Shown here: positions 1 through 64,000 of the stretch, in pieces
How the letters are laid out: each line of letters opens with the position of its first letter
Numbering within the stretch: position 1 is the stretch's first letter
Source: Sneathiella sedimenti
GTDB taxonomy: Bacteria > Pseudomonadota > Alphaproteobacteria > Sneathiellales > Sneathiellaceae
Length of the DNA stretch: 64,000 nt
NCBI RefSeq assembly: GCF_017313765.1
Contig: NZ_JAFLNC010000001.1
Coordinates: forward strand, 806,001 to 870,000
Direction of reading: 5' to 3'
Translations under genes and position numbers: made by a program
The notes under the pieces: model-generated
What the model was told of the DNA's origin: nothing
Databases searched by the model: none
Seen by the model: only the letters and a program-made list of their open reading frames with translations

Positions 1-335
1 TCTTTTGAAATGAGTGGATGCCACCAGGGCAGCGGCTTTCCTTCCGACAACAGGCGATAGGCGCAGGTTCGCGGCATCCAGCGCAGGGTCGGGATAATAT
101 CCGGTGTCAGGGTAATACAATCCGGCACCAGACGGGAGCGCTCCGGATAACGGGTGCACTGGCAGGTTCCAAGATCGAGCAGGCGGCAGACGACCTCTGT
201 ATAGGCGAGTTCAAGCGTGTCTTCGTCTTCCAGCTTGAGCAGGCAGCATTTGCCGCAGCCGTCACAGAGGGATTCCCACTGTTCCGCCGACATGTCTTCA
301 AGCGCGACAGTCTCCCAGAATGGTTTTTCCTTCAC
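1..335 (-). CDS. YcgN/YkgJ-type cysteine cluster protein (3' end cut by window edge)
   Basis: Reading the minus strand from a GTG at 335 gives an open frame to the window edge, about 111 codons. The N-terminus starts [16 protein letters not shown], followed by CDGCGKCC, then a [11 protein letters not shown] stretch, RYPERS and PDC. This cysteine order is typical of the UPF0260 (YcgN) family, a branch of the YkgJ zinc/iron-binding cysteine cluster proteins. The biochemical role is unknown. The family is about 150 residues, so the last quarter is missing. The GTG start is supported by family-like N-terminal sequence and lies 6 bp after the phaZ stop, so the two genes are probably cotranscribed. 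An internal ATG start at 301 lies in a different, non-coding frame. Confidence 0.85.
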
Positions 336-341
336 CCCACA

Positions 342-1955
342 TCAGGCCTTTTTTGTTGGTTGCCGCCGCGCCCGTGTAGCGGGCTTGGCTTTCTTCTGTG
401 TTTTCTGTGCGGCGGGCGCCGATTTTGCCGTTGCGGCCCTTGCCGGCGTCGATTTCGTCGGAGTTGCCTTGGCCGGTGCCGCTTTTACGGGTGCCTTTTT
501 CGCCGGAGCTTTGGCCGGAGCCGCTTTTACCGGAGCTGCTTCAGTCACCGTTGTCTTCGCCTCCGGCTGTTTACCGGTCGATGTCTCGGGGGAGGCCGTC
601 TTCTTCGCAGCAGGCTTTATCTCAGGAGCTTTTTCCACAACTGCCTTTGCCTCAGCGGGCTTTGCCGGTGCAGGCTTTGCGGGTGCATTTTTGGTCTCAT
701 TGCTGGGAACCAGAGCCAACCGAACGCGGTTGTGCGGCTCGTGATTAAGGATGAAATCGCTGATACGCGGCGCAATTGTGCTTCTGAACTTGCTGCCATT
801 GAAGACACCGTAATGGCCGACACCCTTTTGCTCATAATGGGTTTTCATGCTGTCAGGCAGGCCTGTGCAAATATCATGGGCGGCAACAGTCTGGCCGATA
901 CCGGAAATATCGTCAAGTTCCCCTTCCACCGTCATCAGCGCGGTTTTCTTTATCAGGTCCGTCCGGACTAGCCGGTCACCACGGTACATCATCTCACCCT
1001 TGGCGAGCGCCTGTTTCTGGAACACCGTCTCGATCGTCTGCAGGTAATATTCCGCCGTCAGGTCCATCACCGCATTATACTCGGCGTAAAAGGCGCGATG
1101 TCTATCCGCGCTGTCGCCGTCGCCCTCAACCAGATGGTCGAACTGCTTGATATGGGCCTCCATATGGCGGCCGAAATTCATGCTGACAAAACCGCTGAGT
1201 TGCAAAAAGCCCGGATAAACCCGGCGGAATGCACCGGGATAGCCAAGCGGGACATGGCTGATCACTGTATGCTCGAACCACTCGATGGAATGGTTCATGG
1301 CAAGCTTGCATGGTTCCGTCGGGTGACGGCGGGTATCGATTGGGCTACCCATCAGGGTAACGGAGAGTGGCACATTCGGGTTATTATCCTCCGACATCAA
1401 GGCGACGGCGGCCAGAACCGGCACCCCAGGCTGGCAAACCGCCATCACATGAGTGTCCGGACCCAGAATTTCGAGATAATCGATGATATAGTCGATATAG
1501 TCATCCAGATCGAACCGTCCCTCAAACACGGGCACGTTCGCCGCATCCCGCCAGTCGGTGATATAGACATCGTGATTGGGCATCATCGTCTCGACCGTGC
1601 CGCGCAACAAGGTCGCGAAATGGCCGGACATGGGCGCCACGATCAACAGCTTGGGGTCTTTGCGTGTCGTATCCCGCTTGAAATGCTTGAGCTGGCAGAA
1701 GGTTTTGCGGTGAACAATCTCTTCTGTCACCGCCACCGTCCGCATATCAATGTTCGTGGAGGTCAAACCAAAGGCCGGTTTGCCGTGATACTGCGTCGTT
1801 TCGGAAAACAGGTCCAGGCCTGCGGCCAAGGTCTGCGCTTGGGGCGTGTCAGAAACCGGGTTGAACGGACTCTTCAAAAGTTGAGAGTAAATTTGTGCGG
1901 CCATACGGACTGGTGAAAGCGCCAATTTTTGCATTTCATTGAACTGGTAAAGCAC
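342..1955 (-). CDS. phaZ: Intracellular poly(3-hydroxyalkanoate) depolymerase with basic C-terminal tail
   Basis: Intracellular PHA/PHB depolymerase of the PhaZ1 type, which mobilises carbon from storage granules. The core (about residues 1-418) begins LYQFNEMQKLAL as in the family and has the lipase-box equivalent AVCQPG with the catalytic Cys at about residue 174. The frame is open further upstream, to an ATG at 2060. I prefer the GTG at 1955 because AGGAGAG lies 6 nt upstream and it gives the family N-terminus. Residues 419-537 form an extra tail rich in Ala (35), Lys/Arg (28) and Pro, with AKPA-, APAK- and KAAPAK-like repeats. This resembles histone H1 and the DNA-binding half of phasin PhaF. 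Usual family members end near residue 410-430. The cysteine-cluster gene follows after 6 bp. Confidence 0.93.
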   Translation of the reverse strand: MLYQFNEMQKLALSPVRMAAQIYSQLLKSPFNPVSDTPQAQTLAAGLDLFSETTQYHGKPAFGLTSTNIDMRTVAVTEEIVHRKTFCQLKHFKRDTTRKDPKLLIVAPMSGHFATLLRGTVETMMPNHDVYITDWRDAANVPVFEGRFDLDDYIDYIIDYLEILGPDTHVMAVCQPGVPVLAAVALMSEDNNPNVPLSVTLMGSPIDTRRHPTEPCKLAMNHSIEWFEHTVISHVPLGYPGAFRRVYPGFLQLSGFVSMNFGRHMEAHIKQFDHLVEGDGDSADRHRAFYAEYNAVMDLTAEYYLQTIETVFQKQALAKGEMMYRGDRLVRTDLIKKTALMTVEGELDDISGIGQTVAAHDICTGLPDSMKTHYEQKGVGHYGVFNGSKFRSTIAPRISDFILNHEPHNRVRLALVPSNETKNAPAKPAPAKPAEAKAVVEKAPEIKPAAKKTASPETSTGKQPEAKTTVTEAAPVKAAPAKAPAKKAPVKAAPAKATPTKSTPARAATAKSAPAAQKTQKKAKPATRARRQPTKKA

Positions 1956-2157
1956 GTCGTACTCTCCTACATTAACAGACGTCATGATATTGAAGTCTGC
2001 CGGGTTTCTCTGCGCCGAGTTTCGCTGCAGTGCAACATAATATAGGAAAAATCGCCGCAATGTCAGTATTTTTTACGATATTACAGATAAATGATTAATA
2101 ATCCGCTCCGGCACTCTGTCGAATGTTGCACAATAGTTACATGTAAGGGATAGTCTA

Positions 2158-2703
2158 ATGCGGTTCTACTGGCTTGTATTCTTGACGGTTTTTCTCATAG
2201 CTCCGCCTTCCTATGCCCAATCCATCCTGGGAGAGGATGAAGTATTTCAAAGTGCCGATCGCGGCGATTCCGCGGCAGTGGAGGAATACCTCCTCACCGG
2301 AAATAACCCGAATATCCGTGATTTGAAGAAAATACCGCTGTTGCACCATGCGGCCATGGCCGGTTTACCGAAGACAGTACGCGCCCTCATCCGCCACGGC
2401 GCCCAGGTTGATTTGCCGGACCCGTTCGGCAATACAGCCCTGATGCAGGCAGCCGCCTATGGATCAACCGCCGCAGCGGAGATCCTGATTGAAGGAGGCG
2501 CGGATATCGATGAGGAGAACCGACAGGGCGAGACCCCCCTGATCAAGGCCGCCAAAACCGGAAACACGGAAGTCGTAAAGCTATTGCTGGAAAAAGGGGC
2601 GACTCTTGACCTGACGGACTTCACCGGAAGAACGGCCCTGGATCACGCGAAACAGAACCGCCATCCCGACGTGGTGCGTCTATTGTCCGATGCGACGCCC
2701 TGA
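2158..2703 (+). CDS. Secreted ankyrin repeat protein
   Basis: This 181-residue protein has a signal peptide (about residues 1-20, hydrophobic core, PPSYAQ cleavage region), so a periplasmic location is likely. From about residue 30 to the end there are roughly four to five ankyrin repeats. Repeat hallmarks visible are TPLIKAAKTGNTEVVKLLLE, GNTALMQAAAYGS and GRTALDHA. Ankyrin repeats mediate protein-protein contacts; no catalytic domain is present and the partner is unknown. It is transcribed divergently from phaZ across about 200 bp. Confidence 0.9.
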   Translation: MRFYWLVFLTVFLIAPPSYAQSILGEDEVFQSADRGDSAAVEEYLLTGNNPNIRDLKKIPLLHHAAMAGLPKTVRALIRHGAQVDLPDPFGNTALMQAAAYGSTAAAEILIEGGADIDEENRQGETPLIKAAKTGNTEVVKLLLEKGATLDLTDFTGRTALDHAKQNRHPDVVRLLSDATP

Positions 2704-2730
2704 CGGCGCCGCAATCGAGCTATTTATTGA

Positions 2731-3435
2731 CTAGGGAGCTTCGGCAGCCTTGATTGCCGCCCGCAATCCATCAGCTTGCGCATTCCCGACCGTTCGCTCG
2801 ATGACGATCTGCTGCGAGGTGACAGGCTTGCCATAGTAGGACTCGTTGGAATCCGAGTTTGAAGACAGAATAGATCCCTCTACCGAGGCACCGATAAAGA
2901 GGCCCTTCGAAATCGCGAAGGAGAATACATCGACTTTCATGTTTGTTGTGGTCGAGGCGCCGAGCGTTGTGCCCACCGGACCGACGGCCGCACTCAAATC
3001 ACCGCCCAGCTTGACCTGGTTACTGATTATGGCCTGCAGGCCCTTTTCCGTCATGACCACCAGCACCAGCTCATTCGCCTGCGCACCGAACTGCAAGCCG
3101 ATGCTGCCCTGGCCCATGGTGTAAAAAGCCGGCGAGGACCATTCCCCTGCTTCATTCTTGCCCAGAAGAACACCGCTTCCGCCAGCGCCGCCTACAAAGA
3201 AGCCGGCTTTAAGCACCTGCGGGAAAACGACAACGCCCTTGGCAACGGCCAGCAATTTGCGGAATTGATCCATCTCTGCCTGCGCGGCAACATTGGTGAT
3301 GGTGAACTTCGCTTTTTCAACCAGTTGATCCTGTGCTTCACCGGCAAGAGCAATATTACCGGATCCCAGAAGGAGCGCGCTTGCGCCCAAGAACGACAGA
3401 ATTTTTCGACGGCTTGCCCTGAATGTCATCTGCAT
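2731..3435 (-). CDS. Lipid-binding SYLF (YSC84-type) domain protein
   Basis: The SYLF domain spans most of the mature protein. Visible hallmarks are AKGVVVFPQVLKAGFFVGGAGGSGVLL near the start, FYTMGQGSIGLQFGAQ, and a C-terminal KGLFIGASVEGS block. The N-terminus has a twin-arginine-like RASRRKILSFLGASALLLG stretch and an ALAG cleavage site, so export to the periplasm, perhaps by Tat, is likely. SYLF domains bind phosphoinositides in eukaryotes; the bacterial role is unknown. I chose the ATG at 3435 because AAGGA lies upstream. An in-frame ATG at 3507 would add 24 residues that disrupt the signal peptide. It is convergent with the ankyrin gene. Confidence 0.85.
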   Translation of the reverse strand: MQMTFRASRRKILSFLGASALLLGSGNIALAGEAQDQLVEKAKFTITNVAAQAEMDQFRKLLAVAKGVVVFPQVLKAGFFVGGAGGSGVLLGKNEAGEWSSPAFYTMGQGSIGLQFGAQANELVLVVMTEKGLQAIISNQVKLGGDLSAAVGPVGTTLGASTTTNMKVDVFSFAISKGLFIGASVEGSILSSNSDSNESYYGKPVTSQQIVIERTVGNAQADGLRAAIKAAEAP

Positions 3436-3555
3436 CTTTTTTAATCCTTTTTGACTCATCATTGGAAAACAGGATACTGATATAGAGTAGGGCATGAATG
3501 ATGGCATTTATATGTCGAATAATCTTCCGAAAAATTAACCGGCACGCATGAAACA

Positions 3556-4893
3556 GTGAATATGTCAGAAAAATCGCCCCTGATGTCCATCCCCAGCATT
3601 GAGTCCGACGCCATTAACCTCGCTGCGAGCGGCATGCGGCTGAAAACGCTGGTCTATATTCGCTGGCTGGCGGTGCTCGGACAGGCCCTGACCGTCATCC
3701 TGGTTCACTTCGTTTTTGGATACAGCCTGCCGCTTCTGCCCATCGCGCTGCTGATCAGCGCCAGCGCCATTCTCAATCTGCTGGTCAGCCTCAACCGCAA
3801 GCCTTCCACAAGGCTTCCGAACCGCGGCGCGCTCCTATATCTGTTTTACGATATCCTTCAACTTGCAGGGCTGCTCTATTTCACCGGCGGTCTTTCCAAC
3901 CCCTTTTCAGTGCTTTTCCTGGTGCCGGTCACGATTTCCGCGACCAACCTGACGCGGCAGGGGACGTTTTTTCTCGGGCTGACGACACTCGCCTGTATTA
4001 CATTCCTTGCGCTCTTCTACGAACCGTTGCCGCTGCCTGCGGGGACGCTGGTCCTCTCCCAGACCTATATACTGGCAATCTGGGCGGCTTTGGTGCTGGG
4101 AACGGCCTTTCTTTCGGGCTATGCTTGGCTGATCGCCGCAGACTCGCGGAAAATGTCGGACGCGCTGACCGTCGCCCGGGCAGAGCTCGCACGGGAACAA
4201 CAGCTCTCCGCCGTCGGGGGGATTGCCGCCGCCGCCGCTCATGAGCTTGGCACCCCGCTGAACACCATCCTGCTGGTATCGGAGGAATTGAAACAAGCCC
4301 TGCCGGCGGGGAGCGACACGGCAGAGGACGCCGCATTGCTGCATGACCAGGCCCGGAAATGCGCCGAGGTACTGGCACAACTCTCCCAGGGGCCGGAGAC
4401 GGAGCGTTTTATCAAGGATTCCGCCCACCACAACTTTCTATCGCTGGATAACCTCTTTTCCCTGGCAACGGAAAAATACAAGGACAGCCACAAGAAATTT
4501 GTCATTCAGACCCATGGAGAGACAGCGGATATTCCAAGGCTGTTCCTCACCGCGGAGCTTCGTCACGGCCTTGGCAACCTGATCAGCAACGCCGCCGAGT
4601 TCGCTACCAGCAAGGTGACCATCGACCTCTATTGGAACGAAAACCTGGTGCGCGCGGAAATCCGTGATGACGGACCCGGCTTTTCGGAGGAGGTTCTTGA
4701 TCGGCTGGGCGAACCCTATATGTCGTCCCGGCGCGGACGCGGGGGCATGGGCCTCGGTGTATTTATCGCGGACATGCTGATCAAGCGAAGCGGCGGGGAG
4801 CTGAATTTCCGCAATCAGAAAAATGGCGGCGCGATCGTGGAAATCCTCTGGTCTCGCCGGGAACTTGAAAAATCTGATCCTTTCAGTAATTAG
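3556..4893 (+). CDS. regB: Redox-sensing histidine kinase RegB/PrrB/ActS
   Basis: Membrane sensor kinase of the global redox system controlling photosynthesis, respiration, nitrogen or carbon fixation genes in Alphaproteobacteria. The N-terminal half (about residues 30-195) has around six hydrophobic segments and the ubiquinone-binding heptapeptide GGLSNPF at 111-117. The H-box AAAAHELGTPLN places the phosphorylated His at 229, and the redox-active Cys is at 269 (ARKCAE). That 40-residue spacing equals the H225/C265 pair of Rhodobacter RegB. The N-box (GNLISNAAEFA) and G-boxes (DDGPGFS, GGMGLGVFIA) are intact. The start is a GTG at 3556, with an ATG two codons later. It is followed by regA, its cognate regulator. 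Confidence 0.95.
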   Translation: MNMSEKSPLMSIPSIESDAINLAASGMRLKTLVYIRWLAVLGQALTVILVHFVFGYSLPLLPIALLISASAILNLLVSLNRKPSTRLPNRGALLYLFYDILQLAGLLYFTGGLSNPFSVLFLVPVTISATNLTRQGTFFLGLTTLACITFLALFYEPLPLPAGTLVLSQTYILAIWAALVLGTAFLSGYAWLIAADSRKMSDALTVARAELAREQQLSAVGGIAAAAAHELGTPLNTILLVSEELKQALPAGSDTAEDAALLHDQARKCAEVLAQLSQGPETERFIKDSAHHNFLSLDNLFSLATEKYKDSHKKFVIQTHGETADIPRLFLTAELRHGLGNLISNAAEFATSKVTIDLYWNENLVRAEIRDDGPGFSEEVLDRLGEPYMSSRRGRGGMGLGVFIADMLIKRSGGELNFRNQKNGGAIVEILWSRRELEKSDPFSN

Positions 4894-4955
4894 AAAATAT
4901 GCTAATCTGCCCCGGGTAGCTCGATTATTAGGGTTTTCAAATTAAAGTACAGGTA

Positions 4956-5486
4956 ATGGACGACAAAAAGTTACTGCTGATCGTCGACGACGACGAGATA
5001 TTTTTGAACCGGCTTGGTCGTTCGATGGAACGCAAGGGCTTTGCGCCAACCCTCGCCAATTCGGTGGCTGAAGGCAAGAGATGCGCCGGCCAAAATGCGC
5101 CGGATTACGCCGTTGTCGATCTCCGGCTGCAAGATGGAAACGGCCTTGAGGTCGTAGAGGCCATCCGTGGTGTCAATGAGGATGCCAGCATCGTCATGCT
5201 TACCGGCTATGGAAATATTGCCTCCGCCGTGGCCGCGGTGAAGGCAGGCGCCATCGACTATCTCGCCAAGCCCGCCAATGTCGAGGATATCGTCAACGCC
5301 CTGCTTGCGGACAAGGACGCGATGCCAACACCGCCGGAAAACCCGATGTCCGCCGACCGGGTTCGCTGGGAACATATCCAGCGCGTCTATGAACTCTGCG
5401 ATCATAATGTCTCGGAAACCGCGCGCCGCCTGAACATGCACCGGCGCACTCTCCAGCGCATCATGGCGAAACGGTCCCCGCAGTAG
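4956..5486 (+). CDS. regA: Response regulator RegA/PrrA/ActR
   Basis: DNA-binding response regulator partner of RegB. The receiver domain (about residues 5-120) has the acidic pocket DDD at 11-13, the phosphoacceptor Asp55 (VVDLRLQDG), Thr in MLTGYG and the conserved Lys in LAKPA. A short linker with prolines follows. The C-terminal Fis-type helix-turn-helix (ETARRLNMHRRTLQRI) matches the highly conserved RegA recognition helix. Length, 176 residues, is typical (about 180). It lies 62 bp after regB, and the methyltransferase start follows the stop by only 4 bp. Confidence 0.96.
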   Translation: MDDKKLLLIVDDDEIFLNRLGRSMERKGFAPTLANSVAEGKRCAGQNAPDYAVVDLRLQDGNGLEVVEAIRGVNEDASIVMLTGYGNIASAVAAVKAGAIDYLAKPANVEDIVNALLADKDAMPTPPENPMSADRVRWEHIQRVYELCDHNVSETARRLNMHRRTLQRIMAKRSPQ

Positions 5487-5490
5487 CCGG

Positions 5491-6288
5491 ATGGATCAGA
5501 TTGTCCCAAAAAGCACCCTGATCTGCGGCGACGCCGCTACGAAAATGGCAGGCCTCAGGGCGGAAAGCATCGATCTGATCATCGCCGACCCGCCCTATAA
5601 TCTCGGCAAGAACTACGGCAATAACATCGACCTCAAGAACCGCGCTGAATATCAGGCCTTCACCCAAAGCTGGCTCCGGGAAGCCGTGCGCCTCCTGAAA
5701 CCCGGCGGATCTCTCTATTGCTTCATGGGCGTCAAGTTCATTGCCCGCCTCTACCTGATGCTGGAAGAGGACTTTGGTCTCACCCCACAGGGCTGGATTA
5801 CCTGGCATTACACGCAAGGCATGGGCCGGAAAAAAGGTTTCTCCCCGCGACATGAGGATATTCTCTGGTTCTCGAAGGGGGAAGACGCGCAGTTTAATCT
5901 CGATGACGTGCGGGTGCCGCAGAAATACTACCGCAAGCGCAACAATATGGCGGGCGCGAACCCGGGCGATGTCTGGCAGTTCAGCCATGTGCATTACTGC
6001 GCGGCGGAGCGGCTGCCCCATCCCACCCAAAAGCCTGAGGCTCTGATCGAACGAATTGTCCGCGCCTCCTCCAACCCGGGTGATGTGGTGCTGGACCCTT
6101 TCCTGGGCAGCGGTACCACGGTGCGGGTCGCCACCGTACTTAACCGCGCCGCCACCGGCATCGAGATCAACCCCGATTATATCGAAATGGCAAGAAACCG
6201 CCTGAAAGCGCCGTTTGAGGCCTTCGACAGTATGGACCTGCGCGCCGCCCGGACCTCAAAAGACCTACCGAAGGAGCCATCGAACTGA
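5491..6288 (+). CDS. Orphan site-specific DNA methyltransferase (beta class)
   Basis: S-adenosylmethionine-dependent N6-adenine or N4-cytosine DNA methyltransferase. Motif IV (DPPYNLGKNYG) is at about residues 33-43 and the SAM-binding motif I (DPFLGSGTT) is near residue 200. Motif IV before motif I defines the beta class, the class of CcrM. At 265 residues it lacks the C-terminal DNA-binding extension of CcrM (about 360 residues), so it is probably not the GANTC enzyme; its target site cannot be read from sequence. No restriction endonuclease is adjacent, so it looks solitary. It starts 4 bp after the regA stop, suggesting cotranscription with the redox system. Confidence 0.9.
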   Translation: MDQIVPKSTLICGDAATKMAGLRAESIDLIIADPPYNLGKNYGNNIDLKNRAEYQAFTQSWLREAVRLLKPGGSLYCFMGVKFIARLYLMLEEDFGLTPQGWITWHYTQGMGRKKGFSPRHEDILWFSKGEDAQFNLDDVRVPQKYYRKRNNMAGANPGDVWQFSHVHYCAAERLPHPTQKPEALIERIVRASSNPGDVVLDPFLGSGTTVRVATVLNRAATGIEINPDYIEMARNRLKAPFEAFDSMDLRAARTSKDLPKEPSN

Positions 6289-6369
6289 CAACGGGACAAC
6301 TCCGTGTTTGCAGGGGCGGCGAGATTATATTATGACCATTACACTTCATTCTATTCGAGGCGAGGCATT

Positions 6370-6948
6370 TTGGATCCGCTAGACTATTTTAACCGCGAGC
6401 TTGAGGATCATGGTGAGGTGCTGGCAAAATGCCGGACTACGCTCACCGTACCGTTTCAGGAGATGCTCACGCTCTGGGTTACCGCCATTCAGAATGGCAA
6501 CAAGATCCTGTTTTTTGGTAATGGTGGCAGTGCGGCGGATGCGCAGCATCTCGCGGCCGAACTTGTTATCCGCTTTATCGAGGATCGCAAACCCATCGCC
6601 GCGATCGCGCTCAATACCGATACGTCCGCGCTGACCGCCGGGGCCAACGATCTCGGCTTCGAGGAGGTATTCGCCCGCCAGATCGACGCGCTTGGCAGGC
6701 CCGGTGATGTTGCTGTTGGCCTTACCACTTCCGGCACCAGCCCGAATGTGGTCAAAGCCCTTGAAATGGCGCGGAAAAAAGGGCTCGTTACCACCGCTTT
6801 CACGGGTCGGGATGGCGGCCTCATGCCGGAACTCGCGGATGTGTCCCTGATTGTGCCGGCGCAATCCACCCGACGCATTCAGGAAATGCATATCACTTTC
6901 GGGCATATGCTCTGCGGCGCCCTTGAACAATCGCTGAAACTGGTCTGA
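6370..6948 (+). CDS. gmhA: Sedoheptulose 7-phosphate isomerase
   Basis: First step of ADP-L-glycero-D-manno-heptose synthesis for the LPS inner core: sedoheptulose 7-phosphate to D-glycero-D-manno-heptose 7-phosphate, in the cytoplasm. The SIS domain covers nearly all of the protein, with GNGGSAADAQHLAAEL and GLTTSGTSPNVVKALE as substrate-binding signatures. The frame is open from an ATG at 6304, but I prefer the TTG at 6370. It follows an AGGCGAGG ribosome-binding site and gives the family-like N-terminus LDPLDYFNREL, 192 residues. It is followed 5 bp later by hldE. Confidence 0.95.
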   Translation: MDPLDYFNRELEDHGEVLAKCRTTLTVPFQEMLTLWVTAIQNGNKILFFGNGGSAADAQHLAAELVIRFIEDRKPIAAIALNTDTSALTAGANDLGFEEVFARQIDALGRPGDVAVGLTTSGTSPNVVKALEMARKKGLVTTAFTGRDGGLMPELADVSLIVPAQSTRRIQEMHITFGHMLCGALEQSLKLV

Positions 6949-6953
6949 CGCCC

Positions 6954-8429
6954 ATGGAAAACCGTTCCCCCCTTCTAAATATCCTCGATAAAGTGTCCTC
7001 GGTCGATGTGCTGGTGGTTGGCGACGTCATGCTGGATCGTTTCGTTTACGGCAGCACCGCCCGCATTTCACCTGAAGCGCCGATCCCTATTCTCAGCATT
7101 ACGCACCAGTCGCAGATGCTTGGCGGGGCGGGCAATGTCGTCCGCAATATTGCTTCGCTCGGCGGGAAGGCGCGGCTTATTTCCGTCATCGGGGAGGATG
7201 CGGAAGGACGCGAGATTGAAAGCATTTTCGCGACCCAGGGCGCCACGACGCCCCACCTGGTGAAGTCGGTCGGTCGACCGACTACGGTCAAGACCCGCTT
7301 CATCGCTGATGGACAGCAGCTCCTGCGCAGCGATCATGAGGCAACCCACCAGTTACAGCCGCAAACTGCGGGAAATGTCATCAAAACCTTTCAAGGCGCC
7401 GTGAAAACCGCCGACATTATCGTCCTCTCCGATTATGCCAAGGGGGTTCTCTCCGACACGGTGCTGCGTCATGTCATCGCGTATGCGACGGAGAAAAACA
7501 TTCCCATTATCGCCGATCCAAAGGCGCGGGATTTCGGCCGCTATGCGGGGGTTACCTTGCTGACCCCGAACCGCAAGGAGATGATCGCAGCGAGCGGAAT
7601 GCCCTGCGGCTCCAATCACGAGGTGGAGCAGGCAGCACGCGAAGTGATGCGCAAATCCGGCGTTTCTGCCATCCTCGTTACCCGGTCCGAGGCAGGCATG
7701 AGCCTGGTCACAAAGGACGACGCCCATCATATCGCCGCGGAGGCGCAGGAGGTGTACGATGTTTCCGGTGCGGGCGACAGCGTGATCGCGGCACTCTCCC
7801 TCGCGCTGGCAGCCGGGGCGTCGCTCACCGACGCGGCGCGCATCGCCAACCTCGCCGGCGGGATCGCCGTCTCGAAATCCGGCACGGCCGCCGTGACCAA
7901 GGCGGAAATCCGTCAGGCATTGCATAGCCAGGAAATCGGCGATATGGAGGCGAAGATCGTCAATCTTGACATGGCGCTGGAGCGGGTCTCCAACTGGCGC
8001 AGCCGCGGCCTCAAGGTCGGTTTTACCAATGGATGCTTTGATCTGGTACACCCGGGGCATATCTCGCTGATGCGGCAGGCGCGCAGCGAGTGCGACCGGC
8101 TGATCGTCGGACTCAACACCGATGACAGCATCCGGCGACTTAAAGGCGAGGGACGGCCGGTCACGAACGAAAATTCCCGCGCCATCGTGCTCGCCAGCCT
8201 GTCCGATGTGGACCTCGTCGTTCCCTTCGCAGAGGACACGCCGATCAGGCTGATCGAGGCGGTCAAGCCCGATGTTCTCACCAAGGGAGCGGATTACACG
8301 AAGGAAACCGTTGTCGGCGCGGATATCGTCGAGGCCTATGGCGGGCGGGTGCATCTGGCATCCCTGAAAGAGGGTTTCAGCACCACCGGCACGATCGAGC
8401 GGTTGCTCGCCACCAAGAAAGAGGCGTGA
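6954..8429 (+). CDS. hldE: Bifunctional heptose 7-phosphate kinase / heptose 1-phosphate adenylyltransferase
   Basis: Bifunctional HldE (RfaE). Residues 1 to about 325 form a PfkB/ribokinase-like kinase that phosphorylates heptose 7-phosphate at C1. Signatures are GGAGNVVRNIASLGG near the start and the catalytic VYDVSGAGDSVIAAL near residue 270. Residues of about 345-491 form the nucleotidyltransferase domain that adds AMP, with FTNGCFDLVHPGH (the HxGH motif) and NTDDSIRRLKG. Full length, 491 residues, matches the fused enzyme. It overlaps the upstream end of hldD. The intermediate phosphatase GmhB is not encoded in this cluster. Confidence 0.97.
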   Translation: MENRSPLLNILDKVSSVDVLVVGDVMLDRFVYGSTARISPEAPIPILSITHQSQMLGGAGNVVRNIASLGGKARLISVIGEDAEGREIESIFATQGATTPHLVKSVGRPTTVKTRFIADGQQLLRSDHEATHQLQPQTAGNVIKTFQGAVKTADIIVLSDYAKGVLSDTVLRHVIAYATEKNIPIIADPKARDFGRYAGVTLLTPNRKEMIAASGMPCGSNHEVEQAAREVMRKSGVSAILVTRSEAGMSLVTKDDAHHIAAEAQEVYDVSGAGDSVIAALSLALAAGASLTDAARIANLAGGIAVSKSGTAAVTKAEIRQALHSQEIGDMEAKIVNLDMALERVSNWRSRGLKVGFTNGCFDLVHPGHISLMRQARSECDRLIVGLNTDDSIRRLKGEGRPVTNENSRAIVLASLSDVDLVVPFAEDTPIRLIEAVKPDVLTKGADYTKETVVGADIVEAYGGRVHLASLKEGFSTTGTIERLLATKKEA

Positions 8430-9424
8430 AAATGGGAAGTCTTATCCTGGTGACCGGCGGCGCGGGCTTTATCGGCTCCAATATTGTCGCGGCGCTGTCT
8501 GAGCGCGGCGAGAAAATTGTTATCTGCGACTGGCTGGAGCAGGGCGATAAATGGAAAAATATCGCAAAATCAACCATTGCCGACTTTATCGACCCCGATG
8601 AACTGGAAAGCTGGCTCAACAAGAACGACAGCCGCATTGGCTCGATCATTCATATGGGCGCCATCTCCGCCACCACGGAGACGGACGGCGACCTGATCCT
8701 GAAGCGTAATTTTCGCCCGACAAAGCTGCTCTGGCGTTTCGCCGCGGATAACGGTGTTCCGTTTATCTATGCCTCCTCCGCCGCGACCTATGGGGACGGG
8801 GCGGCGGGCTTTGACGATGACCAGAGCGAGGCGGCGCTCGGGAAGCTGCAACCGCTCAATCTCTACGGCTGGAGCAAGCATGCGTTCGACAAGTTCGTTG
8901 CGCGCGAACTTTCCCGAGGCGCCATGACGCCACCGCAATGGGCAGGGCTCAAGTTTTTCAACGTTTATGGCCCGAATGAATACCATAAGGGCGGCATGAA
9001 AAGCGTAATCGCCCAGTGTTATCCGAAAGTCGCGGCGGGAGAGGCCGTGACCCTGTTCAAGTCCCACAACCCGGACTATGAGGACGGCGGACAACTCCGC
9101 GATTTCGTCTATGTGAAAGACTGTGTCGACGTTATCCTATGGCTTCTGGATAATCCGAAGGTTTCCGGCCTTTTCAACCTCGGCACCGGCAAGGCAAGAA
9201 GCTTCAGGGACCTCGCAAGAGCCGTTTTTGCGGCCGCCGACAAGCCCTCGCAAATATTATATGTCGATACCCCGATCGAGATCCGCGATAAATATCAGTA
9301 TTTTACCGAAGCCAATATGCAGAAACTCCGAGCCGCAGGTTTCGGCGGCAACTTCCGCAGTTTAGAGGATGGCATCAGCGATTACGTCACCAACTACCTC
9401 GCTAAAGATGACCCGTATCGGTAA
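8426..9424 (+). CDS. hldD: ADP-L-glycero-D-manno-heptose 6-epimerase
   Basis: Last step in making ADP-L-glycero-D-manno-heptose for the LPS core. Extended short-chain dehydrogenase fold: the nucleotide-binding TGGAGFIGSNIV is at residues 9-20, the catalytic serine/threonine region is SSAATYG, and the active-site Tyr-Lys pair is in YGWSKHAFD. Substrate-binding NVYGPNEYHKGGMKS follows. At 332 residues it has the normal length. A GTG at 8426 overlaps hldE by 4 bp; the ATG at 8432 is an equally good start. It ends the gmhA-hldE-hldD operon and converges on the cupin gene. Confidence 0.96.
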   Translation: MKMGSLILVTGGAGFIGSNIVAALSERGEKIVICDWLEQGDKWKNIAKSTIADFIDPDELESWLNKNDSRIGSIIHMGAISATTETDGDLILKRNFRPTKLLWRFAADNGVPFIYASSAATYGDGAAGFDDDQSEAALGKLQPLNLYGWSKHAFDKFVARELSRGAMTPPQWAGLKFFNVYGPNEYHKGGMKSVIAQCYPKVAAGEAVTLFKSHNPDYEDGGQLRDFVYVKDCVDVILWLLDNPKVSGLFNLGTGKARSFRDLARAVFAAADKPSQILYVDTPIEIRDKYQYFTEANMQKLRAAGFGGNFRSLEDGISDYVTNYLAKDDPYR

Positions 9425-9427
9425 GGG

Positions 9428-9751
9428 CTAAAACCCCTTCGGCTGCACCTTCAGGAATTCCACCTCGATAAAGGCGCATTCGAAGTCGTTGCCGTTTTTC
9501 ACGTTATGTTCGACGCCGACCTCCCGAAAATAGGGAACGCCGGTCTTGAGCTCGGCGCGGGTTGTTTCGCCATTCGGCAGGTCGATATCGAGAAAGCCGT
9601 CGAACAGCGGCACAACGACATAATCATATTCATGGGTATGCCAACCGGTGGCGTCGCCACGGTTCTTGAAGCGCCATTCGGTAACGCGGGTGCGGGAGTT
9701 ATCGATAAAGACGCTGGGGATGGCGGTACCGTCGGGGGCGCTAGAACACAT
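9428..9751 (-). CDS. Small cupin-fold protein
   Basis: A single-domain cupin of 107 residues. Metal-site motif 1 is seen as GWHTHEYDYVVVPLFDG and motif 2 as GVPYFREVGVEHNVKN. Such small cupins bind a metal and are diverse in function, so no substrate can be assigned. The start ATG has GGAGAAAT upstream and overlaps the mmcB 3' end by 11 bp, so it belongs to the smr-XRE-mmcB transcription unit. It ends 3 bp from hldD, convergently, with a short weak hairpin between them and no clear terminator. Confidence 0.85.
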   Translation of the reverse strand: MCSSAPDGTAIPSVFIDNSRTRVTEWRFKNRGDATGWHTHEYDYVVVPLFDGFLDIDLPNGETTRAELKTGVPYFREVGVEHNVKNGNDFECAFIEVEFLKVQPKGF

Positions 9752-10193
9752 TGAATTTCTCCTTTATCGGGTTTTCGGTTTCAAGTAGGCGGCGCGCGGC
9801 AATCCGCGCAAAACGGAGCGTGACATTCCGCCGCCGGGCGGCATTAAGGTTGAAATCAGCGGAGGTGCGGGCAATGGCGCCGCCGAACGCGTCCGCGATG
9901 ATCAAGCCGTGCTTGTCAGGCAGGAGATCCTGCGGGAATTCCGCATCGACAGCGAAATAGAATTCATCACAGAATTGGAGATATTCGCTCCATTTTTCAT
10001 CGACACGGTAATCGGCGGGGCCGGATTTCACCTCGACAATGATGATCCGCCCTTTTTCGTTGATGCCCATAACGTCAACCCGGCGGCGAATGCGAAGTTT
10101 TACCTCCATCAGGCTGTCATAGCCCATGTCATGGAGAAGCTTCTGCACCCCGCGGGCGAGGCGTGTTCCCTTGTCGGAGCGGGAGTCACTCAT
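9741..10193 (-). CDS. mmcB: MmcB family DNA repair protein
   Basis: Matches the MmcB (formerly DUF1052) family of small proteins with a restriction-endonuclease-like fold, linked in Caulobacter to mitomycin C resistance. The PD-(D/E)xK-like core is visible as RVDVMGINEKGRIIIVEVKS, where D and ExK are the likely catalytic residues, followed by DYRVDEKW. I chose the ATG at 10193 (150 residues, MSDSRSDKGTRLARG). The longer open frame to 10295 reads back through the upstream gene. It overlaps the XRE gene by 8 bp and the cupin gene by 11 bp, so translation is probably coupled. Confidence 0.88.
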   Translation of the reverse strand: MSDSRSDKGTRLARGVQKLLHDMGYDSLMEVKLRIRRRVDVMGINEKGRIIIVEVKSGPADYRVDEKWSEYLQFCDEFYFAVDAEFPQDLLPDKHGLIIADAFGGAIARTSADFNLNAARRRNVTLRFARIAARRLLETENPIKEKFNVF

Positions 10194-10554
10194 GATCGCG
10201 CTGCGTTGTTTTGAGATAGTGCAGCATCTCGGCGAGGGCGTACTCGGGGAGGTCTCGGATTTTATTCGCCAGCAGGTTGGCATATTCCGTCGCAATCGGG
10301 CTTAACCCGCTGGTATCCACTGTTACTTTCGGGTGGGAGAGGGAAGCGAGGCGCTGCAATTCCTCCGCGTCGTCCCAGATGATATTGAAATAGTCGCAGA
10401 TTTGCGCCACCAGCGACCAGGACGGGCGGCCGCGATGACCATGCTCGAGCGCCGACAGGTATGCCGAGCTGATATCAAGGTCGGCGGCCATTTTCTTCAG
10501 GGTAATCCCGCGGCTTTTGCGCAGTTTCCGGACACGAAGGCCAAAGGGGGTCAT
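10186..10554 (-). CDS. XRE-family transcriptional regulator
   Basis: A 122-residue protein with a Cro/C1-type helix-turn-helix near the N-terminus. FGLRVRKLRKSRGITLKKMA is followed by ISSAYLSALEHGHRG, where the recognition helix lies. The C-terminal half is helical with no known sensor domain. The ATG at 10554 has AAGGA 8 nt upstream; a longer frame to 10656 lacks a site and overlaps the Smr gene. It sits between the Smr gene (25 bp upstream) and mmcB (8 bp overlap), which hints at control of DNA maintenance genes, but no operator is visible. Confidence 0.88.
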   Translation of the reverse strand: MTPFGLRVRKLRKSRGITLKKMAADLDISSAYLSALEHGHRGRPSWSLVAQICDYFNIIWDDAEELQRLASLSHPKVTVDTSGLSPIATEYANLLANKIRDLPEYALAEMLHYLKTTQRDHE

Positions 10555-10579
10555 GGAACTGTCCTTCTTCTCGTGTGTT

Positions 10580-11263
10580 TCAGGGGCGGCTGCGCCGGAG
10601 CAAGACATAGAGCGCACCGCTGCCGCCATGTTTCGGCTGTGCGTGTCGGATGTCAATAACCAGTTGGCGCAAATCCGGCGCCATCAGCCATTTCGGCACG
10701 GCTTCCCGCAGGATCCCGGACTTCTCGCTCTTCATGAAGGGGGCGTCGTCGGATTTTTGCTTCGACGATCCCTTACCGGTAATGACAAGCACGCAACGCT
10801 TCCCCTGGATCTGGGCGGCGGTGATAAAACTTCTGAGCCGGCGATGGGCCTCCGCACGGGTGAGGCCGTGGAGATCGAGCTTTCCGTCAATTTCCATCTT
10901 ACCCTTGCGGAGCCGTTCCGCCGTGCGTTTGTCCAGCCCGGGAACATTCTGCCGGAGGGACGGTTCAACGGCTTGTGCCCTGCGCTCCAGGGGGGCGTTG
11001 GGCCAGCTCTCCATCGCCTTTTTAAGCGCTACCGGATCAATGGAACGGCGGGCCGGGGGTGTATTTGGGGTCGGTGTTGCCGTAATTGATACCATAGTGG
11101 TGTTGTCTTTTTCTGTTCTTTCCGAAGTCGGCACCTTTATGGTGGCGTTCTCTTCGCCGGTAAAGCGATTTGACTCTATCGGGTCAACGGATCGCGCCAC
11201 ATGATCCCAAAGGTCACGGTCAGCCTTAGACAGGCCTTTCGGTCGGTTAGTCTTGCGGGCCAT
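10580..11263 (-). CDS. Smr/MutS2-type endonuclease domain protein
   Basis: The Smr domain occupies the C-terminal half. LDLHGLTRAEAHRRL is the signature DxHG motif of the nuclease fold, followed by CVLVITGKG and a conserved basic C-terminus. The N-terminal half (about 110 residues) is low-complexity and probably disordered. Stand-alone Smr proteins nick DNA or cleave RNA; in Alphaproteobacteria this gene is usually downstream of mltA. Here the lutABC genes separate them. I chose the ATG at 11263 (MARKTNRP); one at 11269 adds two methionines. It overlaps the lutC 3' end by 17 bp. Confidence 0.88.
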   Translation of the reverse strand: MARKTNRPKGLSKADRDLWDHVARSVDPIESNRFTGEENATIKVPTSERTEKDNTTMVSITATPTPNTPPARRSIDPVALKKAMESWPNAPLERRAQAVEPSLRQNVPGLDKRTAERLRKGKMEIDGKLDLHGLTRAEAHRRLRSFITAAQIQGKRCVLVITGKGSSKQKSDDAPFMKSEKSGILREAVPKWLMAPDLRQLVIDIRHAQPKHGGSGALYVLLRRSRP

Positions 11264-11933
11264 CATCAACTATCAGGATATGCAATCGGCGCGGTCCATG
11301 GGCACCCATGATCAGCGTCTGCTCAATATCCGCCGTGCGCGATGGGCCGGAGATGAAATTGACGGTACGCGGCAGGTTTCCCGCGCCGTAAGTCTTGCGA
11401 AGCCGTTCCCAGCTATCCTCCAGCGTTCCGGTAATCTGGCTCGCCTTGATTACCACCACATGATTTTCGGGCAGGAAATTGAGCGTTGAGGGCGTCTCCG
11501 GGCTTGAGGCCATACAAAGCGTTCCCGTCTCGGCGATCCCCGCGAAGGCGGGGGTGAGGCTTACCTCATCCTCGGGCGCGGCGGCACCGCGCTTAATCTC
11601 CAGCATCGGTGTCTTGTCAAAGGGCAGGCTATCGAGGGATTTATCCGGGGACATCTTGATCCGGGTCGCAAGATTATGCGCCGTAAGGTAATCACGGAGC
11701 GCCTCCGGCACGTCATCGAACGAGGAAATGCGCGCCACCGTCGCGGCCAACGCCTCCGCCTTCGCCTGGAAAAGATTGACCTGTTCTTTATGCGGAATAT
11801 TGGTGCGTTTGGGCACGATATTCGGCGCATGCCCCTCAATCCGTGCCTTGAGTGCCTGTGCCGCCTCTCCCTCTAGCGGGCCGCGGCCAAGATTATGGCG
11901 TATGCGGGAGAAAATCCTGTCGCGAGACGGCAT
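11247..11933 (-). CDS. lutC: L-lactate utilisation protein LutC
   Basis: LUD-domain subunit of the LutABC L-lactate dehydrogenase complex, which oxidises L-lactate to pyruvate without the FMN enzyme LldD. The LUD domain is recognisable from GIAETGTLCMASSPETPSTLNFLPE and from the C-terminal GPSRTADIEQTLIMGAHGPRRL. The ATG at 11933 overlaps the lutB stop by one base (TAATG), so I take it rather than the longer frame to 11963. At 228 residues it has the usual size. It is the last gene of lutA-lutB-lutC. Confidence 0.95.
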   Translation of the reverse strand: MPSRDRIFSRIRHNLGRGPLEGEAAQALKARIEGHAPNIVPKRTNIPHKEQVNLFQAKAEALAATVARISSFDDVPEALRDYLTAHNLATRIKMSPDKSLDSLPFDKTPMLEIKRGAAAPEDEVSLTPAFAGIAETGTLCMASSPETPSTLNFLPENHVVVIKASQITGTLEDSWERLRKTYGAGNLPRTVNFISGPSRTADIEQTLIMGAHGPRRLHILIVDDGPQD

Positions 11934-13357
11934 TATTTCCCCTCCCGCTGCTGCTTTTTCCACTGATCCATGAAGGTCGTCCCCTCCGGCGCGGGGAAAT
12001 CGCGGACCGAGCTCCAGCCCTTCATCAGGGGGAGTTTCCGGATCACGCCCTTCTTCCCGGCCATTAGTTTCAACGCGCGAGCGCTCACCCTTGTCATCAG
12101 GCGATAAAGCTTGGGTCTTTTCGCGAAGAACGCCCAGATACCAATGCCCCAGCGCTCCGGCTTCGGGGTGACCTGGGTTTCAAAGGCCTGTTCGCGCCAG
12201 TGCCGCATAATCTTGGGCAGGGGGATGCGCACAGGACAGACTTCCTCGCACCGCCCGCAGAAGGTGGAGGCATTGGGCAGGTGGCGTGACTCCTCCAGCC
12301 CGACCATATGCGGATTGAGCGCCGCCCCGATGGGTCCGGGATAGACCCAGCCGTAAGTGTGACCACCGACGGCCTGATAGACCGGGCAATGGTTCATGCA
12401 GGCGCCGCATTTGAGACAACGAAGCAGGTCCTGCTTGTCACTCCCCAAAAGGTCGCTGCGCCCGCTATCGACCAGCACCACATGGAAATTCGCCGGGCCG
12501 TCAATATCCTCCATCCGCTTGGGGCCGGTGGAGAAAGTCGTATAGACGGACATTTCCTGCCCCGTCGCGGACCGGGCCAGGAGGCGGAGGAAAAGACTCG
12601 CATCCTCCAGGGTTGGCACGACTTTCTCGATACTGGAAACCGCGATATGGGTCTTGGGCAAGGACTGGGTGAGGTCGCCGTTGCCTTCATTGGTGACAAT
12701 CACTGTCGATCCGGTCTCCGCGATCAGGAAATTCGCGCCGGTAATGCCCACATCGGCGTTGACGTACTTATCACGGAGGATGCTGCGCGCCTCGTTCACC
12801 AGCGCCTGCGGATCCGTAATTCGCTCGGTAAAACCGTATTTTCCGTGATTTTCGTGAAAAAGCTCTGTCACCTGATCTTTTGTCTTATGCAGCGCAGGCG
12901 CAATGATATGGCTGGGATGTTCATGGGCAAGCTGGATGATATATTCACCCAGATCCGTCTCGATCGGCTCGATCCCATGGGCGGAGAGATGCTCGTTGAG
13001 GGCCATTTCCTCGGTGATCATGGATTTGCCCTTGGTCACTGTCTTGGCGTTGGCATCACGGCAAATATCCAGCACCACCTCCCGTGCCTCTGCATAACTA
13101 CTGCACCAATGCACCCTGCCGCCCTGAAGAAGGACCTGATCCTCGAAATATTCAAGATAGTAGTCGAGATTCTCAAGAATATGGTTCTTGAGATCCCGGG
13201 CCTGGTCGCGCAGATCCTCGAATTCCGGGAGTTCCCCGGCGGATTTTGCCCGGGCAACCGGAAAACCGCCCTTTACCTTGGAAAAGGCACTCTGGATGTC
13301 CTTGTCATGCAATGCCTCATGGGCACTATCCTTGAAACGGCGGCTCGTGACCTGCAT
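11933..13357 (-). CDS. lutB: L-lactate utilisation iron-sulfur protein LutB
   Basis: Iron-sulfur subunit of the LutABC lactate oxidation complex. A LUD domain covers about residues 60-300, with GITGANFLIAETGSTVIVTNEGN as its signature. Two ferredoxin-like [4Fe-4S] motifs follow: CLKCGACMNHCP at 314-325 and CGRCEEVCPVRIP at 367-379. The 474-residue length is typical. It overlaps lutA by 1 bp (TGATG) and lutC by 1 bp, a tight translationally coupled operon. No lactate permease gene or GntR-type LldR regulator is next to it. Confidence 0.96.
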   Translation of the reverse strand: MQVTSRRFKDSAHEALHDKDIQSAFSKVKGGFPVARAKSAGELPEFEDLRDQARDLKNHILENLDYYLEYFEDQVLLQGGRVHWCSSYAEAREVVLDICRDANAKTVTKGKSMITEEMALNEHLSAHGIEPIETDLGEYIIQLAHEHPSHIIAPALHKTKDQVTELFHENHGKYGFTERITDPQALVNEARSILRDKYVNADVGITGANFLIAETGSTVIVTNEGNGDLTQSLPKTHIAVSSIEKVVPTLEDASLFLRLLARSATGQEMSVYTTFSTGPKRMEDIDGPANFHVVLVDSGRSDLLGSDKQDLLRCLKCGACMNHCPVYQAVGGHTYGWVYPGPIGAALNPHMVGLEESRHLPNASTFCGRCEEVCPVRIPLPKIMRHWREQAFETQVTPKPERWGIGIWAFFAKRPKLYRLMTRVSARALKLMAGKKGVIRKLPLMKGWSSVRDFPAPEGTTFMDQWKKQQREGK

Positions 13358-14130
13358 CAGCTATCCCCCTCCCCAAGGCCGGGTTTTTCGCCCATACCGG
13401 CGAGAATTTCCGCGACATGCATCACCTTCATCGGGGCGCCCCGGCGCTTCAGTCGCCCGGCGATATTCATCAGGCAGCCGAGATCCCCGGCGGCGAGGGT
13501 ACCCGCACCGCTCGCCAGAAGATTTTCGATCTTGGTGTCGACCATGGATTCAGAGATTTCGGAATATTTAAGGCAGAAGGTCCCGCCGAATCCGCAGCAG
13601 GCTTCCCGGTCCTCCGCCTCCTTAATTTCCAGACCCTCGACCGCACCGAGCAGGGCCCGTGGTTGGTCCCTTACCTTCATTTCGCGCAAACTGCTGCAGC
13701 TGTCATGATAGGTAAGGGTCGTGTCAAGGCGGACATCTTCTGGCCTGTAGCCGCAGATATCATGAAGGAAGGAAGTCAACTCATAGGTACGGCCGGCAAG
13801 CTCTTCGATCGCCACCATCATGGTGTCGTCCCCTTCAAAAAGCTCTTTATAGTGATGACGGACCATGCCGGCGCAGGAACCGGATGGCGCGACCACATAG
13901 TCAAAACCCTGAAAGGCCCGGATTACCTGGGATGCGATCTCTTTTGCGCTTTCCTTGTCACCGGAATTATAGGCAATCTGGCCGCAGCAGGTCTGTACCT
14001 CAGGCACCATTATGGTGCATCCTGCCGCCTCCAGCAGCTTGACTGCCGCGAAGCCAACGGACGGGCGGTTCAGGTCGACAAGGCAGGTGACGAACAGGGC
14101 CACATTCTTCTTTTCTTTGGGCGCGGACAT
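13357..14130 (-). CDS. lutA: L-lactate utilisation protein LutA
   Basis: CCG-domain (LldE-type) subunit of the lactate oxidation complex. Two cysteine-rich CCG motifs are present, VQTCCGQIAYNSG near residue 50 and REACCGFGGTFCLKYSEIS near residue 195. They bind an unusual iron-sulfur cluster in this family. SGSCAGMVRHHY and TYHDSCSSLR are also family signatures. I chose the ATG at 14130 because AGGGAGA lies upstream; the frame extends seven codons further to 14151. It is 59 bp downstream of mltA and first in lutABC. Confidence 0.95.
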   Translation of the reverse strand: MSAPKEKKNVALFVTCLVDLNRPSVGFAAVKLLEAAGCTIMVPEVQTCCGQIAYNSGDKESAKEIASQVIRAFQGFDYVVAPSGSCAGMVRHHYKELFEGDDTMMVAIEELAGRTYELTSFLHDICGYRPEDVRLDTTLTYHDSCSSLREMKVRDQPRALLGAVEGLEIKEAEDREACCGFGGTFCLKYSEISESMVDTKIENLLASGAGTLAAGDLGCLMNIAGRLKRRGAPMKVMHVAEILAGMGEKPGLGEGDS

Positions 14131-14189
14131 GTATTTCTCCCTATTTCTCAACGAACTATACCGTCTGCACGCTGGTTTCGCCAGATACC

Positions 14190-15425
14190 TTAGGACAACA
14201 GATCCGGATTTATCCTTTCCGCCAATGCGTTCGGTAAGAAAATCCAGAGCTGCCCCTTACTTTTCATGCGCCCGGACATGTCATAGGCGTACTCCCCATG
14301 GCCCCAGAAGACATCGCCGCGCACCGGGCCGACGATCGCCCCGCCGGTGTCCTGCGCCATCATCAACCGCTCGAATTTCTCGATTTCCGCCGGGCTGCTG
14401 GCGGGCGCAACTTCTGTCGCCAGCCACAGAGGTACACCAAGCGGAAGCCATTTACGATCGACGGCAAGGCTGCGCTCGGGCGTCAATTCCACCCCTTGCG
14501 CGCCAATCGGGCCGCCCGTTGCCAATTCACGGAAAAAGACGAAGGAGGCATTCTTCTGCATCAATTCCGTCGCTTTATCGGGGTTTTCCTCGAGCCAGGT
14601 CCGGATCGCCTGCATCGACATCTCTTCGCGCGGTACATAGCCCTTGTCAATCAGGTCGCGGCCAATGGCGAAATAGGGATGCCCGTTCTGTGCCGCGTAG
14701 CCGACGCGGAGTTCGCTGCCATCGTCCATTTCCACAAGGCCGGAGCCCTGAATATGCAGGAAGAAGGCATCAATATCACTATCCACCCAGACAAGCTCCA
14801 GTTCCCGATCGGCCAGCGCGCCCTTTTCAATACCGGCGCGGTCGGGATAGGGGAGAAGATCGCCCCCCACAACCTTGCCCGCAATACGCTGACCCTTCAG
14901 CTCTTCGCGGAAGCGGCCGAGATCGACCATCACCAGTTCGGGCGGGCGCAGGTATAGCGGCGTGAGATAAGGTGGCTTTTTCTCGCGACTGCCGTTCAGG
15001 CTCGCCTCGTAATAGCCAGTAAACAGGCCGGATTTTTCGTCATTATTGCGAATCTGGAACGGCGTGAAGTTCTTCTCGAAAAACTGCCTCCGCATGTCCG
15101 GTTCAGGCGGTAGTGCCAGCGCGGCGGCACAAAGCGGCTGCCAATCCCCGGCAGTTCCTGCCATGCCGACGCCCCCCATCTGGCGGGTTTCCGGCAAGGT
15201 GGCGATTTTCGCGCAGGATTTCAGGAAGGCGGGAAAGACTCCCGCAAACTCTTCCTCGTCCCAGCCCGGGAGGGCGGAAAAGGTCGATTTTTCAAGAACA
15301 AGCTTGTCTTCTGCCGGCGGTTTTACCTGAAAATACCAGATGCCGATCGCCCCCAGAAGTAGGACGGCCAGAACCAGGCCAGCGCCGGTTTTTCGATTGA
15401 CGGAAAAGAGGGAACGCAACACCAT
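14190..15425 (-). CDS. mltA: Membrane-bound lytic murein transglycosylase A
   Basis: Peptidoglycan lytic transglycosylase, cleaving the MurNAc-GlcNAc glycosidic bond to form 1,6-anhydro-MurNAc. An N-terminal hydrophobic segment (about residues 13-31) anchors or exports it; I see no lipobox. The MltA domain follows, with GLFTGYYEASLNGS and FFLHIQGSG. The C-terminal 3D domain carries the catalytic Asp region AQDTGGAIVGPVRGDVFWG. The 411 residues are normal for alphaproteobacterial MltA. It is 16 bp downstream of the Tim44-like gene, a conserved pairing. Confidence 0.95.
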   Translation of the reverse strand: MVLRSLFSVNRKTGAGLVLAVLLLGAIGIWYFQVKPPAEDKLVLEKSTFSALPGWDEEEFAGVFPAFLKSCAKIATLPETRQMGGVGMAGTAGDWQPLCAAALALPPEPDMRRQFFEKNFTPFQIRNNDEKSGLFTGYYEASLNGSREKKPPYLTPLYLRPPELVMVDLGRFREELKGQRIAGKVVGGDLLPYPDRAGIEKGALADRELELVWVDSDIDAFFLHIQGSGLVEMDDGSELRVGYAAQNGHPYFAIGRDLIDKGYVPREEMSMQAIRTWLEENPDKATELMQKNASFVFFRELATGGPIGAQGVELTPERSLAVDRKWLPLGVPLWLATEVAPASSPAEIEKFERLMMAQDTGGAIVGPVRGDVFWGHGEYAYDMSGRMKSKGQLWIFLPNALAERINPDLLS

Positions 15426-15441
15426 GTTTCCGCGCCGCGGC

Positions 15442-16131
15442 CTAGTCTGCGCGGCGGGTAGTGATTAGCAGCCAGTTCGGATTGCGGGACTTAAGGTTGC
15501 GCGCGAAGGTCCAGAGTTCCTGCACTGTGTGCGGCTGGGGGTCCCCGGCAACGACAATGCCTTCTTCATTCTTGGTCATGCTGATCATCTCGGCTTCAAA
15601 CCGGATGGTGATTTCAGCGTCCTTTCCTTCCAGTATCGCATCGGTGATTTCGGCAGAATGAACCGCGACGATATCCGTCGACATGATTTCATTGCGATCT
15701 TCCCGGTCCTGGATGGAGTTTTCGAAATTCTCATAAACGGTTTCGGAAAGGAGTACCTTCAGTGTTTCCCGATCACCCCTGGCAAAGGCGACGACAATGG
15801 CTTCATAGGCGGCCTGCGCCCCCTCGACGAAAGTTCTCTGGTCGAAAGTCTTGTCAATCCGGCGGATGTCACCCAGCGTTCGCATCAGCGGTGTGTCATG
15901 GAAGGGGCTTGCGTCCGCGCCCGTCTTGTCACCAAGCAGGACGACATTATCCTCGACCGGTTTATCTTCAAAGTCACCTTTATGCCCTTCGACCGGGCGC
16001 CGTGCTTTCTCTTCCGGTGGAGATTGCTCATGGCCCATACGCCGTCCGAGCACGCTGCGAAGCCTCAGAAAAATAAACCCCGCAACCGCCGCGAGCAGAA
16101 TGATGTCCAGGAACTGAAATCCGTTGTCCAT
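15442..16131 (-). CDS. Tim44/TimA-like membrane-associated protein
   Basis: A 229-residue protein with an N-terminal membrane helix (about residues 4-24, FLDIILLAAVAGFIFLRLRS). A low-complexity charged linker follows, and then a C-terminal Tim44-like domain (about residues 85-229) ending in QELWTFARNLKSRNPNWLL. Bacterial homologues of mitochondrial Tim44 (TimA of Caulobacter) sit at the inner membrane; their role is unsettled. It is first in the minus-strand unit leading to mltA and diverges from fxsA across 168 bp. Confidence 0.92.
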   Translation of the reverse strand: MDNGFQFLDIILLAAVAGFIFLRLRSVLGRRMGHEQSPPEEKARRPVEGHKGDFEDKPVEDNVVLLGDKTGADASPFHDTPLMRTLGDIRRIDKTFDQRTFVEGAQAAYEAIVVAFARGDRETLKVLLSETVYENFENSIQDREDRNEIMSTDIVAVHSAEITDAILEGKDAEITIRFEAEMISMTKNEEGIVVAGDPQPHTVQELWTFARNLKSRNPNWLLITTRRAD

Positions 16132-16299
16132 AATGTTATCTTCAAATTGGGTTTGGTAAAATTTCCAATAGCCCTTATGTAAAGGATAGGTCTGTATAAG
16201 AAGTTAAAGGGTTACATGTCATAGGTCCAGCACCTAATCAATCCCCCACTTCCTGCGCGCCTGTTAGATACATAGAAACTTTGTTAGGGATAAACAAGT

Positions 16300-16797
16300 T
16301 TGGCTTTATTGTTTTTGGCGGCCCTGATCGGTATTCCCCTTATCGAGATCCTGGTCTTTGTAAAAGTCGGCGGCGAAATCGGGGCGCTCAATACCGTTAT
16401 TATCACCGTTGTCACGGCACTTATCGGTGTCGCACTGATCCGTATCCAGGGGATCGGCGTGCTGATGCGTGCGCGGGCCACGCTGGACCGACAGGAAACA
16501 CCGGTCAATGAAATATTCGAGGGGATTTTCCTGGCGCTGGCCGGTCTGTTTCTGATTATACCGGGCTTTGTCACCGATACGGTCGGCTTTTTACTGCTGA
16601 TCCCGCCGCTTCGCCGCGCGCTTGCGGCCTATATGGCGCAGCGGTCAAACTTCGTCGCCGCCAACGTTCGCCAGCGCACACAGAAAAACAGCGGTACGGT
16701 AATCGACGGTGAGTATGAAGTGATTGACGAGGAGGCGACCTCGATCGAGAACCGCACTAACCCCAATCCGGACAGTCCCTGGAAAAAAGAAAAATAG
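16300..16797 (+). CDS. fxsA: FxsA family membrane protein
   Basis: Small inner-membrane protein of the FxsA family, known from E. coli for suppressing F exclusion of phage T7. About three to four hydrophobic segments lie within residues 1-110, with the signatures PLIEILVFVKVGGEIG and LALAGLFLIIPGFVTDTVGF. A short hydrophilic C-terminal tail follows. The start is TTG at 16300 with AGGGA upstream. It is divergent from the Tim44-like gene and precedes secB, a common alphaproteobacterial arrangement. Physiological function is unclear. Confidence 0.93.
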   Translation: MALLFLAALIGIPLIEILVFVKVGGEIGALNTVIITVVTALIGVALIRIQGIGVLMRARATLDRQETPVNEIFEGIFLALAGLFLIIPGFVTDTVGFLLLIPPLRRALAAYMAQRSNFVAANVRQRTQKNSGTVIDGEYEVIDEEATSIENRTNPNPDSPWKKEK

Positions 16798-16893
16798 CCG
16801 CTTCGGACTTGCCGGTCCGTCGCATCCATGATAGCCACTTTGGCAAAATCCGCAGGCCATGACGGCCGACATATTTATAGGAGTGACCCGTTC

Positions 16894-17403
16894 ATGTCAG
16901 ATGAAGGAACCGAAGGAACCGCCAAAGGTGGGCCAGAGGGCCAGGAAGCCCAGACACAGCCTTCACTTGCGATTATTCGTCAGTATGTAAAGGATATTTC
17001 CTTTGAAAACCCGAATGCCCCGGCCAGCCTCGATCCCGAAAAGGGTCAGCCGCAGGTAGAGCTCGCCGTCAATATCCAGGCCCGTGCCGGCGGTAACAAC
17101 CTTTATGAGGTGGAACTGCGTATTGAAGCTAAGGGCAATCACGGCGAGGAAGCGGCGTTTGTCGTTGAGCTGGTTTATGGTGGCCTGTTCATGCTCAGGG
17201 ATTTTCCGGCAGATACTCTCGAGATGGTCTGCATGATCGAATGCCCGCGGCTCCTCTTCCCGTTCGCGCGGCGCGTGATTGCCGATGCAACGCGGGACGG
17301 CGGCTATTCCCCGCTGATGCTCGATCCGATTGATTTCAACCGGCTGTACCAGGATCACAAAAACCAGCTTGCTGCGCAGCAGATGCCTGCCGGTCACGCC
17401 TGA
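16894..17403 (+). CDS. secB: Protein-export chaperone SecB
   Basis: Cytosolic tetrameric chaperone that keeps preproteins unfolded and hands them to SecA. The core shows the family signatures QYVKDISFENPNAP, VDLAVN-like VELAVNIQARA, AAFVVELVYGGLF and CPRLLFPFARRVIAD. A short acidic, Gly/Glu-rich N-terminal extension (residues 1-25) is typical of Alphaproteobacteria. I start at the ATG at 16894, which follows a GGAG site, giving 169 residues; the longer frame to 16828 has no support. It converges on dnaQ with a 9-bp gap. Confidence 0.96.
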   Translation: MSDEGTEGTAKGGPEGQEAQTQPSLAIIRQYVKDISFENPNAPASLDPEKGQPQVELAVNIQARAGGNNLYEVELRIEAKGNHGEEAAFVVELVYGGLFMLRDFPADTLEMVCMIECPRLLFPFARRVIADATRDGGYSPLMLDPIDFNRLYQDHKNQLAAQQMPAGHA

Positions 17404-17412
17404 TCAGCTAGT

Positions 17413-18084
17413 TCAGGAAGTCTGCCGCCAGAGGGGATCTTTGATCTTCTCGAGAAAGGCGGCATGGGCCGCACGTTCCGCGTCGCTCGCGCTATGGGGA
17501 CGGGGCGGCCGGACTTCCCGGGCAACAGTGGCCGACATTTGCGCGCCGCTTTCCTCAAGCGAGAGCCCGCGCTGTCGTCCGCCGATCAGTTCAAGATAAA
17601 CCTCCGCCAACAGTTCCGCATCGAGAAGCGCGCCATGCTTGGTTCGCGCCGAGTTATCAATGCCGAAACGCCGGCAAAGCGCATCAAGGTTGGCCTGCGC
17701 GCCCGGGAATTTCTGTCGCGCCATGGCCACGGTATCGATACTGCGGGACATGGGAAGGACCGGACGCCCGAGACGGGAAAGCTCCGCGTTCAGGAACTTC
17801 ATATCGAACGCCGCATTGTGGATAACCAGAGGATCGTCTCCGATAAAGGCGAGGAATTCGTCAATTTCCTCGGCAATGACGTTATGCCCCTTTAGAAATT
17901 CGGCGCTCAATCCATGCACCTTGAACGCAGCTTCCGGCATGTCGCGTTCCGGATTGATGTAGCGGTGGTAGGTTTCGCCAGTCGGGATATGGTTGATCAG
18001 CTCGATGCAGCCGATTTCCACGATCCGGTCACCCTCCGCGGGCTCAAACCCTGTGGTTTCCGTATCGAGGACGATCTCACGCAT
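17413..18084 (-). CDS. dnaQ: DNA polymerase III epsilon subunit (proofreading exonuclease)
   Basis: 3'-5' exonuclease of the replicative polymerase core. The DEDDh fold motifs are visible: Exo [12 protein letters not shown] at residues 5-15, Exo II with [16 protein letters not shown] near residue 95, and Exo [21 protein letters not shown] near residue 155 with the catalytic His and Asp. The 223-residue length suits the family. It overlaps coaE by 8 bp and is the last gene of the ppsR-maf-aroE-coaE-dnaQ unit that reads away from the origin. Confidence 0.96.
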
Positions 18085-18667
18085 CTTTCAGCTGCTCCAC
18101 CAGTTTCTTAACCTGCTCGAAAGTTTCCTCCATGCTGCAATGGGTGTCGATAACAAAATCTGCCTTCTCGCGCTTTACCGCGTCATCGACCTGTCGGGCG
18201 AGGATCGCCTCGAATTTTTCCGCGGTCATTTCCGGTCGCGCCAGCACCCGTTCCCGCTGCACAGGGGCGGGGGCAGAGACGACCACGATCTTATGGACCC
18301 GGTCTTCACCGCCTGTCTCGAAAATCAATGGAATATCAAGGACAACGAGGGAGTGGCCCTCTTTCTCCGCTTTCTCGAAAAAGGCCGCGCGACCACTGGA
18401 AAGAAGTGGATGTATGACTTTCTCAAGCCGCTCTATCTCCGCATCATTCCCAAGAACGAGCTTGCTGAGTCGCTGCCGGTCGACATAGTCCTCTGGCACG
18501 GCGTCGGGAAAAGCCTCACGGATCGGCTCAACACCGGCGCCGCCTTTCGCATAGAGCTTGTGAATTTCCGCGTCCGCGTCATAAACCGGAATACCGAGTT
18601 TACGAAACATCTCGGCCACGGTTGACTTTCCCATGCCGATAGATCCGGTCAGCCCCACAAGCAACAT
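18077..18667 (-). CDS. coaE: Dephospho-CoA kinase
   Basis: Final step of coenzyme A synthesis: ATP-dependent 3'-phosphorylation of dephospho-CoA. The P-loop [12 protein letters not shown] is at residues 6-17, the acceptor-binding [10 protein letters not shown] follows, and the core has [14 protein letters not shown] and [16 protein letters not shown]. The 196 residues are typical. It lies 1 bp after the aroE stop and overlaps dnaQ by 8 bp. Confidence 0.96.
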
Positions 18668-18668
18668 G

Positions 18669-19535
18669 TTATTTCCCTTTCAATCCATCCAGCACATGGC
18701 GGCGCAGCGCCGCGTCCACCTCGGGCGTTATACCAAACCAGGCCTCAAATCCCGCCTTCGCCTGATGCAGCAGCATGCCAAGACCGTCAACCACGATACT
18801 GCCCCGCGATTTTGCCGCCGACAGCAACTCGGTTTCAAGCGGAACATAGACGATATCCGTCACGATCGCGGATTTTTTTAGCGCGTTCAGCGAAATTTCA
18901 AGCGGTGGCTGCCCCGTCATGCCGAGACTGGTGCAATTAACGAGGAGGTCAGCCGCCTCCAGGAGGTTTGAGCGGGCATCCCAAGGTGCCGCCTCTGCTG
19001 TTTCCCCGATATGTCCGGCAAGGGTTTCCGCCCGCGACAGAGACCGGTTACAGATAATGATTTTTGCCATGCCGAGATCTGTGAGTGCCACCGCAACGGC
19101 CCGCGCCGCGCCGCCCGCCCCGAGAAGAACCGCGGTCCCGCCCTTTAATTCCGATATTTCCACATGTTCGGCCAGCGAGTCGGTAAAGCCGATCCCGTCG
19201 GTATTTCTTCCGGTCAAACGACCGTCCGGCCCAACCACAACCGTGTTGACCGCACCGATCCGTTTCGCCGATGGATCGAGAATATCCACCACCTCAAACG
19301 CGGTTTCCTTCAATGGAATGGTGAGATTTGTGCCACGGAAAACGCCGCCTTCCGCCGCGCACTCATGTTTCAGCCGCGCGAATGTCTCGCCAAGCTCCTC
19401 GGGCTTGACGGGCCAAGCGCGATAGTCGGCATCAAGGCCGTATTTCTTGATCCAGTAACCATGCAGGCGGGGAGAGAGGGAATGGCTGATCGGCCAGCCC
19501 ATCACCCCGGCAATCTTTGTTGTTTTGTCCGTCAT
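18669..19535 (-). CDS. aroE: Shikimate dehydrogenase
   Basis: NADPH-dependent reduction of 3-dehydroshikimate in aromatic amino acid synthesis. The substrate-binding [17 protein letters not shown] is at residues 13-29, the catalytic Lys is in LTIPLKE, and the NADP-binding [13 protein letters not shown] follows near residue 137. VNCTSLGM and [18 protein letters not shown] complete the signature. The 288 residues are normal. It overlaps maf by 4 bp. aroA, acting two steps later, is at the right end of this window. Confidence 0.96.
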
Positions 19536-20158
19536 GCGGTTATCCCGATTTTATGGCCACGCAGAAAATCAAGCAGCGGCAACAGCGGCAGCCCGAGGAT
19601 AGAGAAAAAGTCCCCTTCGACACGGGCAAAAAGATGTGCGCCCAGACCTTCCAGCTGGTAGGCCCCGACGGAGGAGAGAATATCCTCTCCCGCCTCGGCG
19701 AGATAGCGATCAAGGAAAGCATCGTCGAAATTGCGCATGGTCAGCCGCGCCTCATCCACATGCCGCCAGATAACAGACCCACCCTTGGCGACGCAGACCG
19801 CATTGGCGAGCCTATGGGTCTTGCCTTTCAGGCTCAGGAGATGCGCGCGCGCATGATCCATATCCACCGGCTTGTCGAACCAGATATTATTGCAGTCAAG
19901 GATCTGGTCGGCGCCGATGACCAGGGCTTCCGGCGCCTGTCCGGAGATGCGCGAGGCCTTGAGTTCGGCCAGCGCCACCGCCGTATCCGAGGCGGGCGCA
20001 CCGGCACCCCGCATGGCGTGCTTGACCTCGTCTTCATCCACATTTGCCGGGAGAATGGAAAAATCCAGCCCGGCACGCGTCAGCAATTGTGCGCGGGACG
20101 GGCTCTGCGACGCCAGGACAAGGTCCGACCTCGGGGATTTCGCGGGTGTTCCGGTCAC
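19532..20158 (-). CDS. maf: Maf-like nucleoside triphosphate pyrophosphatase
   Basis: Maf/HAM1 superfamily house-cleaning enzyme that hydrolyses non-canonical or excess nucleoside triphosphates. The N-terminal signature LVLASQSPSRAQLLTRAGL and the catalytic VIGADQILD are visible, followed by LSLKGKTHRLANAVCVAKGG. The 208 residues fit the family. It overlaps ppsR and aroE by 4 bp each, so translation is likely coupled. Which Maf subgroup and substrate it belongs to cannot be decided here. Confidence 0.93.
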   Translation of the reverse strand: MTGTPAKSPRSDLVLASQSPSRAQLLTRAGLDFSILPANVDEDEVKHAMRGAGAPASDTAVALAELKASRISGQAPEALVIGADQILDCNNIWFDKPVDMDHARAHLLSLKGKTHRLANAVCVAKGGSVIWRHVDEARLTMRNFDDAFLDRYLAEAGEDILSSVGAYQLEGLGAHLFARVEGDFFSILGLPLLPLLDFLRGHKIGITA

Positions 20159-20988
20159 AGCATTCTGTCCCTGGTTTCTTCCTTGCGGCGGTTATAAAGG
20201 GTAATGATCTGGGCGGCGGTTTCCTCGACCGAGCGGCGCGAGACATCGATAACCGGCCAGTCTTCGCGAGTGCAGAGCTTGCGCGCGAATATCACCTCTT
20301 CCTTGATCCGCTCCCGGTCGACATAATCCGTATCGACCTTCTGGTTGAGGCTGAGCAGCCGGTTCTTGCGGATCTGCGACAACCGGTCAGGACTGGTCGT
20401 CAGCCCGATCACCATCGTCTTTCGGCTGAGATTAAACAGCGACTCCGGCAGCTTGATATTCGGCACGATTGGAATATTCGCCGTCTTGATACCGCGGTGG
20501 GCAAGGTAAAAGGAGGTCGGTGTTTTAGAGGTGCGCGATACCCCAACAAGAACGATCTGCGCTTCGTAGAGGTCATCGGTCATCTGCCCGTCATCATGGG
20601 CCATGGTGAAATTCAGCGCCTCAATGCGGCTGAAATAATTCTTGTCTAGCATATGCTGCCGGCCGGGCAGACGGCGGATTTCCTGCCCAAGGAAACTGGA
20701 GAAGGCTGCCAGCACCGGATCGAGCACCGAAACGCAGGGAACTCCGACACGCTGGCATCCCAGCTCCAGTACATCGCGCATTTCCTTGCTGACCAGCGTA
20801 TACAGCACAAGACCCGGCTTTTTTACAATGGATTCAAGGATATCGTCGAGTTGACGGACAGTCCGCGTCAATGTCCAGACATGCTCGACGGGGGAAATCC
20901 CCTCAAACTGAACCAGCGCGGCCTTAGTCATGGATTGCAGGGTTTCCCCTGTGGAATCCGATACCAGATGAAGATGAAATTCCGACAT
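20155..20988 (-). CDS. ppsR: Pyruvate, water/phosphate dikinase regulatory protein (DUF299)
   Basis: Bifunctional ADP-dependent kinase and Pi-dependent pyrophosphorylase that switches PEP synthase or pyruvate phosphate dikinase off and on. The N-terminus (FHLHLVSDSTGETL) and the P-loop-like GVSRTSKTPTSFYLA at about 149-163 are diagnostic. The 277 residues match the family. In Rickettsia the homologous gene is RP001, and its position beside hemE marks the chromosomal origin in Caulobacter and Rickettsia. Here too it diverges from hemE across a 395-bp origin-like region. Confidence 0.95.
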   Translation of the reverse strand: MSEFHLHLVSDSTGETLQSMTKAALVQFEGISPVEHVWTLTRTVRQLDDILESIVKKPGLVLYTLVSKEMRDVLELGCQRVGVPCVSVLDPVLAAFSSFLGQEIRRLPGRQHMLDKNYFSRIEALNFTMAHDDGQMTDDLYEAQIVLVGVSRTSKTPTSFYLAHRGIKTANIPIVPNIKLPESLFNLSRKTMVIGLTTSPDRLSQIRKNRLLSLNQKVDTDYVDRERIKEEVIFARKLCTREDWPVIDVSRRSVEETAAQIITLYNRRKEETRDRML

Positions 20989-21383
20989 TTTGCTGCGTGG
21001 TTATCCTGTGAGTAATGTGAATAACAGGGATAACATGGCTGTTTGGAAAATCACAAAATTTTTCTCCCCGGTGCGGTTTTTTTTAACCGACATTTGTACG
21101 GCTGTGGGCAAAGAAATGAAGCTTGTCTGAATTACGGGTATATTTTCGCGAATAACCGGACCCAAATGAGTTATCCCCGTAATCCCCGATTTTTTTGTGA
21201 GCCAATCGGTCCTTTCTCACGTAGATATCAACAAATATGTGAAATGCTGGATTTTATCCCCAGAGTTTCTATAAAGGGCGTGGATAGAATTTTATCCCCG
21301 TTACCCACGGCGTACTACAACAACTACCACCTTTTATATAAATATATTATTTAAAGGGATAAGTTTCCGGGAAGGGAATAGGC
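20989..21383. other. Candidate chromosomal replication origin (oriC)
   Basis: A non-coding 395-bp gap lies between divergent ppsR and hemE, the place of the Caulobacter origin (RP001-homologue/hemE). DnaA-box-like TTATCC nonamers occur at 21001-21009 (+), 21025-21033 (-), 21171-21179 (+), 21254-21262 (+, TTATCCCCA, one mismatch to TTATCCACA), 21292-21300 (+) and 21354-21362 (-). The first two form an inverted repeat. A pure A/T stretch near the hemE side could be the unwinding element. I see no GANTC site inside it. Assignment rests on gene context plus boxes; no GC-skew was computed. Confidence 0.8.
21332..21355. other. Putative DNA unwinding element of oriC
   Basis: A run of 24 bases made only of A and T, rich in TATA steps, at the hemE-proximal end of the origin region. 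It lies about 30 bp after the DnaA-like box at 21292-21300 and next to the reverse box at 21354-21362. Such AT-rich stretches beside DnaA boxes are where strands first open. It could also contribute to the hemE promoter. Confidence 0.55.
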
Positions 21384-22421
21384 GTGACAGTTTCAACAAA
21401 TAAGCCCCTGCTGAAAAGCCTGTCAGGGGAGGTGCAATCAAGGCCCCCATTCTGGCTCATGCGCCAGGCAGGGCGCTATCTTCCTGAATATCGTGAAGCA
21501 CGGGCAAATGCGGGCAGTTTTCTTGACCTTTGCTACAACCCGGAGCTTGCCGAGGAAGTCACCCTTCAGCCCTTGCGCCGTTATGGCATGGATGCCGCCA
21601 TCCTGTTTGCCGATATTCTGCTTATTCCCCATGCGCTTGGTCAGCCGCTTGCCTACAAGGAAGGCGAGGGACCGGTGCTTGATCCCATCCGCGCGGCGAC
21701 GGAGCTTGGCAGGCTGGATGTCACCGATATCCATAAAACCCTCGACCCGGTCTATGAGACTGTTGCCCGGCTGAGCCAGTCGATCCCGAAGGACTGCACC
21801 CTGATCGGGTTTGCCGGGGCACCCTGGACCGTTGCGACCTATATGGTCGAGGGTCGCGGATCGAAGGATTACGCCAAGATCAAGCATTGGGCCTATAGCG
21901 ATCCCGTTGGATTCGATGTGCTGATGGACATTCTGGTCGAGGCGACAACGGCATACCTACTGAAGCAGGTGGCCGCCGGTGCCGAGGTGATCCAGATTTT
22001 TGATACCTGGGCCGGCGTGCTTCCCGACAATGAATTCAAAAAATGGTCCATAGAGCCGACAAGGCGCATCGTTGAGGGGCTACGTAGCCAATATCCCGAA
22101 TTACCCGTCATTGGCTTTCCCAAGGGCGTGGGGGGGAACATTATCGACTATGTGAGGGAGACGGGCGTGACGGCCGTGAGCCTGGATACGGGGACACCGC
22201 TCGACTGGGCCGCACGGGAAGTTCAAAGCCTTGTTCCGGTGCAGGGTAATCTTGATCCGATGCTGCTGGTTAGCGGCGGCGTGGCGATGGAGGATCGGAT
22301 CCGGCAAATTATTGATACATTTGTGAAAAATCCCTTTATCTTCAATCTTGGTCACGGGATCGTCCCGCAGACCCCGCCGGAAAATGTCGCCCGGCTGGCC
22401 GAGATTGTCCGCGGCGACTAA
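21384..22421 (+). CDS. hemE: Uroporphyrinogen decarboxylase
   Basis: Decarboxylates uroporphyrinogen III to coproporphyrinogen III in heme synthesis. The signature [19 protein letters not shown] is at about residues 20-38 with the substrate-binding Arg pair, and [16 protein letters not shown] follows near residue 146. QIFDTWAG and the C-terminal [15 protein letters not shown] are also typical. The start is GTG at 21384 after a GGGAAGGGAATAGG purine tract. At 345 residues it has normal length. It is first of the hemE-hemH-hemJ run on the right flank of the putative origin. Confidence 0.97.
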
Positions 22422-22430
22422 GGGAAAGTC

Positions 22431-23462
22431 ATGGCAAAAAAGGCTGTTGTGCTGTTTAACCTTGGCGGGCCGGACGCTCCGGAGGCAGTCGAGCCGTTTC
22501 TGTTCAACCTGTTTTATGATCCGGCCATCATCCGGCTGCCGACGCCTTTACGCTGGCTGGTTGCGAAGCTGATTTCCCGCCGCCGAGCCCCGGTTGCACA
22601 GGAGATTTATGCATTTCTGGGAGGATCTTCCCCGATCCTGCCGCAAACGAAGGCGCAGGCCAAGGCACTGGAACACAGCCTCAATGACGGTGCGGATGAT
22701 CTCCATAAAACCTTTATCTGCATGCGTTACTGGCACCCGTTTGCAGCGGATGTGGCGCGTGAGGTGAAGGACTGGAACCCTGATGAGGTAATCCTGCTAC
22801 CGCTTTATCCGCAGTTTTCCTCGACCACCAGCGCGTCCTCCCTCAAGGATTGGCAGTGCGCGGCAAGGGGTGTTGGGCTTAATGCACCGACGGCGGGGTT
22901 CTGCTGTTATCCGACCGAGGCGGGATTGATTTCGGCCTATGCTGAGCTGATTGAACCGAAACTCGCGCAACTGCAAGGAAAACCGTGTCGGCTGCTCTTT
23001 TCCGCCCATGGATTGCCGCAGAAAATTGTCGATGCCGGCGATCCCTATCAATGGCAGGTGGAACGGACGGCGGAGAAAGTTGTTGATAAGCTTGGTGTTG
23101 AAAATCTTGACTGGAAAGTCTGCTATCAAAGCCGCGTCGGGCCGATGAAATGGCTGGAACCCTCGACCGAAACCGAAATTCACCGCGCCGGGGAGGAGGG
23201 GATCAGCCTTGTAATCGTCCCCATCGCCTTCGTTTCTGAGCATTCGGAAACCCTGGTGGAGCTCGATATCGAATATGCCAAGCTCGCAAAGAAAGTGGGT
23301 GTTGACGAATATCTTCGGGTCAATACGGTCGGGGTTCATGAAGATTTTATTGCCGGTCTCGCGGCGATGGTTTTGAAGCTTTCCGGCCAATCCATTCAAA
23401 GCGAGAACGGCGGGCGGATATGCCCTTCGGGATTTAAAGATTGTTTGATGCTGGCGTCATGA
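22431..23462 (+). CDS. hemH: Ferrochelatase
   Basis: Inserts Fe2+ into protoporphyrin IX, the last step of heme synthesis. The N-terminus VVLFNLGGPDAPEAVEPFL, the central LLPLYPQFSSTTSAS, and the catalytic-His region LLFSAHGLPQKIVDAGDPY are all family signatures. CYQSRVGPMKWLEPSTE and VPIAFVSEHSETLVELDIEY complete the C-terminal half. The 343 residues fit. It starts 9 bp after hemE. The two remaining oxidation steps between HemE and HemH need HemN/HemF, not present here, and HemJ, encoded next. Confidence 0.97.
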   Translation: MAKKAVVLFNLGGPDAPEAVEPFLFNLFYDPAIIRLPTPLRWLVAKLISRRRAPVAQEIYAFLGGSSPILPQTKAQAKALEHSLNDGADDLHKTFICMRYWHPFAADVAREVKDWNPDEVILLPLYPQFSSTTSASSLKDWQCAARGVGLNAPTAGFCCYPTEAGLISAYAELIEPKLAQLQGKPCRLLFSAHGLPQKIVDAGDPYQWQVERTAEKVVDKLGVENLDWKVCYQSRVGPMKWLEPSTETEIHRAGEEGISLVIVPIAFVSEHSETLVELDIEYAKLAKKVGVDEYLRVNTVGVHEDFIAGLAAMVLKLSGQSIQSENGGRICPSGFKDCLMLAS

Positions 23463-23517
23463 CGCAATATCCCGTAAACATCAGTTGTGATTGATGATTT
23501 AGGAAGAGGGACTGACC

Positions 23518-23967
23518 TTGGACAACATTTTGGCCGATATTTATCCCTGGGTGAAGTCCCTGCATATCATCTCGGTCATTGCCTGGATGGCGGGCATGTT
23601 TTATCTGCCACGGCTCTATGTCTATCATGCGGATGCGGCCCCGGGATCCGAGCTGTCGGAGACCTTCAAGGTCATGGAACGGCGGCTATTGCGGGGAATT
23701 ATCAATCCGGCCATGATCATGACCTTTATTTTCGGCGGATTGCTTCTGCTGACGCCGGGCATTGTGGACTGGGGCGCTCCCTGGATCTGGTTGAAGCTGG
23801 CATTGGTGTTCCTGATGGCCGGATTTCACGGCAATCTGTCGAAATGGCGGAAAGAGTTCGCCGCGGATAAAAATCAGCGGCCCGCGAAATTCTATAGGCT
23901 TGTCAATGAGATACCGACTGTTCTGGTCATTGGAATTGTTATTCTGGTCGTCGTAAAACCGTTCTGA
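23518..23967 (+). CDS. hemJ: Protoporphyrinogen IX oxidase HemJ
   Basis: Membrane oxidase converting protoporphyrinogen IX to protoporphyrin IX, used by most Alphaproteobacteria instead of HemY or HemG. Four hydrophobic helices are visible. The conserved His of HemJ lies in WVKSLHIISVIAWMAGMFYLPRLYVYH, and the conserved Lys in WLKLALVFLMAGFHG. The start is TTG at 23518, preceded by a GAGGGA-like tract, giving 149 residues. It stands 55 bp after hemH, completing a heme cluster before rho. Confidence 0.93.
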   Translation: MDNILADIYPWVKSLHIISVIAWMAGMFYLPRLYVYHADAAPGSELSETFKVMERRLLRGIINPAMIMTFIFGGLLLLTPGIVDWGAPWIWLKLALVFLMAGFHGNLSKWRKEFAADKNQRPAKFYRLVNEIPTVLVIGIVILVVVKPF

Positions 23968-24181
23968 AAATCATTTCGGTCCGCATATTTCATTTGACTA
24001 ATTCCCATAATGCTGGCAATAGAAGCGTAACTTCATTGGACAATTTCTGCTCCACGGTCTCATTGCATCAAAAATATATTCGCAATTTTCACAAGACCCA
24101 TCATTAACGGTTTTCGATATATCCGTCCGACAGTGATCTGTTAATCCCTCTTACCTTCCTCATTACAGCGTAGAAAAATAC
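23968..24181 (+). promoter_or_regulatory. Long leader region of rho
   Basis: A 214-bp AT-rich gap separates hemJ from rho. It has no open frame of note. Rho is autoregulated through its leader in several bacteria, so this stretch may hold its promoter and leader, but I could not identify a convincing -35/-10 pair or riboswitch-like fold by eye. Confidence 0.35.
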
Positions 24182-25441
24182 ATGAATCTTCAAGAGCTTA
24201 AGAAAAAATCTCCCTCCGAAATCCTTGAACTGGCGGAAACGCGCGAAATCGAGAATGCGTCCACCTTGCGCAAGCAGGAACAGCTTTTCGCCATCCTCAA
24301 ATATGAGGCGGAAAACGGTGCCGAAATCACCGGTGGCGGCGTACTGGAAATTTTACAGGATGGATTCGGATTCTTGCGCTCACCCGATGCGAACTATCTT
24401 GCCGGGCCGGATGATATCTATATCAGCCCCAGCCAGATCCGCCGTTTCTCGCTTCGGACCGGGGATACGGTGGAAGGGCAGATCCGCAGTCCAAAGGACG
24501 GGGAACGATATTTCGCTCTTCTCAAAGTGCAGAAGATCAATTTCGAAGACCCTGAAAAAGCCCGCCACAAGATCAATTTCGACAACCTCACCCCGCTTTA
24601 TCCAGATGAGCGCATCAAGCTGGAAACCCCCGATCCAACAGCCCATAATATCAATTCTGCCCGCGTGATTGATCTTGTGTCACCACAGGGCAAGGGCCAG
24701 CGCGCACTAATTGTTGCGCCGCCCCGGACCGGTAAGACCGTCCTCTTGCAGAACATCGCCAATTCCATCACCACCAATAACCCGGAAGTCTACCTCATCG
24801 TTCTTCTTATCGACGAACGGCCCGAGGAAGTGACGGACATGAAGCGTTCGGTAAATGGGGAAGTTGTGAGTTCCACCTTCGATGAACCGGCCGCGCGTCA
24901 CGTTCAGGTCGCCGAAATGGTGATTGAGAAGGCGAAACGCCTGGTAGAGCACAAACGCGACGTGGTCATCCTGCTCGACAGTATTACCCGTCTGGCCCGC
25001 GCCTATAACACGGTCGTGCCGTCAAGCGGCAAGGTTTTGACTGGTGGTGTGGACGCCAACGCCCTGCAGCGGCCGAAACGGTTCTTCGGTGCCGCCCGGA
25101 ATATCGAGGAGGGGGGATCGCTGACCATCGTCGCCACCGCCCTGATCGAAACCGGCTCCCGTATGGACGAAGTGATTTTTGAAGAATTCAAGGGCACCGG
25201 CAATTCGGAAATCATCCTTGATCGTAAACTCTCCGACAAGCGCGTTTTCCCGGCCATCGACATCACCAAGTCCGGCACCCGGAAAGAAGAACTGCTGGTC
25301 GACAAGGCCACCTTGCAGAAAATGTGGGTGCTGCGCCGTATTCTCAACCCGATGGGCACCACCGATGCCATGGAGTTCCTGCTCGATAAACTTAAATCAA
25401 GCAAGACCAATGACGATTTCTTCGAATCCATGAATACGTAA
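24182..25441 (+). CDS. rho: Transcription termination factor Rho
   Basis: Hexameric RNA-dependent ATPase that ends transcription. The N-terminal helical domain (1-47) is followed by the OSB-fold RNA-binding domain with the RNP1-like DGFGFLRSP at about 60. The ATPase domain has Walker [14 protein letters not shown] near residue 180, Walker [17 protein letters not shown] near 262, and the secondary RNA-binding Q and R loops. It has 419 residues with no insertion domain. A strong intrinsic terminator follows within 21 bp. rho is conserved between the heme genes and mnmE in Alphaproteobacteria. Confidence 0.98.
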
Positions 25442-25461
25442 TTAAGTCAAAGTATTACACT

Positions 25462-25492
25462 AAAAAAGGCGCCTCAATCGGGCGCCTTTTTT
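25462..25492. terminator. Bidirectional intrinsic terminator between rho and qor
   Basis: Perfect inverted repeat: six A, GGCGCC, a 7-nt loop, GGCGCC, six T. The A-tract before and T-tract after the stem make it work in both directions, serving rho on the plus strand and the convergent quinone reductase gene on the minus strand. Confidence 0.92.
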
Positions 25493-25510
25493 ATTGGTAA
25501 GAAGAGGAAG

Positions 25511-26485
25511 TTAGACGGTGAAGACTGTCGAACCGGTGGTCTTGCGTCCTTCCAGGTCCTCATGGGCCTTGCGGGCCTCAGAGAGGGGATAGGTCTGGCC
25601 GATATTGACCTTGATGGCACCACTGCCGACCAGTGCCATCATGTCGGCTGCGGATTTTTCAAGCGCCGGCCGGGTTGCGTTATAGGCCATCAGGGACGGT
25701 CGGGTAACATAGAGGGAGCCTTTTGCGCCGAGAATGGCGAGATCGACACCCGTGACCGGCCCGGAAGAATTCCCGAAGGAGACCATCAGACCGCGCGGGG
25801 AAAGACAATCAAGGGATTTTTCGAAGGTATCCTTGCCGATGGAGTCATATACCACCGGAACCCCCTTGCCGTCGGTGATTTCCATGACTTTTTTCTGAAA
25901 ATCCTCCTCCCGATAGAGGATTGTATGGGTGCAGCCATGGGCTTTGGCCAGTTCCGCCTTTTCTTCCGACCCGACGGTACCGATAATGGTTGCGCCGATA
26001 TGTTTCGCCCATTGACAGGCGAACAGGCCCACACCACCCGCAGCGGCATGAAACAGGATGGTATCGCCTTGTTTCACGTGAAACGTTCGTTGCAACAGAT
26101 ATTCCGTGGTCATCCCCTGCAGCATCATGGCCGCCGCGGTCTGGTCATCAATGCTGTCAGGCAGGGTAATCAGGTTATCAATCGGCATGACCCGGGCCTC
26201 TGAATAGGCGCCGATGGGCCGCCCCGCATAGGCCACGCGATCGCCAACCTTGAAGCCGGTGACGCCCTCGCCCAATTCCTCAATAACGCCGGCGGCCTCC
26301 ATTCCCGTGGTTATCGGGAGGGGGGCAGGATAAAGGCCGGTGCGGAAATAGACATCGATGTAATTAAGGCCGACAGCTGTATGGCGCACGCGGGCCTCTC
26401 CGGGGCCCGGCTTCCCGACCGTCACATCTTCCCATTTCATGGTTTCGGGGCCGCCATGTTCATATTGTACGATTGCTTTTACCAT
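25511..26485 (-). CDS. NADPH:quinone oxidoreductase (zeta-crystallin type)
   Basis: Zinc-independent medium-chain dehydrogenase/reductase of the quinone oxidoreductase family. The N-terminal GroES-like part has GPGEARVRHTAVGLNYIDVYFRTG and PITTGMEAAGVIEELGEG. The Rossmann NADPH site is HAAAGGVGLFACQWAKHIG near residue 150. No structural or catalytic zinc cysteines are present, as expected. Its 324 residues are typical. The segment FHVKQ just before the Rossmann motif is encoded by a near-perfect parS sequence at 26070-26085. It is 36 bp downstream of ogt's stop on the same strand. Confidence 0.94.
   Translation of the reverse strand: MVKAIVQYEHGGPETMKWEDVTVGKPGPGEARVRHTAVGLNYIDVYFRTGLYPAPLPITTGMEAAGVIEELGEGVTGFKVGDRVAYAGRPIGAYSEARVMPIDNLITLPDSIDDQTAAAMMLQGMTTEYLLQRTFHVKQGDTILFHAAAGGVGLFACQWAKHIGATIIGTVGSEEKAELAKAHGCTHTILYREEDFQKKVMEITDGKGVPVVYDSIGKDTFEKSLDCLSPRGLMVSFGNSSGPVTGVDLAILGAKGSLYVTRPSLMAYNATRPALEKSAADMMALVGSGAIKVNIGQTYPLSEARKAHEDLEGRKTTGSTVFTV
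26070..26085. other. parS site (15/16 match) inside the quinone reductase gene
   Basis: TGTTTCACGTGAAACG, one base off the universal 16-bp ParB-binding palindrome TGTTTCACGTGAAACA. It lies in coding sequence, where the reverse strand encodes FHVKQ, and is about 4.7 kb from the putative origin and 8 kb from parB. The mismatch is in the outermost base, which usually matters least for binding. Confidence 0.75.
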
Positions 26486-26521
26486 TTTATTGTCCTTCTT
26501 AATTGCGCCCGTGAAACATCC

Positions 26522-27001
26522 TTATATATCAAGCGATTGTTGCTCATTTGGCAAGGCATTTTCTAGCCGGAGCAGGGCTATCTTTGTATCCAAGCCCCCA
26601 TCGCCGGAATAGCCACCCATTTTACCGCCCGCCGCCAGGATACGGTGACAGGGAATGATGATTGGGATCGGGTTTGCCCCACAGGCCGTGCCCACGGGTT
26701 GCGCAGCGGATCCGAGGATTTTTGCGATATCCCCATAGCTTTTAGTTTTCCCCGCCGGGATTTTGAGCATTTCCGCCCAGACCTTTTTCTGAAATTCGGT
26801 TCCCGGTGGATCGAGCGGCAGATCGAAATCGCCGATTTCTCCATCAAAATAACGATTGAGCTGGTCTACAGCCCGTTCCAGAAGCGGTGTTGTACGTTGC
26901 CACTCTGATGGGACCCATCCCCAATCGAGAGAGATGATTTTCCCTTCCTCCTCGGTGACCGTGAGATCGCCGACGGGGCTGTGCAGGCTAAGCTGGGCCA
27001 T
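26522..27001 (-). CDS. ogt: Methylated-DNA--protein-cysteine methyltransferase
   Basis: Suicide repair protein removing O6-methylguanine lesions. The DNA-binding helix-turn-helix is in IPAGKTKSYGDIAKILGSAAQPVG and the acceptor cysteine is in IIPCHRILAAGGKMGGYSG near residue 130. A short N-terminal alpha/beta domain without the Ada zinc site makes it an Ogt-type enzyme. I chose the ATG at 27001 (MAQLSLHSPVGDLTV), 159 residues; the frame runs 13 codons further without support. It overlaps the end of the thioredoxin-domain gene by 14 bp. Confidence 0.94.
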   Translation of the reverse strand: MAQLSLHSPVGDLTVTEEEGKIISLDWGWVPSEWQRTTPLLERAVDQLNRYFDGEIGDFDLPLDPPGTEFQKKVWAEMLKIPAGKTKSYGDIAKILGSAAQPVGTACGANPIPIIIPCHRILAAGGKMGGYSGDGGLDTKIALLRLENALPNEQQSLDI

Positions 27002-29030
27002 GGGCGGTTGTCTCCTTAAGCAGGGTAGCAAAGGCGGCAACTGAATTGGCGGGCGGCGAACAGGTCGGCCCGGTGCACAGATAAGCGGTCGGCTTGCCTT
27101 CCAGCTTTTTCTTTCCCTTTGCCGGATGGTCGAAGGGAAGGGAGTCGGTATCTTCCAAAATGTTCACGACTTTTGACGGCAGGCTGATATCCTTTAAAAC
27201 ATTAATCAGGTCAATGACTTCCGCATCACTTCGGTTGCCGATGATGATCACCTGCCGGGCATTGACGAGGGTTTCGAAATTGTTGAGGAGCGTCGCGAGG
27301 GGGAAGAAATTCCGGGCAAGTTCGGACGAGAAGCAGCGTAGCAGGTTGGTTGCCTTCTCGAACGGATCCCGTGCGCCCGTGAGCAGATGCAGCTTCGCCA
27401 GAACTTCCAGCATGGTTCCGTTGCCCGACGGAACAGCATTGTCATGGGCGTTCTTGCTGCGAACGATCAGGGCTTCCGCATCATCGGCGGTGTAGAAATA
27501 GCCGCCGCCATTGTCGTCCCAGAAATGCGTGTTCAGGATTGCGACCCATTGTTCCGCCCGTTCCAGGTAAAATGCCTTGCCTGTCACTTCATGAAGAACA
27601 AGGGCCGCGCGGGCCATATTGGCGTAATCATCGAGCAGGCCCGTATGTAATGCCCGTCCCAATCGATAGCTGTGGAAAAGACGGCCATTTTGTTCCATGG
27701 AATGGGTGGTAATGGCGACGAAGGCCCGTTCGGCTGCGTCGATCCAGTGGACCTCCTCGAAATATTGTCCGGCGCGAGCGAGGGTGCTGATCATCAATCC
27801 GTTCCAGTCGGTGAGGACCTTGTCGTCAAGTCCGGGGCGAATGCGGTTTTCCCGATGATCAAACAATGCCTGGCGCCATGGCGCCAAGTCGGCCTCGGCC
27901 TGGATGTCGAGTCGATCAGGATATTTTAGCCGATTGATTATATTGGTATTTTCCCAATTCCCTTCCGGCAGGATACCGTAAATCTCGTTAAAATGCGGGG
28001 CATGTTCGCCGAGGATTTCGTCAATCTCCGTCTTGGACCAGGTATAGAACTTGCCTTCAACGCCCTCGGAATCCGCATCGATTGTCGCCGCAAAACCTCC
28101 CTCCTCCGTGACCATCTCGCGGAGAAGCCAGCCGACCGTTTCCTGTATACGTTCCTCGAACAGTTCTGATTTCGTTTCGTTATGTACCATTAACATTAGG
28201 TCGAGAATTTGCGCATTATCGTAGAGCATTTTCTCGAAATGCGGCGCAAGCCATTCCGCATCGGTGGAATAACGCGCAAAGCCGCCGCCAAGATGATCAT
28301 ATATCCCGCCCTGAGACATGCCGGTAAGGGCCTTGATGACGACTTCGGAGAGGGCGGCATTGCCTGTGCGAAGGTAACTGCGCCAAATATTCTCCAAAAC
28401 GTAGGTCTGCGGGAATTTTGGGGCTGAGCCGATCCCCCCATGAACCGGGTCTGCCTCCTCCGCATAGCGCGCGGCAATTCGCTCCAGGACCTCTAGAGTG
28501 AGTTTCGGTCGGTCGCCTTCCTGTGTTGCATTCAGGCTTTTAAGCGCGGATTTCAGCGCATCGCGGTTCTTTGTGACTTTTTCGGGTTCATTCTTGAATA
28601 TTTCTGACACCGTCCGCAGCACATTGCGAAACCCGGGCCGCCCGTAAGAATTCTCCGGCGGAAAATAGGTGCCGCCCCAGAAGGGTTCCCCGCTTGAATT
28701 CAGGAACATGGTCAGCGGCCAGCCGCCCTGTTCCCCGAGAAGGGCGAGGGCACTCTGATAGATCTGGTCAATATCCGGTCGTTCTTCCCGATCGACCTTG
28801 ATATTGATGAAGAGATCGTTCATCAGCGCAGCGGTTTCCTCATTCTCGAAGCTTTCATGCGCCATTACATGGCACCAGTGACAGGCTGCATAACCCACGC
28901 TGAGCAGGATTGGCTTGCCTTCTTTTCTGGCAAGTGCAAGGGTTTCCGCGCTCCAGGGTTGCCAGTGGACCGGGTTGTCCTGATGTTGAAGAAGGTAAGG
29001 GCTGGTTTCGAGCTTCAGTAAATTTTTCAT
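26988..29030 (-). CDS. Thioredoxin domain-containing protein (DUF255/YyaL family)
   Basis: A 680-residue protein of the YyaL/SPATA20 family. The N-terminal thioredoxin-like domain has GYAACHWCHVMAHESFEN near residue 45 and YFPPENSYGRPGF. The remainder resembles an (alpha/alpha)6 barrel of glycan-processing enzymes, with GGFARYSTDAEWLAPHFEKMLYDNAQ and LTDWNGLMISTLARAGQ. The function is not established. The last 35 residues carry two cysteines (LCTGPTCSPP). It is first in a minus-strand unit with ogt and the quinone reductase and diverges from the DUF6489-like gene by about 100 bp. Confidence 0.93.
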   Translation of the reverse strand: MKNLLKLETSPYLLQHQDNPVHWQPWSAETLALARKEGKPILLSVGYAACHWCHVMAHESFENEETAALMNDLFINIKVDREERPDIDQIYQSALALLGEQGGWPLTMFLNSSGEPFWGGTYFPPENSYGRPGFRNVLRTVSEIFKNEPEKVTKNRDALKSALKSLNATQEGDRPKLTLEVLERIAARYAEEADPVHGGIGSAPKFPQTYVLENIWRSYLRTGNAALSEVVIKALTGMSQGGIYDHLGGGFARYSTDAEWLAPHFEKMLYDNAQILDLMLMVHNETKSELFEERIQETVGWLLREMVTEEGGFAATIDADSEGVEGKFYTWSKTEIDEILGEHAPHFNEIYGILPEGNWENTNIINRLKYPDRLDIQAEADLAPWRQALFDHRENRIRPGLDDKVLTDWNGLMISTLARAGQYFEEVHWIDAAERAFVAITTHSMEQNGRLFHSYRLGRALHTGLLDDYANMARAALVLHEVTGKAFYLERAEQWVAILNTHFWDDNGGGYFYTADDAEALIVRSKNAHDNAVPSGNGTMLEVLAKLHLLTGARDPFEKATNLLRCFSSELARNFFPLATLLNNFETLVNARQVIIIGNRSDAEVIDLINVLKDISLPSKVVNILEDTDSLPFDHPAKGKKKLEGKPTAYLCTGPTCSPPANSVAAFATLLKETTAHGPA

Positions 29031-29131
29031 CTATTACCCTGTTCTTGGCCCCTAAATTCGGTATATAGGAGGCTGACGTGCTATGTTGTAGCAGAGCAAC
29101 CGCCGCCGGATCAATGAGGAGTGCCCCGTTC

Positions 29132-29377
29132 ATGAAGATTACTGTTGATATTGACTGTACACCACAGGAAGCAAGAACTTTTCTCGGGCTCCCCGAAGTT
29201 GAAAAAATGCAGGAAGCCGTGATGAAGGAGTTGCAGGCGAAAATGCTTGAGAATATCGCCAATCTTGATCCCGAGAATATGATGAAAACCTGGCTACCTG
29301 CCGGTATTCAGGGGTTCGAGCAGATGCAGAAGATGTTTTGGTCCCAGTTCAACAAGGGCGAAAACGAGGGGAAATAG
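29132..29377 (+). CDS. Small DUF6489-like protein
   Basis: An 81-residue protein conserved in Alphaproteobacteria: MKITVDIDCTPQEARTFLGL, then amphipathic helices with EKMQEAVMKELQAKMLENIA and a C-terminal PAGIQGFEQMQKMFWSQF. The last part recalls the helical pattern of phasin-like granule proteins, but this is a weak resemblance. I start at the ATG at 29132 (GGAG 10 nt upstream) rather than 29078. It is 27 bp ahead of mnmE. No function is known. Confidence 0.8.
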   Translation: MKITVDIDCTPQEARTFLGLPEVEKMQEAVMKELQAKMLENIANLDPENMMKTWLPAGIQGFEQMQKMFWSQFNKGENEGK

Positions 29378-29404
29378 GCGCGGTATTCCTGGCGATATAC
29401 AGCA

Positions 29405-30736
29405 ATGAATTTTTCCGAAACCATCTTCGCACTGGCAAGCGGGCGAGGTCGCGCGGGCGTGGCTGTCGTGCGGATTTCCGGCCCCGGCGCCATGGCGGCT
29501 TTAGAGGAGCTGAGCGGACAATCCAGGCCGGAAGCGCGCCGGGCAGTTCTGCGACCGCTATATCGGTCAAAAGATAAATCACTTATAGATCAATCACTTG
29601 CTATATCTTTTCCAGGCCCAAAAAGCTTTACGGGAGAAGATGTGGTGGAGCTGCATCTGCATGGCGGGCCCGCTATTCTGGCGGCATTGTTTGCTGAACT
29701 GGCGGCTTTTCCCGCTTTTCGCCCGGCGGATCCGGGTGAGTTTACCCGGCGGGCGTTTGAGCACGGGAAAATGGACCTGACAGAAGCAGAAGGGCTTGGT
29801 GATCTCGTGAATGCGGAGACGGAGGCACAGGCCCGTCAGGCCCTTCGTCAGATGCAGGGAGAACTGGGGCGGCTATATGACGGTTGGCGGGAACAGCTGA
29901 TTTCCTCCCTCGCGCATCTGGAGGCGGATATCGACTTTCCGGACGAGGATCTGCCCGATGGTGTTGCGGCGGCCATCGCGCCGAAGATTGCGGCATTGCG
30001 GGGAGAGATTGAAAGTCATCTTGCCGATGGTCACAGGGGAGAGAAAATCCGCGATGGTCTGGATGTGGTGATCCTGGGGCAGCCGAATGTGGGAAAATCA
30101 AGCCTTCTGAACGCACTTGCAAGACGGGAGGCGGCGATTGTTTCCGATGAGGCGGGGACGACCCGGGATATCATTGAGGTACCGATGGACCTTGCGGGGT
30201 ATCCTGTAACTATCGTGGATACGGCTGGATTACGGGACTCCGAGAACGTAATTGAGCGTGAGGGCGTCCGTCGGGCACGGGATCGGGCGAAAAAGGCGGA
30301 TATCCGGCTTTTCATGACAACCGCCGATGCGCCTGATATTCCGTCCGAGTTTGCCGACCTTTTTGAGGAAAGTGATTACCGTCTTGTCAACAAGTCCGAT
30401 CTCGCTACGATCGGGATAAAGGAAAACGCAAAGTCCCGGATATTTTCGCTGTCCGTGAAAACCGGTCTTGGTGTTGATGGTTTGATGACGGCCCTTGAGG
30501 CGGATGTGACCCGCCGGCTTGATCTTTCAGGCGCGCCCGCACTTACCCGGTTGCGACATCGGCAGGCGCTGGAGGAATGTGTAGCCGCGCTTCAACGATT
30601 TGAGGCGGCGCGGGAGCCCGAACTCGCGGCGGAAGACGCGCGACTCGCTGTCCGGTCTCTTGGGCGGATTACCGGCCGTGTTGATGTGGAGGATATTCTT
30701 GACGTTATTTTCGGTGATTTTTGTATTGGAAAATAG
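29405..30736 (+). CDS. mnmE: tRNA modification GTPase MnmE
   Basis: With MnmG, adds the carboxymethylaminomethyl group to U34 of tRNAs. The N-terminal tetrahydrofolate-binding domain (about 1-115) begins ETIFALASGRGRAGVAVVRISG. A helical domain is interrupted by the G domain (about 215-370) with P-loop GQPNVGKSS, switch II DTAGLRDS and NKSDLA. The C-terminal CIGK is the catalytic FCIGK-type motif. Its 443 residues are slightly short but complete. Two parS sites and 142 bp separate it from mnmG. Confidence 0.97.
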   Translation: MNFSETIFALASGRGRAGVAVVRISGPGAMAALEELSGQSRPEARRAVLRPLYRSKDKSLIDQSLAISFPGPKSFTGEDVVELHLHGGPAILAALFAELAAFPAFRPADPGEFTRRAFEHGKMDLTEAEGLGDLVNAETEAQARQALRQMQGELGRLYDGWREQLISSLAHLEADIDFPDEDLPDGVAAAIAPKIAALRGEIESHLADGHRGEKIRDGLDVVILGQPNVGKSSLLNALARREAAIVSDEAGTTRDIIEVPMDLAGYPVTIVDTAGLRDSENVIEREGVRRARDRAKKADIRLFMTTADAPDIPSEFADLFEESDYRLVNKSDLATIGIKENAKSRIFSLSVKTGLGVDGLMTALEADVTRRLDLSGAPALTRLRHRQALEECVAALQRFEAAREPELAAEDARLAVRSLGRITGRVDVEDILDVIFGDFCIGK

Positions 30737-30749
30737 GGCGGCGGGCAGA

Positions 30750-30765
30750 TGTTTCACGTGAAACA
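30750..30765. other. parS site 1 in the mnmE-mnmG gap
   Basis: Perfect 16-bp TGTTTCACGTGAAACA palindrome, the ParB nucleation site conserved from Firmicutes to Proteobacteria. Located 14 bp after the mnmE stop, about 9.5 kb from the putative origin. Confidence 0.95.
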
Positions 30766-30788
30766 TCTCTTGGGAAGATGGAAATCAG

Positions 30789-30804
30789 TGTTTCACGTGA
30801 AACA
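30789..30804. other. parS site 2 in the mnmE-mnmG gap
   Basis: Second perfect TGTTTCACGTGAAACA copy, starting 39 bp after the start of site 1, nearly four helical turns. It is thus almost on the same face of DNA, which may help ParB dimers bind side by side. Confidence 0.95.
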
Positions 30805-30884
30805 TTCAAAGAAGTCCCTTTTCCCGGCTTGTCAAAAACCGTGACTCTCTATATGTAAGGCATCCTATTTATAAGGGTTTGGTC

Positions 30885-32747
30885 ATGAGCGGATATGATG
30901 TAATTGTCATTGGCGGGGGACACGCGGGCTGCGAGGCCGCGGCGGCTTCTGCGCGCCTTGGGGCAGCGACCCTCCTGATTACCCATAAACTGGAAACCAT
31001 TGGCGAAATGTCCTGTAATCCCGCGATTGGGGGATTGGGCAAGGGCCATTTGGTTCGGGAAATTGATGCGCTTGACGGGGTGATGGGACGCGTTGCCGAT
31101 GCTGCGGGCATCCAGTTCCGTCTTTTGAACCGCCGAAAAGGGCCCGCAGTGCGGGGACCACGCGCACAGTCCGACCGGAAACTCTATCGGCAGGCCATGC
31201 AGGCGGCGCTTGCGTCCCAGGATAATCTTGACATTCGTGCCGCCGCTGTCGAGGACCTGATTGTTCGGGACGGCGTTGTGAGGGGCGTAATCACCGGCGA
31301 CGGTGAGGAAATTCCCGCCGGAAAAGTAATTCTGACCACGGGGACCTTCCTGCGTGGACTTATTCATATGGGCGAGAAGAAGATTCCGGCAGGCCGGATT
31401 GGTGACGCGCCGTCCAATGGCCTCTCCGTTACTTTGGAACGGGCCGGATTTGAGTTGGGTCGGTTGAAAACCGGGACGCCTGCACGTCTGGACAGAAAAA
31501 CCATTAACTGGTCCATTCTTGAAGAACAGCCGGGAGACGAAGTACCGGTACCGTTCTCTTTCCTGACGACGGAGATTTCGACCCCGCAGGTAAATTGCCA
31601 TATTACCGGCACCAGCGAGGAAACCCATCGTATTATCCGGGATAATTTGCATCGGGCCCCGATGTATTCGGGACAGATTGAAGGGACGGGGCCTCGATAT
31701 TGCCCCTCTATCGAGGATAAGGTTGTTCGTTTCGCGGATAAAACAAGCCACCAGATTTTTCTGGAGCCGGAAGGGCTTGATGACGATACGATCTATCCGA
31801 ATGGAATTTCCACTTCCTTGCCGGAAGACGTCCAGATGGCGTTCCTGCGCTCCATTCCCGGACTAGAAAAGGTCGAATGGTTCCGCGCGGGCTACGCCAT
31901 AGAATATGATTTTGTTGATCCGCGGGAGCTAAAACCCACTTTAGAGACGCGTAAGCTCAAGAATCTTTATCTTGCCGGGCAGATTAACGGGACGACAGGC
32001 TATGAGGAAGCGGCGGCCCAAGGCCTGATGGCCGGTTTGAATGCTGCGCGGAATGCCGGGGGCGGGGATGATATCATTCTTGATCGCGCGGATGCCTATA
32101 TAGGGGTAATGATTGACGACCTGGTAACGCGGGGGACAAAAGAACCCTATCGTATGTTTACCTCTCGCGCAGAATATCGCCTGATACTTCGTGCTGACAA
32201 TGCAGATCAGCGCCTGACGGGGCTCGGGATGGAAATCGGCTGTGTGGGAACTGGCCGTGGATTGCAGTTTACGGAAAAGCTGAAAGACCTGGAAAAGGCC
32301 CGGTTGCTTTTCGGAACCCTCAATCTAACGCCAAATGAGGCCCGCCGTCATGGACTTAACGTCAATCAGGACGGCGTTCGCCGGACGGCGGCCAGTCTGC
32401 TTGCCCATCCGGATATTGATTTAGGGGACATTGCCCGTATCTGGCCGGAGGTAAAGGAAATAAAGGCTGATATTCTGGAACAACTTGCCATTGATGCTCA
32501 GTACAGCGGATATCTGGAACGCCAGAAATCCGATATTCAGGATTTCCGCAAAGACGAGGCCCTACAGCTGCCAGAAACCCTTCGCTTTGAGCAGGTTGCC
32601 GGTCTGTCGAACGAAGTACGGCAAAAACTTATTGATGTCCGACCCACGACACTGGGGCAGGCCGCCCGAATTTCCGGGGTAACACCCGCGGCGCTGACGG
32701 CGTTGTTGTCCCATGTAAAGCGCGGCGCGCATCGCCAGCATGGCTGA
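30885..32747 (+). CDS. mnmG: tRNA uridine-5-carboxymethylaminomethyl modification enzyme MnmG
   Basis: FAD-dependent partner of MnmE (GidA). The dinucleotide-binding [21 protein letters not shown] is at residues 6-26. Family signatures are [64 protein letters not shown] and [16 protein letters not shown]. The C-terminal helical tail (to residue 620) binds MnmE. I use the ATG at 30885 with AAGGG upstream, although a TTG two codons earlier is in frame. It overlaps rsmG by 8 bp. Confidence 0.97.
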
Positions 32748-33396
32748 TGTACCTTCTCCTCTCGGCCCGGAGGGGTTCCAGGCGGCCACCAATGTTTCAC
32801 GTGAAACATTGGACCGTCTTACGGTTTATGCGGAGCTTCTTAAAAAGTGGCAAAAAGCCATCAACCTTGTCGGCAAGTCTACCCTGAAGGATCTCTGGCG
32901 CCGGCATATGCTGGATAGCTTCCAGTTACTTTCCCATGTGGATCGAGCAAACGGAAGTTGGATCGACCTTGGGAGTGGGGCAGGGTTTCCCGCCTTGGTG
33001 GTCGCGATTTGCAGTGAATTCGATGTTCACGCCCTTGAAAGTGACCAGCGTAAATGCCTTTTCATGAGTAATGTTTCACGTGAAACATCCGCCAATCTTA
33101 CTCTTCACCGGGGGAGGATCGAGGAAATTACCCCGTTTTCTGCTGATATTATCTCTGCCCGAGCCCTGGCCCCCCTCGACAAACTGCTTGACCTCGCGGC
33201 GCCCTTTGCCCATGACGCGACAGAAATTCTGTTTTTAAAGGGACAAGATGTAGATGAGGAATTGACCAAAGCCTCTAAATGTTGGATTATGGACGTCGAA
33301 AAACGCTGTAGTTTAACAAGTGAAGACGGCTGCATCCTTAAAATCACGGGATTACGCCGCCGATCATCGTCAGGAGAGGCAGAAAATCATGAGTAA
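32740..33396 (+). CDS. rsmG: 16S rRNA (guanine-527-N7)-methyltransferase RsmG
   Basis: Methylates G527 of 16S rRNA; mutation gives low-level streptomycin resistance in other bacteria. The SAM-binding [17 protein letters not shown] is near residue 75, preceded by [12 protein letters not shown] and followed by [10 protein letters not shown]. The 218 residues are typical. Two parS sites lie inside it, and both are read in the frame that gives NVSRET (about residues 18-23 and 111-116). It overlaps mnmG by 8 bp and parA by 8 bp, forming the classical mnmG-rsmG-parA-parB string. Confidence 0.96.
32793..32808. other. parS site 3 inside rsmG
   Basis: Perfect TGTTTCACGTGAAACA palindrome in the 5' part of rsmG, where it encodes part of NVSRET. 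Conserved parS placement in rsmG is known in other bacteria. Confidence 0.95.
33072..33087. other. parS site 4 inside rsmG
   Basis: Perfect TGTTTCACGTGAAACA palindrome in the middle of rsmG, again in the frame giving NVSRET. It starts 279 bp after site 3 and 300 bp before parA. Confidence 0.95.
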
Positions 33397-34204
33397 GGAT
33401 GTTGCAAGTCTTCGAAAATCGGCAACGGCGCGTATTCTGGCCATAGCCAACCAAAAAGGCGGTGTCGGTAAAACCACGACAACCATCAACCTGGCAACTG
33501 CCTTGGCGGCGGTCGGTCAGAGGGTCCTGATTGTGGATATTGATCCGCAAGGAAACGCCAGTACCGGTTTTGGTATCGGCCGCGAAGACCGCGAACATAA
33601 TGTTTATGGTGTCCTGATGGGGACAACGCCCATTCAGACGGCGATACACAAGACAAATATTCCCCAACTCGACCTGGTGCCGTCCACGGCGGACCTATCC
33701 GGGGCAGAATTGGAACTGATTGAGCTGCCACGTCGCAGTCACCGTCTTTATGATGCGGTCTCGGAAGTGCGCGGCGACTATGATTATATCCTGATCGACT
33801 GCCCGCCGTCACTGAACCTCCTGACCCTCAATGCCATGGTGGCGGTACATGCGGTTGTTGTACCGCTGCAATGCGAGTTTTTCGCGCTCGAAGGGCTCAG
33901 CATGCTGATTAAGACGATTGAAAGAGTGCGATTGACCCTTAATCCGGCACTGGAAATCCAGGGCGTTGTCTTGACCATGTTCGACAAGCGGAATAATCTC
34001 TCCCTGCAAGTGGCGCAGGATGTGCGCGATTTTCTCGGTGACAAAGTATATCGGACCGTCATTCCCCGGAATGTGCGGATTTCGGAAGCGCCCAGCCATG
34101 GTAAGCCCGTGCTGATCTACGATCATCGCTGTGCCGGCAGCCAGGCCTATATCCGCCTCGCCAGTGAAGTGATTCGACGTGAACGCCATCTGAACGCAGC
34201 CTGA
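33389..34204 (+). CDS. parA: Chromosome partitioning ATPase ParA
   Basis: Walker-type ATPase that moves ParB-parS complexes over the nucleoid. The deviant Walker A IANQKGGVGKTTTTINLA is near residue 22 with the signature Lys, Walker A' is VDIDPQGNAS, and Walker B is YILIDCPPSL. Residues after the core, VIPRNVRISEAPSHGKP, are typical of chromosomal ParA/Soj. I start at the ATG at 33389, with AGGAGAGG upstream and an 8-bp overlap with rsmG, giving 271 residues. parB follows after 22 bp. Confidence 0.97.
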   Translation: MSKDVASLRKSATARILAIANQKGGVGKTTTTINLATALAAVGQRVLIVDIDPQGNASTGFGIGREDREHNVYGVLMGTTPIQTAIHKTNIPQLDLVPSTADLSGAELELIELPRRSHRLYDAVSEVRGDYDYILIDCPPSLNLLTLNAMVAVHAVVVPLQCEFFALEGLSMLIKTIERVRLTLNPALEIQGVVLTMFDKRNNLSLQVAQDVRDFLGDKVYRTVIPRNVRISEAPSHGKPVLIYDHRCAGSQAYIRLASEVIRRERHLNAA

Positions 34205-34226
34205 CGGGCTGGAATGTGAATAAGTG

Positions 34227-35354
34227 ATGTCAGACGATACCTCAAAAAAGAAACTGGGGCGGGGATTGTCCGCCCTGCTTGGCGACGATGCGGCGACGGA
34301 CTACGCCGATCTCGACAAGATTCGCTCGACCAAGGAAGTGCCGGTGGAGCAGCTGCGTGCCAACCAGTACCAGCCGCGCCTCGACTGGGATATGGAGGCA
34401 CTGGATAGCCTTGCCGCCTCCATCGCCGAAAAAGGGGTTCTGCAACCTATTCTGGTGCGTCGCAATCCGGGCAGCTACAGTGAATATGAGATCGTCGCGG
34501 GCGAACGCCGCTGGCGCGCGGCGCAAAAGGCCCAGCTTCATACTGTCCCGGTCATCATCAAGGAATTGACCGACGCAGAATCGATGGAAATTGCGCTGAT
34601 CGAGAATATCCAGCGCGAGGATCTCTCCCCAATCGAGGAAGCGGAAGGCTACAAACGGTTGATGGGCGAGTTTGACCATACCCAGGAAAGCCTGTCACAG
34701 CATGTGGGGAAAAGCCGGACACATGTGGCCAATATGATGCGCCTGTTGACCCTGCCAGGGTCCGTCCAGACACTGGTGCGGGAAGGGAGTTTGTCCGCGG
34801 GGGCGGCGCGCGCCCTGATCAATCACGAGAATGCAGAAAAGCTCGCGAGGAAGATCGTCGACGAGGGATTGAGTGTCCGGGCCGTTGAAAAACTGGTAAA
34901 AAAGGGCGACAAAGCGGATCAGGATACGACGACACGGCCGCGCACCGCCAAGTCTTCCCGGATGGAAAAGAGCGCAGATGTGCGGGAACTTGAGGATGAT
35001 CTCACCAATGCGATTGGTATGTCGGTGGAGATCAATCACTTTGCCGATGGTCGGGGCACGGTGACCATCCATTACGGAAATCTCGACCAACTGGATGATG
35101 CCTGCCGTCGCCTGACACGGGAACCACTGCCGACACTTCATGACTCCAGGGAAGAAGACCCGATCGAGGAAGGGGATGACCTTAGCGATGAGTTTGACGC
35201 CTTTCAAAAAGACGCCGACGCTGAAGACAACGCGCTGGAAGAGACCCCGGTCGATCCCGCTCCTGAAAAACCGGACGACAAGGATGACGGTGAGCCCGAA
35301 TATGATTACGATGATGAAATCAAGGGCGCCCTTGGCGACGCGCTGAAAGAGTAA
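34227..35354 (+). CDS. parB: Chromosome partitioning protein ParB with acidic C-terminal tail
   Basis: CTP-dependent DNA clamp that loads at parS. The N-terminal KKKLGRGLSALLGDD carries the ParA-activating Arg/Lys segment. The CTPase domain has QYQPR, the GERRWRAAQKA box and ENIQREDLSPIEEAEGYKRL. The helix-turn-helix is in SQHVGKSRTHVANMMRLLTLP. The C-terminal dimerisation domain ends near DQLDDACRRL (about 297). After that, about 78 extra residues are strongly acidic (32 Asp/Glu, 7 Lys/Arg) and probably disordered. Most ParB proteins stop near residue 290-300. The ATG at 34227 is preferred over a GTG one codon before. Confidence 0.97.
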   Translation: MSDDTSKKKLGRGLSALLGDDAATDYADLDKIRSTKEVPVEQLRANQYQPRLDWDMEALDSLAASIAEKGVLQPILVRRNPGSYSEYEIVAGERRWRAAQKAQLHTVPVIIKELTDAESMEIALIENIQREDLSPIEEAEGYKRLMGEFDHTQESLSQHVGKSRTHVANMMRLLTLPGSVQTLVREGSLSAGAARALINHENAEKLARKIVDEGLSVRAVEKLVKKGDKADQDTTTRPRTAKSSRMEKSADVRELEDDLTNAIGMSVEINHFADGRGTVTIHYGNLDQLDDACRRLTREPLPTLHDSREEDPIEEGDDLSDEFDAFQKDADAEDNALEETPVDPAPEKPDDKDDGEPEYDYDDEIKGALGDALKE

Positions 35355-35362
35355 TTCAACTT

Positions 35363-36280
35363 TCAGATGTTTTCGATCAGGTCCAGTCGGGGCAGGGGCC
35401 GAAAGTGTTCCACCAAATAATCAATAAAGACGCGCACTTTCGGGGACAGGTTTCGCTTGTCTGAATAAACCGCGAAAATGTCCGTAGGGTCCTCTTCATA
35501 CTCCGGCAGGAGGGTGACCAGACGCCCGGCGGCGATATCCTGCTCCACCAGGTAGGATGATAGCTGGGCAATCCCGAGGCCGGCTAAGGTCGCATGATAG
35601 ACCGCATCCGCACTATTAGAATCAAAATTGCCGATTGCGGTAAAGGTCCATGTCTTATCACCAAGATTGAAGTGCCAATCATTCCAATGACTTACTGTAG
35701 AAACACGCAAACAGTTGTGATTCTTGAGGTCCTCCGGCTTTTCAGGCCGTCCATACCGGGCAATATAGGACGGCGCCGCGCAGAGCAGGCGTTTGCTACT
35801 CGCAAGCTTGCGGGCGACCAACGATGTATCTGTAATCTGTTCAGCAATGCGAATTGCCACATCATAGTCGGAATCAGAAAGATCAATCGGCCGGTCCGTA
35901 ACTTCAAAAGTCACTTTCAGCATTGGATAGCGGGCGGTAAAAGTGGGAATTAGGGGCAGAAGTCGCGCTTTTCCAAAGGCCACCGTCGTGGCAACCCGCA
36001 GATTCCCTTGTGGCCGGCCGCTGAAGGATTGCGCAAGTTCCTCCGCACGATGGACTTCGGCCGAAATTCGCGCGCATCGCTCATAGAATGTCCGCCCCTC
36101 CAGCGTTGTGGAGACATGACGGGTGGAGCGGTTAAGGAGCCGAACGCCAAGTTTGTCTTCAAGATGGCTGATTTGCTTGCTCACTGCGGACGGCGTGAGA
36201 CCAAGACTGCGCGCGGTCGCTGAAAAACTGCCATGATCCACCACATTGGCAAAAAGGATCATCTGACTGGCGATATCCAT
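35363..36280 (-). CDS. LysR-family transcriptional regulator
   Basis: A 305-residue LysR regulator. The winged helix-turn-helix (about 1-60) has FANVVDHGSFSATARSLGLTPSAVSKQISHLEDKLGVRLLNRSTR. The substrate-binding domain (about 90-300) starts GNLRVATTVAFGKARLLPLI. It resembles the broad LysR group related to DmlR, but the effector is unknown. It diverges from a small gene plus GNAT acetyltransferase across 150 bp that contain a palindrome, so these are likely targets. It converges on parB with an 8-bp gap. Confidence 0.93.
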   Translation of the reverse strand: MDIASQMILFANVVDHGSFSATARSLGLTPSAVSKQISHLEDKLGVRLLNRSTRHVSTTLEGRTFYERCARISAEVHRAEELAQSFSGRPQGNLRVATTVAFGKARLLPLIPTFTARYPMLKVTFEVTDRPIDLSDSDYDVAIRIAEQITDTSLVARKLASSKRLLCAAPSYIARYGRPEKPEDLKNHNCLRVSTVSHWNDWHFNLGDKTWTFTAIGNFDSNSADAVYHATLAGLGIAQLSSYLVEQDIAAGRLVTLLPEYEEDPTDIFAVYSDKRNLSPKVRVFIDYLVEHFRPLPRLDLIENI

Positions 36281-36354
36281 ATGCCTATATCCTTACCTAT
36301 TCCTCTCAGGCAAAGCAGCTATGACCAGAATTGCCCTTATCAAATGCCGCAACG

Positions 36355-36366
36355 CAACATATGTTG
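36355..36366. promoter_or_regulatory. Candidate LysR operator palindrome
   Basis: Perfect 12-bp palindrome CAACATATGTTG, flanked by GCAA on the left (after two unmatched bases) and TTGC on the right. It lies midway between the divergent LysR gene and the small gene at 36431, where a LysR-type regulator would bind. No experimental or family motif supports it beyond position and symmetry. Confidence 0.35.
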
Positions 36367-36430
36367 TTGCAGTGCACCATAAATATGGATGCAGACTATA
36401 TATTTCGCAAGATTAAAAGAGGAAATTTCG

Positions 36431-36676
36431 ATGACTGATTTGTTACAAGACAAAACGACAGGAAATATCACACTTGCGGACATCGACAGCGGCGTTCGGG
36501 AGGCGCGGCGGCTGAGAAGTGAAGAAATTCACCGGCTGCTCGGAGTTGCCAACATGTGGGTCCGCAAAGAAATTAACGAATTTTTCCGGTATGCCAAGCG
36601 TCTTGGTACCTGGTTGATCCATAAACTGGAGACCATGACCCTACGGCACCAGCAGACACGGGTGCATTATGACTAA
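36431..36676 (+). CDS. Small basic helical protein, unknown function
   Basis: An 81-residue protein; the ATG at 36431 follows AGAGGAAA at good spacing. The N-terminal part is acidic. The middle, VREARRLRSEEIHRLLGVA, and the C-terminal part, with EFFRYAKRLGTWL, are amphipathic and basic. This is loosely like short DUF1127-type proteins that often carry Arg-rich helices, but I cannot assign it to that family. It overlaps the GNAT gene by 8 bp and so is likely cotranslated. It is divergent from the LysR gene. Confidence 0.65.
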   Translation: MTDLLQDKTTGNITLADIDSGVREARRLRSEEIHRLLGVANMWVRKEINEFFRYAKRLGTWLIHKLETMTLRHQQTRVHYD

Positions 36677-37217
36677 ACCCCTGGAATCTGCGTTTCTACC
36701 GCCTCGACAGGATTTTTTAACCCCGATTTTCCGGGAGTTGCGCCCGTCAGAGCATGAGCTGTTGCAGGGACACCTGCTCCGGTTAAGTTCTGACAGCCGG
36801 GCGAAGCGATTCTGCAGCCCTTTTTCAGTGCAGTTGATAGAGAAATACTGCCGGAACGAAGGCCAACCGATGCCAATTATTGTCGGTGCCTTTATCGGGG
36901 ATACCCTCCGCGGGGTTGTGGAACTGCGGTTTGACCGATCTCGTCCAAGAAATACCGCCGAACTGGCTATAAGTGTCGAGGATGACTGGCAGGACATCGG
37001 TGTCGGCACCCGCTTGATGGAGATGGCGCTACACTGCGCCCGTGATAACGGGATCGCCCGGCTTGAGGTGAATTTCCTGCCGCTCAACACAGCAATGCGT
37101 CGGCTTGCCTGGAAATTCGGCGCGAATTTCTCCCACCAGACGGGTCTGACAAAGGGACTATTTTCCCTGTCGGACATTGACTATGCGGTTGACGCCGGGT
37201 CCAAACGGCCGCAATAG
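36669..37217 (+). CDS. GNAT-family N-acetyltransferase
   Basis: A 182-residue protein with the acetyl-CoA-binding site AISVEDDWQDIGVGTRLMEMAL near residues 98-119, where Q/R-x-x-G-x-G appears as QDIGVG. The preceding strand carries GAFIGDTLRGVVELRF and the C-terminal strand NTAMRRLAWKFGANF. The architecture resembles the small-molecule or protein acetylase modules found fused to acyl-CoA synthetases (Pat-like), but the substrate is unknown. It overlaps the small helical gene by 8 bp and probably shares its promoter. Confidence 0.88.
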   Translation: MTKPLESAFLPPRQDFLTPIFRELRPSEHELLQGHLLRLSSDSRAKRFCSPFSVQLIEKYCRNEGQPMPIIVGAFIGDTLRGVVELRFDRSRPRNTAELAISVEDDWQDIGVGTRLMEMALHCARDNGIARLEVNFLPLNTAMRRLAWKFGANFSHQTGLTKGLFSLSDIDYAVDAGSKRPQ

Positions 37218-37260
37218 CCCTTGTCTGGTGACCCCGTCCGCCAACTCAACCTGTCATTCC

Positions 37261-37881
37261 TCAATAGAGGGAAGATTGTTGGCGGGCGGGGAGCTCCGCA
37301 TCGTAAGAAACGGCATCAAAGTCCGGTTTGGCCGCTTTGGTCATCTGGCCCGCTGTTGGGACGTCCCCTTTCATGAGATGCACCGCCGGATCCCACAGGC
37401 GAGAGCGTTTCAGGGCACGGGAGCACTGGAAATAGACCGCCTCGATCTCGACCAGCAGAACCGAGCGTGGCATCGTGGCGCCAACCCTAAAGCTTTGAAT
37501 TAATTGAGGGTCTACCGTTATCCTTGCGCTTCCATTGATGCGTATGCACTCCTCAATCCCTGGAATCAGGAAGAGCAGAGCCACCCTCGGATCAGAGACG
37601 ATATTGCGCAAAGTATCGATGCGGTTATTCCCGCGCCGGTCTGGTATGGCGATATGCCGGTCATCCAGCACGCGAAAAAGTTGACCCGGCGCGTCGCCGC
37701 GCGGTGAACAGTCGAGCCCGCAGGGCCCTGTACTCGCAAGTGCAAAAAAGGGCGTGTTTTCGATCCATTGACGGTATTCCGGTGTGAGTGCCGGTGTCTC
37801 CTTCGCGAGCGAAACGGGATTAACCGTGTCGTACAGCGCTTCCAGAGCCTCTATTGTGGTGATTTCATATGAACTTGGCAT
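37261..37881 (-). CDS. Pyridoxamine 5'-phosphate oxidase-family flavoprotein (MSMEG_1061-like)
   Basis: A 206-residue FMN-binding split-barrel protein. Hallmarks are FFALASTGPCGLDCSPRGD near residue 45, then the DDRHIAIPDRRGNNRIDTLRNIVSDPRVALLFLIPG block, and NGSARITVD. This pattern fits the MSMEG_1061 family of PPOX-type flavoproteins. These act on unknown substrates rather than pyridoxamine phosphate. It is 54 bp downstream of the HAD phosphatase on the same strand and converges on the GNAT gene. Confidence 0.88.
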   Translation of the reverse strand: MPSSYEITTIEALEALYDTVNPVSLAKETPALTPEYRQWIENTPFFALASTGPCGLDCSPRGDAPGQLFRVLDDRHIAIPDRRGNNRIDTLRNIVSDPRVALLFLIPGIEECIRINGSARITVDPQLIQSFRVGATMPRSVLLVEIEAVYFQCSRALKRSRLWDPAVHLMKGDVPTAGQMTKAAKPDFDAVSYDAELPARQQSSLY

Positions 37882-37935
37882 TTTTCACCTGATCCAGTAG
37901 CGAGACATAACTCTTTTTATCGAAAGCTCGGTTTA

Positions 37936-38580
37936 CTAAAGCATTAGCAGGTCCGGTAACTCATTCATATTATTGAATATTCTTGCGCCAACGGCGGCGA
38001 GGTCGGTGCCGTCGTGATGGGGCGCGAAGCCGTAGCAGGGAATACCGGCGCGGGCCGCCCCGGTCGCGCCAAGGACGCTATCTTCGATGACCACGGCGTG
38101 GGCGGGTTCAACCTTGAACGCGGCGAGCGCGGCCTGAAACAGCGCCGGATCGGGTTTCGAGGTTTTGAGCGTATGGGCGGAGAACATGGCGCCTTTAAAC
38201 CGGGGGAGCAGTCCTGTCTGACCGAGGGTGATGGCCATTTTATCCTCGCTCCCGTTAGAGGCGACGCAATAGGGGACACGGGTCTCTTCCAGTCGGTCCA
38301 AGATGTCATGGATCCCGGTCATTGCGGGCACGCCTTTCCTGAGCGCCGCAAATTCCTCGGCATAAACCGCCTTAATCCACCCCTCCGGCAAGGTTGCGCC
38401 GCGCCTTTTTGCCTCTTTCTCGACATTCACCATGCTCCATCCGGTGAATAGGGCCGTACATTCCTCCGCGGTTAGGGAAAGGCCATGGCGCGTGAGGTTT
38501 TCGGCAAGGACAGCGTTGGATGTGGGTTCCGTATCTACAAGGACACCATCGCAATCGAAAATAACGAGTTCGGGGCGCAT
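37936..38580 (-). CDS. HAD-superfamily phosphatase (phosphoglycolate phosphatase-like)
   Basis: HAD subfamily IA hydrolase. Motif I is VIFDCDGVLVDTEPTSN with the nucleophile Asp at 9. A helical cap follows, motif II is CVASNGSEDK, and motif III/IV is KTSKPDPALFQAA and VIEDSVLGATGAARAG. The 214 residues fit the beta-phosphoglucomutase/6-phosphogluconate phosphatase group; the substrate cannot be read. It begins 3 bp after the holA stop, so it is a member of the leuS-lptE-holA unit. Confidence 0.9.
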   Translation of the reverse strand: MRPELVIFDCDGVLVDTEPTSNAVLAENLTRHGLSLTAEECTALFTGWSMVNVEKEAKRRGATLPEGWIKAVYAEEFAALRKGVPAMTGIHDILDRLEETRVPYCVASNGSEDKMAITLGQTGLLPRFKGAMFSAHTLKTSKPDPALFQAALAAFKVEPAHAVVIEDSVLGATGAARAGIPCYGFAPHHDGTDLAAVGARIFNNMNELPDLLML

Positions 38581-38583
38581 CTT

Positions 38584-39603
38584 CTATCGCCGCCGGTTGG
38601 CCATGGCAATGCGCATCAAAGCCCGGCGGCAGATGGCTTCATCGGGATAACCCGTTGATTTGCATTTCATTTCTGCATCCAGTGTTATCTCGAGACAGGT
38701 TGCAAAATGGGTGCTTGGCTTACCGCCGATCTCGGCCGCCGCCTTTTTCTGGTTGAAAAAGGGAATGCCTGCCTTGCGGATTGCATCCTCGGTTCGGGCG
38801 CCGCCATCCCGGATTGCCGCGGCCTTGTGTAACTGCTTAAGCTGGTTCTGGATCATGCGCAGGAAACCGATCGGGCTTTCCCCGGCGGAAAAGGCCTTAT
38901 TGAGGTATCTTTCCAGCCCGTCGAGGTCCCCAAGCAAGGTTGCGTCGATCACATCGAAGATGCTTTGTGCGGAGGAGTCGCCGATATTGGCGCGCACATC
39001 CTCGAGCGTCATCGGGTCCGTCCGTCCCCGCATATAAAGCACCAGTTTCTCCAGTTCCCCGCGGGAGATGGCCCGGTCACTTCCAAGATTTTCACGCAAA
39101 TATTCTATGACCTCGCGTGAGGGGGAGAGGTTGGCAGCACCAAGCACCTCCTTGATCAGGCCAAGAATATCCTGCGCCTTGTCATGGGCACAGAGCGTCA
39201 CGACACCATTTGGCGCCTTGTTGATCATCTTGACGAGGGCACTGTCTTTGCGAATGTCACCGGCCTCAATCACCAGGATGCTGTCCGAGAGATCTAGCTC
39301 CAACACAGGCTCAATATAGCCTTTTGCGTTGTTATTTGCGCCACGCAGGCGAACGACGCGCTCCCCTCCCATCATGGACATAGCCGATACTTCATCTATC
39401 AGGCGTGCCGGATCGGCGGATAGATCGCCGGCCTCCATGTCGATAAAGCGGAACGGATCATCTAAGCTCTCGACGATACTCACACAGAGCGCGCGGGAAA
39501 GCTCCCGCACCAGACCTTCATCGGCCCCGAAAAACAGGAAAATGCGGAATTTCGGGTCGCGGGACTTCAGAAAAGCGGGGATTCTACCGCTGGCCAGTTC
39601 CAC
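38584..39603 (-). CDS. holA: DNA polymerase III delta subunit
   Basis: Clamp-loader subunit that opens the sliding clamp. The family N-terminus here is VELASGRIPAFLKS followed by RIFLFFGADEGLVRELS. Later signatures are EVSAMSMMGGERVVRLR, NLGSDRAISRGELEKLVLY and DVIDATLLGDLDGLERYL. An open frame extends to 39783, but that part overlaps lptE. I choose the GTG at 39603, which follows a CAGGTGAT site and starts 4 bp after the lptE stop, giving 339 residues. Confidence 0.94.
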   Translation of the reverse strand: MELASGRIPAFLKSRDPKFRIFLFFGADEGLVRELSRALCVSIVESLDDPFRFIDMEAGDLSADPARLIDEVSAMSMMGGERVVRLRGANNNAKGYIEPVLELDLSDSILVIEAGDIRKDSALVKMINKAPNGVVTLCAHDKAQDILGLIKEVLGAANLSPSREVIEYLRENLGSDRAISRGELEKLVLYMRGRTDPMTLEDVRANIGDSSAQSIFDVIDATLLGDLDGLERYLNKAFSAGESPIGFLRMIQNQLKQLHKAAAIRDGGARTEDAIRKAGIPFFNQKKAAAEIGGKPSTHFATCLEITLDAEMKCKSTGYPDEAICRRALMRIAMANRRR

Positions 39604-39607
39604 CGGA

Positions 39608-40108
39608 TCACCTGCCTGCGAAAAAGACGGAAAGCTGCTGGTTGATCTGTTCCGCGGCGACGAGGGCTGCGCGTTTCTCCGCATTATTCGCGGCGGCAAG
39701 GTTGGCAAATTCCGACTGCACCACGTTGTAGGAGGCAATATTCTGCGTCGACCCGGAATAGATAACCTCCCTGCCAGAGGCATCCGTCAGGCGAAACTGG
39801 CTGGCGAGGGTCAGGTTAAAGCGGGTCTTGGTGTCGTCATTCTGGATGGCGAGACCTTCGGACTGGACTTCAATGGTGACGGCAAGCCGGTACGCCGGTG
39901 TCGTCGGGATGCCCCCCGGATTGGCGAGGTCGAGAAGCTCGTTCCGAAGGATTTGCCCGGTGCGTCCCTTAATCGGTTCCACATAGATCTGCGCGAGCTT
40001 TTCCTGCACGCCGGCGTTGCGGGTGGCGCTGCCATAAAGCGGCTGAAACCCGCAGGCAGCGACCAGGCTGGATATCAGCAGGACAAGGGTTACCCTAAAT
40101 AACGACAT
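39608..40108 (-). CDS. lptE: LPS assembly lipoprotein LptE
   Basis: Outer-membrane lipoprotein that plugs and assists LptD during LPS insertion. The signal peptide ends in the lipobox LVAAC with the lipidated Cys19, followed by [12 protein letters not shown], a strong family mark. The rest fits the small alpha/beta fold of LptE, with [12 protein letters not shown] and a variable C-terminus. I choose the ATG at 40108 (166 residues), since the longer frame to 40219 lies inside leuS. It overlaps leuS by 14 bp. It belongs with gmhA-hldE-hldD functionally, through LPS. Confidence 0.93.
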
Positions 40109-42653
40109 TGACGATCCGGTTCGGTACAACGATGACTTTGCGAATGGCATTTTCGCCGATTGCATTCTGGACTGATTTTTGCGCCAGTGCAATTTCTTCC
40201 ACTTTCGCGGCCTGCTCATCGAGTGCCACCTCTATGGTGGCGCGCAGCTTGCCCTTGACCTGTACAGCCATGGTAATCCGGTCCTCAACGATCAGGGCTG
40301 GGTCTGCCTGCGGCCAGGCAGTATCAACCAACATGGTGTCATGGTCCAGCATCTGCCAGAGTTCCTCGGCGAGGTGGGGCATCATTGGGGCGATTAGCTG
40401 GACAATGATTTCCATGCTTTCACGGAGCGCCCATCTCGCGCCGTCATTCTCCTCGAACTTATGCTCGCTGAGCGCCTTCATGAACTCATAAATGCGGGCG
40501 ATGGCGTTGTTGAAATGCAAATTCTCGATATTGTCCGTGACTTGGGCCACGGTCTTATGGGCGGCCTTTCGCAACTTCACCGCACCCTCAGAAAAGTCAC
40601 CAGGCATTGCCGCGCCCGTGGCGGCGGCCATGTCCAGGTTTTCCGAGATATATCGATGAAGCCGCTGCACGAAACGCCAGGCGCCGGTTGCTCCCGCGTC
40701 GGTCCATTCCATGTCGCGATCTGGTGGGCTGTCTGAGAGAACATACCAGCGCGCCGCATCGGCGCCGAATTTCTCGATAATCGCGCCGGGGTCGACAACG
40801 TTTTTCTTGGATTTCGACATCTTCTCGACGCCACCGACGGTGACGGGCTTGCCGGTTGCCAGCTCGATCAGCTCTCCGGCATCGTTATGGTCCACCTCGT
40901 CGGGCAGCAGCCATTCGCCGGTTGCGGATTTATAGGTCTCATGGGTCACCATGCCTTGTGTGAAGAGACCAGCAAAAGGTTCCTCTACATTGGACCAGCC
41001 GGTTTGCATCATCGCGCGGGAGTAAAAGCGCGAATAGAGGAGATGCAGGATCGCATGCTCGATTCCGCCAATATACTGATCGACAGGCAACCAGTAGTCG
41101 ACCTTGTCCCGCTCCACCGGCTGATCGGCGCGCGGCGAACAAAACCGTGCAAAATACCAGGAACTGTCGACAAAGGTGTCCATTGTGTCGGTTTCGCGTG
41201 TCGCCTCTCCGCCGCAGCTGGGGCAATTTACGTGCTTCCATGTCGGGTGATGATCGAGCGGATTACCCGGTTTGTCGAAGGTGACATCGTCGGGGAGCTT
41301 GACCGGAAGGTTTTCTTCCTTCTCCGCAACGGTGCCGCATTTTGCGCAATGGATCATCGGGATCGGGCAGCCCCAGTAGCGCTGACGCGAAAGACCCCAG
41401 TCCCGCAGGCGGTAATTGATCTTCTCCGTGCCCTTGCCCATTTCCTCAAGCCGGCGGATAATCTCGGATTTCGCGGCCTCAACCTCCAACCCGTTCAGGA
41501 AATCGGAATTGATGATTTTTCCGGGGCCGGTGTAGGCCTCATCGATGATTTCCGGTGTTTTATCATCTGGAGATACAACGGGGGTGACTTCCAGGCCGTA
41601 TTTCCGCGCAAAATCCAGGTCGCGCTGGTCATGGGCGGGACAGCCAAAGATCGCGCCTGTGCCATATTCCATCAGGACAAAATTGGCGACATAGATCGGC
41701 AGGGTTTTGCCCTCAATGAAGGGATGGGCGACCTTAAGTCCGGTATCGACGCCTTTTTTCTCTGCTTTTTCAATGGCTTCCTCGCTGGTGCCCATCTGGT
41801 GGCATTCAGCGACAAAGGCGGCGACTTCCGCATTGTCCTTGGCCAGCCGCTGGGTCAGCGGATGATCGGCGGAAACCGCCATGAAGCTCGCCCCGAAGAG
41901 GGTGTCCGGGCGTGTGGTGTAGATATTAAGCGGGTCGTCCTCCCCGAGGATGTCGAAAGCAACATGCGCACCCTGTGATCGTCCGATCCAGTTCTGCTGC
42001 ATCAGACGCACGCGATCGGGCCAGCGATCGAGTTTGTCGAGCGCGGTCAAGAGTTCCTCGCTGTAGTCGGAGATGCGGAACATCCATTGATCCAGCTTGC
42101 GTTTCTCGACCACGGCGCCAGAGCGCCAACCCTTGCCATCGATCACCTGTTCATTGGCGAGCACGGTCATGTCGATGGGATCCCAGTTGACCCAGCTTTC
42201 CTTGCGATAGACCAGGCCTTTCTTGAAGAAATCGAGGAACAGCTTCTGCTGGTGCCCGTAATAGCCGGGGTGGCAGGTGGCGATTTCCTTGCTCCAGTCG
42301 AGGGACAATCCCATGCCTTTCAGCTCATCCCGCATATGGGCGATATTGGCATAGGTCCAGTCTGCCGGATGGACACCCTTGTCACGGGCGGCATTCTCGG
42401 CGGGCAGGCCGAAGGCGTCCCAGCCCATGGGATGGAGAACATTAAAACCTTGCGCCTTCTTATAGCGCGCCACCACGTCGCCCATGGTGTAGTTGCGGAC
42501 ATGGCCGATATGGATACGTCCCGACGGGTAGGGAAACATCTCCAGCACATAGTATTTCGGCTTGGCCGGATCGGCCTCCACCTCGAAACTCTTATGTTCT
42601 GCCCAGCTGGACTGCCATTTGGCTTCTACTTCTTTTGCATTATAGCGGGACAT
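40095..42653 (-). CDS. leuS: Leucyl-tRNA synthetase
   Basis: Class I aminoacyl-tRNA synthetase charging tRNA-Leu. The HIGH motif is in [18 protein letters not shown] near residue 40, the editing (CP1) domain has [15 protein letters not shown], and KMSKS occurs as [14 protein letters not shown] near residue 620. Zinc-like CAKCG and CPSCGG motifs are also present. I choose the ATG at 42653 ([14 protein letters not shown]); another ATG lies six codons upstream at 42671. It is first of the leuS-lptE-holA-HAD run. Confidence 0.97.
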
Positions 42654-42765
42654 AGCTGTTTCCCGTTCCATTCTGATCTGTGTGTCTAAAGGGTGTCTGT
42701 GCCCGTCTTCCTGATCTTTTGGAAAGATTGGTGATTAACTGCGTGCGGGCCCGGTTCTTATAAGG

Positions 42766-43329
42766 TTATTCGCCTTCGCGCGCTACCCTGAGTTCGCGTG
42801 CCTTGGCAAGGATGGCATTTTCAAGATCCGCCGTGACCTTGGGGGAGAGCGGTACGGCAATCCACTGGTTCACCGTATCAAGGTTCTGCTTAAAGGCGGT
42901 CACCCGAATTCCGTCTGCGCGCAGGCGCCGGTCAAGAATGTAGACCGTAACCTTGAAACGCTCGTTCGGTGACTCTGCCGTCGAGTACCAGTCGGTAATG
43001 ATTACGCCGCCAAAAGGGTCGGCCGAAGAGAGGGGCATGAAAGAGATGGTGTCGAGAGACGCGCGCCAGAGATAGGCATTCACCCCGAGACCGCTGCCAC
43101 CGCCAACACCGTCCTGAAGTTCCTTGTCATCGCCGCCGAACAGACCGCCCTTGCCGAAGATCGTTTGCTGATCCTTTGCGCCGGTCTGGTACACGACGCC
43201 GCGGTTGGATTCCGGGAAACTGGATTTCGCACTCAAATCAGATTCACAACCCGTCAGCAATAACGCCAGGCAACAGCCTGCTGCCACCGCATATAATTTT
43301 TGTCGTGTCATATCTGTCAGAATCCTCAT
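42766..43329 (-). CDS. DUF3576 lipoprotein
   Basis: Alphaproteobacterial outer-membrane or periplasmic lipoprotein of the DUF3576 family. The signal peptide has the lipobox LLTGC, followed by a Ser/Asn linker. The conserved domain reads LGVNAYLWRASLDTISFMPLSSADPFGGVIITDWY, with NERFKVTVYILDRRLRADGIRVTAF after it. The start is uncertain: ATG at 43329 or six codons later at 43311. Function is unknown. It precedes leuS by 113 bp on the same strand, a common pairing. Confidence 0.92.
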   Translation of the reverse strand: MRILTDMTRQKLYAVAAGCCLALLLTGCESDLSAKSSFPESNRGVVYQTGAKDQQTIFGKGGLFGGDDKELQDGVGGGSGLGVNAYLWRASLDTISFMPLSSADPFGGVIITDWYSTAESPNERFKVTVYILDRRLRADGIRVTAFKQNLDTVNQWIAVPLSPKVTADLENAILAKARELRVAREGE

Positions 43330-43639
43330 TTCTTCTGGCCACTAAACGCTCGAATTAGGGCGAAATCATGAAAAGGAGAGTTTATGCCAGCTTTCCGTCT
43401 TTGAGAACAGGAGAAAATGGCCGCTAACCATTATATAGCAGGAACTTTATGACCGGACAGAATTTGTTGTCACAAAAAGTTCATGGGAAAGTTTGTGATG
43501 CTAATCACTAACTAATCCGGGTTCGCTTGACGAGACATGCGTCAATCCTCATTACTGCGCAAGACCGCTGGAGTACGTCGGTCATTTTCTTTTATTTTCA
43601 ATCTACTATGCAGCCGGTCACGAGCTGCCAGGAGTCAAA
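43330..43639 (+). promoter_or_regulatory. Upstream region of the first porin gene
   Basis: A 310-bp non-coding gap divergent between the DUF3576 gene and the porin. It ends in a good ribosome-binding site (AGGAG 6 nt before ATG). The last 47 bp share an element with the second porin: TATTTT-C-AATCT at 43593-43604 and GAGC-N6-GAG-N-CAAA just before the start. I find no clear terminator or complete -35/-10 pair; TTGACG at about 43527 could be a -35. Confidence 0.5.
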
Positions 43640-44707
43640 ATGAAAAATGCAGTTTTGGGTACGACAGCTCTCGTCGCTGTTGGTGCACTAGCCGCCGCAC
43701 CAGCCTCCGCCGCTGAGAAAATTCAGCTCGGAGTTGGTGGTTACATGCAGTCCACATACTTCTATCAGGACAGTGATGAACCCGCAGGCACTCCGTCCCG
43801 TATTTCCGATAAGGTGACGCAGGAAGGCGAAATCTTCTTCACCGGTACCACGACTTTGGACAACGGTCTGAAATTCGGCGTCAACGTTCAGCTTGAAGCC
43901 TATACCTCTACAGACCAGATCGACGAAACCTATATCTTTGTTGAAGGCTCATTCGGTCGTGTGCTTCTCGGGTCCGAGAACAGTGCCTCATACCTGATGC
44001 ACTTTACCAGCCCGTCACCTGTTCCAATGTTCTCTGCGGATTCGAACAACGTTGCTCCGACAGGACAGGCGAATACGACTTATAACAATATGTTCTCTGA
44101 TGCGGACAAGATCACCTACTTCACGCCGCGTTTCGCCGGCTTCCAGTTGGGTGCGTCCTATGTTCCGGACGGGAATGCGGAAACAGGTTCAAACGGCAAT
44201 GCGTTTAGTGCGCCACTCTATGAAGCTGGTCTTGACCGCGGTTACTCTGTCGCCGTCAACTATGTCAACAAGTTCGGCGAAGTCGATCTTGGCCTGTCTG
44301 CAGGTTATGAGCAGGCGGAAGTCGCGGCCGCATCTGAAGACCAGAAAGCCTACAGCCTTGGTGCAACGGTCGGATTTGCCGGCTTTACTGTTGGTGCCGG
44401 TTACGCAATGGATAAGGATCTCGCAGGCGTTTCCGACAGCGACAGGAAGGCCTGGTCCGCCGGTGTTAAATACGGCATGGGCCCTTGGGCTGTTGGTGTA
44501 CAATACTCGAAAACGACCGTTGAACCTGCTGCCGGAGCAGACCAGGATGCCACGACATGGGTAATCGGCGGCCAGTATGCCCTCGGCCCGGGAATCACGG
44601 CGTTTGGTGGTCTTGAAATCGACGACAACGACCTGACAGCCAGCACGGCGACCCGCATGGCCGGAAAAACGAATACTTTCTTCGTTGGTACAGCGGTCAA
44701 TTTCTAA
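43640..44707 (+). CDS. Outer-membrane porin (first of a tandem pair)
   Basis: A 355-residue general porin. The signal peptide is residues 1 to about 24 (LVAVGALAAAPASAAEK). The mature part is a 16-strand beta-barrel-like pattern of alternating hydrophobic residues, with LDNGLKFGVNVQLEAY, GSFGRVLLGSENSASYL and RFAGFQLGASYVPDG as porin signatures. It ends in the C-terminal Phe needed for BAM assembly. A trimeric general diffusion channel is expected. It is highly similar to the next gene but uses more GC-ending codons. A strong terminator follows. Confidence 0.95.
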   Translation: MKNAVLGTTALVAVGALAAAPASAAEKIQLGVGGYMQSTYFYQDSDEPAGTPSRISDKVTQEGEIFFTGTTTLDNGLKFGVNVQLEAYTSTDQIDETYIFVEGSFGRVLLGSENSASYLMHFTSPSPVPMFSADSNNVAPTGQANTTYNNMFSDADKITYFTPRFAGFQLGASYVPDGNAETGSNGNAFSAPLYEAGLDRGYSVAVNYVNKFGEVDLGLSAGYEQAEVAAASEDQKAYSLGATVGFAGFTVGAGYAMDKDLAGVSDSDRKAWSAGVKYGMGPWAVGVQYSKTTVEPAAGADQDATTWVIGGQYALGPGITAFGGLEIDDNDLTASTATRMAGKTNTFFVGTAVNF

Positions 44708-44733
44708 TTCTCCAGCGTCTTGGAGAGACTGGG

Positions 44734-44762
44734 AAGAGGGCAGAGATTCTGCCCTCTTTTTT
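44734..44762 (+). terminator. Intrinsic terminator after the first porin
   Basis: A nine-base-pair stem GAGGGCAGA / TCTGCCCTC with a 3-nt loop, extended by two A-T pairs and followed by six T. It stands 27 bp after the porin stop, so the two porin genes are probably transcribed separately. Confidence 0.93.
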
Positions 44763-45127
44763 GTTGGTCACAGATTCTGGTGTGCCGTCCGTTGATTTAC
44801 TCGTTATGCCAGTGCGGGCCGTTTGACTCCGAAAACAAGGTAATAATATGGCCACAGGGATCATCGCTCCATTCAGGCGCTAAAAACTCATGAAAACAAT
44901 ATCGTTATGCCTTTTTCCTAATACGGCATCACGGATACCCATCGCGAACCATGGCCCAAATGTGACTTTTAAAGCACAGTCCGGCAAATTTGGTAAAAAC
45001 GCCATCGTCTTGCGCTTGACCGGATAGCCATTAACCTTCTTTACTCCCTCTTGACTAACGGGCCAATCGGCCTTGCGTCTGTATTTTAATCTTAGTTCTC
45101 TGGCTTTCTGAGCAGAGGGGAGACAAA
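44763..45127 (+). promoter_or_regulatory. Intergenic region before the second porin
   Basis: A 365-bp stretch without a credible gene; a 120-codon minus-strand frame at 44880-45242 has no family features and runs into the porin. It ends with GGGGAGA before the ATG. TATTTTAATCT at 45082-45092 and GAGC-N6-GAG-N-CAAA match the first porin's upstream region at identical distances from the start. The rest differs, which points to independent regulation. Confidence 0.5.
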
Positions 45128-46195
45128 ATGAAAAAAGCAATCTTGGGTACAACAGCGCTTGTTGCCGTTGGTGCACTAGCTGCAGCACCGGCATCCGCTG
45201 CTGAAAAAATTCAGCTTGGTGTTGGCGGCTACATGCAGTCAACCTATTTCTATCAGAGCGCTGACGAGCCAGCTGGCACGCCTGCTCGTATCGACGATAA
45301 AGTAACGCAGGAAGGTGAAATCTTCTTCACCGGTTCAACAACTTTGGACAACGGCCTGAAATTCGGCGTCAACGTTCAGCTCGAAGCTTATCAGTCTACT
45401 GACCAGATCGACGAAACCTACATCTTCGTAGAAGGTTCATTCGGTCGCGTTCTGCTCGGTTCAGAAGACTCAGCTGCTTACCTGATGCATTACACGAGCC
45501 CGTCACCGGTTCCAATGTATTCCGCTGACTCAGCTAACATCTATCCGACAGGCCAGGGCAACACGACTCGCCCGAACATGTTTGCTGATACCGACAAGAT
45601 CACCTACTTCTCGCCGCGTTTCGCTGGCTTCCAGTTGGGTGCTTCTTATGTTCCAGACGGAAACTCTGAAACAGGTTCAAACGGTTCTCAGTATGCAGCT
45701 CCGCTTTACAAAGCTGGTCTTGACCGCGGTTGGTCAGCAGCTGCCAACTATGTCAACAAGTTTGGCATGGTAGACGTTGCTGTTTCTGCTGCTTACCAGG
45801 AAGCTGATGTAGCTGCTGCTAGCGAAGACCAGAGCGAATACAGCTTCGGTGCTTCTGTTGGTATCGCTGGCTTCACCGTTGGTGCTGGCTACGGTGTTGA
45901 CCGTGACATCGGCGGCGTAAAAGACGTAGACAACAAAGCATGGTCCGCTGGCGTAACTTACGGCATGGGCCCATGGTCAGTTGGTGTTCAGTACTCCAAG
46001 TCTACAGCTGAGACACCTGGTGCAGCTGATGCGGACCAGACAACTTGGCTCGTCGGCGGTCAGTACACACTCGGACCGGGAATCACCGCATTCGGTGGTT
46101 GGCAGTATGACGAAAACGACCTGACTGCAAGTACAGCTTCTCGCATGGCAGGCGACACCAATACATTCTTCATTGGTACAGCTCTCTCCTTCTAA
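45128..46195 (+). CDS. Outer-membrane porin (second of a tandem pair)
   Basis: Paralogue of the preceding porin, also 355 residues, with the same signal peptide but for one residue and the same C-terminal Phe. Most differences lie in surface-loop-like stretches, for example residues 47-55, 131-150 and 235-250. Codon choice is visibly different: Ala and Ser codons are mostly GCT and TCT/TCA, Gly often GGT, while the first copy prefers GCC and GGC. This suggests selection for very high expression of this copy. It has its own terminator. Confidence 0.95.
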   Translation: MKKAILGTTALVAVGALAAAPASAAEKIQLGVGGYMQSTYFYQSADEPAGTPARIDDKVTQEGEIFFTGSTTLDNGLKFGVNVQLEAYQSTDQIDETYIFVEGSFGRVLLGSEDSAAYLMHYTSPSPVPMYSADSANIYPTGQGNTTRPNMFADTDKITYFSPRFAGFQLGASYVPDGNSETGSNGSQYAAPLYKAGLDRGWSAAANYVNKFGMVDVAVSAAYQEADVAAASEDQSEYSFGASVGIAGFTVGAGYGVDRDIGGVKDVDNKAWSAGVTYGMGPWSVGVQYSKSTAETPGAADADQTTWLVGGQYTLGPGITAFGGWQYDENDLTASTASRMAGDTNTFFIGTALSF

Positions 46196-46216
46196 TTTGA
46201 AGGAACTTCGAGATCG

Positions 46217-46247
46217 AGGAGGGCAGGTTTTCCTGCCCTCCTTTTTT
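46217..46247 (+). terminator. Intrinsic terminator after the second porin
   Basis: Ten-base-pair stem GGAGGGCAGG / CCTGCCCTCC with a TTTT loop, followed by six T. It begins 22 bp after the stop codon. It resembles the terminator of the first porin, in keeping with duplication. Confidence 0.94.
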
Positions 46248-46309
46248 GTTGTCCGCAGGTAGCGGTTTGACTATTTTACTATCGAAAACCTTCTTTTTCG
46301 GGATGCGTT

Positions 46310-47146
46310 ATGGGCGGAATAATCTGGTTGGCTTCCTACCCCAAGTCGGGAAATACATGGACACGAACTTTTATAAATAATCTGGTGCTTGATCCTGAGA
46401 AGCCGGTTGATATCAATGTGCTTTCCGACCTGACTCCGGGCGATGCCCGAAAGTCCTGGTACGAAAAGGCGGGCGGGATGCCCTATCACCGATATTCGAT
46501 GGGACAGGTTGTCAGCTTGCGACCCAAGGTTCATCAGCTGATCGCTGACCTGCAGGAAGACAAGGTCTTTGTAAAGACGCACTCGATCTATGGCCAACTG
46601 CATGGCGTTCCTCAAATCACCATGGAGTGCACCGCCGGCGCGATCTATGTTATCCGCAACCCGCTGGACGTGGCAATTTCGGTATCTTCTCATTTCGGGT
46701 TGACGATCGATGGCGCCATCCAGTTGATGAATGATCCGAACGCTTTCCTGGATGAAGCGCCGACACTTGGAAACATTCGCCAGTATTTCGGGTCGTGGTC
46801 AGGCCATGCAAATTCCTGGACGCATTTTGACCGCGAAAGAATGCATGTCGTACGGTATGAGGATATGCAGGAAAAACCTGAAGAAACCTTCACGGCGATG
46901 GTCAAGTTCCTCGACCTCGACTTACCGGAGGAACGCATCAAAAAGGCGATCGAGTTTTCCTCCTTCGATGTGGCCCGCAAGCAGGAAGATGAAAAGGGCT
47001 TCAAGGAGCAGTCGGCGATGAATGAGAAATTCTTCCGCGTCGGAAAATCCGGGCAGTGGAAGGACATCCTGACCGACACACAGGTTGACCAGATTATCAA
47101 TAACCATCGGGTGACCATGAAGTATTTTGGTTATCTGCCGGATTAA
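46310..47146 (+). CDS. Sulfotransferase domain protein (first of a tandem pair)
   Basis: A 278-residue PAPS-dependent sulfotransferase. The 5'-phosphosulfate loop is YPKSGNTWTRTFI at residues 9-21, and the 3'-phosphate-binding segment is AIYVIRNPLDVAISVSSHFG near 107-126 with the R and S residues. The C-terminal VGKSGQWKDILTDTQ matches the GxxGxWK adenine-side motif of cytosolic sulfotransferases. The acceptor is unknown; cell-surface glycan, LPS or a small molecule are possible. No PAPS synthesis genes are adjacent. It lies 60 bp after the porin terminator. Confidence 0.93.
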   Translation: MGGIIWLASYPKSGNTWTRTFINNLVLDPEKPVDINVLSDLTPGDARKSWYEKAGGMPYHRYSMGQVVSLRPKVHQLIADLQEDKVFVKTHSIYGQLHGVPQITMECTAGAIYVIRNPLDVAISVSSHFGLTIDGAIQLMNDPNAFLDEAPTLGNIRQYFGSWSGHANSWTHFDRERMHVVRYEDMQEKPEETFTAMVKFLDLDLPEERIKKAIEFSSFDVARKQEDEKGFKEQSAMNEKFFRVGKSGQWKDILTDTQVDQIINNHRVTMKYFGYLPD

Positions 47147-47183
47147 CCCAGTAAGTTAATACTAAAATCGGAAAGCTGTACCT

Positions 47184-48023
47184 ATGGGCGGAATTATCTG
47201 GCTGGCCTCTTATCCGAAATCCGGAAATACCTGGGTGCGGACTTTTCTGCATAACCTGCTGCTCAATGCCAACCGGCCGGCGGATATAAATGAGTTGACC
47301 AAGTTCACAATCGGGGATGGCAACAAGGTCTGGTATGAACAGGTCACGGGAAAGCCTTATAGCGATCTGTCGGACGAAGAGAATGCGGCCCTGATCCCGA
47401 AAGTTCACCAGGCCTACGCCCGGACACGCCCTGATTCCGTATTTGTCAAAACCCATAACTGGCTCGGTAAGAAGCATGGGATCCCTTTGGTGACGCCTGA
47501 ATTTACCGCCGGGGCCATCTATATTGTCCGAAATCCGCTGGATGTGGTGATTTCCCTGTCCGATCATTACGGCATGACGATAGATCAGGGCGTTGATATG
47601 ATGAATGATGTGGCGGCCTATAGCGGGGAAACGGATCGTAAAGTGCCCGATTTCCTGAGTTCCTGGTCAAACCATGTTACTTCCTGGCAGGCGATGGATA
47701 AATCCGCGCGCCATATCCTGCGTTATGAGGATATGCTTTATAAGCCGGAAAAGACGTTCAGCGAACTTGCGAAATTTCTCGGTCTAAGGCCACCCAAGGA
47801 ACGGCTGAAACGGGCGATCAAGTTTTCGTCTTTTGAGACGTCGCGGAAACTGGAAGCGACAACCGGCTTTAACGAGCGATCGGACAAGGCGGAGAAATTC
47901 TTCCGTGTGGGCAAGGCCGGGCAGTGGAAAACGGCGCTCACACCGGAGCAGATTGAAAAAATTGTCACCGCACATCGTGATGTAATGAAGGAATTCAAGT
48001 ATCTGCCGCCGGGATATAAGTGA
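47184..48023 (+). CDS. Sulfotransferase domain protein (second of a tandem pair)
   Basis: A 279-residue paralogue of the preceding gene, sharing MGGIIWLASYPKSGNTW at the N-terminus, AIYIVRNPLDVVISLSDHYG at the PAPS 3'-phosphate site, and FFRVGKAGQWKTALTPEQIE near the end. The middle part, which lines the acceptor pocket in this fold, is clearly diverged. The two enzymes may therefore have different acceptors. It lies 37 bp after its partner and is likely cotranscribed. The gap to yggS is 103 bp. Confidence 0.93.
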   Translation: MGGIIWLASYPKSGNTWVRTFLHNLLLNANRPADINELTKFTIGDGNKVWYEQVTGKPYSDLSDEENAALIPKVHQAYARTRPDSVFVKTHNWLGKKHGIPLVTPEFTAGAIYIVRNPLDVVISLSDHYGMTIDQGVDMMNDVAAYSGETDRKVPDFLSSWSNHVTSWQAMDKSARHILRYEDMLYKPEKTFSELAKFLGLRPPKERLKRAIKFSSFETSRKLEATTGFNERSDKAEKFFRVGKAGQWKTALTPEQIEKIVTAHRDVMKEFKYLPPGYK

Positions 48024-48126
48024 CGAAGTTTACATATTTTTAACCATAAACGGCGGTTTTTGCAAAAAATCGGCTTTTATTTTTGGAAAATCACGCAAAT
48101 TACACCTTAAGCTTGGGGCTGATTAA

Positions 48127-48822
48127 ATGTCATCCGGAACTTCAAATTCAAAGGGCGATATCGCCGCAAATTTCGATGCCATCACGGGGCGGATCCAGGA
48201 GACAGCGCGAAAATGGGAGCGGCAAGCGACCGCTGTTGACCTGATTGCAGTCAGTAAACGTCAGCCTGTGTCGGCAATCGAGGCAGCGCTTGCCCATGGG
48301 CATCGCCATTTCGGGGAAAACCGGGTCCAGGAAGCGCAGGAGAAATGGCCGGACCTGAAATCGCGGTACACAGATATCGAGCTGCACCTGATCGGACCAC
48401 TGCAGACCAACAAGGCAAAAGACGCCGTGGCGCTCTTCGATGTCATTCAAACGATTGACCGCCCGAAACTTGCCCGCATTCTCGCAAAGGAAATGACGGC
48501 AGCCGGGCGAAACTTGCCTGTTTATATTCAGGTTAATACGGGCAAGGAGCCGCAGAAAGCCGGCATTTTTCCCGAGGATGCGGACGCATTTATCACCGAA
48601 TGCCGGGAAGACCTTGGGCTCAACGTTATTGGATTGATGTGTATCCCACCGGTGGAGGAACAGCCCGCACCGCATTTTGCGCTGCTTGGGAAAATTGCGG
48701 CGCGCAATGGTCTTACCCGTCTCAGCATGGGGATGAGCGCTGATTTCGAGACGGCAGTCCAGTTCGGTGCAACCGCGGTCCGCGTCGGGACGGCTCTCTT
48801 CGGGACGCGTAGCGACCCGTAA
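48127..48822 (+). CDS. YggS-family pyridoxal phosphate homeostasis protein
   Basis: PLP-binding TIM-barrel protein (PLPBP/YggS), which buffers vitamin B6 rather than acting as an enzyme. The PLP Schiff-base Lys is in LIAVSKRQPVSAIEAAL near residue 45. FGENRVQEAQEKWP, LHLIGPLQTNKAKDAV, VYIQVNTGKEPQKAG and LSMGMSADFETAVQFGATAVRVGTALFG follow, all typical. It has 231 residues. Its stop is directly adjacent, with no gap, to the stop of the convergent L,D-transpeptidase gene. Confidence 0.96.
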   Translation: MSSGTSNSKGDIAANFDAITGRIQETARKWERQATAVDLIAVSKRQPVSAIEAALAHGHRHFGENRVQEAQEKWPDLKSRYTDIELHLIGPLQTNKAKDAVALFDVIQTIDRPKLARILAKEMTAAGRNLPVYIQVNTGKEPQKAGIFPEDADAFITECREDLGLNVIGLMCIPPVEEQPAPHFALLGKIAARNGLTRLSMGMSADFETAVQFGATAVRVGTALFGTRSDP

Positions 48823-49338
48823 TCAGGGCTCCGGAATATGAATAGCAGTGCGCTCTTCCAGTGCGGCAAGCAACAATAGCAGGTCGTCTTTTTGAAGTGC
48901 GACGCAGCCTTCTGTCGGGACGTAGCCCTCGCGCGCCACATGCATGAAGATGCAGCTTCCTGCCCCCGGTATGACCGGATCGTCATTATAGCCCAGTACG
49001 ACCAGCAGGTCATAGACATCGTCCGTGCGCCAGAGCTGTTCATGACTGGCGCTGAAAGGCAGGCGAACATACTGGTTATAGAGGGTATGATCAGGCGCGT
49101 CGCACCAGCCATCGAGAGGATCCATTTCCTCTACCGGAAGCCGGCATTCGGGCGGGCTGTTGAATTTATCCGGCCGATAATAGAGTTTTCGTAACGGAAA
49201 ACGCCCGGCGGGCGTGGCATGATCTCCTTCACGCTTTGCTGCCGTGATTCCGGCCTTGCCGAGGGCGCAGCCAAACTCATGCCCGCCATAGCGAAGGCGG
49301 GCCCGGGACCCATCTATATTGATGATTTCGATATCCAT
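48823..49338 (-). CDS. L,D-transpeptidase (YkuD domain) protein
   Basis: A 171-residue L,D-transpeptidase-like protein. The catalytic motif reads FMHVAREGYVPTEGCVALQ, with the His near 129 and the nucleophilic Cys in TEGCVAL near 141. DHATPAGRFPLRKLYYRP lies at the N-terminal side, a mark of the YkuD fold. There is no recognisable signal peptide, unlike cell-wall cross-linking LdtA-type enzymes, so location is open. It resembles the short YkuD proteins often annotated as hypothetical in Alphaproteobacteria. Confidence 0.87.
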   Translation of the reverse strand: MDIEIINIDGSRARLRYGGHEFGCALGKAGITAAKREGDHATPAGRFPLRKLYYRPDKFNSPPECRLPVEEMDPLDGWCDAPDHTLYNQYVRLPFSASHEQLWRTDDVYDLLVVLGYNDDPVIPGAGSCIFMHVAREGYVPTEGCVALQKDDLLLLLAALEERTAIHIPEP

Positions 49339-49386
49339 TGAGGAAGTTTACGGCGTCAGGACGCCAAAGTCATCCAGGGAAATAGG

Positions 49387-50250
49387 TTACGGAGCGGGAC
49401 GTTCCTGGGGCCAATTGGTGCGATTATCTGGTCGTACAAGCTGTTCGGTCGCAGACGCGGCCTTCTGATAGGCCGCGCTGGCGGCCTTCGCATCCGCCGG
49501 CGGAATTTCCAGTGCGGATGGCGCGGTGTTAAAGCTTCTGAAGACAGCGTGAAGCTGCTCTTCCGACAAATTCTGTGTTTTCGCATTTTCTAGCTGCTGC
49601 AAAAGTGCCGGTTTGTCACCCTTCCATTCCAGCCCGATGGGGGAAGCTAAGGGGAGTTTCTCGCTGACAGGCATTTCCGGAATATCCTGTGCGGGCGTGA
49701 CCGGCGCCTCCAGCGGTGCGCTAACAACCGGCGCCGCAGCAACCGGCGCTGCGGCAACCGGCGCTGGGGCAACAGGGGACGTTCTGGTCGCAGCAACTGC
49801 GGCATCGGGTGACTCTTCTATCGCGGGCGGCGCGGTGGAGGCGATCATTTCGACGGGTGCTGCTTCGTCCTCGTCTGTGGAAAACAAACTAATCACATGT
49901 TCGCCGACATCCTTGCCGGTTGCCTCCTCAACTGCGGAATTAACCAGGGAAACGGCCAATCCTATCGCGCCGCCATAAATGGTTCCGCCAATACTGCGGG
50001 CGCCGGGGCTGATTTCATCGCCGGTAATCTCCCGATAGAGGGATGAAATGCCGGGAATATGCTGTAACGGGTTGATGATATCGAGGAAATCGTCGAACCC
50101 GAAGCCATCATCCCCAAAGCCGTCTTCATCGGCAACCTTGTTGCCGTTTTCATCGAGGCGTTCCTTTGGTACATACAACGCGACCCGATCGTTCGGCAGG
50201 GCCCGATCGAGATAGGCGTAGGGATCATGAGTAACAGCGTTGATCGACAT
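49387..50250 (-). CDS. Uncharacterised protein with glycine-zipper-like segment and Ala/Pro linker
   Basis: I do not recognise a named family. The ATG at 50250 has a perfect AAGGAG site, giving 287 residues. An acidic Gly/Phe patch (residues 41-55) precedes INPLQHIPGISSLYREITGD (59-78). A hydrophobic Gly-rich segment (88-106, GGTIYGGAIGLAVSLVN) could insert in or associate with a membrane. A low-complexity Ala-Pro-Val linker covers about 140-185, and a charged helical C-terminus follows. There is no signal peptide. It stands alone between the L,D-transpeptidase and ribA. Confidence 0.75.
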   Translation of the reverse strand: MSINAVTHDPYAYLDRALPNDRVALYVPKERLDENGNKVADEDGFGDDGFGFDDFLDIINPLQHIPGISSLYREITGDEISPGARSIGGTIYGGAIGLAVSLVNSAVEEATGKDVGEHVISLFSTDEDEAAPVEMIASTAPPAIEESPDAAVAATRTSPVAPAPVAAAPVAAAPVVSAPLEAPVTPAQDIPEMPVSEKLPLASPIGLEWKGDKPALLQQLENAKTQNLSEEQLHAVFRSFNTAPSALEIPPADAKAASAAYQKAASATEQLVRPDNRTNWPQERPAP

Positions 50251-50371
50251 AAATTTCTCCTTGCCCGGTATATGAGCAAGGAGCGTGCCAAAACGACCCG
50301 CAAAAATCGGGGTTCTATCGGGCAAGAACACGGAAATGGCGGCAAAAATTGCCGACTAGGGGCGATATTCC

Positions 50372-51493
50372 CTATAGATAATGCCCACTGCGCTTTTTCT
50401 TGGTGGCAAGATAAAGCTCGTTATGGGTGTTGGAGGGGAATTTGTGGGACACCCGCTCAGTGATCGCGATGCCATGCCGTTCCAGACCCTCGACCTTTTC
50501 CGGATTGTTGGTCATCAGCCGGATTTTCTTGAACCCGAGCAATCTCAACATCTCCGCAGCGGGTCGGAATACCCGTTCATCCGCATCGAACCCGAGCCGT
50601 TCATTGGCATCAATTGTATCAAAGCCCTGTTCCTGCAGCTTGTAGGCCCGCAGTTTGTTGATCAAGCCGATGCCGCGTCCTTCCTGCGCGAGGTATAGGA
50701 GAACGCCGCCGCCTTCCTCAGCAATAGCTTTCAACGCCCCGCGAAGCTGTTCCCCGCAGTCACATTTGAGGGACCCGATCAGGTCTCCTGTAAAGCATTC
50801 CGAGTGCAGCCGCGCCAATACGGGTTCGCGCCGGTTGGGATCACCAACAACGATTGCCAGATGCTCGATCCCGCCGTCTTTCGGACGAAATGCGTGAAAG
50901 GTTGAGTTCTCCGCCGCCTGAAGAGGCACACGCGCGGAAGCAACCGGCGTTAACTGGAGCGCAGCGGTATCTTCAAAGGCGAGAATGTCGTCAATAGTGA
51001 CAATCGACAGATCATGTTCCGTCGTTACATCCGCCACCCTGTCAATTGGCAGCGCCGCCGCCAGGACCGAGGGGAGGAGGCGGCCAAGTTTGGCCAGCTT
51101 GATCGCCGCGGACACCGTCGGCGGTAATCCCTCTTTCAGCCGGGTAAAGGGGCCGCGAAAGGGCTGGTCGAGATCGTGGACCGCATCGGCAAGCGCGCGC
51201 ATCAGCGGCGCATCCATCCAATCCTCGATCACCAAGCGGATAGTGTCGTCCCCTGTCGGCTGGATGTGGAGCACATTGGCGCGATGGGCCGTGAGCGCCA
51301 GGACCGGCTCCGCGCCGCTTCGCGTGGCAAGGGTTTCCAGTTCCGGGTCGAAGGCCATTTCTGTGGCGAGCACGAGTGAGGCCTCACCATCACCTTTCAC
51401 AACGACGCTCAGCCCGCGGCGTAAGTCCGCGATGGCGCGATCAACAGCACGCAGCCGTTTGAGCTCGGTCTTGTCTTTGTTATTGTTACTCAT
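50372..51493 (-). CDS. ribA: GTP cyclohydrolase II with degenerate RibB-like N-terminal domain
   Basis: First step of riboflavin synthesis from GTP. The C-terminal domain (about 170-373) carries the zinc cysteines in HSECFTGDLIGSLKCDCGEQLRG, then YLAQEGRGIGLINKLRAYKLQ and MTNNPEKVEGLE. The N-terminal part (about 1-165) aligns in position with RibB but lacks the catalytic DREdEGDL motif (here KGDGEASLVLATE), so it is likely inactive. Such fusions occur in Alphaproteobacteria. No FMN riboswitch is visible upstream. Confidence 0.92.
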   Translation of the reverse strand: MSNNNKDKTELKRLRAVDRAIADLRRGLSVVVKGDGEASLVLATEMAFDPELETLATRSGAEPVLALTAHRANVLHIQPTGDDTIRLVIEDWMDAPLMRALADAVHDLDQPFRGPFTRLKEGLPPTVSAAIKLAKLGRLLPSVLAAALPIDRVADVTTEHDLSIVTIDDILAFEDTAALQLTPVASARVPLQAAENSTFHAFRPKDGGIEHLAIVVGDPNRREPVLARLHSECFTGDLIGSLKCDCGEQLRGALKAIAEEGGGVLLYLAQEGRGIGLINKLRAYKLQEQGFDTIDANERLGFDADERVFRPAAEMLRLLGFKKIRLMTNNPEKVEGLERHGIAITERVSHKFPSNTHNELYLATKKKRSGHYL

Positions 51494-51788
51494 ATTGTTC
51501 TGTTTTCCGGTGCGCGAGTTCAGCGATGCATCAAGATTATTAGCAGGCGATGGTGGCGGGCCGCAATTGTTATATTATCACAATCGCCCATGACCAGCAT
51601 TTTTCCGCCGCGTCTCACTTAAAATGGCGGGTTGTCGCGGTTAGTGCCTCGCAGACCTTCACTTTAACGTGAATAGTTGCAGCTAACTGTCCTACTTGCC
51701 CTTGAATACCGCCATATGATACCAACTTTTAAGGCTGGAGAGCCATACAGGATGGTCGACCGGACAACAGCAGTGGGGAAATACGCAA

Positions 51789-52478
51789 ATGACGGGCGGT
51801 AAAAAGATTCTTCTGGTCGATGACGATAATGCGTTGCGGGAAACACTGGCTGAGCAACTCGACCTGCATGAGGAATTCCTGACCCATCAGGCGGCAACGG
51901 CATGCGAGGCACTGGACAAGATCAAGAAGAGCCATTTCGACCTGATCCTGCTAGATGTCGGCCTGCCGGATATGGATGGACGCGAGGCTTGCAAACTCAT
52001 CCGCAAGACCGGTAACAAGGCGCCAATCATTATGCTGACGGCCCAGGACAGCGACAGCGACCAGATTCTCGGCCTTGAGTCCGGGGCCAATGACTATGTC
52101 TCGAAACCCTTCCGCATCGGCGTACTCCTTGCCCGTATCCGGTCCCAACTCCGCCAGCATGAACAGAGCGAGGACGCTGTCTTCACCATCGGACCCTACA
52201 GCTTCCGACCGGCGGGCAAGCTGATGCTGCACAAGGAAACGGCGCAAAAGGTCCGGTTGACCGAGAAGGAAACAGCCATACTGAAATATCTCTACCGTGC
52301 TGGAAAAAAGGTCGTGACCCGCGATATCCTGCTGAATGAGGTTTGGGGCTATAATGCCGGGGTGACGACGCATACGCTGGAAACGCATATTTACCGACTG
52401 CGCCAGAAAATCGAGACAGAGCCATCGGATGCCAAAATCCTGATTACCGAACCGGGTGGCTATCGCCTGGTTCCCTGA
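51789..52478 (+). CDS. OmpR-family response regulator
   Basis: A 229-residue transcriptional response regulator. The receiver domain has DDDN at 11-14, the phosphoacceptor Asp in LLDVGLPDMDGREA near 54, MLTAQDSD and the conserved Lys in YVSKPFR. The C-terminal winged helix carries LTEKETAILKYLYRAG and the recognition region THTLETHIYRLRQKIE. The HEQSED linker and VWGYNAGVTTHTLE resemble CenR, an essential envelope regulator of Caulobacter, but I assign this only by memory. No histidine kinase is adjacent. It converges on folC with a 6-bp gap. Confidence 0.93.
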   Translation: MTGGKKILLVDDDNALRETLAEQLDLHEEFLTHQAATACEALDKIKKSHFDLILLDVGLPDMDGREACKLIRKTGNKAPIIMLTAQDSDSDQILGLESGANDYVSKPFRIGVLLARIRSQLRQHEQSEDAVFTIGPYSFRPAGKLMLHKETAQKVRLTEKETAILKYLYRAGKKVVTRDILLNEVWGYNAGVTTHTLETHIYRLRQKIETEPSDAKILITEPGGYRLVP

Positions 52479-52484
52479 CCCGCC

Positions 52485-53786
52485 TTACCCATTCTCCCTG
52501 AGAACCTGACCGGCGAGGTAAAGACTCCCCGCAATCAGTAGACGACAGGGTTTTTCCCGCATGGTGGGCCTTAATGCTTCCACGGCCGCCATCAGGGACG
52601 GCATTTCTGACATATCCAGCCCGACCGCGCGGGCCATATTGGCGAGATCCGCGGCGGGTGTGGCCGCCGCTTCCTCGGGGATAGTAATGCAATGCCCTTT
52701 CTCCATCACCGGGGCAAGCCGGGAGAAGAAGGATTTCTGGTCCTTGGTGTTCAGCATTCCGGCGATGAGATAGCTGGACTTCGGGTCTTGCCGGTTCCAG
52801 CTTGCGAAACTTTTCGCGATCTGCTCCCCGGCTGCCGGATTATGCCCGCCGTCGAGCCAGACTTCTACATGGGCGGGCAGTGCCTCCACGATTGGCCCTT
52901 TTGACAGGCGCTGCATCCGTGCCGGCCACTCCACGCGTCGCAGGCCCTCACTGATCGCCGCGTCGGAGACGGTAAATCCACCAATATGGTGGAGGCAGGC
53001 AACCGCCGTTGCCGCATTGTCGATCTGGTGAGTGCCGTGTAGCGCAGGCTCGGGAAAGCCACGGGGACCCTCCGGTCCGTCATACTCCCAGCCGTCCGTT
53101 GTTTTCCGGCAGGACCAGTCTTCCCCATGTATAAAGGACGTGGACCCCAGCTTTTCTGCGGTTTTACGCAAGACATCCAGCGCCACTTTCTCCTGTGGAC
53201 CGATCACAACCGGCACTCCGGCTTTAATGATCCCGGCCTTTTCCCCGGCAATCCCGGCAAGATCGGTACCTAAAAACTCCGCATGATCATGGGAAATGGG
53301 CGTAATCGCCGTGAGGGCCGGACGTGCCACCACGTTGGTGGCGTCATAGCGCCCACCAAGCCCTGTTTCGAGCAGGAGAATATCCGCCGGTGTCTCGGCA
53401 AAGGCCTTGAACGCCGCGATAGTAGTAATCTCGAAATAGGTAATCGGGGTATTGCCATTGGCGGTTTCGCAGGACAGGAGAAACTCGCTCAACGTCTCCT
53501 CATCAATGATTTTCCCGGCCAGACGGATACGCTCGGCAAAGCGCACCAGATGCGGCGAGGTGTAGACATGCACCCGGTAGCCTGCGGCCTCCAGCATCGC
53601 GCGAAGATAGGCGAGCAGGGAGCCCTTGCCGTTGGTTCCCGCCACATGAACAACAGGGGGCAGCCGTCGTTCCGGATGATCGAGCTTGGCAAGGAGCGGC
53701 AGCATGCGATCGAGGGTGAGGTCGATGATCTTCGGGTGCAGCGTCATCAGCCGCGCCAGAATCCGATCGCTGTTGGTTCCGGTCAC
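52485..53786 (-). CDS. folC: Folylpolyglutamate synthase / dihydrofolate synthase
   Basis: Adds glutamate to dihydropteroate and to folates. The Mur-ligase-like ATP site VAGTNGKGSLLAYLRAML is near residue 49, followed by YTSPHLVRFAERI, FEITTIAAFKAF, LLLETGLGGRYDATN and the carbamoyl-Lys/Mg region. The C-terminal domain has VWLDGGHNPAAGEQIA. The 433 residues fit. It is the last gene of the pyrF-trpF-trpB-trpA-accD-folC run; accD ends 12 bp before its start. Confidence 0.96.
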   Translation of the reverse strand: MTGTNSDRILARLMTLHPKIIDLTLDRMLPLLAKLDHPERRLPPVVHVAGTNGKGSLLAYLRAMLEAAGYRVHVYTSPHLVRFAERIRLAGKIIDEETLSEFLLSCETANGNTPITYFEITTIAAFKAFAETPADILLLETGLGGRYDATNVVARPALTAITPISHDHAEFLGTDLAGIAGEKAGIIKAGVPVVIGPQEKVALDVLRKTAEKLGSTSFIHGEDWSCRKTTDGWEYDGPEGPRGFPEPALHGTHQIDNAATAVACLHHIGGFTVSDAAISEGLRRVEWPARMQRLSKGPIVEALPAHVEVWLDGGHNPAAGEQIAKSFASWNRQDPKSSYLIAGMLNTKDQKSFFSRLAPVMEKGHCITIPEEAAATPAADLANMARAVGLDMSEMPSLMAAVEALRPTMREKPCRLLIAGSLYLAGQVLRENG

Positions 53787-53798
53787 AATGGGTTCGGT

Positions 53799-54752
53799 CT
53801 ATTTTTTGCCGGCGCTGGTGGCTTTTTCGTCCGGCGCCTTATTAGAGTCAGAAGATTTGCCAGTTTTCTTGCCGTTACTCTTCATCACCGCGGGCGGCAG
53901 TTTCAGCTTTGTGCCTAGCAAATCGATCACCCGACACAGGGTTTCGCGCATTTCCTGGCGATGCACGACCATGTCGAGCATGCCATGCTCCAGCAGGAAC
54001 TCCGCGCGCTGGAACCCGTCGGGCAGGGTTTCACGGATCGTTTCCTCAATCACGCGGGGACCGGCAAAGCAGATAAGCGCGCCCGGCTCCGCAATCTGGA
54101 TATCCCCCAGCATGGCGTAAGATGCCGTGACCCCACCTGTTGTCGGGTCGGTGAGGACCACGATAAACGGCAGGCGGCTTTCTTTTAGGCGCTGGATCGC
54201 GACTGTCGTGCGCGGCATCTGCATGAGGGAGAGTATCCCCTCCTGCATCCGGGCGCCCCCGGCAGCCGAAAAGAGGATCAGCGGGGCTTTCTGCAAAATT
54301 GCGAGTTTGGAGGCGGCGACAATGGCCTCTCCCACGGCCAATCCCAAGGATCCGCCCATGAAATCGAAATTCTGCACAGAGATAACCGCCGGGTTGCCAC
54401 CCATCTTACCATGGGCGACCTTCATCGCGTCGACATCACCGGTCTTGTTGCGGGCATCCTTCAACCGCTCTGTATAGCGTTTGGAATCACGGAATTTTAA
54501 CGGGTCAACCGGGACTTCCGGCAGTTCGATAAGATCGTATTTCGCGTCATCGAACAGCGCCTCGAACCGTTCTTTCGGCGAGATACGCATATGGTAGTCG
54601 CAATGGGTGCAGACATTCTGGTTGGCTTGCAGGTCGTTATGGAACAGCATCTGGCCGCAATCGGGGCATTTAACCCAGAGATTGTCGGGGGTATCCTGTT
54701 TCGTTGTCAGTTGCCGGAATTTCGGCAGGACCTTGTTCGTCAACCAGTTCAT
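53799..54752 (-). CDS. accD: Acetyl-CoA carboxylase carboxyltransferase beta subunit
   Basis: Beta subunit of the carboxyltransferase forming malonyl-CoA, the first step of fatty acid synthesis. The N-terminal four-cysteine zinc finger is [13 protein letters not shown] ... CTHCDYHM at about residues 29-54. The crotonase-like core has the [18 protein letters not shown] and [17 protein letters not shown] signatures. A short Lys/Ser-rich tail ends it. It has 317 residues. It is placed between trpA and folC, the common proteobacterial order. Confidence 0.97.
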
Positions 54753-54764
54753 GTTTGTGTCCTG

Positions 54765-55583
54765 TTACGTCTTTTTTACGCTGCGGATACCCGCTGAAAT
54801 CTCGCGCGCCAGTTCAAGCACCCGATTTACTGAATCCTTATCATTGCTGCCGAGGGCAACTTGCTCAACAAGAGCAGTGCCGACAACCGCACCGTCGGCT
54901 ATTTTCGCTATTTCCGCAGCCTGCGCCCCGGTGCGAAGGCCAAATCCCACTGCTATCGGCAGATCCGTCGTCTTGCGGATCCGGGTGAGGGCGGTTGCAA
55001 CATCGCTCGCTTTTGGCGCCGCGGCGCCTGTGGTTCCGGCAATAGAGACATAATAAAGGAAGCCGGATGAATTGGCGAGAACCTTCGGCAGGCGTTTATC
55101 GTCGGTGGTCGGTGTCGCGAGGCGAATGAAGTTAAGCCCGGCCTCGCGCGCGGGAAGACAAAGTTCCTTGTCCTCCTCGGACGGAAGGTCAACGACAATC
55201 AGCCCATCGACCCCGGCGCTCGTTGCATCCGTGAGAAACTGATCGACCCCATAGCTATAAATGGGATTATAATAGCCCATCAGCACGATCGGCGTGTCGT
55301 TATCGTCCTGTCGAAACTCGGAAATCAGTTTCAGCGTCTTCTTCAAGGTCATTCCGCCGGCGAGCGCACGAAGCCCCGCCTGTTGGATCGCCGGGCCATC
55401 AGCCATTGGGTCGGTGAAGGGCAGCCCGACCTCGATAATATCCGCTCCGGCACCGGGCAGCCCCTTTACAATCTCAAGCGCGGCATCATAATTCGGGTCG
55501 CCCGCCATGACATAGGTGACAAAGGCAGCGCGCCCTTCGGCTTTCAAGGCCTTGAAACGGCGGTCAATACGGGTATCACTCAC
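54765..55583 (-). CDS. trpA: Tryptophan synthase alpha chain
   Basis: Cleaves indole-glycerol phosphate and channels indole to TrpB. The TIM barrel has the catalytic Glu in [21 protein letters not shown] near residue 50 and the catalytic Asp in the same stretch. [22 protein letters not shown] and [12 protein letters not shown] follow, and the phosphate site is in [13 protein letters not shown]. It has 272 residues and overlaps trpB by 4 bp. Confidence 0.97.
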
Positions 55584-56791
55584 AACTCAACTCCCAGCGC
55601 ATCGGCAACAGTGAAAATGTCCTTATCGCCCCGACCGGAGAGATTGATTACGATGATATGATCCTTCGGGAGGTCCGGCGCGAGCTTTTCAAGATAGGCA
55701 AGTGCATGGGCGCTCTCGAGTGCGGGGATAATTCCCTCCAGCTTGCAGCAAAGCTGGAAGGCGTCCAGTGCCTCCGCGTCCGTCGCGTTTACATATTTGA
55801 CCCGCCCGATGTCATTAAGCCAGGAATGCTCGGGCCCGATACCGGGATAGTCGAGTCCTGCGGAAATGGAATGCGCCTCCAATATCTGGCCGTCGTCATC
55901 CTGCAGCAGATAGGTGCGGTTACCATGCAATACGCCCGGTCGTCCGCCTTTCAGAGACGCCGCATGTTTATCGGTATCGATACCGTGGCCCGCGGCCTCG
56001 ACACCGATGATCTCGACCTTTTCGTCATCCAGAAACGGGTGGAACAGGCCCATTGCGTTTGATCCGCCGCCGATGCAGGCAAGCAGCGTATCTGGCAGCC
56101 GCCCTTCCGCTTCCATGATCTGGCGGCGGGTTTCCTCGCCGATCACGCATTGAAAATCGCGGACCAGTTCGGGGTAGGGATGCGGTCCCGCAACCGTGCC
56201 GATGATATAGAAGGTATCGTCCACATTCGTCACCCAGTCACGAAGGGCTTCGTTCATCGCGTCCTTTAGGGTACGCGCGCCGGATTTGACGGGAATGACG
56301 TCTGCGCCCAGCAATTTCATGCGGAAAACGTTAGGTTTCTGCCGCTCGATATCCGTTTCGCCCATATAGATTGCGCATTCAAGACCAAACCGCGCGGCGA
56401 CAGTGGCTGTGGCAACCCCGTGCTGGCCTGCGCCGGTCTCGGCAATGATGCGTTTCTTGCCCATGCGCCGGGCAAGCAGGATCTGGCCCATGCAGTTGTT
56501 GATCTTGTGTGCGCCGGTGTGGTTCAGGTCTTCGCGCTTGAGGTAGATTTTCGCGCCGCCGTAATGCTCGGTCAGCCGCTCGGCAAAATAAAGCGGGGAT
56601 TCGCGGCCGACAAAATTTTTCAGCAGGCCGGAAAGCTCCTTGGCAAATTCGGGGTCCTTTTTGGACGCCTCATAGGCGGCATCCAGTTCGAGGATAAGCG
56701 GCATCAATGTTTCAGCGACAAATTGCCCGCCGAATATACCGAAATGACCGGTTTCGTCCGGGCCGGTGCGATAGCTGTTCAGTTTCGCCAT
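55580..56791 (-). CDS. trpB: Tryptophan synthase beta chain
   Basis: PLP enzyme joining indole and serine. The cofactor Lys is in the signature [23 protein letters not shown] near residue 89, the phosphate-binding loop is [13 protein letters not shown] near 234, and [18 protein letters not shown] follows. [15 protein letters not shown] is also present. The 403 residues are typical of TrpB1. It overlaps trpA by 4 bp and lies 27 bp after trpF. Confidence 0.97.
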
Positions 56792-56818
56792 GGTCTGGTT
56801 TGCCTCAAACTTCCTAAT

Positions 56819-57472
56819 TTATGCATCAATGGCGGCAACCGCCGCCATAAAGGCCTCAATTGCCGCCGGGTTCTTGCGTCCGGGCTCGAACTCGACACCG
56901 GAGGAGGTGTCGACAATCTTTGCGCCGGAGATACGGACCGCCTCGGCGATATTCTCCGCGGTGAGCCCGCCCGCCAGCATCCAGGGGCTGCTGATAGTTG
57001 CGTTTGCCAGCAGATCCCAGTCAAACGCCAGGCCATTGCCACCCGGCAGGGCGTTTTTCATGCTTTTAGGCTCTTTCGCGTCAAACAGCAACATATCGGC
57101 GACACCGTCATAGCGGGCAATCTCATCAAGAGAGGCAGCGCTGTCAATCTTGATCGCCTTGATCACCGGCAGGCTGTAAGTATCCCTGATTTCGCGCACC
57201 CGTTCCGGCGACTCCGATCCATGAAGCTGTATCCAGTCTAGTGATACGGTCGTAAGGACGTCACGGATCAGCTTTTCATCCGGATCAACAAACAATCCCA
57301 CCTTCTTGACATGGGACGGTACCTTTGCGGTAAGCAAGGCCGCCTCATCGGGGGTAATATTGCGCGGGCTCGGCCCGTAAAAGACAAAACCGACGAAGGC
57401 CGCTCCATTTAGGACAGCAGCCTCAACGGCGGTAACGTCACTGAGACCGCATATTTTTGCCTGGATGGTCAT
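56819..57472 (-). CDS. trpF: Phosphoribosylanthranilate isomerase
   Basis: Isomerises phosphoribosylanthranilate in tryptophan synthesis. The catalytic Cys is in AKICGLSDVTAVEAAVLNGA at residue 7, and the catalytic Asp is in LLFDAKEPKSMKNALPGGNGLAFDWDLL. PWMLAGGLTAENIAEAV and DTSSGVEFEPGRKNPAAIEAF complete the phosphate site. I choose the ATG at 57472, just after the pyrF stop; the frame continues to 57496 inside pyrF. It has 217 residues. Confidence 0.96.
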   Translation of the reverse strand: MTIQAKICGLSDVTAVEAAVLNGAAFVGFVFYGPSPRNITPDEAALLTAKVPSHVKKVGLFVDPDEKLIRDVLTTVSLDWIQLHGSESPERVREIRDTYSLPVIKAIKIDSAASLDEIARYDGVADMLLFDAKEPKSMKNALPGGNGLAFDWDLLANATISSPWMLAGGLTAENIAEAVRISGAKIVDTSSGVEFEPGRKNPAAIEAFMAAVAAIDA

Positions 57473-57473
57473 T

Positions 57474-58184
57474 TTAGGCAGCAATATCCCCGACAATTGC
57501 GCTGACGGCGGCGGCGGGATCCTCTGCGCCCGTGATCGGGCGGCCGATCACCAGGTAAGTTGCGCCGTCGGTCATTGCCTCTATGGGGGTCTTCACTCGC
57601 TTCTGGTCTCCATGATCGGTGCCTATGGGGCGGATACCGGGTACCACCAGCTTGAAATCGGGTCCGCAAACCCGGCGCAGCGCCTGAATTTCCTGTGGGG
57701 CGCATATGACGCCGTCGGCGCCATTCTTTTGCGCGAGTTCCGCAAGGCGCAGGACCTGGTCTTTCGCCGGACTGTCGACGCCAACCGCGTTCAGGTCCGC
57801 ATCATCCATGCTGGTCAGCACCGTCACGCCGAGAATAAGCGGGCGCCCTTCACCAAATTCGGCGGAGGCATCGGCTGCCGCGCGGATCATGGCGGGCCCG
57901 CCGCTTGCGTGAATGGTGAGCATGGTCGGCTTGATAAATTTCGCCGCGGCGCGTACGCCGCCTGCGACCGTGTTCGGGATGTCATGGAACTTGAGGTCGA
58001 GAAACAGAGGGGTCATCTCGCCCGCGACGGCCATGACGCCTTGCGGTCCATGAGAGGTGAAAAACTCCTTGCCGAGCTTGATGCCACCAGAAATGGGAGC
58101 AATCGACTTGCCGAGCGCGATCGCCGCGTCAAGGTCGGTCGTATCAATGGCTGTGAAAACGGCGTTTTGCGGCGTCAGTCTCAT
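57474..58184 (-). CDS. pyrF: Orotidine 5'-phosphate decarboxylase
   Basis: Final step of UMP synthesis. The catalytic Asp-Lys array is in LFLDLKFHDIPNTVAGGVRAA near residue 65. AIDTTDLDAAIALGKSI is at the N-terminus, and VPGIRPIGTDHGDQKRVKTPIEAMTDGATYLVIGRPIT is the C-terminal phosphate-binding part. The 236 residues are normal. It begins the unit that continues with trpF, pairing a pyrimidine gene with tryptophan genes, an arrangement common in this class. Confidence 0.96.
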   Translation of the reverse strand: MRLTPQNAVFTAIDTTDLDAAIALGKSIAPISGGIKLGKEFFTSHGPQGVMAVAGEMTPLFLDLKFHDIPNTVAGGVRAAAKFIKPTMLTIHASGGPAMIRAAADASAEFGEGRPLILGVTVLTSMDDADLNAVGVDSPAKDQVLRLAELAQKNGADGVICAPQEIQALRRVCGPDFKLVVPGIRPIGTDHGDQKRVKTPIEAMTDGATYLVIGRPITGAEDPAAAVSAIVGDIAA

Positions 58185-58295
58185 GGCAGGGCCTCCTGTT
58201 TTCTGAGATATAGGCGAATTCAGCGGCGATAATAGAGGCTTTTGCTAAAATGAAAAGCGATAGAGGCGCAAATTACCGAATTTTCAGGTGAAAAT

Positions 58296-59234
58296 CTAAC
58301 GATTTGCCTGATAGGCAAGAATGGCGGCGGCAAGGTCCTCCAGCGCGGCGCCGGTCGACTTGAAAAGGGTGATTTCATCAGCCGACTCACGACCCGGATG
58401 AATGCCGCGACAGAGATCATAGAGGTCTGCCCGGATATCCCCCTCTTTTATAATGCCGGATTTCAGTGGCTGGACAATATCCCCCGCCTCGTTGAGACCG
58501 CCTTCCCGAGTATCTACAAAAAGACTCGCAATACCGACGGCAGCATCGTCGCTTTCACGCATGGCGGGCGTGAAGGCCCCGACCAGATCGAGGTGCGCGC
58601 CCGGTTTCAGCCAGTTGCCCTTGATCAGCGGCTCGGTGGAAAGCGTTGCGCAGGAAATGACGTCGGCGGTGCGCGCGGCGGCTTCAAGGTCGGTCACAGC
58701 CTGAGCCGAAAACCCTTCTTGTGTCAGCTCGGCCGCAAGTTTCTCCGCCTTTTCCGTTCGGTGGTTCCAGATAGTGACTTCCCTGATATCCCGCACGGCG
58801 GCATGTGCGCGGATCAGGCAGGGCGCCATGGCGCCAGCCCCCACCATCAGCATTTTTGAGGCATCTTTCCGCGCGAGATAGGAGGCGGCAAGCGCCGATG
58901 CGGCGGCGGTCCGCCGGGTTGTCAGCTCGCCCGCGTCCATCAAGGCAAGGGCGCTGCCGTTGTCCGCATCGAAGAGAAGATAGGTTCCCTGAACGGAGGG
59001 CAGGCCTTTCTCGCCATTTTCAGGCATCACTGTCACGGTTTTGAGCCCGAGAAATCCGCCAGATTGCCAGGCGGGCATGATCAGCAGCGTGCCCTTGCGC
59101 TCATTTTCCGGGTCTAGCCCGTGGTGATGGCGCAGCGGTTGGGTGCAACCGGAGACAAACATATCCCTGAGTGCATCGATCAGCGCCGGGTAATGGAGCG
59201 CGGCGGCAATTTCGGAATTTTCAATGATCCGCAT
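58296..59234 (-). CDS. Ornithine cyclodeaminase / alanine dehydrogenase family protein
   Basis: NAD-dependent member of the mu-crystallin family. The Rossmann site is MLMVGAGAMAPCLIRAHAAVR near residue 129, preceded by LTTRRTAAASALAASYLARKD. AARTADVISCATLSTEPLI and HLDLVGAFTPAMRESDD follow, with the conserved Asp in VDTREGG. Possible activities are ornithine cyclodeaminase, ketimine reductase or alanine dehydrogenase; the sequence does not decide. It has 312 residues and ends 111 bp before pyrF. lapA is 6 bp upstream. Confidence 0.92.
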   Translation of the reverse strand: MRIIENSEIAAALHYPALIDALRDMFVSGCTQPLRHHHGLDPENERKGTLLIMPAWQSGGFLGLKTVTVMPENGEKGLPSVQGTYLLFDADNGSALALMDAGELTTRRTAAASALAASYLARKDASKMLMVGAGAMAPCLIRAHAAVRDIREVTIWNHRTEKAEKLAAELTQEGFSAQAVTDLEAAARTADVISCATLSTEPLIKGNWLKPGAHLDLVGAFTPAMRESDDAAVGIASLFVDTREGGLNEAGDIVQPLKSGIIKEGDIRADLYDLCRGIHPGRESADEITLFKSTGAALEDLAAAILAYQANR

Positions 59235-59240
59235 TCGGGA

Positions 59241-59621
59241 TTACGGGCCTGTGTGATGCTCAATCTGGGGTTTATCGGTAATGGGCGGCGCGAGAGCGTC
59301 GGGCGTCGGGCCGTTGCTGCCGCGTGCACGGGCCTCTTCCAGGTCGCGGGTGAGTGCCATGTTCCTGCCCTTCAGTTCTTCTACCTCACGCTTGTGAACG
59401 CGATTTTCATGGCGAACCCCATGTCCTCGGAGCCAGGTCACGACGGAGCCGATAATCAGGCCGATAAAGCCCGCCGCCAGCAACAGGCCAAAAAGTGGCA
59501 GGTCAAACGCGAAAGGGAGCGGGTCGAGAGAGAAGGTCACTGTCTCCCGATTGGCGATGCTCAAGGCGGCTATCACCAGAGCGATAACAAGAAACAATAT
59601 CCAGGATATAAATTTCAACAT
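59241..59621 (-). CDS. lapA: LapA-family membrane protein
   Basis: Inner-membrane protein of the LapA (DUF1049) family, which with LapB tunes LPS synthesis in enterobacteria. Two hydrophobic helices are visible (about residues 3-24 and 42-66, GLLLAAGFIGLIIGSVVTW), followed by a short coiled coil (KREVEELKGRNMALTRDLEEA) and a Pro-rich tail. There is no lapB next to it here. It sits between ihfB and the ornithine cyclodeaminase homologue, on the same strand as both. Confidence 0.9.
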   Translation of the reverse strand: MLKFISWILFLVIALVIAALSIANRETVTFSLDPLPFAFDLPLFGLLLAAGFIGLIIGSVVTWLRGHGVRHENRVHKREVEELKGRNMALTRDLEEARARGSNGPTPDALAPPITDKPQIEHHTGP

Positions 59622-59691
59622 GGACGGCTTTCTGGTTCAGATATGGGTTTCTGCCAGACTAACGAAATTTAAAGTCAAATGCGATCTTTAC

Positions 59692-59976
59692 TTACCCTTC
59701 GGTGTTCAGCCGATCACGCAAATCTTTTCCGCATTTAAAATAGGGCACATATTTCTTATCCACCTGCACAGCCTCCCCGGTGCGCGGATTACGGCCGACA
59801 CGTGCGGCGCGTTCCTTGGTGGAAAATGCCCCGAAACCACGAAGCTCGACCCGGTCGCCGCGTGCCAGAGCATCGGAAATTTCGTCAAATATGGTGGTTA
59901 CAATACGCTCCACATCGCGCTGGTACAGATGGGGATTATTTTCCGCGATGATCGCTATAAGTTCAGATTTTATCAT
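59692..59976 (-). CDS. ihfB: Integration host factor beta subunit
   Basis: DNA-bending nucleoid protein of the HU/IHF family. The signature [22 protein letters not shown] is at about 47-68, with the intercalating Pro of the arm in NPRTGE. The N-terminus [25 protein letters not shown] is IHF-beta-like, and the C-terminus [11 protein letters not shown] is intact. It has 94 residues. It lies next to sppA and rpsA, as in many Alphaproteobacteria. Confidence 0.96.
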
Positions 59977-60030
59977 TCGACACTCCCCGTCACGAAAATA
60001 TTATATCGATTATCTGTCATTTTCCCGATT

Positions 60031-60936
60031 TCAGTCAGGTTGCCAAAGGGAAAGCAGTCCGTCAAGTGTAAGTCTTTCTGATAAAACGCTTTTCCCCATC
60101 ATTTCCCCCAAAAGCCTTGCAATCAGAGGTTTTGGTTCGCTGTAATCGAGGGTACGGAGCGGCAGTCCGGCGGGAATCTGTTTCTCCGATTCCAGCCAGC
60201 TTTGCGCTTCCGTGATGCCACCGATCTCGTCAATCAGGCCGTTTTTCACCGCAACAAGGCCGATGACGACCCGACCGTCAGCAAGGGCGCGGACGTCATT
60301 TTCCGCCAAAGGACGGCGTGCCGTCACCAGGGAAACGAACCAGTCATAGGTGGCGGTGACCATGTCCTGCAGGTTTTCGCGACCCGCTTCGGATATCGGT
60401 TTGAAGGGCGAGGGCTCGCCTTTCAGCGCACCGGAGGTGATGGCAGTCGCACTTACGCCGACTTTTTTCATCAGTTCGGAAATTTCCGTCAATTGCACGA
60501 TCACGCCGATGGAGCCGACAATGGAGGATTCGCCCGCAAAGATACGGTCCCCGGCAAGTGCCGTCATATAACCACCAGACGCGCCCACCGTGCCGATCAC
60601 CGTCACCACGGGCTTGGTTTCCGCCACCCGGCGCAGAGCCTTGTAGAGCCGTTCGCTGCCATAGGTGGAGCCGCCGGGGCTGTTGATATAGACGACAAGC
60701 GCCTTTGCAGAGGGATCGGAGATAACAGTGTCGATGACCTCCTGACGGCGGTCATTTTCGACGATAATTTCAGTTACATCGAGGCGGGCGACGTGGTCGG
60801 TGACCTCTTCCGCGCTCATCTCGTTGAAAATCCAGACGCCAAGGATAATGACCAGCAGGATTGCCAGCAGGCGCCAAAAAGTCAGGCGCCGCTTGAGACG
60901 GCGCCTGATGTCGTAGTTTTCGCTATCGACAGACAT
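60031..60936 (-). CDS. sppA: Signal peptide peptidase SppA
   Basis: Inner-membrane Ser/Lys protease degrading cleaved signal peptides. An N-terminal membrane helix is at about residues 20-39 (FWRLLAILLVIILGVWIFN). The crotonase-like fold has VYINSPGGSTYGSERLYKALR and the catalytic Ser in GTVGASGGYMTALAGDRIFA. The catalytic Lys is in the ALKGEPSPFKPISEAGRE stretch. The 301 residues mark the short form. It is 56 bp after rpsA and 54 bp before ihfB. Confidence 0.95.
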   Translation of the reverse strand: MSVDSENYDIRRRLKRRLTFWRLLAILLVIILGVWIFNEMSAEEVTDHVARLDVTEIIVENDRRQEVIDTVISDPSAKALVVYINSPGGSTYGSERLYKALRRVAETKPVVTVIGTVGASGGYMTALAGDRIFAGESSIVGSIGVIVQLTEISELMKKVGVSATAITSGALKGEPSPFKPISEAGRENLQDMVTATYDWFVSLVTARRPLAENDVRALADGRVVIGLVAVKNGLIDEIGGITEAQSWLESEKQIPAGLPLRTLDYSEPKPLIARLLGEMMGKSVLSERLTLDGLLSLWQPD

Positions 60937-60992
60937 TATCAGCCTCTCGATGGATGTAATGAAGGTCGATAGCGATTTTGGTCATGGCCGGA

Positions 60993-62732
60993 TTACCCGT
61001 CCGTCTTGTCGTCGGAACCTGTGTCGTCATCTTCGTTGGCCTTACGCATGGCCGCACCGAGGATTTCACCCAGAGACGCACCGGCATCGGAAGAACCGTA
61101 CTGTGCAACGGCTTCTTTTTCTTCCGCAACTTCGCGTGCCTTGATCGACAGGGTAACTTTACGGGTCTTGTTGTCGATAGCCGTGATCTTGGCGTCGATC
61201 TTGTCGCCAACCGCAAAGCGGTCAGGACGCTGCTCGGCGCGATCGCGGCTCAGCTCACCCTTGCGGATGAAACCGACAACGCCTTCGCTGATTTCAACAT
61301 CAAGGCCGGCATCCTGAATCTTGGAAACCGTACAGGTTACGACGGCACCCTTCCGCATTTCAGCCGCGCCAGCGAATGGATCTTCGCTCAGCTGCTTGAT
61401 ACCAAGGCTCACGCGTTCCTTCTCAACATCGATGTCGAGAACTTTCGCCTTTACCGTATCACCCTTCTTGTATTCCTGAATGGCTTGCTCACCTGGCTGT
61501 GTCCAGTCGATGTCGGACATGTGGACCATGCCGTCAACGTCATTTTCAAGACCAACAAACAGACCGAATTCGGTGATGTTCTTGACAACACCCTCGATTT
61601 CCGTGCCAACCGGCGTCGTCTGGGCGAAGCTGTCCCATGGATTATCCATGCACTGCTTCAGGCCAAGGCTGATGCGGCGGCGAGCCTGATCGACTTCCAG
61701 GACCATGACTTCCACTTCCTGGGAGGTGGAAACGATCTTGCCCGGATGAACGTTCTTCTTGGTCCAGCTCATTTCGGAAACATGGACAAGGCCTTCAACA
61801 CCGGCTTCGAGTTCAACAAACGCACCGTAGTCGGTGATGTTGGTGACACGACCCGTGAATTTGGCGCCAACCGGATATTTCGCTTCAAGTGCTTCCCAAG
61901 GATCTTCCTCAAGCTGTTTCATGCCGAGGCTGATACGCTGGGTTTCCTTGTTGAGGCGGATAACCTGAACCTTGACGGTCTCGCCAATGGTGAGGGCTTC
62001 CGACGGATGGTTGACCCGGCGCCATGCGATATCGGTAACATGGAGCAGGCCATCGACACCACCCAGATCGACGAATGCGCCGTAATCGGTGATGTTCTTG
62101 ACCACGCCTTCCAGCGTCTGGCCTTCTTCGAGGGTACCGATCAGCTCGGAACGGGCTTCGGCGCGGCTTTCTTCCAGGACGGCGCGGCGGGAAACAACGA
62201 TGTTGCCCCGGCGACGATCCATTTTCAGGATCTGGAATGGCTGTGGAATACCGCGGAGCGGTCCGATGTCACGAACCGGGCGAACGTCCACCTGGCTGCC
62301 GGGCAGGAAGGCCACAGCGCCGGAGAGGTCGACCGTAAAGCCGCCCTTGACGCGGCCAAAGATGATTCCGTCAACCCGCTCGTTATTGCCAAAGGCAACT
62401 TCGAGTTTTTCCCAGGCTTCCTCGCGGCGGGCCTTGTCACGGGAGAGGACTGCTTCACCGGCAGTGTTTTCAATTCTTTCAAGAAATACCTCGACCGTGT
62501 CGCCGATTTTAAGGTCTGCTTCCTGGCCGGGGGCGGCGAATTCCTTCAGGGGAATGCGGCCTTCGGACTTCAATCCGACATCAATGATGGCAAGATCGTT
62601 TTCGATATTGATAACGGTGCCTTTGATGACGGTGCCTTCGAGGCTGTCGCTGGCGCCATAGGATTCGTCGAGAAGAGCTGCGAAATCCTCAACAGCGGGC
62701 ATGCCTTCATCGGCAAGAGATGTATCTGACAT
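60993..62732 (-). CDS. rpsA: 30S ribosomal protein S1
   Basis: Ribosomal protein that unfolds mRNA at the 30S platform. Six S1 OB-fold repeats can be counted over 579 residues. Examples are [24 protein letters not shown] near 33, [27 protein letters not shown] near 205, and [28 protein letters not shown] near 292. The C-terminus is acidic. The long open frame on the opposite strand is a shadow of this gene. It lies 147 bp after cmk, as in most Proteobacteria. Confidence 0.98.
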
Positions 62733-62879
62733 ATTTGATTTCCTTCAAGATCCTGATATCAGGCCAAACCGGTCGTCCGGCGGATCGATGGCCACGGGCT
62801 TCTCCAAATCAAGATACGCACGCAAGAGAAGCGCTGTTAATGTTAAATTCCGGCGCGGTCGGAACGGTCTCCTTCATAT

Positions 62880-63497
62880 TCAGGCGGCGTCAATAATCTT
62901 GCAAGCCGCAGTAACAGCCGCTTCTATATCCAATTTTGAGGTATCAAGCAAGTGTGCATCGTCAGCTTTTTTGAGCGGAGCCGTGCCCCGGCCCTGATCG
63001 CGGGCGTCGCGAGCCTCCAAATCTTTGAGCACGGCATCATAGGTTGTCTGGATGCCCTTGGCGGCGAGTTCGTCGAAACGCCGGCGCGCCCGCACCTCGG
63101 CACTGGCGGTAACGAACAGTTTCACATCGGCGTCTGGGCAGACCACAGTGCCAATATCGCGCCCGTCCAGCACAGCGCCCGTGGGCGTTTGCGCGAAATC
63201 CCGCTGATATTGCAACAAGGCCGCGCGCACCGCCTGATTGGCGGCGACAATGGCAGCAATTTCTGCTGTTTCCTCGTTTCGAAGGGCGGGGTCATCGAGT
63301 GCAATGTCATCTAGGCTACCCGCAGCTTTAACCGCGAGTTCAAAATTGGTCGGGTCGCTTCCCAATCGCAACAATTTTAACGCGACGGCTCTGTAAAGCG
63401 AACCAGTATCAAGATAATTGAGATTATAGATTTGTGCGATTCGCCGGGCGAGAGTACCCTTACCCGCGGCGGCTGGTCCATCGATCGCGATAATCAT
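62880..63497 (-). CDS. cmk: Cytidylate kinase
   Basis: Phosphorylates CMP and dCMP. The P-loop [19 protein letters not shown] is at residues 3-21, followed by [16 protein letters not shown]. The NMP-binding region has [32 protein letters not shown], and the C-terminal [26 protein letters not shown] is diagnostic. It has 205 residues. It overlaps the end of aroA by 4 bp. Confidence 0.97.
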
Positions 63498-64000
63498 GCC
63501 GCCGTCCCGCGTGTCATGTTCCCGCCGAGCGAGGTGAGCAGGTCGACAAATCCCGGAAAGCTCGTTTCCATCACCCGGCCGTCATCGACGGTGACCGGTT
63601 CCTGTGCGGCAAGCCCCATCACCAGGAAAGACATGGCGATGCGGTGGTCGAGGTGGGTCTCGATATGGCCGCCGCCCTTGGGTGCGCGGCCACTTCCTTC
63701 GATGATCAGGCCGTCCTCAAGCTCCTTGAAGGAGACGCCGCAGGCTTTCAGGCCTGCGGCCATGGCGGCAATTCGGTCGGATTCCTTGACACGAAGCTCA
63801 TGCAGACCCCGCATCACCGTTGTTCCTGTCGCAAAGGAGGCGGCGACAAAAAGGACGGGAAATTCATCGATCATCGTCGGCGCGCGTTCCGGCGGAACCT
63901 CAATCCCCTGAAGGGAACCGCCTTTTATGCGGATATCGCCAACTTTCTCGCCGCCCTGTTCGCGCGGGTTCATGATTTCTATATTCGCGCCCATCTCCTG
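63494..64000 (-). CDS. aroA: 3-phosphoshikimate 1-carboxyvinyltransferase (5' end cut by window edge)
   Basis: C-terminal part of EPSP synthase, which joins PEP and shikimate 3-phosphate. The frame is open through the right window edge. The visible 168 residues carry [34 protein letters not shown], the [25 protein letters not shown] active-site region, and [16 protein letters not shown] at the end. The complete enzyme is about 440 residues, so more than half is outside the window. It overlaps cmk by 4 bp and belongs to aroA-cmk-rpsA. Confidence 0.96.

What the first reader, a model, noticed from the sequence alone, without database searches (positions are those of the whole stretch)
20989..21383. 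Candidate chromosomal replication origin between ppsR and hemE
The 395-bp gap between divergent ppsR (the RP001 homologue) and hemE is non-coding. It holds six TTATCC-type nonamers, two of them in an inverted repeat, and a pure A/T run of 24 bp at the hemE side. The Caulobacter origin lies in the same gene context. The boxes mostly end in CCCA, CCCG or CTGT rather than CACA, so DnaA in this lineage may prefer a variant box.
Basis: partly seen in the sequence, partly recalled or inferred. Interest (0 to 1): 0.75.

Follow-up and report, generated by a model that had tools for sequence, protein, structure and literature searches.

The report
Replication origin with variant DnaA-trios
This short stretch between two genes is very probably where a bacterium of the genus Sneathiella starts copying its chromosome, and the three-letter repeats that the initiator protein DnaA is thought to grip there are spelled differently from the textbook ones, in step with a changed amino acid in that protein.

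Summary
Its gene context is the known Caulobacter/Rickettsia one. In the sampled DNA, cumulative GC skew is lowest at the gap and DnaA boxes are densest there. The gap is footprinted across 23 genomes of the genus, own included. The location is ordinary.

The variant-box idea is not supported. DnaA domain IV is of E. coli type, and C at box position 7 is described elsewhere as a mark of weak ATP-DnaA boxes.

The unexpected part is at the hemE side: abutting DnaA boxes, then NAC repeats, then a 24-bp A/T run. This is the layout of a basal unwinding system (box, DnaA-trios, A/T-rich DNA), but the trios break the published middle-adenine rule: "AC" is fixed and the third base is free. The DnaA residue that reads the middle base in B. 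subtilis (Asn187) is Tyr/Phe in 63 of 70 alphaproteobacterial DnaAs read. In a contrasting class with Asn187 (30 of 30), arrays were found in 19 of 30 genomes; their middle base on the bound strand is A or C (92 of 95). In alphaproteobacterial arrays it is T, A or G (95 of 95; 19 of 104 gaps).

Function is inferred; nothing was tested at the bench.

The parts
20989..21383 (.). oriC: intergenic region between ppsR and hemE, 41% GC
   Evidence: GC-skew minimum and box density; gap extracted in 23 genomes of the genus, own included, and one of a second genus
20155..20988 (-). ppsR-type gene (Kinase-PPPase PF03618; COG1806/RP001/CC_0001 type), left boundary gene
   Evidence: (over the cut-off of NF003742, below that of the PpsR equivalog model); gene context PMC1914354 (passages)
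21384..22421 (+). hemE (TIGR01464), right boundary gene
   Evidence: divergent to ppsR in 69 of 80 named loci and 16 of 18 class-draw loci with a ppsR hit
21007..21015 (-). DnaA box B1, TTACTCACA here; abuts B2
   Evidence: column counts: TTATTCACA 6, TAATCCACA 5, TTATCCACA 4, TTACTCACA 3 of 23
21016..21024 (-). DnaA box B2, TTATTCACA; abuts B1 and B3
   Evidence: TTATTCACA 12, TTATCCACA 4, TTATTCACG 4 of 23
21025..21033 (-). box B3, TTATCCCTG (C at position 7)
   Evidence: TTATCCCTG in 22 of 23; best conserved 9-mer of the gap
21171..21179 (+). box B5, TTATCCCCG (C at position 7)
   Evidence: TTATCCCCR in 23 of 23
21180..21188 (+). box B6, TAATCCCCG, abuts B5
   Evidence: conservation 0.79
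21254..21262 (+). box B7, TTATCCCCA
   Evidence: TTATCCCCA in 14 of 23, other box-like 9-mers in the rest
21292..21300 (+). box B8, TTATCCCCG, abuts B9
   Evidence: CCCC at 21296-21299 invariant in 23 of 23
21301..21309 (+). box B9 next to the trios, TTACCCACG here; TTATCCACA in 7 and TTATTCACA in 4 of 23
21315..21329 (-). variant DnaA-trio array: top strand CTA CAA CAA CTA CCA; the strand that DnaA is inferred to bind is the minus strand, 3'-GAT GTT GTT GAT GGT-5'
   Evidence: footprint with fixed AC and free third base; only place in 450,001 bases of the contig where a box (at most 2 mismatches) is followed by five CNA triplets
21332..21355 (.). 24-bp pure A/T run, inferred unwinding element
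   Evidence: A/T-rich at this place in the 23 aligned genomes of the genus
21354..21362 (-). box B10, TTATCCCTT, on the far side of the A/T run
   Evidence: TTATCCC plus two letters in 21 of 23

Best explanation
The gap is the chromosomal origin. DnaA-ATP is inferred to load on two oppositely oriented groups of boxes: minus-strand B1-B3 on the left, plus-strand B5-B9 on the right. TTATYCACA-type boxes are taken as the stronger sites and C-at-position-7 boxes as weak ones. From the abutting pair B8/B9 a DnaA oligomer is inferred to run onto the minus strand of the adjacent array, capture bases of each trinucleotide with its AAA+ domain, and open the A/T run beyond, which is how the B. subtilis basal unwinding system (BUS) works. 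The trio spelling differs: on the bound strand G and T are fixed and the base between them is T, A or G (3'-GNT-5', equally 3'-TGN-5'), not a fixed middle A. The proposed reason is that the pocket residue equivalent to B. subtilis Asn187 is Tyr or Phe in most of this class. Shown by computation: place, conservation, footprint periodicity, residue difference, and the contrast with an Asn187 class. Inferred: DnaA binding, unwinding, and that the residue causes the spelling.
For: GC skew. Box density. Divergent hemE-ppsR in 69 of 80 named loci (the 80 best of 590) and 16 of 18 class-draw loci with ppsR (ppsR found in 20 of 32 genomes drawn). Four perfect parS and parAB 9-14 kb away. Footprint: Fitch changes at the five free columns are 3,4,3,5,10, at the ten AC columns 0,0,0,0,1,0,0,0,3,1; gap mean 4.69; strongest 3-phase contrast of 381 windows. 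Box (up to 3 mismatches) plus at least 4 of 5 CNA triplets: 21 of 24 Sneathiella-group and 19 of 64 other alphaproteobacterial gaps, 0 on the other strand in both, 0.2 expected in shuffles of each. Without asking for a box, AC.AC.AC.AC on the plus strand: 23/24, 18/64, 5/16; minus strand 0, 0, 0; shuffles 0.10, 0.45, 0.05; eight control dinucleotides at most 7/24, 5/64, 1/16. Of those arrays 21 of 23, 9 of 18 and 3 of 5 have a box (at most 2 mismatches) ending 0-16 nt upstream, against 4.9, 2.1 and 0.8 expected at random places. Residue 187: Tyr/Phe in 22 of 22 family members (one partial gene and one non-hit left out), 23 of 29 named alphas, 17 of 18 of the class draw, plus one more; 63 of 70 non-identical proteins. 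No aromatic among 25 DnaAs of other classes. Class of G063 (30 loci of 31 genomes), Asn187 in 30 of 30: 5/5 [CT].A arrays beside dnaA in 19 of 30, 0 of 120 shuffled flanks; middle base on the bound strand A 38, C 54, T 3, G 0. Alphas with 5/5 arrays (19 of 104 gaps): T 47, A 29, G 19, C 0. Published chemistry: Asn187 contacts the amino group of the middle A; C is tolerated; T and G impair (PMC10721633, passages and one section).
Against: No bench evidence. The code contrast rests on few independent lineages (the alphas, one Asn187 class, B. subtilis from the literature); triplets are not independent, so the Fisher P values overstate it, and the contrast class was noticed after the fact. Only 4 of 16 class-draw gaps reach 4 of 5 CNA triplets, and half of the arrays in other alphas (9 of 18) have no good box within 16 nt, so the clean module is strongest in Sneathiella. 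Within alphas, aromatic 187 against at least 4 of 5 triplets is not significant (16/23 against 2/6, P = 0.16). A class with mostly Thr187 (23 of 25) shows no array near dnaA (1 of 25, probably chance), and 25 other-class dnaA loci gave 1 CNA hit. Lys202 is not special to alphas (14 of 25 other-class DnaAs have it). G008's skew minimum is about 8 kb off, and its first 20 kb are slightly positive. No CtrA (TTAA-N7-TTAA) or strict IHF site in any of 24 gaps, unlike Caulobacter. In Sneathiella the array also keeps a near-constant distance to hemE (53-62 nt), which would suit a leader element too.
Confidence: 0.8

Rival explanations
1. The origin lies at or near dnaA, 33 kb to the left, and the gap is only a regulatory region with DnaA boxes.
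For: dnaA is at C1:793742 with a TTATCCACA about 750 bp away and a secondary skew dip at 792 kb.
Against: The skew at 826.5 kb is lower (-1875 against -1739 at 792 kb). In G002, whose contig begins at dnaA, cumulative skew falls from 6 kb to 38 kb; in G008 from 10 kb to 44 kb. No window of the sampled stretch around dnaA (780,000-799,999) has a box cluster like the gap.
Confidence: 0.03
2. The NAC array is a 5' leader element of hemE (for example a CAA-type translation enhancer), not a DnaA-binding element.
For: It lies 54 nt before the hemE start in the window, and in 23 Sneathiella-group arrays the distance to hemE is 53-62 nt. CAA repeats as translation enhancers are recalled, not looked up.
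Against: In other alphas the distance to hemE runs from 22 to 212 nt (18 arrays) and in the class draw from 38 to 255 nt (5 arrays), hemE starts being estimated from alignment. Arrays lie 0-16 nt behind a DnaA box more often than random places do: 21 of 23, 9 of 18, 3 of 5 against 4.9, 2.1, 0.8 expected. A box-array-A/T layout also sits beside dnaA in another class.
Confidence: 0.1
3. The element works by E. coli-style ssDUE recruitment (a T-rich strand bound by DnaA looped from the boxes) rather than by a filament running on from B9.
For: The bound strand is T-rich (TTGTTG); left and right box groups face opposite ways as in E. coli (arrangement recalled). T. maritima uses TAG repeats, most likely by ssDUE recruitment (PMC10316083, passages).
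Against: Three-nt periodicity right next to a box is the BUS signature. Both models use the same DnaA domain, so sequence alone cannot decide.
Confidence: 0.25
4. The free middle base has nothing to do with residue 187: alphas merely tolerate drift, or the register is 3'-TGN-5' and other pocket residues decide.
For: Positions 202 and 196 also differ from B. subtilis (both Lys in 22 of 22 family members); the fixed bases in alphas are T and G next to each other.
Against: C is missing from the middle of the bound strand (0 of 95) against 54 of 95 in the Asn187 class, a directed difference rather than plain drift.
Confidence: 0.35

Closest known systems
Caulobacter crescentus Cori / Rickettsia prowazekii origin (hemE-RP001 type)
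   Same: Same flanking genes, about 400 bp, several DnaA boxes, A/T-rich segment (PMC1914354, passages); Caulobacter weak boxes KMRTCCCSM also carry C at position 7 (PMC8235120, passage).
   Different: No TTAA-N7-TTAA CtrA sites and no strict IHF site in 24 gaps. The Cori sequence itself was not available here for comparison.
Basal unwinding system (BUS) with DnaA-trios, B. subtilis (PMC6669920, PMC8287927, PMC10721633; passages and parts of sections)
   Same: Tandem boxes facing a trinucleotide array on the opposite strand within 16 bp, then A/T-rich DNA; DnaA aligns over nearly its whole length with the chain of the BUS structure 8btg.
   Different: Middle base not a conserved adenine; the published (.A.){3,} rule is met inside the array in 1 of 23 genomes; pocket Asn187 replaced by Tyr/Phe.
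Thermotoga maritima extended trio (eTrio, PMC10316083)
   Same: Trinucleotide repeats on the bound strand (TAG), box cluster beside them.
   Different: All three eTrio repeats are TAG with middle A (passages); here TNG.

Membership tests
Alphaproteobacterial hemE-ppsR chromosomal origin (Cori type) | Lies between hemE and the COG1806/RP001 gene | tested here: met
Alphaproteobacterial hemE-ppsR chromosomal origin (Cori type) | Cluster of DnaA boxes, conserved in relatives | tested here: met
Alphaproteobacterial hemE-ppsR chromosomal origin (Cori type) | Strand-composition switch (GC-skew minimum) | tested here: met
   on sampled stretches; one of two single-contig congeners is about 8 kb off
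Alphaproteobacterial hemE-ppsR chromosomal origin (Cori type) | CtrA sites TTAA-N7-TTAA and an IHF site (Caulobacter/Rickettsia) | tested here: not met
   0 of 24 gaps for TTAA-N7-TTAA and for WATCARNNNNTTR; so it is an origin at this place, not a CtrA-gated Cori by sequence
Alphaproteobacterial hemE-ppsR chromosomal origin (Cori type) | Autonomous replication or mapped initiation | not testable with these tools
   needs marker-frequency analysis or a plasmid assay
BUS / DnaA-trio origin module | DnaA box (at most 2 mismatches) within 16 bp of the array, facing it | tested here: met
   B8 and B9, 2 mismatches each, spacers 14 and 5
BUS / DnaA-trio origin module | At least three trios with a middle adenine (3'-NAN-5'; consensus 3'-GAT-5') | tested here: not met
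   inside the array in 1 of 23 genomes, not in the window's; anywhere in the gap in 20 of 23 against 9.3 expected in shuffles, the most shared place in 7 of 23, at a T run
BUS / DnaA-trio origin module | DnaA pocket residues (Asn187, Arg202, Glu228, Ile190, Ile193) | tested here: inconclusive
   in 22 of 22 family members Glu228 and Ile190 kept, Ile193 to Leu, Arg202 to Lys, Asn187 to Tyr/Phe
BUS / DnaA-trio origin module | DnaA-dependent strand separation on the module | not testable with these tools
   needs purified DnaA

The most novel reading that the evidence does not exclude
DnaA-trios have clade-specific spellings that co-evolve with one residue of DnaA's base-capture pocket. Asn at position 187 (B. 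subtilis numbering) goes with a middle A or C on the bound strand; Tyr/Phe, the usual alphaproteobacterial state, goes with T, A or G and, in the 5-of-5 arrays seen, not C. This would be a readable protein-DNA code for origin opening and would explain part of the origins where a middle-A search finds no trios.
Probability: 0.5. Interest if true: 0.78.

Novelty: new variant of a known kind. Interest (0 to 1): 0.6.

Why it matters
How one initiator protein recognises very different origins is an old question. The 2021 survey that found BUS elements in 85% of origins required a middle adenine, and its authors suspected deviant trios without it (PMC8287927, passages and part of a section). This origin, its congeners and the contrast class give a concrete deviant spelling, a candidate residue that could explain it, and single-residue and single-base swaps that would test it. 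It would also help to find and dissect alphaproteobacterial origins by their own unwinding module.

Tried and rejected
Variant-box preference of DnaA: rejected as the main explanation, because domain IV keeps the E. coli recognition segment and perfect boxes remain in the gap of 12 of 23 genomes. CtrA, GANTC and IHF control: no CtrA or strict IHF site in 24 gaps, and no GANTC conserved through the genus. Canonical trios elsewhere in the gap: the published rule hits 20 of 23 gaps (9.3 expected in shuffles), but no place is shared by more than 7 of 23. A 3'-NAN-5' count behind boxes does not separate the strands (Sneathiella 24 plus, 24 minus, 16 shuffled of 24; others 38, 31, 29.2 of 64). Finding a non-alpha contrast by scanning dnaA flanks for CNA arrays: 1 of 25; the contrast appeared only when box neighbourhoods were read by eye, so the Asn187 class was noticed after the fact in 9 loci and then enlarged to 30. 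The pattern used there, [CT].A, leaves the middle base free but fixes the other two; one site per genome was counted, the one with the fewest box mismatches. A Thr187 class gave nothing (1 of 25). Aromatic 187 against arrays within alphas is not significant. Not in print as far as searched: (open-licence PMC only; no preprints, few subscription journals). Of PMC8287927, PMC10721633, PMC6669920, PMC8235120, PMC10225481, PMC10316083 and PMC1914354 I saw passages, plus part 1 of a results section of the first and one section of the second; no supplements; other papers only as search listings.

Full report
WHAT WAS CHECKED. The gap 20989-21383 is as described: 395 bp, 41% GC in a window mostly of 51-60%, between a ppsR-type gene and hemE (families), with six TTATCC sites and a 24-bp A/T run. 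It is the densest of 4437 overlapping 400-bp windows over 450,001 sampled bases of its contig. The genome is 3.58 Mb in 8 contigs. The genus is taken as Sneathiella because four congener contigs have the same lengths as public contigs named Sneathiella sp. (for example 684,534 bases).

IT IS THE ORIGIN. The own contig has negative GC skew in each of 14 segments left of the gap and positive skew in each of 8 right of it (22 segments, two of them overlapping). The cumulative minimum of a 190-kb joined stretch is at 826,500, flat within 15 units from 825,500 to 828,000; the gap is at 826,989-827,383. In the single-contig congeners G002 and G008, the eight samples from 2.2 Mb to the contig end are negative in both, and the samples from 200 kb to 1.97 Mb are positive in both; near the gap the 20-40 kb sample is negative and the 40-60 kb sample positive in both. 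Exceptions: G002 60-80 kb is slightly negative, G008 0-20 kb slightly positive. Fine minima are at 36-38 kb (G002, at the gap) and 44 kb (G008, about 8 kb off). dnaA lies 33 kb away. ParA/ParB-type genes and four perfect parS sites lie 9-14 kb to the right. The hemE/COG1806 boundary is that of the experimentally identified Caulobacter origin (PMC1914354, passages). Divergent hemE-ppsR is present in 69 of 80 named loci (the 80 best of 590) and in 16 of 18 ppsR loci of a class-wide draw (ppsR found in 20 of 32 drawn genomes, own genome and one congener included). So the place is ordinary.

ANATOMY. An alignment of 24 gaps (23 of the genus, own included, one of a second genus) shows three abutting 9-mers on the minus strand (B1-B3), two abutting on the plus strand (B5-B6), B7, then B8-B9 abutting, then the array, the A/T run, and B10 on the minus strand. 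B3 (TTATCCCTG in 22 of 23) and B5 (TTATCCCCR in 23 of 23) are more constant than any TTATCCACA box. Perfect TTATCCACA occurs in 12 of 23 gaps: in 11 of 11 of the more distant group (L022-L032) and in L021, but not in the window genome and its ten other nearest relatives. DnaA domain IV aligns to E. coli and B. subtilis without change in the segment GGRDHTTV. PMC8235120 (passage) states that weak ATP-DnaA boxes of H. pylori, E. coli and C. crescentus share C at position 7. That they are weak here is inferred.

THE ARRAY. At 21316-21330 the genomes read NAC NAC NAC NAC NAC. On a protein tree of PpsR plus HemE, the N columns changed 3, 4, 3, 5 and 10 times, the ten A and C columns 0, 0, 0, 0, 1, 0, 0, 0, 3 and 1 times (gap mean 4.69); this is the strongest three-phase contrast of 381 windows in the gap. 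A DnaA box (at most 2 mismatches) followed after 3-16 nt by five CNA triplets occurs nowhere else in 450,001 bases and 1162 boxes of the contig. With at least 4 of 5 triplets and up to 3 box mismatches it occurs in 21 of 24 Sneathiella-group gaps and 19 of 64 other alphaproteobacterial gaps, not on the opposite strand, with 0.2 expected in shuffles of each group. In the class-wide draw 4 of 16 gaps reach 4 of 5. Counted without any box, AC.AC.AC.AC is on the plus strand in 23 of 24, 18 of 64 and 5 of 16, on the minus strand in none, and among eight control dinucleotides at most 7 of 24 (AA), 5 of 64 and 1 of 16. These arrays have a box ending 0-16 nt upstream in 21 of 23, 9 of 18 and 3 of 5 (4.9, 2.1 and 0.8 expected); their distance to hemE is 53-62 nt in Sneathiella but 22-212 and 38-255 nt in the other two sets. 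The layout (tandem boxes, short spacer, trinucleotides on the opposite strand, A/T-rich DNA) is that of the basal unwinding system. The spelling is not: that system is described by a middle adenine, and its survey program required three NAN motifs (PMC8287927, passage of section 13). Inside the array this is met in 1 of 23 genomes, and no other place in the gap offers a conserved canonical array. Hence it works like a BUS but is not filed as a canonical member.

THE POCKET. In the B. subtilis structure the first two bases of each trio are captured: G by Arg202 and Glu228, A by Asn187 (with Glu183), while the third faces away; replacing the middle A by C is tolerated, by T or G it impairs (PMC10721633, passages and one section). 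Mapping through the alignment, the residue at 187 is Tyr or Phe in 22 of 22 Sneathiellaceae DnaAs (18 Y, 4 F), 23 of 29 named alphas (others V, V, V, L, M, A), and 17 of 18 of the class draw (one R), plus one further alpha: 63 of 70 non-identical proteins. Among 25 DnaAs of other classes of the phylum it is N 10, T 6, Q 4, A 3, S 2. Position 202 is Lys in 22 of 22 Sneathiellaceae and 29 of 29 named alphas, but also in 14 of 25 others; 196 is Lys in 22 of 22 Sneathiellaceae.

THE CONTRAST. In one other class (unnamed by the tool; class of G063) the 30 DnaAs read all have Asn187, and 19 of 30 carry a box plus five [CT].A triplets beside dnaA (0 of 120 shuffled flanks). Their middle base on the bound strand is A 38, C 54, T 3, G 0, that is, mostly the two bases that Asn187 accepts in B. 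subtilis. The same rule on 104 alphaproteobacterial gaps finds 19 arrays with T 47, A 29, G 19, C 0. A looser count over AC.AC.AC runs in alphas gives top-strand G 3 of 221, so C on the bound strand is rare rather than absent. Limits: related genomes, few independent lineages, contrast class found after the fact, and a class with mostly Thr187 with no array near dnaA (1 of 25). Within alphas the link between aromatic 187 and the presence of an array is not significant (P = 0.16).

MECHANISM. Shown by computation: place, strand switch, box conservation, three-phase footprint, residue difference, class contrast. From published work (papers above): DnaA-ATP oligomer from box to trio, base capture, opening. 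Inferred: that it happens here, on the minus strand at 21315-21329, and that Tyr/Phe187 is the cause of the free middle base. Two registers fit: 3'-GNT-5' with a relaxed middle pocket, or 3'-TGN-5' with two captured fixed bases and a free third, which would mirror the B. subtilis pattern shifted by one base.

VERDICT. Observation confirmed; origin reading supported (about 0.95 on its own); BUS-like function likely (about 0.8); residue-trio code about 0.5. The location deserves little surprise; the spelling and its possible cause deserve a test.

Noticed in passing
window 26070-26085, 30750-30765, 30789-30804, 32793-32808, 33072-33087: Four perfect parS sites (TGTTTCACGTGAAACA; motif recalled) and one with a single mismatch, around mnmG and rsmG and next to a ParA-type gene (33320-34204) and parB (34224-35354); two lie inside the rsmG reading frame.
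   Followed up: partly
L063 3018-3059 (G000 contig C4:225617-225658): Three DnaA boxes in 42 bp (two perfect, as a palindrome, plus TTATCCCCG) between rplI (L9) and dnaB; a similar palindrome (at most 3 mismatches) occurs in 8 of 24 genus genomes, whose gene context was not checked. Possible DnaA control of the helicase gene or a DARS-like site (DARS recalled).
   Followed up: partly
class of G063, 19 of 30 dnaA loci, e.g. L247, L252, L254, L257, L312, L319: A class with Asn187 DnaA and mixed CTA/TGA (bound strand GAT/ACT) arrays next to dnaA; L254 and L257 show two such arrays each in the same flank.
   Followed up: partly
L156, L161, L165, L168, L169, L173, L177, L180, L181, L184, L186: Eleven Sphingomonadales-type gaps have no AC[AT]AC[AT]AC run; several carry CATC-like repeats behind CCACAGG, and the four DnaAs of this group that were read (L228-L231) have V or M at 187.
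   Followed up: no
window 31633-31741: Four TTATCC hexamers inside mnmG, among the next densest spots of the sampled contig after the gap; probably chance in coding sequence.
   Followed up: no
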